The position numbers and the translations under genes are program-made. A DNA stretch of 35,697 nt from Vicinamibacteria bacterium. GTDB taxonomy: Bacteria; Acidobacteriota; Vicinamibacteria; Fen-336. The notes under the pieces are model-generated. The model worked only from the letters and a program-made list of their open reading frames with translations, did no database searches and was not told the origin of the DNA. The stretch lies in NCBI GenBank assembly GCA_025923995.1, contig JAICEW010000020.1:1-35697 (forward strand), given 5' to 3'. Shown one piece after another: positions 1 to 35,697 of this stretch. Numbering within the stretch: the stretch's first letter is position 1; the number at the start of each line of letters is the position of its first letter.

Positions 1-2
1 CC

Positions 3-1480
3 GACCCGGTGAACGCGTCGAGCGACTTCAGCTACACGCTCGCCGTCTCCAACGCCGGCCCCAGCACGGCCGACTCGCTCACGGTGACCGACGCGCTGCC
101 GGCCGGCGTGACCTTCGTGTCGGCGACGGGCACGGGCTGGACCTGCGGCGAGACGGCCGGGACGGTGACCTGTACGCGCGCCACCCTGGCGGTCGGCGCG
201 GCGGAGCCGATCACGATCACGGTGACGGCGCCGGCGGAGGGCGGGACGGTTACGAACACGGCGAGCGTCTCGACCACGACGGCGGACCCGGCCGCGGCCA
301 ACAACAGCGAGGGCGAGACGACGGACGTCACCGCCCAGGCCGACCTGTCGATCGTGAAGACCGACTCGGCCGACCCGGTGAACGCGTCGAGCGACTTCAG
401 CTACACGCTCGCCGTCTCCAACGCCGGCCCGAGCACTGCCGACTCGCTGACCGTCACGGATACCCTGCCGGCGGGCCTGACCTTCGTGTCGGCGACGGGC
501 TCGGGCTGGACGTGCGGTGAGACGGCCGGGACGGTGGCCTGCACCCGCGCCACCCTGGCGGTCGGTGCCGCCGAGCCGATCACGGTCACGGTGACGGCGC
601 CGGCGGAGGGGGGGACGGTCACGAACACGGCGAGTGTCTCGACCACGACGGCGGACCCGGCCGTGGCCAACAACAGCGAGGGCGAGACGACCGATGTCAC
701 GGCGATCGCGGACCTGTCGGTCACCAAGACCGACGGCCAGACCGCGGCCGTCCCGGGCCAGAGCGTGACCTACACGATCGTGGTCTCGAGCGCGGGCCCC
801 AGCTCGGTCGCCGACGCCACGGTTTCGGATGTCCTGCCGGCGACGCTGGAGAACGCAACCTGGACCTGCAGCGCGTCGGCCGGCTCGAGCTGCGCCGCCA
901 GCGGCGCGGGAAGCATCAACGACTCCGTGGACCTGCTCGCGGGCGGCACCGCGACGTACACGCTGGCCGCGACCGTCAGCGCCAGCGCGACCGGCACGCT
1001 CGCGAACACGGCGACGGTCGCGAGCACCGTGGAGGACCCGAGCCTCGCGAACAACACCGCCACCGACACCGACTCGCTGGCGCCGGAAGCCGACCTGGCC
1101 GTCGCGAAGACCGACGGCCAGACGGTAGTCGTGCCCGGCCAGTCGCTCACCTACACGATCGTGGTCTCCAACGGCGGCCCCAGCGCGGTCACGGGCGCGA
1201 CGGTGACGGACACGCTGCCCGCGGCACTGGAGAACGGCGCCTGGACCTGCAGCGCGTCGAGCGGCTCGAGCTGCGCCGCCAGCGGCGCCGGGAACATCGA
1301 CGACACGGTGGACCTGCTCGCGGGCGGCAGCGCGACGTACACCCTGACCGCGACCGTCGGCGCGGGCGCGTCCGGCGCGCTCGTGAACACGGCGACGGTC
1401 GCCGTGCCGGCGACCGCGACCGACCCCAACTCCGCGAACGACACGGCGGAGGACGCCGACAGCGTCGTCGATCCGCTCGC
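3..1480 (+). repeat. Tandem intragenic DUF11 repeats (2 x 369 bp, then 2 x 381 bp)
   Basis: The first two repeats are in register at an offset of 369 bp (position 1 corresponds to 370) and are nearly identical at the DNA level, including synonymous sites. The next two are in register at 381 bp (728 corresponds to 1109) and are also very similar. The two pairs differ more from each other than within a pair, so two separate recent duplications are the simplest reading. Further copies may lie upstream of the window. Confidence 0.8.
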
Positions 1481-2153
1481 GGTCGAGACCGAGCTGGGCC
1501 ACGGCACGCGGCTGGTGACCGACCTGGCTTCGCTGGGCGTCAACGCCGACGAGGACCGGTTCCGCATCCACCAGGATCCGTGGTCGTCCTACGAGGTCAT
1601 GGTGGACGCCGCGTCCGGCGACCTCGGCGCGGACGGCCCCGTGCTCGAGCGGCTGGCGGCGGACGGCGTCACCGTGCTCCAGACGGCCCGGCCCGTCGGC
1701 GTCGGCTCGGCCCGGACCCTGCGCTTCACCAACCCCACGGCCACTCCGGTGGCGGACCAGTCGATCCGGGTGAGGAGCGCAGGCTGCTCGAGCGACTGTG
1801 GAGCGGACGACACCTACCGCATCCGTGCGTGGGAGACGAGCGGCCGCCTGGCCCGCTTCAACAACGCGGGCTCGCAGGTGACGATCCTGCTGCTCCAGAA
1901 CCCGACGGCGGAGACCGTCTCCGGGGTCGTCTACCTCTGGAACGTGACCGGTAGCCAGGTGGCGCAGGCGTCGTTCACCCTCGATGCGCACCAGCTGCTG
2001 GTGCTCAACACCGCGACGCTGGCGGCGGGGCTGAGCGGCGCCGTGACCGTCGTCCACGACGGTCCCTACGGCGGGCTCGTCGGAAAGTCGGTCGCGTTGG
2101 AGCCGGCGACCGGCTTCAGCTTCGACTCGCCGATCGGGAACCGGCTCCGCTAG
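3..2153 (+). CDS. DUF11-repeat surface/secreted protein, 5' end missing
   Basis: The reading frame is open from the left edge, so the N-terminus and any signal peptide lie outside the window; the first in-frame GTG (position 9) falls inside a repeat and is not the true start. About 480 residues are four DUF11-type beta-sandwich repeats of 123-127 residues, each opening with ADLS(I/V)xKTD and carrying YTLAVSNAGPS, VTDxLPA and NTASV/NTATV motifs, with a Cys pair in each (for example WTC...TC). The last ~220 residues differ and end with a module containing LLLQNPTAETVSG and ALEPATGFSFDSPIG, which I recall at the C-terminus of exported repeat proteins of Acidobacteriota. DUF11 proteins are generally exported or surface-exposed and structural; no catalytic motif is visible. 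A strong hairpin follows the stop codon. Confidence 0.85.
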   Translation, partial: DPVNASSDFSYTLAVSNAGPSTADSLTVTDALPAGVTFVSATGTGWTCGETAGTVTCTRATLAVGAAEPITITVTAPAEGGTVTNTASVSTTTADPAAANNSEGETTDVTAQADLSIVKTDSADPVNASSDFSYTLAVSNAGPSTADSLTVTDTLPAGLTFVSATGSGWTCGETAGTVACTRATLAVGAAEPITVTVTAPAEGGTVTNTASVSTTTADPAVANNSEGETTDVTAIADLSVTKTDGQTAAVPGQSVTYTIVVSSAGPSSVADATVSDVLPATLENATWTCSASAGSSCAASGAGSINDSVDLLAGGTATYTLAATVSASATGTLANTATVASTVEDPSLANNTATDTDSLAPEADLAVAKTDGQTVVVPGQSLTYTIVVSNGGPSAVTGATVTDTLPAALENGAWTCSASSGSSCAASGAGNIDDTVDLLAGGSATYTLTATVGAGASGALVNTATVAVPATATDPNSANDTAEDADSVVDPLAVETELGHGTRLVTDLASLGVNADEDRFRIHQDPWSSYEVMVDAASGDLGADGPVLERLAADGVTVLQTARPVGVGSARTLRFTNPTATPVADQSIRVRSAGCSSDCGADDTYRIRAWETSGRLARFNNAGSQVTILLLQNPTAETVSGVVYLWNVTGSQVAQASFTLDAHQLLVLNTATLAAGLSGAVTVVHDGPYGGLVGKSVALEPATGFSFDSPIGNRLR

Positions 2154-2177
2154 GACCAAAGCCACCGCACGACCGGC

Positions 2178-2208
2178 CGCGGGCGAATCTCTTCCGGATT
2201 CGCCCGCG
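2178..2208 (+). terminator. Strong hairpin after the DUF11 gene, probable terminator
   Basis: A perfect 12-bp inverted repeat (left arm CGCGGGCGAATC, right arm GATTCGCCCGCG) encloses a 7-base loop, TCTTCCG, 24 bases after the stop codon. No T-tract follows, so this may be an L-shaped or Rho-assisted terminator. Confidence 0.65.
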
Positions 2209-2244
2209 CCGGCTCCCGGCCGGAACATCATCGGAGCAGGGCCG

Positions 2245-3018
2245 ATGACGTCCGTCCGGGAGGCTGCCGTGCTCCTGCAGAACAAGGTCGCCGTCATCTA
2301 CGGCGCGGGCGGGCCGATCGGCGGGGCGGTGGCCCGTGCCTTCGCGCGCGAAGGGGCGCGCGTGTTCCTCGCCGGCCGGACGCGCGCGAAGCTGGACGAG
2401 GTCGCCGAGGACATCCGCTCGACGGGCGACGTCGCGCACACGGCGCTCGTGAACGCGCTGGACGAGCGGGCGGTGGACGACTACGTCGACGCCGTCGTCC
2501 GGCAGACGGGGCGGGTGGACGTCTCGTTCGACCTCATCTCGTACGCCGACGTGCAGAAGCCGCTGATGGAGATCACGGCCGACGAGTTCCTGCAGCCCGT
2601 CGTGACCGCGCTGCGCTCGCAGTTCCTCACCGCGCGCGCGGCGGCGCGCCACATGGTCCGCCGCGGCTCGGGCGTGATCCTGGCGTTCGGCGGCGGCGGC
2701 GCGCAGACGCTGGCGGGGCTGGGCGGCTTCAAGGTCGCGCTCGACGCGGTCGAGGGGCTCCGCCGCCAATGGGCCTGCGAGCTGGGCCGGCACGGCGTGC
2801 GCGTCGTCACGCTGAAGTCGGGCGGCGTCCCCGAGACGATCCCCGAGGGGACGGCGGGCGCCGGGGAGATCGCGGAGTCCATCCGCACGCGTACGCTCCT
2901 GGGGCGGGCCGCCACGCTGGACGACGTCGGCCACGTCGCCGCCTTCGTGGCCTCGGACCGGGCCCGCACGCTCACCGCGACCGAGGTCAACATCTCCTGC
3001 GGCGCGCTCGCGGACTGA
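2245..3018 (+). CDS. SDR-fold protein lacking the catalytic Tyr/Lys
   Basis: This is a short-chain dehydrogenase/reductase fold of 257 residues, the usual size for a classical SDR. The dinucleotide-binding loop GAGGPIG (residues 20-26) is present. The NNAG motif is replaced by LISYA near residue 97. Where YxxxK should precede the AVEGL helix the sequence is F162-KVA-L166, so both the catalytic Tyr and Lys are missing; the usual Ser strand reads ILAFGGGG. I recall a divergent group of SDR-annotated proteins with this GGFxVA pattern. It may bind NAD(P) without classical SDR chemistry. ATG 2245 has GGAG eight bases upstream. A GTG at 2269 has a better-placed GGGAGG and gives MLLQNKVAVIYG, a more typical SDR N-terminus, so the true start may be 24 bases later. 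The next gene begins 11 bases after the stop. Confidence 0.82.
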   Translation: MTSVREAAVLLQNKVAVIYGAGGPIGGAVARAFAREGARVFLAGRTRAKLDEVAEDIRSTGDVAHTALVNALDERAVDDYVDAVVRQTGRVDVSFDLISYADVQKPLMEITADEFLQPVVTALRSQFLTARAAARHMVRRGSGVILAFGGGGAQTLAGLGGFKVALDAVEGLRRQWACELGRHGVRVVTLKSGGVPETIPEGTAGAGEIAESIRTRTLLGRAATLDDVGHVAAFVASDRARTLTATEVNISCGALAD

Positions 3019-3029
3019 AGGGAGGGACC

Positions 3030-3464
3030 GTGCGGACACTGACGGCGACGATCGTCCTGGCGGGTGTCGCGGCCTGCGCGCCCCCCAAGCCGGCGGACGT
3101 ACCACCGGCGACGCAAGAGGCCCCACCCACGACGCAGGCGCCTCCGCCCACGACCGTCACCACGGCCCCTCCGACCGACGCCTGGCTCGGCCGCTGGAGC
3201 GGTGTCGAAGGGACGTCCCTCGAGCTGGCGCGCGCGGGTGGGGGCTACGCCGTCACCATCGCGAGCCTCGACGGGCAGCGGACCTTCGAGGGCGCCGCCG
3301 TCCGCGACCACGTCGAGTTCGTGCGCGACGGCCGCACCGAGTCCATCCGCCACGCCAGCGGCAGGGAGACGGGCATGAAGTGGCTGGCCCGCGAGACGAA
3401 CTGCCTCGTGGTCACGGTCGGAAGCGAAGGGTTCTGCCGCACATCCTCCCGTTCTAGTCCATGA
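3030..3464 (+). CDS. Small lipoprotein of unknown function
   Basis: A 144-residue protein starting at GTG with GGGAGG four bases upstream. The N-terminus (VRTLTATIVLAGVAAC) is a lipoprotein signal with Cys16 at the lipobox VAAC. It is followed by a Pro/Thr-rich linker (residues 17-50) and a globular part beginning WLGRWSG, probably a small beta-barrel-like domain. The segment TGMKWLARETNCLVV...GFCR resembles the C-terminus of a family of small secreted proteins that I recall but cannot name; the two Cys could form a disulfide. It lies 11 bases after the SDR gene, so the two may be co-transcribed. Its last 11 bases overlap the 3' end of the opposing DUF3616-like gene. Function unknown. Confidence 0.75.
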   Translation: MRTLTATIVLAGVAACAPPKPADVPPATQEAPPTTQAPPPTTVTTAPPTDAWLGRWSGVEGTSLELARAGGGYAVTIASLDGQRTFEGAAVRDHVEFVRDGRTESIRHASGRETGMKWLARETNCLVVTVGSEGFCRTSSRSSP

Positions 3465-4323
3465 GCAGGTAGCGGCTCGTATCGCACAGGACCAGCGTCA
3501 CGGCCTTGCCCCCGACCTTCGTCGGTGCGACGCCCTCCGGCTTGAGATCGTCGGGGAAGGTGGCCACCACCTTCACGGACGCCCCGCTGCCGTCCCAGCG
3601 CACCAGCCGCGAGGTGCCGGCGCCCTGGACGCCACCGGCGATCACCCAGTAGCCGCCGGCTCCGTCCGCCTCCATGCCGCGGATTCCCGACCCGCCCAGG
3701 TCCAGCGTCAACGGCGCGCCGACCTCGAGGTTCGCCGCGGTGAAGGCTCCACGCGGCTCGCGCAGCCTGGCCGGCACCACCTGCGCGCGGCCGCCGACGA
3801 GCGGTGCGCGAAGGCCGAGCAGGAGGCGGCCGCCCTTCGCATCCCAGGCGAGACCCTCGATATTGAGCCCCGCCTTCTTCCCGCCCTTGCCGGAGGACAG
3901 CGTGTCGGCGAGCAGCGAGGTGAGGTCGTCGATCGACTGCACGCCTTCGGCCCGCCGGTGCCCGCCGTCGATGCGGAACCGCACGAGACCCGCACCACCC
4001 GGCTTGCCGCGCGACTGGGATCCGACGACGTAGACGTGCGTGCCGTCGGTCGTGATGCCTTCCGGATCCACGACGCTGGTGCCGAGCGGGATCGCAGTGG
4101 GCGGCCCCGCCGGCGAGCCGTCCGCCGCGAAGTCCATCCAGAACACGGTGTCGGGCCGAGCGTCGTCCACGAAGAGCACGCCCTTGCCGTCGGGGGACTG
4201 GACGGCTCCCGAGGCCTCGTAAGGTCCGCCCGCAAGGGTACGCACGGGCCCGAGATCGGCGGCGCGTGCCGAGACGGCCGCCGCCAGCGCCACGGCCGCG
4301 ACGGCGACCCGCAGGGCGGTCAC
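3454..4323 (-). CDS. DUF3616-like secreted protein
   Basis: A 289-residue protein starting at GTG 4323, chosen because this GTG forms a GTGA overlap with the TGA of the upstream gene and leads straight into a signal peptide (VTALRVAVAAVALAAAVSARA). The mature part looks like a beta-propeller, with repeats such as SPDGKGVLFVDDARPD, DGTHVYVVGSQSRG and PEGITTDG. The segment NIEGLAWDAKGGRLLLGLR followed by GIRGMEADGAGGYWVIAGG matches what I recall of DUF3616. The reading frame stays open about 150 codons further upstream, but that part is antisense-like arginine-rich sequence over the neighbouring gene. It is probably periplasmic, with the substrate unknown. Translational coupling to the 142-residue secreted protein suggests they work together. 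Confidence 0.75.
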   Translation of the reverse strand: MTALRVAVAAVALAAAVSARAADLGPVRTLAGGPYEASGAVQSPDGKGVLFVDDARPDTVFWMDFAADGSPAGPPTAIPLGTSVVDPEGITTDGTHVYVVGSQSRGKPGGAGLVRFRIDGGHRRAEGVQSIDDLTSLLADTLSSGKGGKKAGLNIEGLAWDAKGGRLLLGLRAPLVGGRAQVVPARLREPRGAFTAANLEVGAPLTLDLGGSGIRGMEADGAGGYWVIAGGVQGAGTSRLVRWDGSGASVKVVATFPDDLKPEGVAPTKVGGKAVTLVLCDTSRYLLMD

Positions 4324-4748
4324 CGGCCCACGGGGCCGAACAGCTCGATCTCGGCCTCGCCTCCCGAGCCGGCGATCAACGACCCGATCTCCTGGCCGTC
4401 GACCCACACGGTGAGCGCCGCGCCGGCCGCGACCCCCTTCACCTCGATCTCCAGCTCCTGCATCGTCTGGCCTTCGGCGGTTCTCGTCTCCACTTCGGCT
4501 TCGCCCGTGGCGCCCCTCGGCCCGGAGAGGACGGCCTTGCGCTCGCGCTCGCGTCCCGCCCCTTCCTTGGCCTCGCCGAAGGTGCCAGAGGCCACGACCT
4601 GCCCGGAGTCGTCCTTGAGCTCGATGGCGCTGGCGAAGGCCAGGTCCTTGGTGTTCGCCGGCAGCACGACCCGGTTCTCGGCCGCGGTCACCAGGACGAC
4701 GGCGAAGACGGGTATGGCGGCCGGCATGAATGCGAATGGCATCCTCAT
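4320..4748 (-). CDS. Secreted hypothetical protein, 142 aa
   Basis: It starts at ATG 4748, preceded by GAGGAGG at good spacing. The N-terminus MRMPFAFMPAAIPVFAVVLVTAAENRVV is a likely signal peptide. The remainder is predicted beta-rich (LAFASAIELKDDSGQVVASGTF ... TVWVDGQEIGSLIAG), with a charged, Glu/Arg-rich linker around residues 62-72. The last third resembles repeated small domains seen in secreted proteins where a property is offset by a linear term, but I cannot place the family. Its TGA overlaps the GTG of the DUF3616-like gene. The MutS-like gene lies 110 bases upstream on the same strand. Function not recognised. Confidence 0.65.
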   Translation of the reverse strand: MRMPFAFMPAAIPVFAVVLVTAAENRVVLPANTKDLAFASAIELKDDSGQVVASGTFGEAKEGAGRERERKAVLSGPRGATGEAEVETRTAEGQTMQELEIEVKGVAAGAALTVWVDGQEIGSLIAGSGGEAEIELFGPVGR

Positions 4749-4858
4749 GGGTCCTCCTCGGGGTGCCCCTCACCCTCGGGGATCCAAGATCAGGGCCAGA
4801 TGGCCAGGCCGGGCAGGGAAGCCCTGAACATCGACCTCGGCGCGCCCTCGTCCAGGAA

Positions 4859-6637
4859 TTACACCTGCAGGCCGACCGCGCGCATGAGCCCGATCGCGTT
4901 GCCCTTCTGGACCGGCCCGGGCTTGAGGCGGTAGTCGAACGCGATCACGTCCCCCTCGAGGTGGTCCTCGAAGTGCACGTTGGTGGCGCGCGGGGCCAGG
5001 CTGACCGCGATCTCGGCCAGCGCCAGGTCGTGCGACGTGACCAGGCCGATCGCGCGCAGCTCCAGCAGCGAGCGCACGACCGCCTCCGCGCCGATGCGCC
5101 GCTCCGCGGAGTTGGTGCCGTCGAAGATCTCGTCCATCAGGAACAGCGCGGGCACCGGACCGCGCGCGACGTCCAGCACCTGGCGGATGCGCTTGATCTC
5201 CGCGTAGAAGCGCGACTCGCCGTCCTGCAGCGAGTCCTGGACGCGGATCGACGCCCCCACGGCCAGCGGAGACAGGCGCAGCGACACCGCGCGCACGGGC
5301 GCGCCCGCGAGCGCCAGGACGGTGTTCACGCCGACCGTGCGCAGGAGCGTGCTCTTGCCCGACATGTTCGAGCCGGTGACCACGAGCATCTGGTGGCCCT
5401 CGTCGAGGACGACGTCGTTGCGGACCCCCCGCGCGGCCGGGATGAGCGGATGGGCCACGCCCGTCGCCTCGAGACGCGGGCCTGCGTCGTCGAGGTCGGG
5501 ATACGGGTCCTGCGGGCTCTCGAACGCGTACGTGCCCAGGCTGGCGAGGGCTTCCAGCTCGCCCAGCGCCGCCAGCCAGCGCAGCGTCGCGGCACCGAAG
5601 CGGCGCCGCCAGCTCTCGACGGCCGCGGCGAGATGCAGGTCCCAGACCAGGTAGAAGGCCAGGACCCCGAAGATCACGTTGCCCTTCGACTCGTGCGCTT
5701 CCAGCCAGCTCTTGAGGCGCGCGATGGGGCGCGCCGGCGGGTCGCCCTCGGCCGTCAGCGCCTCGTGCAGCGCGCGGAGCCGTGCCGACTCGAAGCGCTC
5801 TCCGGTCAGGCGGCCGAAGACCTCCGCCAGGGCCTGCAGGTCGTGGATGGGCCGGCCGATGCGCTCCAGCACCGTCTGGCTGAAGGCGCGCGCGCGCCGG
5901 CCGCAGAAAGCGACGCCGGCCGTGGCGGCGTAGAACGGCGTGAGTCCCCACCAGTCGATGCCCGCGAGGCTCACGACCACCATGGCCGAGCAGGCGAAGG
6001 CCGCGGCCCTCAGCTCGGTCGGCACGGGGACGGGCGGCGCGGCCGCCCAGTCCGCGAGCGTCTTCGAGTCGACCGCATGCCGCGCCTCCGCCCCCAGCAC
6101 GGCCATGTCCTCGCGCAGGTCGAGGCGCGGTCCCAGCTCGGCGGCGGCGCGCTGCCGCTCGCGCAGGGCCTCGAGGGGCGTGGCCGCCAGGAGCCACGAC
6201 GCCAGGACGTCCTGCCCCGCATGCGTTCGGGCGACGCAGAGCCGCTCGAACACCGAGCCGCGACCGAACAGGTCGAGGTCGGCCGCGTAGGGATGATGGG
6301 GGTCGAGGAAGCGCTCTCCGGCCTCACCGCGGCCGATCCAGTCCCCGGCCAGCCGGTCGAGGGCCGCTTCGTGGAACGCGACCCGCCGCCGCGCGCGCGC
6401 CAGCCGACGCGCCACGCGCTCGTGCACCACGACCAGCACGAAGAAGGCGAGCGCGGCCAGGCCCAGCACGACGGCCAGCGCGCGGACCCACCCGAGAGCG
6501 ATCAGCGCGGCGAGGGCCACCGCGCCCACGACACCGCGCGCGATGGAGAGGCGCCGGTCGCGCTGCTGGAGCGCCTCGACCTCGCTCCGCCGTGAGTCCA
6601 GACGGCTCGCGTACGCCTCGCGGGGATCCTGCAACAT
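4859..6637 (-). CDS. Membrane-anchored MutS-like ATPase
   Basis: A 592-residue protein ending in a MutS-type ABC ATPase domain: Walker A GSNMSGKST at residues 422-430, Walker B FLMDEIFDGTNSAER with D502-E503, and an H-loop TSHD near 535. The lever/core helices precede it, but the mismatch-binding domain I and its Phe-x-Glu motif are absent. Instead residues ~36-70 are two hydrophobic stretches (VVGAVALAALIALGW; LAVVLGLAALAFFVLVVVH), and further hydrophobic segments lie near 210-245 and 318-340, so it is probably an inner-membrane protein. Homologues annotated as MutS family proteins occur in Bacteroidota and Acidobacteriota. It is unlikely to perform canonical mismatch repair. The desaturase gene ends 46 bases upstream on the same strand. 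Confidence 0.85.
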   Translation of the reverse strand: MLQDPREAYASRLDSRRSEVEALQQRDRRLSIARGVVGAVALAALIALGWVRALAVVLGLAALAFFVLVVVHERVARRLARARRRVAFHEAALDRLAGDWIGRGEAGERFLDPHHPYAADLDLFGRGSVFERLCVARTHAGQDVLASWLLAATPLEALRERQRAAAELGPRLDLREDMAVLGAEARHAVDSKTLADWAAAPPVPVPTELRAAAFACSAMVVVSLAGIDWWGLTPFYAATAGVAFCGRRARAFSQTVLERIGRPIHDLQALAEVFGRLTGERFESARLRALHEALTAEGDPPARPIARLKSWLEAHESKGNVIFGVLAFYLVWDLHLAAAVESWRRRFGAATLRWLAALGELEALASLGTYAFESPQDPYPDLDDAGPRLEATGVAHPLIPAARGVRNDVVLDEGHQMLVVTGSNMSGKSTLLRTVGVNTVLALAGAPVRAVSLRLSPLAVGASIRVQDSLQDGESRFYAEIKRIRQVLDVARGPVPALFLMDEIFDGTNSAERRIGAEAVVRSLLELRAIGLVTSHDLALAEIAVSLAPRATNVHFEDHLEGDVIAFDYRLKPGPVQKGNAIGLMRAVGLQV

Positions 6638-6683
6638 GCCCCCGCATCCTATCCGACTCGCGGGGGCGGTCCGACCGATCCGG

Positions 6684-7559
6684 CTAGGCGGCGGGTTCCT
6701 CGACCAGCACCGCGTGGTCCTTGCGGTCCAGGCGGAACTTGTCGGCGGTCGCCGGCAGGCGCTGTACGTCCTTCGCGAGACCGAGGGCCATCAGGCCGCG
6801 GATGACCATCCAGGTCATGTCGACCTCCCACCACTCGTGGCCGTGCCGCGCGGAGCGCTGGAACGCATGGTGGTTGTTGTGCCAGCCCTCGCCCCAGGCC
6901 ACGAGGCCGACCCACCAAAGGTTGGTCGAGCCCTCGGGCGTGTCGTACGTGCGGTAGCCCCAGGTGTGCGACGCCGAGTTCACGAACCAGGTGGCGTGGA
7001 GGTTGATGACCATCCGCAGGAACGTGCCCCAGACGACGAAGGCCCAGCCGCCCCAGGCGTACAGCGCGAGCCCCACGATGATGTTCGGGAAGACGTGCAG
7101 GCGATTCATCACGCGGTGGACCGGGTCGGCCACCAGCTCGGGCGCGTGCTTCCTCTCGATCTCGCGGAGGTCGGAGCCGATCTTGGTGAGGATCCAGCCG
7201 ATGTGGCTCCACCAGAACCCGTCCTTGGGCGTGTGCAGGTCCTTGCCCTCGCGGTCGGACAGCGTGTGGTGCATGCGGTGCATGGCGACCCACGTGATGG
7301 CGCCACCCTCGCTCGCGAGCATGCCGCAGAACGTGAGCGCGTATTCCAGGGGCTTGGGCACGCGGAACCCGCGGTGCGTCAGGAGGCGGTGGTAGGTCAG
7401 GCAGACGCCGATGGACCCGGACAGCCACCAGCCGGCGATGCAGATGGCGAGCGCCGTCCAGGAGAAGTACCAGAATGCCGTCGCCGCGATCGCGTGGACG
7501 ACCCCGAAGTAGACGACGTTCACCCAGTCGAAGCGCTTGCCGTTCCAGGTCAGGGTCAC
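6684..7559 (-). CDS. Fatty acid (acyl-CoA type) delta-9 desaturase
   Basis: A 291-residue integral-membrane di-iron desaturase, which introduces a cis double bond into a saturated acyl chain using O2 and an electron donor. The His boxes are HRLLTH (57-62), HRMHH (94-98) and HNNHH (227-231), plus NSASH (194-198), matching the stearoyl-CoA desaturase/DesC arrangement. Hydrophobic segments lie near residues 16-55, 72-90 and 155-185. The start is GTG 7559, because GGAGG sits seven bases upstream and the sequence then reads VTLTWNGKRFDWVN; the 51 codons further upstream are not desaturase-like. It is divergently transcribed from the glycine-zipper gene, with a perfect small palindrome in between. 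It may be co-transcribed with the MutS-like gene. No cytochrome b5 or ferredoxin domain is fused. Confidence 0.92.
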   Translation of the reverse strand: MTLTWNGKRFDWVNVVYFGVVHAIAATAFWYFSWTALAICIAGWWLSGSIGVCLTYHRLLTHRGFRVPKPLEYALTFCGMLASEGGAITWVAMHRMHHTLSDREGKDLHTPKDGFWWSHIGWILTKIGSDLREIERKHAPELVADPVHRVMNRLHVFPNIIVGLALYAWGGWAFVVWGTFLRMVINLHATWFVNSASHTWGYRTYDTPEGSTNLWWVGLVAWGEGWHNNHHAFQRSARHGHEWWEVDMTWMVIRGLMALGLAKDVQRLPATADKFRLDRKDHAVLVEEPAA

Positions 7560-7625
7560 GAGGGAGCCTCCAGGGGCCTTCACCCCGAAGGCCGCATCGA
7601 AGACTAGCAAGTGCGGCGAGGACGC

Positions 7626-7636
7626 ACTGTCACAGT
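7626..7636. promoter_or_regulatory. Palindrome ACTGTCACAGT in a divergent promoter region
   Basis: A perfect 11-base inverted repeat (ACTGT, C, ACAGT) lies 67 bases upstream of the desaturase start in the 206-base gap between two divergent genes. Position and symmetry suit a repressor half-site pair, but it does not match an operator I recognise. Confidence 0.3.
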
Positions 7637-7765
7637 TTCGTAATACCTGCGCCGATCCTGTACAAACGCGCCTCCCCCTTGCACAAATGGCCCCTGCGCG
7701 CGGCCATGCCAAAGGGTTTGCGCGTGGCGCGTCGATTGCTCCTGGGATGGCGTGGGAGGTTCTCC

Positions 7766-8287
7766 GTGAAGAAATCCAAGGATGACGTGATGGACGATAC
7801 GCGCAAGGAAAGCAACCCCGATCCGCTGACGGGCGCGCCGGGCGCGCATCCGGTGGGCGTGGGGGTCGGTGCGACGGGTGGGGCGGCGGTTGGAGCCGCA
7901 GTGGGCAGTATCGGCGGGCCGGTCGGAACGGTCGTCGGTGCCGCCATCGGCGGCGTCGCTGGCGGGCTGGCCGGCAAGGGCGTGGCCGAGCAGGTGAACC
8001 CGACGCTCGAGGAGGCCTACTGGCGGGACAACTACAGTAGCCGGCCCTACGTCGAGACCGGCCGGACGTACGACGAGTACGGACCCGCCTATCGGTACGG
8101 GTGGGAGTCCTACTACCGCCATCCAGGCCGTCGCTTCGAGGACGTCGAGGGCGACCTCGAGCGGGACTGGGATCGCGCGAAGGGCAGCTCGAAGCTGACC
8201 TGGGACAAGGCGAAGCACGCCACCAGGGACGCGTGGCATCGCGTGGAACGCGCGCTGCCTGGCGACTTCGACAAGGACGGCCGCTGA
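7766..8287 (+). CDS. Glycine-zipper protein of unknown function
   Basis: A 173-residue protein. Start GTG 7766 was chosen because GGGAGG precedes it by six bases and the sequence then reads VKKSKDDVMDDTRKESNPDPLTG. Residues ~30-70 are a glycine-zipper segment (VGVGVGATGGAAVGAAVG ... GGVAGGLAGKG) that could insert in a membrane. It is followed by EQVNPTLEEAYWRDNYSSRPY, a Tyr-rich stretch (YDEYGPAYRYGWESYYR) and a charged helical tail. I recall this architecture as a widespread uncharacterised family in proteobacteria, sometimes linked to envelope or general stress, but nothing here proves a role. A terminator-like hairpin follows. Confidence 0.8.
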   Translation: MKKSKDDVMDDTRKESNPDPLTGAPGAHPVGVGVGATGGAAVGAAVGSIGGPVGTVVGAAIGGVAGGLAGKGVAEQVNPTLEEAYWRDNYSSRPYVETGRTYDEYGPAYRYGWESYYRHPGRRFEDVEGDLERDWDRAKGSSKLTWDKAKHATRDAWHRVERALPGDFDKDGR

Positions 8288-8314
8288 CCGACGCTGCGGG
8301 CCTTTGGTCGTCTC

Positions 8315-8343
8315 GAACGGGCGCCCTCGCCGGGCGCCCGTTC
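8315..8343. terminator. Bidirectional terminator between convergent genes
   Basis: A perfect 12-bp inverted repeat (GAACGGGCGCCC and GGGCGCCCGTTC) with a 5-base loop, TCGCC, lies between the glycine-zipper gene (+) and the AraC-family gene (-). It can serve both transcripts. A pyrimidine-rich CCCTTCTC follows on the plus side. Confidence 0.75.
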
Positions 8344-8348
8344 CCTTC

Positions 8349-9203
8349 TCAGGGCGCGCTGGCCGCCCGGAAGACCGACGGGGGAACGCCCCACTCGCGG
8401 CGGAAGGCGTTCGTCAAGTGGCTGTGGTCGGCGTAGCCCAGCTCGAGGGCCAGGCGGGTCAGGTCACGTGCGCCACGGGCGAGCCGCTCCGCGGCGGCGC
8501 GGGCCCGCAGCCGCGCGACGTAGGCGCGCAGGCTGAGCCCCGCGATCTGCGGAAAGACGCGGGAGAGGTGGAAGGGGGAGCAGCCGAGGCCGCGGGCCAG
8601 GTCCGAGAGGCTGGGCGGCCGCGTGAGGTCGCGATGGAGCTCCGTGCGCGCGGCCTCCACGAGGTCGCGATGACGCCGTGGGGGGCTTCCGTCGCGGCGC
8701 GATGCTCCCCGCGTCACGGTCGACAGGACGCGGTCGAGCACGGTCACGAGCACGTCCTCGAGCTCGAGGGACGAGGCGGCCCGCGCGCGGGCGAGCGCCT
8801 CGTACTGCAGGCGCAGGGCCTGGGAGTCGCTCAGCGCCTGTCCGAAGCGGAACGGTCCGCCGGACCGGTCCGCGTCTCCGGGCAGGTGGCGGGCGACCAG
8901 CTCACGAGCCACCGGCTCCGGGAGGGCGAAGATGGTGCAGTCGTCTCCGCCGGCCACCGGGTGCTCGATGCGATAGGGCTCGCGAGCGTTGAAGAAGAGC
9001 ACGTGGTTGGCGTCCGCCAGCGCGCCTTCGCCCCGCACGGTGCGCGCGAACACGCCGCGCCGCACGAAGACGATGCTGTGGCGGTCGTTGTGCTCCTCCG
9101 GGCCGGGCGGGTGCACCCCGGACCGGCAGCGGTAGTCCAGCACCTCCACGCCCAGCGCCCTGGCGACGAGCTCGGGCTCGATACGCCGCGCGGCTTCGCT
9201 CAC
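8349..9203 (-). CDS. AraC-family transcriptional regulator
   Basis: A 284-residue DNA-binding regulator. The N-terminal half is a cupin-like AraC ligand domain (DRHSIVFVRRGVFARTV ... NHVLFFNAREPYRIEHPVAGGDDCT). The C-terminal ~100 residues contain two helix-turn-helix motifs: PSLSDLARGLGCSPFHLSRVF and DLTRLALELGYADHSHLTNAF, then FRREWGVPPSVFR, the AraC signature. The start is GTG 9203 (VSEAARRIEPELVAR). Upstream codons would give non-homologous sequence, and a TATACT box lies only six bases upstream on this strand, which suggests leaderless transcription. It is divergent from the SDR gene 70 bases away, a natural candidate target. Effector unknown. Confidence 0.9.
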   Translation of the reverse strand: MSEAARRIEPELVARALGVEVLDYRCRSGVHPPGPEEHNDRHSIVFVRRGVFARTVRGEGALADANHVLFFNAREPYRIEHPVAGGDDCTIFALPEPVARELVARHLPGDADRSGGPFRFGQALSDSQALRLQYEALARARAASSLELEDVLVTVLDRVLSTVTRGASRRDGSPPRRHRDLVEAARTELHRDLTRPPSLSDLARGLGCSPFHLSRVFPQIAGLSLRAYVARLRARAAAERLARGARDLTRLALELGYADHSHLTNAFRREWGVPPSVFRAASAP

Positions 9204-9209
9204 ACGACC

Positions 9210-9215
9210 AGTATA
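9210..9215 (-). promoter_or_regulatory. -10 box TATACT placed for a leaderless AraC transcript
   Basis: On the minus strand TATACT (5 of 6 to consensus) ends six bases before the GTG start, which would place the transcription start at or next to the start codon. No Shine-Dalgarno sequence fits between them. No good -35 box is visible. Confidence 0.4.
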
Positions 9216-9273
9216 GGGCTGCCTTCCGCACGCATCTTGCAGGATCGATCCGAGGGGAGACCGAGGAGGACGC

Positions 9274-10281
9274 ATGACTCGCAGGACATTGGCCATGGGG
9301 GCGGCGACGATCGGGCTGGCCGCGTGGGCCGCGCGGCAGCTGCGCGAGCCCTACCACTTCCGGGGGCGGTCGGTGCTCATCACGGGAGGCTCGCGGGGTC
9401 TGGGCCTCGTCCTCGCGCGCGAGCTGGCCCGCGAGGGCGCGCGGCTCACGATCGTCGCCCGCGACGACGACGAGCTGGGCCAGGCGGCCGAGGAGCTGCG
9501 CTCGGCCGGCGCGGACGTGCTCGCGATTCCCTGCGACGTCACCGACGCCGAGCAGGTGGAGCGGACCGTCGAGGCCGCCGTCCGGCACCATGGAGGCCTC
9601 GACGTCCTCATCAACAACGCGGGGATCATCCAGGTCGGCCCCGCCGACAACATGTCGGTCGACGACCTCCGCCGGTCGCTCGACGTCCATCTGTGGGCCG
9701 CCGTGCACACCGTGCGCGCGTCGCTCACGCATCTCAGCCGCAACCGGGACGGGCGCATCGTCAACATCGCCTCGATCGGAGGCAAGGTCGCGATCCCGCA
9801 CCTGCTGCCGTACTCGGTCGGCAAGTTCGCGCTGGTCGGGTTCTCCGAGGGGCTGCGCCACGAGCTGCTGCGCTACGGCGTACGCGTGACGACGGTCTGC
9901 CCCGGCCTGATGCGCACCGGCTCCCACCTGCGGGCCGAGGTGAGGGGACAGCACGAGAAGGAGTACGGCTGGTTTGCGACCATGGCCAGCCTGCCGCTCA
10001 CGTCGATCGACGCGCGCCGCGCCGCCCGGCAGATCCTGGACGCCTGCCGCCGCGGGGACGCCGAGCTGATCATCACGACACAGGCGCGTCTCGCGGTGAT
10101 GGCGAACGCGGTCTGCCCGAACCTCGCGAGCGACGTGATGGGCTGGGTGGCGCGCGCGCTCCCCGAGCCCGCGGGCCCGGGCGGGGACGTCACGCGCACC
10201 GGCCTGCAGAGCCGGCCGGCGTGGACCGAGCCGCTGACCGCTCTGGGCGACCGGGCCGCGGTCGAGAACAAGGAGATCTGA
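9274..10281 (+). CDS. SDR oxidoreductase with N-terminal membrane segment
   Basis: A 335-residue canonical short-chain dehydrogenase. Cofactor loop TGGSRGLG (37-44), NNAG (114-117), catalytic Ser167 in NIASIGG, and Tyr180/Lys184 in YSVGK. An Arg in the loop favours NADP(H), by inference. Residues 1-22 (MTRRTLAMGAATIGLAAWAARQ) form a short hydrophobic segment that could anchor the enzyme at the membrane. The C-terminal extension beyond residue ~270 is longer than in a minimal SDR, ending ALGDRAAVENKEI. RBS GAGGAGG lies just upstream of ATG 9274. It is divergent from the AraC-family gene. The substrate is not predictable; related proteins are annotated only as SDR family. Confidence 0.9.
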   Translation: MTRRTLAMGAATIGLAAWAARQLREPYHFRGRSVLITGGSRGLGLVLARELAREGARLTIVARDDDELGQAAEELRSAGADVLAIPCDVTDAEQVERTVEAAVRHHGGLDVLINNAGIIQVGPADNMSVDDLRRSLDVHLWAAVHTVRASLTHLSRNRDGRIVNIASIGGKVAIPHLLPYSVGKFALVGFSEGLRHELLRYGVRVTTVCPGLMRTGSHLRAEVRGQHEKEYGWFATMASLPLTSIDARRAARQILDACRRGDAELIITTQARLAVMANAVCPNLASDVMGWVARALPEPAGPGGDVTRTGLQSRPAWTEPLTALGDRAAVENKEI

Positions 10282-10319
10282 CCGGCTTTTTGGCGGGCTC
10301 GCCCGTATCCTTCACTGGA

Positions 10320-10332
10320 CTCCTTCAAGGAG
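10320..10332 (+). promoter_or_regulatory. Palindrome CTCCTTCAAGGAG enclosing the ribosome binding site
   Basis: A perfect 13-base inverted repeat with a single central C. Its right arm, AAGGAG, is the Shine-Dalgarno sequence of the gene starting at 10340. A DNA-binding protein here would also block the leader; the loop is too tight for an RNA hairpin. Confidence 0.25.
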
Positions 10333-10339
10333 ATGGTCG

Positions 10340-10777
10340 ATGCGGCTGGTCGCGCGTGTGGGGACGGCCCTGGGAGCCTTGATGTCCGTGGCGTGCGGCT
10401 CATACGTGACCGAGGTCCCGCCGTCCACCGGGCTCACCCTGTTTGCGTCCTTCAACCCAGATGCGACCGGCGGCATGCGGCCGGCGACCACCGTGACCGC
10501 GCAGCTGTTCGTCGAGCCATCGCCCGGCGGGGGCGTCGCGGTCACGCCGCTCGAGAAGGCCGAATTCATCGTGTGGGGTGGCGCCGGTCGCGTGCTCGCC
10601 CAGGTTTCGGTGCCGGGACCGCTGCCGTTCGATCCCGACGGAAGCATGACGGTGCGCCAGGTCCTGGACTGGCAGCCACCCGACGCCCTGGGACACGAGG
10701 CGACGGTCCGACTCACCTTCATGCGGACCGCTCCCGAAGCGAGCCCCCTCGTCATCGAACGGACCGTCACGTTCTAG
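10340..10777 (+). CDS. Small exported protein, possible lipoprotein
   Basis: A 145-residue protein with AAGGAG seven bases before the ATG. The N-terminus MRLVARVGTALGALMSVACGSYVTEVPP is a signal sequence. Cys19 in SVACGS could be lipidated, although the lipobox has Ser instead of Leu/Val at -3. The mature part appears beta-rich (VTAQLFVEPSPGGGVAVTPLEKAEFIVWGGAGRVLAQV ... VRLTFMRTAPEASPLVIERTVTF) and resembles a single Ig-like or C2-like domain. No family recognised. The flavoenzyme gene starts 12 bases downstream, so the two are probably co-transcribed. Confidence 0.65.
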   Translation: MRLVARVGTALGALMSVACGSYVTEVPPSTGLTLFASFNPDATGGMRPATTVTAQLFVEPSPGGGVAVTPLEKAEFIVWGGAGRVLAQVSVPGPLPFDPDGSMTVRQVLDWQPPDALGHEATVRLTFMRTAPEASPLVIERTVTF

Positions 10778-10789
10778 AATCCGCCCATC

Positions 10790-12043
10790 ATGGGCAAGAC
10801 GACCGACCTGACCCGGCGCGAGGTGATCCAGGGCGTGGCCGCGACGGCCGCGCTCACGGCGGCGGGGCAGGGAGTGCTGGCCCAGGACGGACGCGCCTGG
10901 GACACGATCGTCGTCGGCGCGGGCGTGTTCGGCGCCTGGACCGCCTGGCACCTGCGCCGCGGGGGCCAGCGGGTGCTGCTGCTCGACGCCTCCGGGCCGG
11001 CGAACGCGCGCGCCTCGTCGGGCGGCGAGTCGCGCATGACGCGCACGATCTACGGCGCGGACGACGTGTACACCAGGATGGCGTGGGAGTCGCTCGAGGA
11101 CTGGCGCTGGCTGTCCTCGCGCTCGGGCCTGCCCGTCTTCCACGCGACCGGCGTGCTCATGTTCTTCGGCAAGCGCGAGCCGTTCGTGGACCAGAGCATC
11201 GACGCGCACAAGCGGCTGGGCCTGCGGCTGGACGTGCTCGACCGCGCGGAGATGCAGCGTCGCTATCCGCAGATCGCGTGGGACGGCGTCGAGGTCGGGC
11301 TCTTCGAGCCGGAGCTGGGCGTGCTCATGGCGCGGCGCGCCGTGCAGACGCTGGTGAAGGAGTACGTCGCGGCGGGCGGGGAGTACCGGCTGGCGTCGGT
11401 CGCGCCCCCGGGGGACGGCGCCACGCTCGACGGCGTCCGCACGAGCGCCGACGAGACGCTGCGGGCCGAGCGGTACGTCTTCGCCTGCGGCCCGTGGCTG
11501 CCGAAGGTCTTCCCCTCGCTCCTCGGGTCCCGCATCTTCCCGACGCGCCAGGAGGTCTTCTTCTTCGCACCCGAGTCGGGCGACCAGCGCTTCGCGCCGC
11601 CGCACCTGCCGGGATGGGCCGACTTCAACGACGGCGACATCTACTACGGCATGCCCGACCTCGAGGCCCGCGGGTTCAAGATCGCGCACGACGCCCACGG
11701 GGAGCGCTTCGACCCGGACAGCGGCGACCGGCGGGCGACCGAGGCGGGCCTCTCCAAGGTCCGGACCTATCTGGCGAAGCGGTTCCCGCTGCTCGCGTCG
11801 CGGCCGCTGGTGGAGTCGCGCGTCTGCCAGTACGAGAACAGCGCGAACGGCGACCTGGTCATCGACCGCCATCCGAAGTGGCCGAACGTCCTGATCGTCG
11901 GCGCGGGCTCGGGCCACGGGTTCAAGCACGGCCCCGCGGTCGGCCGGTACGCGTCCGACCTCGTGACGGGGAAGCGCGACAAGCCCGAGCCGCGGCTCAC
12001 CCTGGCGAGCAAAGGCGACGTCCAGCACCGCGAGGTCCACTGA
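10790..12043 (+). CDS. Tat-exported sarcosine-oxidase-like FAD amine oxidase
   Basis: A 417-residue flavoprotein of the monomeric sarcosine oxidase / N-methyltryptophan oxidase group (DAO superfamily), which oxidises secondary amines to give H2O2 and an imine. FAD-binding GAGVFG is at residues 43-48, followed by an acidic strand end LLLDASG. SSGGESRMTR matches the SSxGxSRMxR flavin segment. C346 in SRVCQYEN aligns with the Cys that covalently binds FAD in sarcosine oxidase, and GSGHGFKHGPAVG is the C-terminal flavin motif. Unusually, the N-terminus TRREVIQGVAATAALTAAGQ is a Tat signal, so the folded, flavin-loaded enzyme is probably exported to the periplasm. The substrate is unknown. Confidence 0.88.
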   Translation: MGKTTDLTRREVIQGVAATAALTAAGQGVLAQDGRAWDTIVVGAGVFGAWTAWHLRRGGQRVLLLDASGPANARASSGGESRMTRTIYGADDVYTRMAWESLEDWRWLSSRSGLPVFHATGVLMFFGKREPFVDQSIDAHKRLGLRLDVLDRAEMQRRYPQIAWDGVEVGLFEPELGVLMARRAVQTLVKEYVAAGGEYRLASVAPPGDGATLDGVRTSADETLRAERYVFACGPWLPKVFPSLLGSRIFPTRQEVFFFAPESGDQRFAPPHLPGWADFNDGDIYYGMPDLEARGFKIAHDAHGERFDPDSGDRRATEAGLSKVRTYLAKRFPLLASRPLVESRVCQYENSANGDLVIDRHPKWPNVLIVGAGSGHGFKHGPAVGRYASDLVTGKRDKPEPRLTLASKGDVQHREVH

Positions 12044-12060
12044 ACGCTCGTTCACCTGCC

Positions 12061-12090
12061 TTGACAAAGGCGTGACGCCGCCGTAGTAAT
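12061..12090 (+). promoter_or_regulatory. Promoter of the TonB receptor operon
   Basis: A perfect -35 TTGACA (12061-12066) is followed, after 18 bases, by AGTAAT (or TAGTAA with 17). It sits about 60 bases upstream of the receptor's ribosome binding site. Confidence 0.5.
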
Positions 12091-12148
12091 CGCTCGTCAC
12101 AGACGCTCATCTTCAACCGGGCCAAAGACCTTGAACTGAGGAGGTTCC

Positions 12149-14809
12149 ATGGTTCCCCTCCGGCACCGTCTCGCGGCGATCGCGCTCGCGATGGCCGCCA
12201 TCATCTGTCTCCCCGCTCTCGCGGACGCCGCGGACGGACGCCTGAGCGGCGTCGTGCGCGACGCGCAGGGCGGCGCCGTACCGGGTGCCACCGTCGTGAT
12301 CACCAACCAGTCGACTCACGCCACCCAGACGGTCGTCACGGGTGCCGACGGCAGCTTTTCGGCCACGGTGCCGACCGGCGCCTACACGGTGGCCGTGTCC
12401 CTGAAGGGCTTCGGGAGGGAGACGAAGAAGGTCGAAGTGGCGGCCTCAGGCGGATCGGTGGACTTCTCGCTGCAGCCGCGGGCGGAGGAGGAGGTCACGG
12501 TCACCGCCATGAAGCGCGAGACGACCGTGCAGGACACGCCCTTCTCGGTCGCCGCGCCGACCGAGGCCGACCTGCGCGCGCGTGGCATCGACGACATCGA
12601 GGGCGTGGCCCGCGAGGTGGCCGGCTTCAGCGTGCAGAACCTCGGCCCCGGCCAGAGCCAGGTGGCCATCCGCGGCGTGTCGTCGGGCCAGATCGCCCGC
12701 GACCAGCCGGGCGTGAAGGAGCAGGTGGCCGCGTACCTGGACGAGTCGGTGATCTCGCTGTCGCTCTTCACCCCCGACCTCGACCTCTTCGACGTGTCCC
12801 GCGTGGAGGTGCTGCGCGGCCCCCAGGGCACGCTCTTCGGGTCGGGCAACGTGTCGGGCACGGTCCGCTACATAAGCAACCAGCCCGAGCTGGGCGCCAG
12901 GAAGGTGTTCGGCGAGGTCGGCGGCAACACCATCGACGGCGGCTCCCAGGGCGGCAACATCAAGCTCGGCGTCAACGCGCCCCTGGGGGACAAGGCTGCG
13001 GTCCGCGTGGCGGGCTACTACACCCACCTCGCCGGCTACATGGACACCCCCGGGATCACGCGGACGAGCAACGGCGCGATCCGGCCGGACCCGAACAGCC
13101 TGGTGACCGACGTGAACTCGGGCAACCGCTTCGGCGTGCGGGCCGCCGTGCGCTTCGAGCCCAGCGAACGGTTCGACATCACCCCGCGCCTGGTCTACCA
13201 GAAGCTCGAGATGGACGGCTGGAACCGCATCGACGACTACAACATCCTGGCCAACCGCTTCACGACCTCGCGTCCGGCCATCAGCTTCGTCGACCGCGAG
13301 CAGTTCGTGCAGATCGAGGAGCCCTTCTCCGACGAGTTCCTGCTCGGCGACCTCACGCTCAACTACAACTTCGGCGACGCCGGCCCGACGCTCACCTCGA
13401 TCACGTCCTACACGAACCGCGACGTGCTGGTCGTGCGCGACGCCGGCGCCCTGACCTCGAGCATCACCGGCGGGACGCCCCTCTCTTTCGCCGAGAACGT
13501 CTACTCCCTCAACGCGCCGCTGGACGACGCGACGGACGCCAAGGTGTGGACGGAGGAGATCCGGCTGTCCGGCGGCGCGGAGAGGCTGAAGTGGCTGGCG
13601 GGCGGGTTCTACTCGAGCACCACCCGCGACTACGGCCAGAGCCTGCTGGTGGCGGGCTTCGAGGACCTGACGGGCATCCCCACCGCGGGCCGCTTCGGCG
13701 CGGGCAAGGACGTGCTGTTCTTCTCGGACCTGCACTACGAGCTCAGCCAGTTCGCGCTCTTCGGCGAGGCGACGTACACGTTCAGTGACCTCATCGACGT
13801 GACCGGCGGCCTGCGCTACTACAACTTCAACGAGGACCGCACCCAGGTCTTCGACGGCATCTTCGCCGACCCCGGCGGCGCGCCGGCCTCCACCGACGCC
13901 AGCGGCGTGGCGCCCCGGTTCATCGTGAGCTTCAAGGCCGCGGAGAACACGAACCTGAACGTGCAGGCGGCCAAGGGCTTCCGCCTGGGAGGCATCAACG
14001 ATCCGCTGAACGTGCCCCTGTGCTCGCCGGCCGACCTGCAGACCTTCGGAGGCCGCGAGACCTGGGAGGACGAGACCAGCTGGAACTACGAGATCGGCTC
14101 CAAGTCGCGCGTCATGGGCGGCAAGGGCTCGGTCAACCTGTCGGCGTTCTACGTCGACATCGCCAACCTGCAGGCGACGGTGACGGCGGGCACCTGCTCC
14201 TCGCGCGTGGTCTTCAACGTGCCCGACGCGCGCAGCGCGGGCGCCGAGATCGAGTTCGCGGCCGCGCCCAGCACCAACTTCGACTTCGCGGTCTCCATGG
14301 GCTTCAACAACTCCGAGCTGCGGTCGACGTTGGAATCGACGGACGCGTCGGGCAACACCAGCGTGGTGGCCGGCATCCGCGAGGGCAACCGGCTGCCCAG
14401 CGTGCCGCAGTTCCAGATGTCCGCCACGGCGACGTACCAGTGGCAGATGCGCCAGGACTGGCTGGGCTACGCCACGGGGAGCTTCCAGCACGTGGGCTCC
14501 CGCTACACGCAGGTCGGCGACGAGGAGCCGGGAGCCGGCAACGTGAGCCTCATCACGTCCCCCGGGACCATCGGAGGCCCGCTGACGCAGACCACCTTCA
14601 GCTTCGACCCCTTGCTGCCGTCCTACGACATCGTCAACGCCCGCGTGGGCGTCCTGTTCGGCAAGTGGGACGTGGCGCTCTTCGCGAACAACCTGACCGA
14701 CGAGCGCGCGTTCCTGGCGCTCGACCGCGAGCGCGGGCAGCGCGCCCGCGTCGGCTTCCTGACCAACCAGCCCCGGACGTTCGGCATCACCGCGCGCGTG
14801 AACTTCTAG
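12149..14809 (+). CDS. TonB-dependent outer-membrane receptor
   Basis: An 886-residue outer-membrane active transporter. Signal peptide MVPLRHRLAAIALAMAAIICLPALADA; a carboxypeptidase-regulatory-like domain at ~27-112 (GRLSGVVRDAQGGAVPGATV); a TonB-box-like segment EEVTVTAMKRE (~113-124); a plug domain at ~125-245 with QVAIRGVSSG and VEVLRGPQGTLFGSGNVSGTVRYI; then a ~630-residue beta-barrel ending in Phe (ITARVNF), the usual BAM signal. RBS GAGGAGG precedes the ATG. The sequence resembles iron-complex type receptors (LRYYNFNEDRTQVFDG; NVQAAKGFRLGGINDP), but the ligand cannot be told. The DUF885-like gene begins three bases after the stop, so the receptor and that protein are co-expressed and may share a substrate, by inference. 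Confidence 0.93.
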   Translation: MVPLRHRLAAIALAMAAIICLPALADAADGRLSGVVRDAQGGAVPGATVVITNQSTHATQTVVTGADGSFSATVPTGAYTVAVSLKGFGRETKKVEVAASGGSVDFSLQPRAEEEVTVTAMKRETTVQDTPFSVAAPTEADLRARGIDDIEGVAREVAGFSVQNLGPGQSQVAIRGVSSGQIARDQPGVKEQVAAYLDESVISLSLFTPDLDLFDVSRVEVLRGPQGTLFGSGNVSGTVRYISNQPELGARKVFGEVGGNTIDGGSQGGNIKLGVNAPLGDKAAVRVAGYYTHLAGYMDTPGITRTSNGAIRPDPNSLVTDVNSGNRFGVRAAVRFEPSERFDITPRLVYQKLEMDGWNRIDDYNILANRFTTSRPAISFVDREQFVQIEEPFSDEFLLGDLTLNYNFGDAGPTLTSITSYTNRDVLVVRDAGALTSSITGGTPLSFAENVYSLNAPLDDATDAKVWTEEIRLSGGAERLKWLAGGFYSSTTRDYGQSLLVAGFEDLTGIPTAGRFGAGKDVLFFSDLHYELSQFALFGEATYTFSDLIDVTGGLRYYNFNEDRTQVFDGIFADPGGAPASTDASGVAPRFIVSFKAAENTNLNVQAAKGFRLGGINDPLNVPLCSPADLQTFGGRETWEDETSWNYEIGSKSRVMGGKGSVNLSAFYVDIANLQATVTAGTCSSRVVFNVPDARSAGAEIEFAAAPSTNFDFAVSMGFNNSELRSTLESTDASGNTSVVAGIREGNRLPSVPQFQMSATATYQWQMRQDWLGYATGSFQHVGSRYTQVGDEEPGAGNVSLITSPGTIGGPLTQTTFSFDPLLPSYDIVNARVGVLFGKWDVALFANNLTDERAFLALDRERGQRARVGFLTNQPRTFGITARVNF

Positions 14810-14812
14810 GCC

Positions 14813-16438
14813 ATGCGGCGCCGGCTACTCCACCTGGCGCGAGTAGCCGGCGCTCTCGCCCTCGCCGCCACCTCGATGCCGCCCGCGTCACAGGCCGCCG
14901 GCGGCACCTACGCCGACCTGGTCGCGCTCTTCAAGGAGTGGCGCGCGTTCCAGCGTCCCGTCTTCCGCGACGGCGTGCCCGACTACACGCCCGCAGCGAT
15001 GGAGGCGCAGCAGGCGCGCCTGCCCGAGTTCCAGCGGAGGCTCCAGGCCATCCCGCCCGGCGGATGGCCCGTCGCCCAGCAGGTCGACTGGCGCCTGGTC
15101 CAGGCCGAGATGAACGGGCTCGATTTCGAGCTGCGCGTCCTGCGCCCCTGGGCCCGCGACCCCGGCTTCTACTCCGTGCTGACCCCGGAGCAGAGCGACA
15201 CGCCCTCGAAAGAGGGCACGATCTTCGCCGGCACGATCGAGACCTGGCGGATGACGTTCCCCCTGCCCGCGTCGGCGGTCGGGCCGTTCCGCGACCGTCT
15301 CCGCGCGATCCCGGCCGTCCTGACCCAGGCGCGGGCGAACCTGATCGCGGACACGCGCGACCTCTGGCGCGCCGGCATCCGGGTCCAGAAGGACCAGAGC
15401 GCCGCGCTGGCGGACCTGGCCAGGCAGGTGCGCCCGCACCACCCCGACCTCGTGCCCGACATCGACAAGGCCCGCGCCGCCGTCGACGGGTTCGGCGCGT
15501 GGCTGGAAGCCGGTCTGCCCGGCAAGTGGGGCCGGTCGGGCGTCGGCCGCGAGAACTACGACTGGTACCTGAAGAACGTCCACCTCTCGCCGTTCACCTG
15601 GCAGGACGAGGTCACCTTGCACGAGCGCGAGCTGGCGCGCGCGATCGCGCACCTCACGCTCGAGAAGGGCGCGCACGCCTCCCTGCCGCCGGCCACGCCG
15701 ATGGACTCGCCCGAGGCCTGGCGCAAGGGCATGCAGGACGCGGTCACGGCGTACATGAAGTTCCTGGCCGACCGCGGTGTGGGGACCATCAAGGACTACA
15801 TGGACCCGGCGCTGCGCGCCCGCGTCAGCCCGTACGCGGCTCCCGCCGAGCGCGACTTCTTCGCGCAGGTCGAGGCGCACGAGCCCCTGCTGCTGCGCGC
15901 GCACGGCTACCACTGGTTCGACCTGGCGCGCATGGAGAAGGAGCCGCACGGAAGCGAGATCCGCCGCGTGCCGCTGCTCTACAACATCTGGGACAGCCGG
16001 GCGGAGGGCCTGGCCACGGCCATGGAGGAGATGATGGCGCGGGCCGGCCTCTTCGCGGGCCGCCCGCGCGGCCACGAGCTGATGTACGTGATGATCGCCC
16101 AGCGGGCGGCGCGCGGGCTGGCCAGCCTGCGGGTCCACGGAGGCGATGCGGACCTCGGCGGCGCCATCCAGTTCGCCCACGACAACACGCCGTACGGATG
16201 GCTGAAGGTGAACGGCGACCTGGTCTGGGGCGAGCAGCGGCTCTACCTCTCGCAGCCCGGCTACGGGACCTGCTACCTCTCGGGCAAGGCCCAGATCGAG
16301 TCGTTGCTGGCCGCGCGCCTGTGGCGCCAGCGCGAGGCCTTCACGCTCAAGGGCTTCATGGACGACCTGAACGCGTCGGGCATGATCCCGGTCTCGCTGA
16401 TCCGCTGGGAGATGACGGGCGAGCTGCCGCCGCAGTAG
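14813..16438 (+). CDS. DUF885-like secreted protein with altered metal motif
   Basis: A 541-residue protein with a signal peptide (MRRRLLHLARVAGALALAATSMPPASQA). The overall layout matches DUF885: a long alpha-helical fold, SRAEGLATAMEEMMARAGLF corresponding to the family's EGWAxYxE helix, and QPGYGTCYLSGKAQIESL corresponding to the YPxQxxSYxxG segment near the C-terminus. Members usually carry HExxPGHxxQ, expected ~40 residues before EGWA. Here that place holds H356-E357 in AHEPLLLRAHGYHW, so the PGH part is missing. Activity as a metallopeptidase-like hydrolase is therefore uncertain. It follows the TonB receptor gene by three bases. Its stop codon directly abuts that of the opposing PKD lipoprotein gene. 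Confidence 0.72.
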   Translation: MRRRLLHLARVAGALALAATSMPPASQAAGGTYADLVALFKEWRAFQRPVFRDGVPDYTPAAMEAQQARLPEFQRRLQAIPPGGWPVAQQVDWRLVQAEMNGLDFELRVLRPWARDPGFYSVLTPEQSDTPSKEGTIFAGTIETWRMTFPLPASAVGPFRDRLRAIPAVLTQARANLIADTRDLWRAGIRVQKDQSAALADLARQVRPHHPDLVPDIDKARAAVDGFGAWLEAGLPGKWGRSGVGRENYDWYLKNVHLSPFTWQDEVTLHERELARAIAHLTLEKGAHASLPPATPMDSPEAWRKGMQDAVTAYMKFLADRGVGTIKDYMDPALRARVSPYAAPAERDFFAQVEAHEPLLLRAHGYHWFDLARMEKEPHGSEIRRVPLLYNIWDSRAEGLATAMEEMMARAGLFAGRPRGHELMYVMIAQRAARGLASLRVHGGDADLGGAIQFAHDNTPYGWLKVNGDLVWGEQRLYLSQPGYGTCYLSGKAQIESLLAARLWRQREAFTLKGFMDDLNASGMIPVSLIRWEMTGELPPQ

Positions 16439-17080
16439 CTACTGCCGGACGAACGCGAACGTCGCACCGGCGACGTTGCAGTTGGTGCCCGCCAGGTCGA
16501 TGCGGTTGAGGTCCGCGCTCACCGTCCCCGTCATGGGCGTGTCGTTCTTCTTGCAGCCGGCGAGCCGGAACTGGAACGTCGCCGCGCGCGGGTGGGCGAG
16601 CTGCCCGCTGAAGGTGTGGCGGCAGCAGCTGTTGTCCGCATAGCCGTTGAGCGTGGCGCCGTCCTGCGTGATCTGCGCACGGTCGCCCGGGGCGCCGTTC
16701 TGCAGCGGCAGCCACGCGCCGTCGAGCGTCCGCGCCTGGACCGTGCTGCCGGCCGTCGCGGACCCACCGCGGCCGTCCGTGCAGGTGACGTTCGCCGGGA
16801 ACGCACCGGTGGCCGCGTACGAGCGGGCGACGGAGGTCCCGGTGCGCGGTGTGCCGTCGCCCAGGTCCCAGGTGCAGGTCACGGCGTCGCCGTCGGGGTC
16901 GGTCGCCGTCGCGCTGAACGTCAGCGTGGTGACGCCGACGATCGCACCCCCCGAGGGGCTCTGCGTGATCGTGACGGCGGGTGCGCGGTTGGCGGCCGCG
17001 GCGGTCGGGCCGCCGTCGCTGCCGCCGCAGGCCGCCAGGGTCAGCACCAGGGGAAGGCTCCAGGGCGCGCGTGAGCTCAT
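16439..17080 (-). CDS. PKD-domain lipoprotein
   Basis: A 213-residue protein with a lipoprotein signal, [14 protein letters not shown] (lipid-bearing Cys18), a short Ala-rich linker, and a PKD-type Ig-like domain at ~33-115 ([18 protein letters not shown] ... [21 protein letters not shown] ... [10 protein letters not shown]). A C-terminal beta-rich region of ~95 residues has paired Cys ([27 protein letters not shown]) and may be disulfide-bonded. The latter part ([27 protein letters not shown]) looks like a small lipocalin-like or ligand-binding module, but I cannot assign it. It is probably envelope-attached and facing the periplasm or surface. Its TAG directly abuts the preceding convergent gene. 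Confidence 0.75.
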
Positions 17081-17137
17081 GGCTCCTCCTTGTCGGGCGG
17101 GACTCTAGGCCGGATCGGCCGAGGCCAGGGCGCGATT

Positions 17138-17160
17138 GTTACAGAATCCGTCCCTGTCAC
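17138..17160. promoter_or_regulatory. Imperfect inverted repeat GTTACAG-N9-CTGTCAC
   Basis: The seven-base arms match in six of seven positions. The repeat lies in the 179-base gap between the divergent PKD lipoprotein and ettA genes, 58 bases upstream of the lipoprotein start. It is a possible operator with no known match. Confidence 0.2.
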
Positions 17161-17190
17161 ACCCCCGAAACGGCAGGTGACCTTCGACTC

Positions 17191-17220
17191 TTGACCCGCG
17201 GACGCGGTTGCGGCCAGAAT
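17191..17220 (+). promoter_or_regulatory. Candidate ettA promoter
   Basis: TTGACC (17191-17196), an 18-base spacer, then CAGAAT (17215-17220). The expected transcription start is about 33 bases before the ATG. Confidence 0.4.
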
Positions 17221-17259
17221 GCTGGCCCTTCCGTCCATCATCCTCGGGGGTCGCACTCG

Positions 17260-18921
17260 ATGCCGCCGCAATACATCTTCGTGATGAAGGACCTGCGGAA
17301 GGTCACGCCGCAGGGCAAGGAGATCCTGAAGGGCATCTGGCTGTCCTTCTACCCGGGCGCCAAGATCGGCGTCCTGGGCGCGAACGGAGCGGGCAAGTCC
17401 ACGCTGCTCCGCATCATGGCCGGCCAGGACAAGGACTTCGCGGGCGAGGCGTTCGCGGCCGACAAGACCACGATCGGCTACCTGCCGCAGGAGCCGCAGC
17501 TCGATCCCAGGAAGAACGTCCTCCAGCACGTCGAGGAGTCGGTCGCGGACAAGCGCGCGGTCCTCAACCGCTACGAGGAGCTGTCGGCCGACTGGTCCGA
17601 GGAGAACGCGGACGAGCTGGGCCGGCTGCAGGACCAGATCGACGCCGGCAACCTGTGGGAGCTGGACCGCCAGCTCGAGATCGCGATGGACGCGCTGCGG
17701 CTGCCGCCTCCGGACGCGGACGTCACGACGCTCTCGGGCGGTGAGCGGCGCCGCGTCGCCCTGTGCCAGATCCTCCTGCGGAAGCCGGACCTGCTGCTGC
17801 TGGACGAGCCGACCAACCACCTCGACGCCGAGTCGGTCGCGTGGCTGGAGCGGCACCTGCAGGAGTACCAGGGCACGGTGGTCGCGATCACGCACGACCG
17901 CTACTTCCTGGACAACGTGGCCGGCTGGATCCTGGAGCTGGACCGCGGGGCCGGCATCCCGTGGGAGGGCAACTACTCGTCCTGGCTGGAGCAGAAGAAG
18001 AACCGCCTGGCCCAGGAGGAGAAGGAAGAGAGCAAGCGCCAGCGCACGCTGGACCGCGAGCTGGAATGGGTGCGCATGTCCCCTCGCGCCCGCCAGGCGA
18101 AGGGCAAGGCGCGCCTGTCCCACTACGAGGAGCTGCTGGCGGAGCAGCAGGCCGCCGACAAGCGCGACGGCGCCGCGGAGATCACGATCCCGCCCGGCCC
18201 GCGCCTGGGCGACCTGGTGATCGAGGCCAGGGACCTGCGCAAGGCCTACGGGGACAACCTGCTGATGGACGACGTGGACTTCATCCTGCCCCGCGGCGGC
18301 ATCGTGGGCGTGATCGGGCCCAACGGCGCGGGCAAGACCACGCTGTTCCGCATGATCCTGGGCCAGGAGAAGCCGGACGCGGGCTCGCTCAAGATCGGCG
18401 AGACGGTCGTGCTGTCGTACGTGGACCAGTCGCGCGACTCGCTGATCGGCGAGCGCACCGTCTGGGAGGAGATCTCCGACGGCGGCAAGGACATCGTGAT
18501 GGTGGGCAAGCGCGAGGTGAACTCGCGCGCCTACTCCGCGTCGTTCAACTTCCGGGGGCCGGACCAGCAGAAGAAGGTCAAGGACCTCTCGGGCGGCGAG
18601 CGCAACCGGCTGCACCTGGCCACGCTGCTCAAGAGCGGCGGGAACCTGCTGCTGCTGGACGAGCCCACCAACGACCTGGACGTGGACACGCTGCGCGCGC
18701 TGGAGGAGGCCCTCGTGGGCTTCGCCGGGTGCGCGGTCGTGATCAGCCACGACCGCTGGTTCCTGGACCGCATCGCCACCCACATGCTCGCGTTCGAGGG
18801 GGACAGCCAGGTCGTGTGGTTCGAGGGGAACTACCAGGACTACGAGGCGGATCGGAAGCGCCGGCTGGGCGCCGAGGCCGATCAGCCTCACCGGATCAAG
18901 TACAGGAAGCTGACGCACTGA
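17260..18921 (+). CDS. ettA: Energy-dependent translational throttle protein EttA (ABC-F)
   Basis: A 553-residue ABC-F ATPase, close to the E. coli EttA length of 555. EttA binds the ribosomal E site and gates the first elongation steps according to ATP/ADP. There are two ABC domains: Walker [10 protein letters not shown] (40-48) with signature LSGGERRR and [15 protein letters not shown]; then GPNGAGKTT with LSGGERNR and [14 protein letters not shown]. Between them lies the charged P-site tRNA interaction motif ([17 protein letters not shown] ... [22 protein letters not shown]). It starts [15 protein letters not shown], the family N-terminus; the frame is open further upstream but without homology. 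No membrane domain, as expected. It appears monocistronic. Confidence 0.95.
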
Positions 18922-19029
18922 ACGTAAGCCACCTCACAGACATCCTGAGGGCGGTCGTCGTACAAAGGCACATCGGAAGGGCACAGGGTCGTCTCCCTCC
19001 AGTCGAGCGGTCGTGAGCGACACGTCCGT

Positions 19030-19043
19030 GTGACCTCGGTCAC
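19030..19043. promoter_or_regulatory. 14-base palindrome upstream of the ECF sigma pair
   Basis: GTGACCTCGGTCAC is a perfect inverted repeat ending 17 bases before the ATG of the first ECF sigma-like gene. It is a possible operator or autoregulatory site. No -35/-10 pair typical of ECF factors was recognised nearby. Confidence 0.35.
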
Positions 19044-19060
19044 CGGGCTTCGTGAGGCGC

Positions 19061-19855
19061 ATGGGAACCTCGATCCAGGTCAATCGAGCGCCGGGGCGGT
19101 TGAGGTCGGGCGCCGCCTGGCCCGCCGCCGACACCGGCCTGCCGGCCCTGCCCGCCGTGGCGACGGCGCCGGAGGCGTCGCGCCCGCCGGACGCCGCCGC
19201 CCGCTTCGACGCCCTCCTGGCCCAGTACGACCGGCTGATCCGGGCGATCGTGGCGCGCCTGGGCCGGCGCTTCGGCGTCCGCCGCGACAGCTACCTGGTG
19301 CAGGACGACATCGCGCAGGAGGTCCGCTTCGACCTGTGGAAGCAGATCGCACGCGGACAGGTGATCGACTTCCCGGCCACCTACATCTACAAGGCGACGA
19401 TCCGGGAGACCGTGCGCGCCCTGCGACGGATGACCTCGCGCGAGATGGAGTCGATCGACGAGGACGGGGGCGCCGGGGAGGTCGTCGACGGCGCCGACCC
19501 GTTCAAGATCCTGGCGGCGCGCGACCAGTTCAAGGCGATCCTGGCCGGCATCCGGGCGCTGGCCCCGGAGCGCCAGGCCGCGGTCCGCGCCCACCTGGAG
19601 GGGTTCCAGTTCCAGGAAGTGATGGCGATGCACGGCTGGAGCTACCAGAAGGCGCGCAACCTGGTCGCCCGAGGCATGTCGGACCTGCGCGCCGGCCTTT
19701 GCGGGGAGACGCGTCCCCGGCGCAAGCGCTCGAGCGACCCCAGGCTGGCCGGCATCCACGCCCAGCTGGAAGCCCTCAGGGCCAACCTGCGGCTGCTCCA
19801 GGAGAAGCGCGGGGTGGTGCGCCTCGAGGCCACCCACGGCCGGGTACGCAAGTAG
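19061..19855 (+). CDS. ECF-type sigma factor-like protein (first of a tandem pair)
   Basis: A 264-residue protein with ECF sigma architecture. Region 2 lies at about 45-130 (FDALLAQYDRLIRAIVARLG ... DDIAQEVRFDLWKQIARG ... YIYKATIRETVRALRR). Region 4 lies at about 160-215 (LAPERQAAVRAHLEGFQFQEVM, MHGWSYQKARNLVARGMSDLRAGL). The HTH reads MHGWSYQKARN rather than the common gls-GTVKSR, so it is divergent. There is a Pro/Ala-rich N-terminal extension of ~45 residues and a basic tail of ~40 residues with a possible coiled coil (IHAQLEALRANLRLLQEK). ATG 19061 is used; GTG 19052, three codons earlier, is possible. The start region lacks a strong SD. Its paralogue follows 79 bases later. Confidence 0.78.
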   Translation: MGTSIQVNRAPGRLRSGAAWPAADTGLPALPAVATAPEASRPPDAAARFDALLAQYDRLIRAIVARLGRRFGVRRDSYLVQDDIAQEVRFDLWKQIARGQVIDFPATYIYKATIRETVRALRRMTSREMESIDEDGGAGEVVDGADPFKILAARDQFKAILAGIRALAPERQAAVRAHLEGFQFQEVMAMHGWSYQKARNLVARGMSDLRAGLCGETRPRRKRSSDPRLAGIHAQLEALRANLRLLQEKRGVVRLEATHGRVRK

Positions 19856-19934
19856 CGCCGCCTCAAGGCGATAGGCCCCTCTGACGTTCCCGCGGGGGCT
19901 TAGAATATCCCCGAGGAGTTCCTTCCAGGAGGCC

Positions 19935-20486
19935 GTGCGACCCTTGTCGAGCCCCCATGCCGATGCGGGACCGCTGTCGGGCCGGGAGACCCGGTTCGAA
20001 GGGATGGTCCGGCAATACGGCCGTCTCATCAGCACCGTCGTGGCCCGCGTGGGCGGCCAGGCCACCAGCCTCTTCCGGGAGGACATCGAGCAGCAGGTCC
20101 TCATCGAGCTGTGGAGGCAGGTCGACCGCGAGCAAAAGATCGATCACCCTTCCTCTTATCTATACAGGGCGGCTGTACGGGAGACCGTCCGGGTGCTGAA
20201 GCGGGAGCTCTCCCGCGAGGCCGCGGCGCCGTCCGCCGAAGGTCCGGGCGGGGGCGAGAGCCCGTTCCAGTCGCTGGCGGTGAAGGAGCAGGCGGCCGCG
20301 GTGGAGGCGTGCGTCGCGGCGCTGCCGGTGGACCGGCAGCGCGCGGTGCGCGCCCACCTGGCGGGGGTCGACGTGCGGGAGGTCATGCGGATGCACGGCT
20401 GGCCGTACCAGAAGGCGCGGAACCTCATCGCGCGCGGTATGGCGGAGCTGCGGGCGGCACTCCACGACAGGGGCATCCATGGCTGA
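19935..20486 (+). CDS. ECF-type sigma factor-like protein (second of a tandem pair)
   Basis: A 183-residue protein with ECF length and layout. Region 2: FEGMVRQYGRLISTVVARVG ... FREDIEQQVLIELWRQVDREQ ... YLYRAAVRETVRVLKRE. Region 4: LPVDRQRAVRAHLAGVDVREVMRMHGWPYQKARNLIARGMAELRAAL. It is clearly paralogous to the preceding gene, sharing RxTVRxLxR, RAHLxG and MHGWxYQKARNLxARGM. GTG 19935 is the start, with GGAGG two bases upstream. The last 8 bases (ATGGCTGA) overlap the next gene, which encodes a zinc-finger anti-sigma protein, so this copy is the likely partner of the anti-sigma. The inducing signal is unknown. Confidence 0.8.
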   Translation: MRPLSSPHADAGPLSGRETRFEGMVRQYGRLISTVVARVGGQATSLFREDIEQQVLIELWRQVDREQKIDHPSSYLYRAAVRETVRVLKRELSREAAAPSAEGPGGGESPFQSLAVKEQAAAVEACVAALPVDRQRAVRAHLAGVDVREVMRMHGWPYQKARNLIARGMAELRAALHDRGIHG

Positions 20487-21156
20487 AGCGGAGCAGACGC
20501 TGCGAGGCCTGTACGCGCTGCGCGAGTCGCCGGCCGACCCGCACCTCGGAGAGGACGACTGGCTCGCGCTGGCGAGCGGAGAGGGGCCCGCGTCGCACCG
20601 CGAGCGCGCGATCGACCACGTCGTGCGGTGCGCCTCCTGCGCCCGCGTCTACCGCGGGCTGACCGAGCTGGAGGAGGGCGCGCGGGAGTTCGACAAGCGG
20701 GCGCCGCAGGTGCTGGGGCCCGCGCCGCTGGACGCGCTGGGCACGACGCGATGGGTCTGGTGGGGAGGGCTGGCGGCAGCCGCCACGCTGGTCTGGGCCA
20801 TCGCGCAGCCGCGCCCCGCCCTGGCACCGGCGCCGCAGCCGAACGGCTCGGAGCTGCGCGGGCCGGAGCAGACGCGACCCGTGCTCCTCGAGCCCCTGGG
20901 CGCGGTCGTGCGCTGGCCCGAGCGGCTGCACTGGGAGCCGGTCGCGCAGGTGCGCGGGTACCGCGTGACCATCCTGGACGGCGAGGGCAACGAGCTGTGG
21001 GCGAGCCCCCTCCTCGCCGAGACCGCCATCGCGTGGCCGGCCCAGGTCCCGGCGCGGGCCGGGCGCGTCTACTGGCAGGTCACCGCCTATCCGCAGGGCG
21101 CCACCGACGCCGACGGCGTCGCGTCGGTCCTCGCCAGCTTCGATTACCAGCGCTAA
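20479..21156 (+). CDS. Membrane anti-sigma factor with zinc-finger motif and periplasmic domain
   Basis: A 225-residue protein. The cytoplasmic N-terminus carries the anti-sigma zinc motif HxxxCxxC (H47, C51, C54 in DHVVRCASC). One transmembrane helix follows at about 92-109 (WVWWGGLAAAATLVWAI), then a Pro-rich linker. The periplasmic part of ~90 residues resembles a fibronectin-III-like fold (LHWEPVAQVRGYRVTILD ... GRVYWQVTAYPQG). It presumably holds the adjacent ECF factor at the membrane and releases it on an envelope signal, by analogy with ZAS proteins. The ATG lies inside the end of the sigma gene (8-base overlap), consistent with 1:1 translational coupling. Cognate pairing is inferred from position only. 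Confidence 0.8.
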   Translation: MAEAEQTLRGLYALRESPADPHLGEDDWLALASGEGPASHRERAIDHVVRCASCARVYRGLTELEEGAREFDKRAPQVLGPAPLDALGTTRWVWWGGLAAAATLVWAIAQPRPALAPAPQPNGSELRGPEQTRPVLLEPLGAVVRWPERLHWEPVAQVRGYRVTILDGEGNELWASPLLAETAIAWPAQVPARAGRVYWQVTAYPQGATDADGVASVLASFDYQR

Positions 21157-21202
21157 GCGCTCTCTCTCGTTCGCGTTCTCCGCCGCGCCGCGGTCCTCGC
21201 GG

Positions 21203-21208
21203 TATGAT
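21203..21208 (+). promoter_or_regulatory. -10-like box TATGAT upstream of the aminoacylase-family gene
   Basis: TATGAT matches the -10 consensus in five of six bases, 40 bases before the ATG. No matching -35 box is visible at 16-18 bases. Confidence 0.3.
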
Positions 21209-21248
21209 CCTCGCGCCCGCCTCAGGACGCGAAAGGAACCAGGGTTTC

Positions 21249-22934
21249 ATGCACGTTCGGCTTTGCGCCGGCCTCCTCGCCTCGCTGAGCGCACTCGCCA
21301 CGGCCTACGCGGCCGACCACCCGCTCACGGTGATCCGCGGAGGGACCGTGTACGACGGCACCGGCTCTCCCGGGCGGGTGGCCGACGTGGTGATCCGCGG
21401 CGACCGCATCGAGCGCGTCGGTGACGCGTCGTCCCTCGAGGCCGAGACGGTCGTGGACGCGCGCGGCCTGGCGGTCGCCCCCGGGTTCATCAACATGCTC
21501 TCCTGGTCCACCGAGTCGCTGCTGGTCGATGGCCGGTCCCAGGGCGAGGTCCGCCAGGGCGTGACCACGCAGATCATGGGCGAGGGTTGGTCCATGGGCC
21601 CGCTCACGGACGCCATGAAGAAGCGGATGAAGGAGGACCAGGCCGACCTCAAGTTCGACGTGGTCTGGACGACGCTGGCCGAGTACCTGGCGCACCTGGA
21701 GAAGAAGGGCGTCTCACAGAACGTCGCGTCGTACGTCGGCGCCGCCACCATCCGCGAGCACGTGATCGGCCTCGACGACCGGCCGCCCACGCCGGCCGAG
21801 CTCGAGACGATGCGGGGCCTGGTCGAGAAGGAGATGCGCGCGGGCGCGCTCGGCATCGGCACCTCGCTCATCTACGCCCCCGGCTTCTACGCGAAGACCG
21901 AGGAGCTGATCGAGCTGTGCAAGGTCGCGGCCCGGTACCAGGGCAAGTACATCTCGCACCTGCGCAGCGAGGGCGACCGCTTCCTGGAGGCCATCGACGA
22001 GCTGATCCGCATCAGCCGCGAGGCGGGCCTGCCGGCCGAGATCTACCACCTGAAGGCGGCCGGCGAGTCCAACTGGCCCAAGCTGGAGCAGGCCGTGGCC
22101 CGGGTCGAGGCCGCGCGCAAGGAAGGCCTGGCCGTGACCGCGGACATGTACACCTACACCGCGGGAGCGACGGGCTTCGACGCGTGCGTGCCGCGCTGGT
22201 CCCTGGAAGGCGGCCAGCCCGGCTTCCGCGAGCGCCTCAAGGACAAGGCGACGCGCGCGCGGATCCTCAAGGAGTCGAGCACGCCCGGCACGGGCTTCGA
22301 GAACCTCTGCCTGGCCACCGGCTCGCCCGAGCGCATCCTGCTGGTCGGGTTCAAGACCGACCGGCTCAAGCCGCTGACCGGCCGCACGCTGGCCGACGTC
22401 GCGAAGGAGCGCGGGAAGGAGCCCTTCGACGTGATGCTGGACCTCATGAACGAGGACCAGACGCGCATCGAGGTCGTGTTCTTCCTGATGTCGGAGGACA
22501 ACGTCCGCAAGCAGCTCCGCCTGCCCTGGGTCTCGTTCGGTTCGGACGCGTCCTCGATGGCGCCGGTCGACCCCTTCACGCGCTCCTCCGCTCACCCGCG
22601 CGCCTACGGGAACTTCGCGCGCCTGCTCGGCAAGTACGTGCGCGAGGAGAAGCTGGTCACGCTGCCGGAGGCGATCCGCCGGCTGAGCGGCCTGCCCGCG
22701 GCCAACCTGGGGCTCGCCGACCGCGGGACGCTGGCCGCGGGCCGCTTCGCCGACGTCGTGGTGTTCGACCCGGACACGATCGCGGACCGCGCCACGTTCG
22801 AGCAGCCGCACCAGTACGCGGTGGGCGTGAAGCACGTGTTCGTGAACGGGGTGGCGGTGCTGAAGGACGGCGAGCACACCGGCGCGCTGCCCGGACGCGC
22901 GCTCAAGGGACCGGGCGCGACGGCGAGGCCCTAA
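21249..22934 (+). CDS. D-aminoacylase-family amidohydrolase lacking the HxH metal motif
   Basis: A 561-residue secreted protein (signal MHVRLCAGLLASLSALATAYA) of the N-acyl-D-amino-acid deacylase / amidohydrolase superfamily. The beta-sandwich pieces are clear: VIRGGTVYDGTGSPGRVADVVIRGDRI at the start and ADRGTLAAGRFADVVVFDPDTI near the end. Retained ligands are H237 (YISHLRSEGD), H267 (EIYHLK) and D433 (FGSDASS). The HxH after strand 1 (GFIDxHxH in active enzymes) is GFINMLSWS, so both His are gone (L84, W86), and the usual GNCG Cys segment reads GEGW. I recall a subgroup with exactly this INMLSW pattern annotated as deacylase. Metal content and activity are uncertain. AAAGGAA lies upstream of the ATG. 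The next gene starts 4 bases after the stop. Confidence 0.85.
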   Translation: MHVRLCAGLLASLSALATAYAADHPLTVIRGGTVYDGTGSPGRVADVVIRGDRIERVGDASSLEAETVVDARGLAVAPGFINMLSWSTESLLVDGRSQGEVRQGVTTQIMGEGWSMGPLTDAMKKRMKEDQADLKFDVVWTTLAEYLAHLEKKGVSQNVASYVGAATIREHVIGLDDRPPTPAELETMRGLVEKEMRAGALGIGTSLIYAPGFYAKTEELIELCKVAARYQGKYISHLRSEGDRFLEAIDELIRISREAGLPAEIYHLKAAGESNWPKLEQAVARVEAARKEGLAVTADMYTYTAGATGFDACVPRWSLEGGQPGFRERLKDKATRARILKESSTPGTGFENLCLATGSPERILLVGFKTDRLKPLTGRTLADVAKERGKEPFDVMLDLMNEDQTRIEVVFFLMSEDNVRKQLRLPWVSFGSDASSMAPVDPFTRSSAHPRAYGNFARLLGKYVREEKLVTLPEAIRRLSGLPAANLGLADRGTLAAGRFADVVVFDPDTIADRATFEQPHQYAVGVKHVFVNGVAVLKDGEHTGALPGRALKGPGATARP

Positions 22935-22938
22935 GGCG

Positions 22939-23880
22939 GTGGCCGACCGCATCCTCGTCACCGGCGCCAACGGCTTCGTGGGGCGCCACCTGATCGCGGC
23001 GGCCGTGCGGCGCGGCCTCCAGCCGATCGGCGTCGTGCGCTCGCCGGCCGGCGCGGCGGCGGTCAAGGCGGCGGGCGGCCGGGCCCTGGCCGTCGCGCGC
23101 CTCTCCTCGCCCGAGCTGCGCGCGGCGTCGCAGGGCGCCCGCGCGATCGTCCACCTGGCCATGATCGGCTCGGAGCGGCCGGGCGTGACCTACTCGGCCG
23201 TGAACGTCGAGGGGACGCGCAGCATCGCACGCATCGCGATCGAGTCGGGCGCGACGCCCCTGGTGATCTTCAGCGGCCTGGGCGTGGCCCGCTACGGCCA
23301 GGCGCCCCGCACCACCAACCGCTACTTCCTCTCCAAGCTCGAGGCCGAGATCGAGGTGTACAGAAGCGGAGTGCCCGCGGTCGTGTTCCGCCCGTCCTAC
23401 ATCGTCGGCCCCGGGGACGGTCTCTCGACCGCGCTGCTGCGCGACCTCGCGAGCGGCGTGGTGGAGGTGCCGGGGGACGGGCGATACCGCCTGCAGCCCG
23501 TCGCGGTGGCGGACGCCGCGGAAGCCGCCCTCTCCGCCGCGCTGGACCCGCCGCAGCCGGTCGGGCGCTCCGCCCACCGCGTGATCGACCTGGCGGGCCC
23601 GGAGCCCATCGCGTACGGCCGCTTCGTGGAGCGGTTCGCGGACCTGGCGCGCGCGTACGGCCACCCGGCCGACTTCGTGGTGCGGCACATCCCGGTCGCC
23701 GAGGCGGACCGCCAGGCCGTCGCGGGGGGCTACCGGGGCATGCTGCCCGACGAGCTGGACTGCCTGCTCTGCGACGAAGTGGCCGACGCCGCGCCTTTGG
23801 CGGACCTGCTGGGCCGGCCGCTGCGCCCCCTGGACGACGCGATCGCGGCGGCCGTAGACGACGTTCCGCATCCGCAGTAG
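22939..23880 (+). CDS. NAD(P)-binding epimerase-like (extended/atypical SDR) protein
   Basis: A 313-residue Rossmann-fold protein. The N-terminal loop TGANGFVGRHL (residues 8-18) is the GxxGxxG of extended and atypical SDRs. VFRPSYIVGPGDG is typical of NDUFA9-like and NAD-dependent epimerase families. The active-site Tyr/Lys pair would fall in RYFLSKLEAE, giving YxxxK as Y-FLS-K, so catalysis is possible. The start is GTG 22939, four bases after the aminoacylase-family gene; no better start exists. The C-terminal half (YRLQPVAVADAAEAALSAAL; DLAGPEPIAYGRFVERFADL) matches that family. The substrate is not predictable. It is probably in an operon with its upstream neighbour. Confidence 0.82.
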   Translation: MADRILVTGANGFVGRHLIAAAVRRGLQPIGVVRSPAGAAAVKAAGGRALAVARLSSPELRAASQGARAIVHLAMIGSERPGVTYSAVNVEGTRSIARIAIESGATPLVIFSGLGVARYGQAPRTTNRYFLSKLEAEIEVYRSGVPAVVFRPSYIVGPGDGLSTALLRDLASGVVEVPGDGRYRLQPVAVADAAEAALSAALDPPQPVGRSAHRVIDLAGPEPIAYGRFVERFADLARAYGHPADFVVRHIPVAEADRQAVAGGYRGMLPDELDCLLCDEVADAAPLADLLGRPLRPLDDAIAAAVDDVPHPQ

Positions 23881-23899
23881 GCTCGGGGTCGAAAGAGCC

Positions 23900-24226
23900 A
23901 TGCGACTCGGCATCACGGAGTACATCGACTGCGCGCACTTCCTGCCCGGCCATCCCAAGTGCGGCCAGGTGCACGGGCACACCTACCGCGTGGACGTCAC
24001 CATCGAGGGCGAGCACAACCGCGGCATGGTCGTGGACTTCAACGACCTCAAGCAGAGCACGCGCGAAGTCCTGGCCCGCTACGACCACCGCCACTGGAAC
24101 GACGTGCTCGAGTTCCCCTCGGTCGAGAACATCTGCGAGCTGCTCTCGCGCGAGCTGCGGGAGCGCATCTCGTTCCCGATGGTGATCCGCGTGTGGGAAG
24201 GCAACGGCAAGTGGGCCGAGATGTGA
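23900..24226 (+). CDS. queD: 6-pyruvoyltetrahydropterin synthase / QueD family protein
   Basis: A 108-residue protein of the T-fold PTPS/QueD family; in bacteria QueD makes 6-carboxytetrahydropterin from dihydroneopterin triphosphate on the queuosine/7-deazaguanine route. Zinc ligands are H13 (CAHF), H25 and H27 (VHGHTY); the catalytic Cys is C21 in HPKCGQVHGH. VVDFNDLK, the DHRHWND catalytic-His region, PSVENIC and the acidic EGNGKWAEM end complete the family pattern. It is slightly shorter than E. coli QueD (about 120). No other queuosine genes are in the window, so a different pterin role cannot be excluded and the symbol is tentative. The stop lies 4 bases from the opposing aminotransferase gene. 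Confidence 0.85.
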   Translation: MRLGITEYIDCAHFLPGHPKCGQVHGHTYRVDVTIEGEHNRGMVVDFNDLKQSTREVLARYDHRHWNDVLEFPSVENICELLSRELRERISFPMVIRVWEGNGKWAEM

Positions 24227-24230
24227 GGGC

Positions 24231-25046
24231 TCAGGCCCCGCGGACGTCCTCCGCCTCCGCCTCCACGCGACGCTCGTAGCGGCTCCGGATCTCCCGCGTC
24301 AGCGGACCAGGCGCGCCAGCGCCGACCGCGATCGCGTCGATCCCCACCACCGGCAGCACCCCTCGCGACGCGCTGGTGATGAAGCACTCGCCCGCCCGAG
24401 ACACCTCGTCCAGGCGGAGGGCTCGAGGGGCGCGCGGGAGGAGGCCGTCGGCGACCTCGAGCACCAGCGAGCGCGTCAGGCCCGCCAGGACGCGCTCCTC
24501 CTCGGTGTGGAGCGCGCCGTCCTTCACGGCGAAGAAGTTGCTGGACAGGCCTTCCAGGATCGCGCCGTCCTCCGCGACCATCAGGCCCTCGTGCGCTCCC
24601 GCGGGCAGGTGCGCATAGGCGTCCGCGGCCGTCCCGATGAACCGCGTGTCCTTGGCGTGGGGGTTGTCGCGGCGCAACGGGACCGTCACGCACCAGGCCC
24701 CGTCCCGGCAGAGCGCCTCGGGGAGCGGCGTGAAGGGCTCGACGGACACGAACAGTCGGGGCGGGGCCCACGTGAGCCGCACTCGTGACTCCGGGTGGCC
24801 CGCGCGATCGAGCGCCGCCGCCAGCGCGGCGCGGACCGAGTCGCTCCCGAGCTCTCCCGTCCGGCCCTGCAGGCGCGCCGACTCCCGCAGCCGTCCGACG
24901 TGGTCCTCCAGCCGGAGGACGCGGGCGGGCCCGTAGGTCCTCAGGGTGGTGTAGGCGCCCGCGGGCAGCGCCGCCGACGTCTCGCGCGCCGTCGTCGGAT
25001 CCGCGAGCTCCTCCAGCCGGCCTCCGACCAGCTCGAACGTCCTCAT
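24231..25046 (-). CDS. Class IV PLP aminotransferase (BCAT / aminodeoxychorismate lyase group)
   Basis: A 271-residue fold-type IV PLP enzyme. The Schiff-base Lys is K132 in NPHAKDTRFIG, and the AHEGLMVAEDGAILEGLSSNFFAV block (E165, N170) is the family's PLP-facing signature. RLEDHVGRLRESA is the usual N-terminal motif. The family covers branched-chain and D-amino-acid aminotransferases and 4-amino-4-deoxychorismate lyase (PabC). Its size fits PabC or DAAT better than a full BCAT, but the residues visible do not decide. AAGGAGG precedes ATG 25046, with only two bases between, unusually close. The gene is divergent from dnaK, with the two starts 92 bases apart, and convergent with queD. Confidence 0.85.
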   Translation of the reverse strand: MRTFELVGGRLEELADPTTARETSAALPAGAYTTLRTYGPARVLRLEDHVGRLRESARLQGRTGELGSDSVRAALAAALDRAGHPESRVRLTWAPPRLFVSVEPFTPLPEALCRDGAWCVTVPLRRDNPHAKDTRFIGTAADAYAHLPAGAHEGLMVAEDGAILEGLSSNFFAVKDGALHTEEERVLAGLTRSLVLEVADGLLPRAPRALRLDEVSRAGECFITSASRGVLPVVGIDAIAVGAGAPGPLTREIRSRYERRVEAEAEDVRGA

Positions 25047-25087
25047 AACCTCCTTATTTTCAATGGCAACGCGGCGATCCGCAAGGA

Positions 25088-25110
25088 GGTTGACAGCCCG
25101 AGGCTCAACC
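25088..25110. promoter_or_regulatory. HAIR-like HspR operator upstream of dnaK
   Basis: The inverted repeat GGTTGA-N11-TCAACC reproduces the core spacing of the HspR-associated inverted repeat (CTTGAGT-N7-ACTCAAG, in which TTGA and TCAA are also 11 bases apart). The flanking and inner bases differ from the Streptomyces consensus. Its left arm overlaps a TTGACA -35 box at 25090-25095. The same operon ends in an hspR-like gene. Confidence 0.7.
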
Positions 25111-25119
25111 CGATACCGT
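25090..25119 (+). promoter_or_regulatory. dnaK promoter
   Basis: A perfect -35 TTGACA (25090-25095) with a weak -10 candidate, TACCGT, after 18 bases (25114-25119). Transcription would start around 25126, immediately before the Shine-Dalgarno GGGAGG. The -35 lies in the operator, so HspR binding would block RNA polymerase. Confidence 0.5.
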
Positions 25120-25138
25120 GGAGGTCGGGAGGCTCATT

Positions 25139-27025
<1,887 letters not shown>

Positions 27026-27027
27026 CC

Positions 27028-27099
27028 ATGAGCGGCCGGCGAGCCAAGCCGACCCTGCGTCGGCGCAGCGAGTGGGGGGGCGGCGGGGGCTGCTACTAA
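27028..27099 (+). CDS. Candidate 23-aa ORF between dnaK and dnaJ
   Basis: ATG 27028 is two bases after the dnaK stop and has AAGGAG five bases upstream (the end of dnaK supplies it), followed by 22 sense codons and TAA. The peptide begins MSGRRAK, is strongly basic in the middle (LRRRSE) and ends WGGGGGCY. The downstream dnaJ start, 20 bases later, has no recognisable Shine-Dalgarno, so translation of this ORF may be what delivers ribosomes to dnaJ. A function as a peptide is speculative: a Gly-run with C-terminal Cys-Tyr could be a modified-peptide core or simply a coupling leader. I cannot match it to a known family. Confidence 0.4.
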   Translation: MSGRRAKPTLRRRSEWGGGGGCY

Positions 27100-27118
27100 G
27101 GCCTCCCTGAGCTCAACC

Positions 27119-28225
27119 ATGGACCACTACGAGCTTCTGGGCATCCGGCGCAGCGCTTCCGTGGCGGAGATCAAGCGCGCGTACCAGAAGCTCGCGCGGC
27201 AGCTCCATCCGGACCTGAACCCGGGGGATCCGGTGGCCGCCGACCGGTTCCAGTCCGTCTCGCGGGCGTTCGAGGTGCTCTCGGATCCGCAGCGGCGCGG
27301 CCAGTACGACCGCGGCGAGGCGGTCCCGCCACCCCCCCGGCCGCCGGACGTGGGGTTCCAGGGGTTCGACTTCTCGGCCGAGGTGCGCGTGGGCGCGCTC
27401 GACTACCGCGAGTTCATCGACGGGGTCCTGCGCCCGTCCCCGACCAGCGAGTCGGACGCGAGCCGGGGCGAGGACCTGGAGCAGGTGGCGGAGGTCAGCT
27501 TCGAGGAGGCGTTCCATGGCGCGGTGCGCCGGGCGCACCTGATGCGCCTCGACCCCTGCTCCGGCTGCGGCGGGTCGGGCGAGCTGCCGTTCAACCCGCG
27601 GCCCTGTCCGGCCTGCGGCGGCAGCGGGCAGGTGCGCGCCAGCCGGGGCCGCATGATCTTCACGCGCCGCTGCGCGGAGTGCGGCGGTGCCGGCACCGTC
27701 GGCCGGCGCTCGTGCAGCCGCTGCGCGGGCGAGGGCCGCCTCATGCAGAGCGAGTGGATCGAGGTGCACATCCCGCCCGGCATCGAGGACGGCGCCCGGC
27801 TGCGGGTGGGGGGCGCGGGCAACGCCGGCCGGCGCGGCGGTCCGCCCGGCGACTTCGCGCTCGTCGTGCAGGTGGCGCCGCACCCGTTCTACCGCCGCGA
27901 CGGCGAGGACCTGCACTGCCAGATCCCCATCACCATCACGGAGGCGGCGCTGGGGGCGCACGTGGAGGTGCCCACGCCGGACGGCTCGATGACGATCGAG
28001 GTCCCCGCCGGCACGCAGACGGGGCAGCGCTTCCGGCTGCGCAAGCGGGGGTTCCCGCGGCTGGGCGAGAAGGTCCGGGGCGACCTCTTCGTCGAGGCGC
28101 TGGTCTGGGTCCCACCGGTGGGCGACGACGAGAGCCGCCGGCTGCTGGCCGAGTTCGCGCGCCGCAACCCGCACGATCCGCGCGCGGAGCGGAACCTGTC
28201 CCGCTTCGCCGGCGCCAAGGAGTAG
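27119..28225 (+). CDS. dnaJ: DnaJ-type Hsp40 co-chaperone
   Basis: A 368-residue Hsp40 that stimulates DnaK ATPase and delivers clients. J-domain residues 1-67 with HPD at 30-32. Four zinc motifs lie between about 140 and 205: CSGCGGSG, CPACGGSG, CAECGGAG and CSRCAGEG. Client-binding C-terminal beta domains follow (WIEVHIPPGIEDGARLRVGGAGNAG ...). The usual Gly/Phe-rich region after the J-domain is nearly absent, replaced by a Pro-rich PPPPRPPDVG and an acidic stretch, so it is type I by zinc fingers but atypical in the linker. ATG 27119 has no clear SD; translation may be coupled to the preceding small ORF. hspR begins 5 bases after the stop. Confidence 0.93.
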   Translation: MDHYELLGIRRSASVAEIKRAYQKLARQLHPDLNPGDPVAADRFQSVSRAFEVLSDPQRRGQYDRGEAVPPPPRPPDVGFQGFDFSAEVRVGALDYREFIDGVLRPSPTSESDASRGEDLEQVAEVSFEEAFHGAVRRAHLMRLDPCSGCGGSGELPFNPRPCPACGGSGQVRASRGRMIFTRRCAECGGAGTVGRRSCSRCAGEGRLMQSEWIEVHIPPGIEDGARLRVGGAGNAGRRGGPPGDFALVVQVAPHPFYRRDGEDLHCQIPITITEAALGAHVEVPTPDGSMTIEVPAGTQTGQRFRLRKRGFPRLGEKVRGDLFVEALVWVPPVGDDESRRLLAEFARRNPHDPRAERNLSRFAGAKE

Positions 28226-28230
28226 AGGAG

Positions 28231-28671
28231 ATGGCTCGAGGGCGGCGCAGCGCCGAGATGCCGGTGGACGAGCAGCCGACGCCCGGCGTCGGGACGTACT
28301 ACATGATCAGCGTGGTGGCCAAGACGTACGGCATCCACCCGCAGACGCTGCGGCTCTACGAGCGCGAGGGCCTGCTCAAGCCCTCCCGCACCGAGGGCAA
28401 CACGCGCCTGTACTCGGAGGACGACCTGCGCCAGCTCGAGGTCATCCTCAACCTGACGCGCGACCTGGGCGTGAACCTGGCGGGCGTCGAGATCGTGCTC
28501 AACATGCGGCGGAAGCTGGAGCACATGCAGAGCGAGTTCGGCGAGTTCCTGCGCCAGCTCAAGGAGGAGCTGCTGCGCACGGGACGCGAAGGCTGGGAGG
28601 AGAAGCTGGAGCAGGCCCTCGTACGCCTGCCGCCCAGCCCGTTGGTGCGCACGGTGTCCGACAAGGGCTGA
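28231..28671 (+). CDS. hspR: HspR, MerR-family heat-shock repressor
   Basis: A 146-residue MerR-type regulator. After a basic/acidic leader the segment YYMISVVAKTYGIHPQTLRLYEREGLLKPSRTEGNTRLYSEDDLRQLEVI is the winged HTH with the HPQTLRxYE signature of HspR. It continues LTRDLGVNLAGVEIVLNMRRKLEHMQ, also HspR-like, then a coiled-coil tail (EFGEFLRQLKEELLRTGREG). In actinobacteria HspR binds HAIR sites and uses DnaK as co-repressor, sensing free chaperone; here the operator-like repeat at 25088 and the operon position support the same loop. AAGGAG lies eight bases before ATG 28231. Confidence 0.92.
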   Translation: MARGRRSAEMPVDEQPTPGVGTYYMISVVAKTYGIHPQTLRLYEREGLLKPSRTEGNTRLYSEDDLRQLEVILNLTRDLGVNLAGVEIVLNMRRKLEHMQSEFGEFLRQLKEELLRTGREGWEEKLEQALVRLPPSPLVRTVSDKG

Positions 28672-28685
28672 AGGGCCCTTATAAT
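28658..28685 (+). promoter_or_regulatory. Promoter of the sigma-70 gene
   Basis: CCGACA (28658-28663, four of six), a 16-base spacer, and a perfect TATAAT (28680-28685). It lies across the last codons of hspR. The palindrome AAGGGCCCTT (28671-28680) touches the -10 box and could be an operator. Confidence 0.55.
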
Positions 28686-28722
28686 CCCTGACGTCCCCCG
28701 TTTGACCCGCCGGAAGGCCACG

Positions 28723-29631
28723 ATGCCCGCCCCCAGGAAGAAGAAGGCGACGCCCAAGACGTCCCGCACGGCCAAGCCCAGCCGGACCCCTGCCGAGCGG
28801 GTCGGGGGCGGCGACAGCCTCAACGCCTACATCCGCGAGATCTCGCGCTTCAAGCCGCTCTCGGGCGACGACGAGAAGATCCTCGGCCGCCGCATCCAGG
28901 AGGGGGACCAGGAGGCATTGCAGCAGCTGGTCGAGGCCAACCTGCGCTTCGTGGTCTCGTACGCGAAGCGGTACCGCGGCCTGGGCGTGCACTTCCTGGA
29001 CCTCATCCACGACGGGACGCTGGGCCTCATCGAGGCGGCCAAGCGCTTCGACCCCGAGCGCAACGTCAAGTTCATCTCGTACGCGGTGTGGTGGGTGCGC
29101 CAGGCCATCTTCCACGCCCTCTCGGAGCACACGCGCGTGTTCCGGCTGCCGCAGAAGCTGTCCGGCCAGATCTCCAAGGTGGGCAACGCGCGGCAGCAGC
29201 TGACGGTGGAGCTGGAGCGCCCGCCCACCACGGAGGAGCTGGCCCAGAAGACCCAGCTGAGCCCGGAGGAGGTGGAGGAGCTGCTGAAGGTGGCGGGGGA
29301 CGACCTCTCGCTCTCCACCGCCGTCGGGGAAGAGGGCAGCCTGGAGCTGGGCGACACGCTGGAGCAGGACACCATCCCCTCGGTCGAGCTGGAGATGATG
29401 CGCAGCTCCTTCGAGGAGCAGATCCGCGCGCTGGTGGCCGAGCTGGACGAGAAGGAGCGCGAGGTCATCCGCATGCGGTTCGGCCTGGACGGCGAGGAGC
29501 CGCGCACGCTGCAGGAGATCGGGGAGACGCTGGGGCTGTCGCGCGAGCGCATCCGCCAGATCGAGAGCAAGGCCAAGGAGAAGCTGCGCCGCAGCAACCG
29601 CGCGCAGGGGCTGCGGGGAGCGCTCAACTGA
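28723..29631 (+). CDS. RpoD/RpoS-type sigma-70 factor (group 1/2, short form)
   Basis: A 302-residue primary-like sigma factor without region 1.1 or the long non-conserved region. A Lys-rich N-terminus (MPAPRKKKATPKTSRTAKPSR) is followed by region 1.2/2 (DSLNAYIREISRFKPLSGDDE ... NLRFVVSYAKRYRGLG ... FLDLIHDGTLGLIEAAKRFDPERNVKFISYAVWWVRQAI), region 3 (RLPQKLSG ... RPPTTEELAQK) and region 4.2 (RTLQEIGETLGLSRERIRQIESKAKEKLRR). Size suits a group 2 factor such as RpoS-type or a stripped-down SigA. ATG 28723 has GGAAGG five bases upstream; the TTG at 28702 has none. Its TGA overlaps the DnaC-like gene's ATG by one base, so the two are coupled. Which promoters it serves is unknown. Confidence 0.88.
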   Translation: MPAPRKKKATPKTSRTAKPSRTPAERVGGGDSLNAYIREISRFKPLSGDDEKILGRRIQEGDQEALQQLVEANLRFVVSYAKRYRGLGVHFLDLIHDGTLGLIEAAKRFDPERNVKFISYAVWWVRQAIFHALSEHTRVFRLPQKLSGQISKVGNARQQLTVELERPPTTEELAQKTQLSPEEVEELLKVAGDDLSLSTAVGEEGSLELGDTLEQDTIPSVELEMMRSSFEEQIRALVAELDEKEREVIRMRFGLDGEEPRTLQEIGETLGLSRERIRQIESKAKEKLRRSNRAQGLRGALN

Positions 29632-30443
29632 TGGCGGCCTGCCCGGTCTGCGGTGGCACCGGCTTCGAGCTGGTCGAGAAGGACGGGCGCGAGTTCGCGC
29701 GGCCGTGCGTCTGCCGGCGCCCCGAGGCGTCGGAACGCACGGAGGACGCGTTCGTGAGGTCCTGCGAGATCCCCCCGCGCTACGCGCACTGCTCGTTCGG
29801 CAACTTCGAGGCGGGCAACGCGTCGCTCCTTTCCGCGCTGGAGAGGGCGACCGCCTACTGCGCGAGCTACCCCCACCTGGGCATCGACGACGGGCTCGGC
29901 CTGCTCTTCTTCGGCAACAGCGGCGTCGGCAAGACCCACCTGGCCATCGCGGCGCTGCGGGAGCTGTGGACGACCAAGGGCGCCCGCGGCCGCTTCTACG
30001 ACTTCCACGAGCTGATCCGGGAGATCAAGAACAGCTACAACGAAGAGACCCGCACCACCGAGCTGCAGATCCTCGAGCCCGTCATCGACATCGACGTGCT
30101 CCTGCTGGACGACCTGGGAGCGTGGAAGCTGACGGAATGGATGCTCGACACGCTCTTCTACATCCTCAACGGCCGCTACATGGCCAAGAAGGCCACCTTC
30201 ATCACGACCAACTTCCCGGACGGCACACCGGGGCCCCAGGAGGCGAACGTCCGGCGGGGTGAGTACCTGGTCGAGAGGATCGGGACGCCGCTGCGCTCCA
30301 GGCTGATGGAGATGTGCACGGTCATCTCGGTGGCCGGCCCCGACTTCCGGCAGATCCGCCAGGCGGGACGGCAGCCTCGCGGGTCGGCGGCCACACCGCT
30401 CTCGACCGACCCTGGGCCTCCGCGACCCCGCTTCGGCGGCTAG
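29631..30443 (+). CDS. DnaC-like AAA+ ATPase with N-terminal zinc motif
   Basis: A 270-residue protein of the DnaC/DnaI/IstB ATPase type. A zinc-binding-like N-terminus (CPVCGGTG ... RPCVCRR; Cys 4, 7, 26, 28) precedes an AAA+ core: Walker A FFGNSGVGKTHL, Walker B VLLLDDLGAW and sensor-like FITTNFPDG, then the arginine-finger-like RIGTPLRSRLMEM. Helicase loaders load DnaB at origins or restart forks; this copy may be DnaC-like, since no transposase of the IstA type is adjacent. It is translationally coupled to the sigma gene (TGATG, one-base overlap), which suggests linked expression. The C-terminal ~40 residues are Pro/Arg-rich and probably disordered. Confidence 0.82.
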   Translation: MAACPVCGGTGFELVEKDGREFARPCVCRRPEASERTEDAFVRSCEIPPRYAHCSFGNFEAGNASLLSALERATAYCASYPHLGIDDGLGLLFFGNSGVGKTHLAIAALRELWTTKGARGRFYDFHELIREIKNSYNEETRTTELQILEPVIDIDVLLLDDLGAWKLTEWMLDTLFYILNGRYMAKKATFITTNFPDGTPGPQEANVRRGEYLVERIGTPLRSRLMEMCTVISVAGPDFRQIRQAGRQPRGSAATPLSTDPGPPRPRFGG

Positions 30444-30452
30444 CGATTCATG

Positions 30453-30471
30453 CCGGCCGAGCCGCGGCCGG
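30453..30471 (+). terminator. Hairpin after the DnaC-like gene
   Basis: A perfect 7-bp stem (CCGGCCG and CGGCCGG) with the 5-base loop AGCCG, nine bases after the stop codon. GTTGCGTCTC follows, with no T-run. Probable intrinsic or Rho-assisted terminator separating the chaperone/sigma region from the thioredoxin gene. Confidence 0.5.
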
Positions 30472-30522
30472 TTGCGTCTCACCAGGAACGAGAATGCTGC
30501 GGGCCGACGAAGTGATGGAGGC

Positions 30523-31509
30523 GTGAGAGCCTTCGCCCTCATCGTGGCGGCGTGCCTTCTGGGTGCCTCCGCGCAGGCTGCGCCGCCTCTCCCGAAGCTC
30601 GGGATCGGCGACCTCGCGCCGCCCCTCGCCGTCGACAAATGGCTGCGCGGTGGGCCCGTGAGCCGCTTCGAGCCGGGCACCGTGTACGTGCTCGACTTCT
30701 GGGCCGTCTGGTGCGGGCCCTGCCTCAGCGCGATGCCGCACACCTCCGAGCTGGCCGACCGCCTCAAGGATCGCGGCGTGCGCGTCATCGCCCTCACGGG
30801 GCCCGACACCGCGGGCAACACGCTGGACGCGGTCGAGCGGACGCTCTCGCGCCGCAGCGCCACGATGCGCTTCGACGTGGCCTGGGACCGTCCCGCGGCG
30901 GACGGCACGCCGCCGTATCTCGACGTGCTGCTGGGCCGCACGACCGTCCGCTACTTCAAGGACGCGCAGCTCGAAGGCCTGCCCATGTCCGTGATCGTGG
31001 ACCGCCAGGGACGGCTGGCCTGGGTGGGGCTGCCCTCCGCGATGGAGACCCCGCTGACCGCGATCGTGGAAGGCCGCTGGGACCTGCAGGCCGCGGCCGT
31101 GCGCGACCGCACGCGACGCCTGGCCGAGCCTCGGGTGGACGAGCTGCGTGCCATGCTCGACGACGGCCGCTACGCCGAGGCCGATGCCCTCGCGCGAACG
31201 CTGATCGTGGGCCCCTTCGCGGGCGACGCGGGCTACCTGCGGCACCTGGCCACCCTGCTCGCGCGCGAACGCAAGGGCGGCGCTACGCGCGACCTGGACC
31301 TCGCGCTCCACGCGGCCGAGCGGGCCGCCGACCTCACCGGCCTCGCCGACGACACGGTGCTGGTCGCGCTGGCCCGCGTCCACTTCGTCCGGGGCGACTT
31401 CGAGGCCGCCGTGGCGGCGCAGGAGGCCGCCGTCGCGCTCATGGACACGCCAATCGCGGGGCAGGTGGCGGCCCTCGAGACGTACCGGCGCGCGCTGGCC
31501 GCGCGCTGA
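30523..31509 (+). CDS. TlpA-like thioredoxin-fold protein with helical C-terminus
   Basis: A 328-residue exported protein. GTG 30523 is used because it begins a signal peptide (VRAFALIVAACLLGASAQA); upstream in-frame codons would only add a basic leader. The thioredoxin fold at ~25-185 contains VYVLDFWAVWCGPCLSAMPH, with redox pair C64/C67 in the TlpA-type WCGPC motif, and SVIVDRQGRLAWVG with the cis-Pro region GLPMSV. The C-terminal ~130 residues are helical and repeat-like (LRAMLDDGRYAEADALARTL ... LVALARVHFVRGDFEAAVAAQEAAVALM), consistent with TPR-type helices. It is likely a periplasmic thiol-disulfide reductase or a redox scaffold. The Shine-Dalgarno is weak. Convergent with the aldolase gene, stops four bases apart. 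Confidence 0.83.
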   Translation: MRAFALIVAACLLGASAQAAPPLPKLGIGDLAPPLAVDKWLRGGPVSRFEPGTVYVLDFWAVWCGPCLSAMPHTSELADRLKDRGVRVIALTGPDTAGNTLDAVERTLSRRSATMRFDVAWDRPAADGTPPYLDVLLGRTTVRYFKDAQLEGLPMSVIVDRQGRLAWVGLPSAMETPLTAIVEGRWDLQAAAVRDRTRRLAEPRVDELRAMLDDGRYAEADALARTLIVGPFAGDAGYLRHLATLLARERKGGATRDLDLALHAAERAADLTGLADDTVLVALARVHFVRGDFEAAVAAQEAAVALMDTPIAGQVAALETYRRALAAR

Positions 31510-31513
31510 CCCG

Positions 31514-32653
31514 TCAGGACGCGAACGCGTCCGCGATCGCGCCGGCCGTGCGGCGGCCCCAGGTCTCGTTGACGCGCAGGTTGAAGGAGCCGTCGGCGGC
31601 CGCGGGGGGCAGATCGAGGCCGCGCTCGCGGAGCGATCCCTTGAACGCCTTGGGATCCCCGGTTCGCAGGCGGAGGCCGAGCACGTTGGTGCCATTGGGC
31701 AGGCGCTCGACAGCGAACCGCGGATCCGTGGACAGCTTCGCCAGCACCTCTTCCGACACGGCGATCCCGCGGCGCATCCGCTCCAGCCAGCCGTCCGAGA
31801 GGTGGCGCGCCACCACGGCGAAGGGCCAGACCGCCCACAGGGCACCTCCGAACGCGCGGCGCACGTGGAAGAGGCCCTCCATCACCTCGGCCGGTCCGGC
31901 CAGGATGGCGCCGTTGGGCGCCCCGAAGTACTTCCAGAGCGACACGTACACCGTGTCGAACAGGGCGGCGTACTCGGCCGGCGCGATGCCGGTGTAGGCC
32001 GAGGCGATGAAGAGGCGGGCCCCGTCCAGGTGCAGGCGGATGCCTCGCGCGCGGGCCTCGCGCGAGAGCGCCCTCATGGCGTCGAGGTCGAACATCTCGC
32101 CACGCAGCCGTCGCACGGGCGACTCGAGCGAGATGACGCCCACGTCCGAGCGCACGCGGCCGGAGGACGTGCGGTCCAGCACCTTCTGCACGTCTTCCCA
32201 TGTGAACGTCGCGCGCCCGGGCGCGAGCGGCACCAGGTTCAGGCCGCTCAGCGCCTGCGCGGAGTCGCCGGTGTCGTTGTAGACGTGGCTGACGTCCTGC
32301 ACGATCACGCGGCGGCGCGTCCCCGCCAGCGTGCGGATCGCGACGTGGTTCGCGAGCGTGCCGGTGGGGAAGAACAACGCCCGCTCCTTGCCCAGCAGCG
32401 ACGCGAAGTGCCTCTCCATCGTCTCCGCGGCTCCGCCCAGCCCGTACTCGTCCGGCACGAAGCTCCCGTCCGCCAGCAGCCGCGTGAGCAGCGCCGCGTA
32501 CTCCGCGGGGGAGAGCTCGGGCCCGTCGCCCGTCATGTCGACGCGGCCGGACGCGGCCGGGGCCGCCCCGGCGCTCCCGGCAGGGACGAGGCTGGCCGCG
32601 GTCGCGGCCAGCGCGCCGGCTTCCACGAAGCGGCGCCTCGAGATCTCAGCCAT
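31514..32653 (-). CDS. Tat-exported threonine-aldolase-like PLP enzyme
   Basis: A 379-residue fold-type I PLP enzyme of the low-specificity L-threonine aldolase / beta-eliminating lyase group. The PLP Lys is K241 in VYVSLWKYFGAPNG; HLDGARLF holds the ring-binding Asp; FFPTGTLANHVAIRTL is the N-terminal family motif. Threonine aldolases are usually cytoplasmic, but here the N-terminus SRRRFVEAGALAATAASLVPAGSAGA is a clear Tat signal, so the enzyme is likely exported already loaded with PLP. The start ATGGCTGA overlaps the stop of the cyclodeaminase-like gene by 8 bases. The two therefore form a tight operon. Substrate specificity in the periplasm is unknown. Confidence 0.88.
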   Translation of the reverse strand: MAEISRRRFVEAGALAATAASLVPAGSAGAAPAASGRVDMTGDGPELSPAEYAALLTRLLADGSFVPDEYGLGGAAETMERHFASLLGKERALFFPTGTLANHVAIRTLAGTRRRVIVQDVSHVYNDTGDSAQALSGLNLVPLAPGRATFTWEDVQKVLDRTSSGRVRSDVGVISLESPVRRLRGEMFDLDAMRALSREARARGIRLHLDGARLFIASAYTGIAPAEYAALFDTVYVSLWKYFGAPNGAILAGPAEVMEGLFHVRRAFGGALWAVWPFAVVARHLSDGWLERMRRGIAVSEEVLAKLSTDPRFAVERLPNGTNVLGLRLRTGDPKAFKGSLRERGLDLPPAAADGSFNLRVNETWGRRTAGAIADAFAS

Positions 32654-33641
32654 GGCGCCTGCCTCCCAGCTCGACCCGGGTCCCCAGCCCCAGCCGCTCG
32701 GCGTTCGCGTGGACCACGTGCGCGGCCGCCACGTCCTCGATGGCGAGGCCGAGCGACTTGAACAGCGTCACGTCCTCCGCCGACTCCCGGCCCGCCGCGC
32801 GGCCGGTCAGGAGCTCGCCGAGCTCGGCCCGCACGTGGGCCTCGGTGATCGCGCCCTCGCGCATGGGGAGGAGCAGGTCCCCCGCCTCGTGGAGGGCCGA
32901 CTCGCGCCGGTCGACGAAGACGCGCGACCGCACGACCGCCGCCGTGTCCACCTCGCGGCACTCGGGCGTGGCCGCGCCCACGACGTTCACGTGCGCGCCC
33001 GCGGCCAGCCAGGCGCCGCGCAGCACCGGCTCGCAGGACGACGTGACGGTGCACACGATGTCCGCGCGGCGGACGGCCTCTTCCGCGGACGACGAGGGAA
33101 GGACCTCGATGCCGTGCGCGCGCGACTCCCGCTCCGCGAACGCGCGCACGCGCTCGGGATCGCGGCTGAAGACGCGCACGCGATGGATGGGCCGCACCAG
33201 CCGGATGGCCTCGAGGTGGGTGCGCGCCTGCACGCCCGTGCCCAGGATCGCCAGCACGCCCGCGTCCTCCCGCGCCAGCAGCCGCGTGGCGAGGGCCGAG
33301 ACCGCGGCCGTGCGTATGGCGGTGACCGACGTCGCGTCGACGACGGCCAGCAGGCGTCCGTGCGTCGCCTCGAACAGGAGGACCGCGCCCTGGTGCGAGT
33401 CGAACGCCGTGCCTTCGTTCGCGTGGAAGACCGAGAGCGCCTTGACGCCGAACACGCCCAGCGGTGCGACCGCGGCCGGCATCGAGCCCAGGAACCCGCC
33501 CGCAGGCAGGCGCACGATCTGCCGCAGCGGCAGCGCCGCCTCGCCGCGCGCGAGGGCCGCCAGCGCGCCGGCCATGGCCTCGATGCACTCCGCCATCGGG
33601 AGCAGGTGCCTGACGTCGTCCTGTCCGACCAGGAGGGTCAT
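32646..33641 (-). CDS. Ornithine cyclodeaminase / mu-crystallin family protein
   Basis: A 331-residue NAD(P)-dependent enzyme of the OCD/mu-crystallin family. GTGVQARTHLEAI is the dinucleotide-binding loop, VDATSVTAIRTAAVSALATR the family signature, and FLGSMPAAVAPLGVFGVKALSVF contains the substrate-contact Lys. Members act as ornithine cyclodeaminase, alanine dehydrogenase, or imine/ketimine reductases such as pyrroline-2-carboxylate reductase; the subgroup cannot be fixed by eye. It starts at ATG 33641. There is no signal peptide, so it is cytoplasmic, unlike its downstream Tat-exported partner. The frame remains open far upstream over unrelated genes, but those codons are not homologous. 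Confidence 0.88.
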   Translation of the reverse strand: MTLLVGQDDVRHLLPMAECIEAMAGALAALARGEAALPLRQIVRLPAGGFLGSMPAAVAPLGVFGVKALSVFHANEGTAFDSHQGAVLLFEATHGRLLAVVDATSVTAIRTAAVSALATRLLAREDAGVLAILGTGVQARTHLEAIRLVRPIHRVRVFSRDPERVRAFAERESRAHGIEVLPSSSAEEAVRRADIVCTVTSSCEPVLRGAWLAAGAHVNVVGAATPECREVDTAAVVRSRVFVDRRESALHEAGDLLLPMREGAITEAHVRAELGELLTGRAAGRESAEDVTLFKSLGLAIEDVAAAHVVHANAERLGLGTRVELGGRRHG

Positions 33642-33716
33642 CCGCGGTCCGGCGATTCTACGGTTTTTCGCGGGGACCCAGTGCCACACGCACGCCTCCT
33701 CCGCCACAATCGAGGC

Positions 33717-34505
33717 ATGGGCAGGTGCGCGCTCGTGGCGGCGGCCCTGGCGCTGGCCAGCGGTCCGCTGGCCGCGGAGCCCGTGAAGGTGCGTTTCCGC
33801 GAGGGGCTCGTGCACGGGTTCCTCGCGCTGCGCACGCTCGACGGCAAGACCATCGCGGACGGCGACCTCTACCAGACGCCGCGCGGGAACACGGTCACCA
33901 GCCGGCTCACCTTCCGCTTCCGGGACGGCTCCTTCCAGGAGGAGACCGCGGTCTTCACGCAGGGACGCGAGTTCCGCCTGGTCCGCGACCGGCTCGTCCA
34001 GAAGGGGCCGTCGTTCCCCCGGGCGCTGGACATGACCGTCGAGGCGGGCGGCCGCGTGGTCGTGCGCTATACGGACGGCGACGGCGAAGAGAAGGTCGAG
34101 GAGGAGCAGATGGAGCTGCCGCCCGACGTCGCCAACGGGATGGTGCTCACGCTGCTCAAGAACCTGGCCGCGGACGGTCCGCCGATCGAGGTGGGCATGG
34201 TGGTCCCGACGCCCAAGCCGCGCCTGGTGACGCTCCAGATCTCCCGCGGCGGCGTCGACCGCTTCCGCATCGGCTCGCTGGGCCGGCGGGCCACGCGCTA
34301 CGTCGTCGACGTCCACATCGGCGGCCTGACGGGCGCGATGGCTCACGTCCTGGGCAAGGACCCGCCCGACACGCAGGTGTGGATCCTCGGCGGCGAGGCG
34401 CCCGCCTTCATCCGCTCCGAGGGGCCGATGTTCGCGGACGGCCCCATCTGGCGTATCGACCTGGTGAGCCCCGTCTTCACCTCGATCGCACCCATCAAGC
34501 GCTGA
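33717..34505 (+). CDS. Exported protein of unknown function, 262 aa
   Basis: It starts at ATG 33717 and begins with a signal peptide (MGRCALVAAALALASGPLAA). The mature domain looks all-beta with many charged turns (KVRFREGLVHGFLALRTLDGKTIADGDLYQTPRG; DGDGEEKVEEEQMELPPDV), and GIRLGSLGRR-type and HIGGLTGAMAHVLGKDPPDTQVWI segments suggest a lipid- or lipoprotein-handling barrel, which is a guess only. It resembles uncharacterised periplasmic proteins of this size. CACAAT lies six bases before the ATG, with no SD, so transcription may be leaderless or nearly so. Divergent from the cyclodeaminase-like gene, with 75 bases between the starts. No family assigned. Confidence 0.72.
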   Translation: MGRCALVAAALALASGPLAAEPVKVRFREGLVHGFLALRTLDGKTIADGDLYQTPRGNTVTSRLTFRFRDGSFQEETAVFTQGREFRLVRDRLVQKGPSFPRALDMTVEAGGRVVVRYTDGDGEEKVEEEQMELPPDVANGMVLTLLKNLAADGPPIEVGMVVPTPKPRLVTLQISRGGVDRFRIGSLGRRATRYVVDVHIGGLTGAMAHVLGKDPPDTQVWILGGEAPAFIRSEGPMFADGPIWRIDLVSPVFTSIAPIKR

Positions 34506-34545
34506 CCTCTCGTCGCGACACCGTTGTTGGCGGCGCGCGACTGGC

Positions 34546-34607
34546 GCGACAGGAATGTCGCCTGCCTCCCGGCCCATCTCGAAGGCAAGTGCCCGCTGGA
34601 CAGCGGG
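34546..34607 (+). other. Leader with two small perfect inverted repeats
   Basis: In the 159-base gap before the ACT-domain gene lie GCGACA-GGAA-TGTCGC (34546-34561) and CCCGCT-GGAC-AGCGGG (34592-34607), both with 6-bp stems and 4-base loops. Either could be a terminator of the upstream gene, an operator, or part of an RNA element controlling the ACT/ilvA genes. No known riboswitch consensus was recognised. Confidence 0.25.
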
Positions 34608-34664
34608 TTGGGCTTGATCGGGGCGACTGGTCCTCCAGCACGCGCCTTGCACGGCATTCCCGGC

Positions 34665-35249
34665 ATGAGAGCGCTTTACGACGCCTCCGTGCTGTTCCCG
34701 GACTCCGAGCCGACCGCCGTGGCCTTCAGCGTCTTCCGCAAGACGCGCATGCTCTACTCGGTGCGCCTGGGCGGGCCGTTGCATCCGTTGTGGGCGGACC
34801 ACCTGACGCGAGGGCTGTCGGCGCTCGGCATCAGCGTCCTGAACGGGTTCGCGCGGCGCACGCCCGCCGGCACGTGGGGCGTCGAGTTCCTGGTCATGCC
34901 GATGCCCGGCGCCGCCGACCCGGCGACGGTCGACTACGTCGCCCTGACCAGGCAGGAGCCACCCACCGCGCCGCACGCGATCGGCATCGACAGCTACGCG
35001 CTCGACGGGTCGCCGGAACAGGCGGGCCTGCTGTACGCCGAGGTGCGGGGCCCGGACCGGCTCGGCTTCCTGGGCGGCGTGCTCCGCCTGATGGCGCAGC
35101 AGGACTTGACCCCGCGTGAGATGTGGATCGCGACCTGGGACGGGCAGGCGTTCGATCGCTTCCTGCTGGCCGCTCCCGACGGGCGGGTACCGCCGGACGG
35201 CGCTCGCCGCGCGCTCGCGCGCGCCCTCAAGGCCCACCGGCGCGCCTGA
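34665..35249 (+). CDS. ACT-domain protein upstream of ilvA
   Basis: A 194-residue protein starting at ATG 34665 (MRALYDASVLFPDSEP); the frame is open 47 codons upstream but without recognisable sequence. The C-terminal ~75 residues form an ACT-type domain (GLLYAEVRGPDRLGFLGGVLRLMAQQDLTPREMWIATWDGQAFDRFLL), including the DRxGFL turn used for amino-acid binding. The first ~95 residues may be a second, degenerate ACT-like unit (YSVRLGGPLHPLWADHLTRGLSALGI). ACT domains bind small amino acids and regulate enzymes. ilvA follows 9 bases after the stop, so it may sense a branched-chain amino acid, by inference. Confidence 0.7.
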   Translation: MRALYDASVLFPDSEPTAVAFSVFRKTRMLYSVRLGGPLHPLWADHLTRGLSALGISVLNGFARRTPAGTWGVEFLVMPMPGAADPATVDYVALTRQEPPTAPHAIGIDSYALDGSPEQAGLLYAEVRGPDRLGFLGGVLRLMAQQDLTPREMWIATWDGQAFDRFLLAAPDGRVPPDGARRALARALKAHRRA

Positions 35250-35258
35250 CCGCAGCGC

Positions 35259-35697
35259 GTGGGCCAGGAGCTCCTGCACGCCGTGCTCCGCAGCCGCGTC
35301 TACGACGCGGCCCGCGAGACCCCGCTCGATCCCGCGCCGCGCCTGTCCCGGCGCACGGGGAACGAGGTCCTGCTCAAGCGCGAGGACCTGCAGCCGGTCT
35401 TCAGCTTCAAGCTGCGCGGCGCCTACAACCGCATCGCCCACCTCTCGGACGAGGAGCGCTCGCGCGGCGTGATCACGGCCAGCGCCGGCAACCACGCGCA
35501 GGGCGTCGCCCTGTCCGCGCGGCTGCTGGGGCTGCGGGCCGTGATCGTGATGCCGGAGACCACGCCCGAGATCAAGGTGGAGGCGGTGCGCGAGCTGGGC
35601 GCGGAGGTGGTGCTGACCGGCGACACCTACGCGGAGGCGCAGGAGCGCTGCCTCGAGCTGGCCAAAGAGACCGGCCTCACCTTCGTGCATCCCTTCG
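35259..35697 (+). CDS. ilvA: Biosynthetic threonine ammonia-lyase, 3' end missing
   Basis: The first 146 codons are in the window; the gene runs off the right edge. The enzyme deaminates L-threonine to 2-oxobutanoate, the first step to isoleucine. Start GTG 35259 ([26 protein letters not shown]) follows the ACT-domain gene by nine bases. [20 protein letters not shown] contains the PLP Lys, K51 (aligned to K62 in E. coli IlvA). [17 protein letters not shown] is the phosphate-binding loop. The [12 protein letters not shown]-terminus and [11 protein letters not shown] favour the biosynthetic over the catabolic enzyme. Whether the usual C-terminal ACT-like regulatory domains are present lies outside the window. 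Confidence 0.9.

Follow-up and report, generated by a model that had tools for sequence, protein, structure and literature searches.

A tandem pair of sister ECF-like sigma factors at one membrane anti-sigma gene, and the TPR-CHAT-linked sigma family around it

How is one anti-sigma divided between two sister sigma factors? The tandem pair described here is a natural case of this question. It lies in the window, by which we mean the whole 35.7-kb acidobacterial contig that was analysed, where three genes of the same direction stand between genes for an ABC-F protein (17260-18921) and an amidohydrolase (21249-22934). Sigma 1 (19061..19855, plus strand, 264 aa) is identified by its open reading frame, its profile matches and its position as sister of sigma 2 as an ECF-like sigma factor and diverged tandem paralogue; its start was read as the ATG at 19061, with a GTG at 19052 as the alternative. 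Sigma 2 (19935..20486, plus strand, 183 aa), a second ECF-like sigma factor by reading frame and profiles, starts with the GTG at 19935. The third gene (20479..21156, plus strand) encodes a membrane anti-sigma factor of 225 aa, recognised from its reading frame, a fold model, an alignment of relatives and profile matches in the PDB.

Two sigma factors and a zinc-motif anti-sigma

Both upstream proteins are ECF-like factors of the sigma-70 family, transcription factors of the stress type. They match Pfam Sigma70_r2 and Sigma70_r4 as well as TIGR02937, and they carry regions 2 and 4 without regions 1.1 and 3, the composition of ECF (group IV) factors, albeit at low scores of about 32 bits. With TIGR02937 the two score 31.7 and 32.6 bits, both below the cut-off of 42.9; the Pfam cut-off is passed only by Sigma70_r2 in sigma 2, and neither protein reaches the cut-off of any NCBIfam ECF subfamily, the scores falling far below every one. 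Foldseek matches of the sigma 1 model are ECF sigma factors, and its region 4 matches that of SigE on -35 DNA (2h27) and the -35 domain bound by RslA (3hug). A non-sigma DNA-binding origin of region 4, which the sequence-only reading had raised against its own claim, was checked and is ruled out by these fold and profile matches. The two factors share 83 of 181 residues (46%, E 2e-48, BLASTP; 49-50% in alignments) and are sisters in a tree of 73 family members (support 98/93), a placement that makes the pair a local duplication. That they are tandem paralogues, as was first proposed, is thus borne out by profiles, fold, identity and tree.

Sigma 2 alone overlaps the anti-sigma gene, also in agreement with the sequence-only reading: the end of sigma 2 and the start of the anti-sigma have 8 nt in common, and the same overlap recurs in several close relatives. 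The anti-sigma carries an HxxxCxxC zinc motif (H47, C51, C54; 20617..20640, plus strand) that is invariant across 15-22 relatives. Pfam anti-sigma zinc-finger models find no match in this protein; the motif sits in an N-terminal helical domain, the arrangement that characterises ZAS-type factors. A likely transmembrane helix (20752..20814, plus strand), suggested by a hydrophobic stretch and by helix 95-108 of the model, is followed by the FN3-like domain of the original proposal (20869..21153, plus strand), which is modelled as an all-beta sandwich (pLDDT 90-97) with FN3 matches and presumed to be periplasmic. The likeness to FN3 folds is modest, with a best Foldseek E of about 1e-3, and the anti-sigma profile also matches the Fn3-like protein 3mpc. 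Against the PDB, the profile built from 15 relatives gave weak matches to RslA, DdvA and ChrR (E 0.007-0.026); a stronger one (E 2.5e-5) was to the N-terminus of 8rot, an entry that was deposited as 'CHAT domain-containing protein'. Elsewhere in the same sigma clade (L053-L056, L063) the outer domain of the anti-sigma shifts from FN3-like to longer TPR-like sequence.

A clade signature and linkage to TPR-CHAT genes

The region 4.2 recognition helices of sigma 1 (GWSYQKARNLVARGM; 19634..19678, plus strand) and sigma 2 (GWPYQKARNLIARGM; 20397..20441, plus strand) share the pattern GW(S/P)YQKARNL(V/I)ARGM and differ at 3 of 16 positions. This helix had been taken for an anomaly of the two proteins. 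In the family tree, both belong to a clade of 20 (support 97/95) from Acidobacteriota and Myxococcota, and W.Y(Q/N/H)(K/R)(A/T)RNL(V/I) is present in all 20 aligned clade sigmas; as judged from the alignment, at least 20 sigma factors have therefore inherited the 'unusual' helix as the signature of their clade, and it is not peculiar to the window. A second clade, which includes Myxococcus and Corallococcus, has (K/R)(R/Q)T(E/D)NL(V/I)YRG(L/M) in most members. No promoter motif common to the upstream regions of family sigmas rose above shuffles, so that common target promoters are suggested by the helix alone. The word TTGCTC(A/C)C, seen by eye and considered as a family promoter, was rejected: it occurs in 5 of 19 sequences tested and in neither of the two window genes.

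The sequence-only reading missed the main context of these proteins, which is that a gene for a caspase-like TPR-CHAT protein normally accompanies the sigma family. We collected 63 family loci by an alignment-based scan of genome contigs, in which a single-protein query matched nothing. With 8 kb flanks read, a TPR-CHAT gene lies within 1.6 kb of the sigma in 55 of 62 evaluable loci, a count that is slightly favoured because a positive was accepted however short its contig, whereas a negative had to have at least 2.5 kb of sequence downstream. Of these genes, 38 are downstream on the same strand, 12 are convergent downstream and 5 are upstream. By contrast with this frequency, the chance expectation, estimated from the 19 CHAT genes in the 6.8 Mb window genome, is roughly 2%, and only 3 of the 56 ECF-like matches in that genome have a CHAT gene within about 2.1 kb. 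In the wider family, sigma and TPR-CHAT usually come with an anti-sigma of the window's kind, and the linkage of sigma, zinc anti-sigma and secreted-looking TPR-CHAT spans Acidobacteriota, Myxococcota, Gemmatimonadota and Pseudomonadota (L014, L015, L054-L057, L062-L064, L066, L068, L070, L121-L180). Pfam finds both CHAT and TPR in five such proteins checked, four of them sigma-linked; a TPR-CHAT sequence query had no match in the PDB. Judged by eye and by pattern, an apparent signal peptide opens several of the linked CHAT proteins, and the His and Cys motifs are retained in most.

The window itself contains no CHAT gene. All 19 CHAT family matches of its genome lie outside it, several with N-terminal secretion-like sequences, and behind the third family sigma of this genome (L013) come its anti-sigma and then a TPR protein cut at the contig end. 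Because relatives usually have a TPR-CHAT gene beside sigma and anti-sigma, the window locus is an uncommon local form of a broader signalling module that has been little studied, and not a new kind of system. The linkage of the sigma family to TPR-CHAT is a stronger lead than the tandem pair, and the family a larger prize, directly testable in Myxococcus xanthus.

Three known systems bear on what the linkage may mean. For CASP, the data favour a model in which inhibition of a sigma factor is relieved when Csx30 is cleaved (PMC10028731). This type III-E CRISPR system (Csx29-Csx30-sigma) resembles the window's wider family in encoding a TPR-CHAT protease, an anti-sigma and an ECF sigma together, but Csx29 is RNA-guided through Cas7-11, whereas the family's linked CHAT proteins have apparent signal peptides and no CRISPR link was seen among them; nor does Pfam find a CRISPR protein among the window proteins scanned. 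Csx29-Csx30 is a precedent, by analogy only, for possible CHAT proteolysis of the anti-sigma in this family. The second system, DdvS/DdvA of M. xanthus, likewise pairs an ECF sigma with a membrane anti-sigma, DdvA (8rlz) being among the matches of the window anti-sigma profile. The residues of 8rot and DdvA are identical in the profile alignments, so 8rot appears from its sequence to be DdvA, its zinc domain and a CHAT part being joined in one chain; in the window's sigma family, by contrast, the CHAT protein is separate and secreted-looking, and in the window it is absent. DdvS/DdvA was considered as a member of this family and rejected, since the DdvA sequence is absent from the M. xanthus family locus (L168). 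Third, ECF54 has been noted to have CHAT genes in its genetic context (PMC8999054); this group is described as being without an anti-sigma, whereas many loci of the window's sigma family have one. The linkage across four phyla suggests that CHAT proteases may activate ECF sigma factors quite generally and outside CRISPR systems.

Two further, distantly related ECF sigma genes adjoin CHAT genes in the window genome (L079:1986-6194, L081:6433-9768), one pair divergent and the other convergent; next to the first of them lies an anti-sigma-like gene. The CHAT protein beside the G042 sigma (L014:9668-12736) resembles an unlinked CHAT protein of the window genome (L084:6350-9283; E 2e-114), and both seem to begin with a PDZ-like stretch.

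One anti-sigma and its two candidate partners

For this tandem sigma duplication inside a unit of ECF sigma and membrane ZAS-type anti-sigma, we give somewhat better than even credence to a reading in which sigma 1 provides a second output of one signal. Sigma 2 is most likely the cognate partner of the anti-sigma, the best candidate because of the gene overlap common to several relatives. The zinc domain would hold sigma 2 inactive at the membrane until an envelope signal on the FN3-like domain caused the anti-sigma to be inactivated or cleaved, which would set sigma 2 free. Having kept its core residues and a similar -35 recognition helix, sigma 1 may act on similar promoters; its extensions, a 5-residue insertion and its divergence could make inhibition by the same anti-sigma weaker, different or absent, and the changed inhibition would yield the second output. 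That the anti-sigma also serves sigma 1 is plausible because a single anti-sigma, FpvR, controls two ECF sigmas, FpvI and PvdS, in Pseudomonas aeruginosa (PMC4256889). The likeness lies in two ECF sigma factors with one membrane anti-sigma, for which the window offers gene order and paralogy only; FpvI and PvdS have low mutual identity and belong to cell-surface iron signalling, whereas the window sigmas are tandem sisters, and their neighbouring anti-sigma has an FN3-like domain. Counting against a joint output with sigma 2, sigma 1 has its own upstream region.

It is possible, though we consider it distinctly less probable, that sigma 2 alone is under the anti-sigma and that sigma 1 works independently, through its extensions or its own transcription, above or below sigma 2 in a cascade. 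The sigma 1 model (mean pLDDT 77.5) places sigma2 helices at residues 45-134 and sigma4 helices at residues 147-213, their relative orientation being unreliable (pTM 0.44). Ahead of these lies an N-terminal extension (residues 1-44; 19061..19192, plus strand; GC3 0.94) that is predicted to be disordered (pLDDT about 50), and behind them a basic C-terminal extension (19712..19852, plus strand; GC3 0.94) modelled with one 33-residue helix (residues 227-259) and missing in nearly all aligned relatives. GC3 stays at 0.94-0.96 along the whole gene, both extensions included, as coding sequence would show, and the extensions noted from the sequence at the outset are in this sense real. Such a tail and helix would suit an independent factor, and so would the 79-nt gap ahead of sigma 2 (19856..19934, plus strand); an anti-sigma is often missing from ECF groups that have extensions (PMC8999054). 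However, the extensions match no known regulatory domain in Pfam, clade members are mostly encoded beside an anti-sigma, and neither the upstream motif search nor the gap scan yielded a promoter assignable to either sigma: in the gap, no sigma-70 promoter, intrinsic terminator or special RNA fold was recognised (fold z-score -0.6).

More doubtful still is the proposal that the window holds, in detached form and with its sigma duplicated, a widespread non-CRISPR module whose secreted TPR-CHAT protease would cleave the outer domain of the membrane anti-sigma to release the ECF sigma; in the window, the two sisters would compete for one anti-sigma, and CHAT would act from elsewhere in the genome. 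Under the favoured reading, too, any CHAT protease involved would have to derive from one of the 19 CHAT genes outside the window.

Divergence and retention of the pair

The reading that we favour, a second output from the duplicated sigma, has sigma 1 diverged but functional. Its end branch in the tree is about twice as long as that of sigma 2 (0.79 vs 0.38). Tajima-type relative-rate counts lean to change on sigma 1 with most outgroups, but chi2 exceeds 3.84 in only 6 of 18, and the rate difference is uneven between outgroups. In the clade alignment sigma 1 keeps all 20 invariant columns and all 28 columns with at least 90% conservation, among them those in region 2 and in the recognition helix; of the 47 columns with at least 80% it keeps 36, and every relative keeps more (38-47). 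Sigma 1 could in principle be a decoy that titrates the anti-sigma or the promoters without productive transcription, as its asymmetric divergence and the loss of 11 of these 47 positions might suggest. Yet the retention of all 28 near-invariant residues makes a decaying decoy unlikely, and the intact gene shows a strong coding bias. From the alignment, sigma 1 reads as a constrained but specialised protein.

The sequence-only reading had proposed looking for the pair in related genomes. No second sigma tandem was found among the matches of 193 genomes of the class and 396 of the phylum, and since scoring was confined to the top candidates of each genome, rarity of the tandem is likely, not proven; none of the 63 family loci has one either. 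In three same-family genomes the ABC-F and amidohydrolase genes are kept with other genes in the interval that corresponds to window positions 18922-21248: as named from their sequences, a membrane TPR-like protein in one, and a PilZ-like protein, a secreted-looking protein and an NtrC-type regulator in the other two. The sigma cassette therefore lies in a variable interval and may have been either gained in the window genome or lost in the relatives. Neutral redundancy, with the pair kept by chance and without distinct roles, would fit its presence in one genome only and the unrelated genes in this interval, but is very improbable: both copies remain intact at about 50% divergence, a sign that constraint has kept them for a long time.

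Further along the window (28702-29628), right after dnaK and dnaJ, lies a gene for a sigma-70 factor with regions 1.2, 2, 3 and 4.
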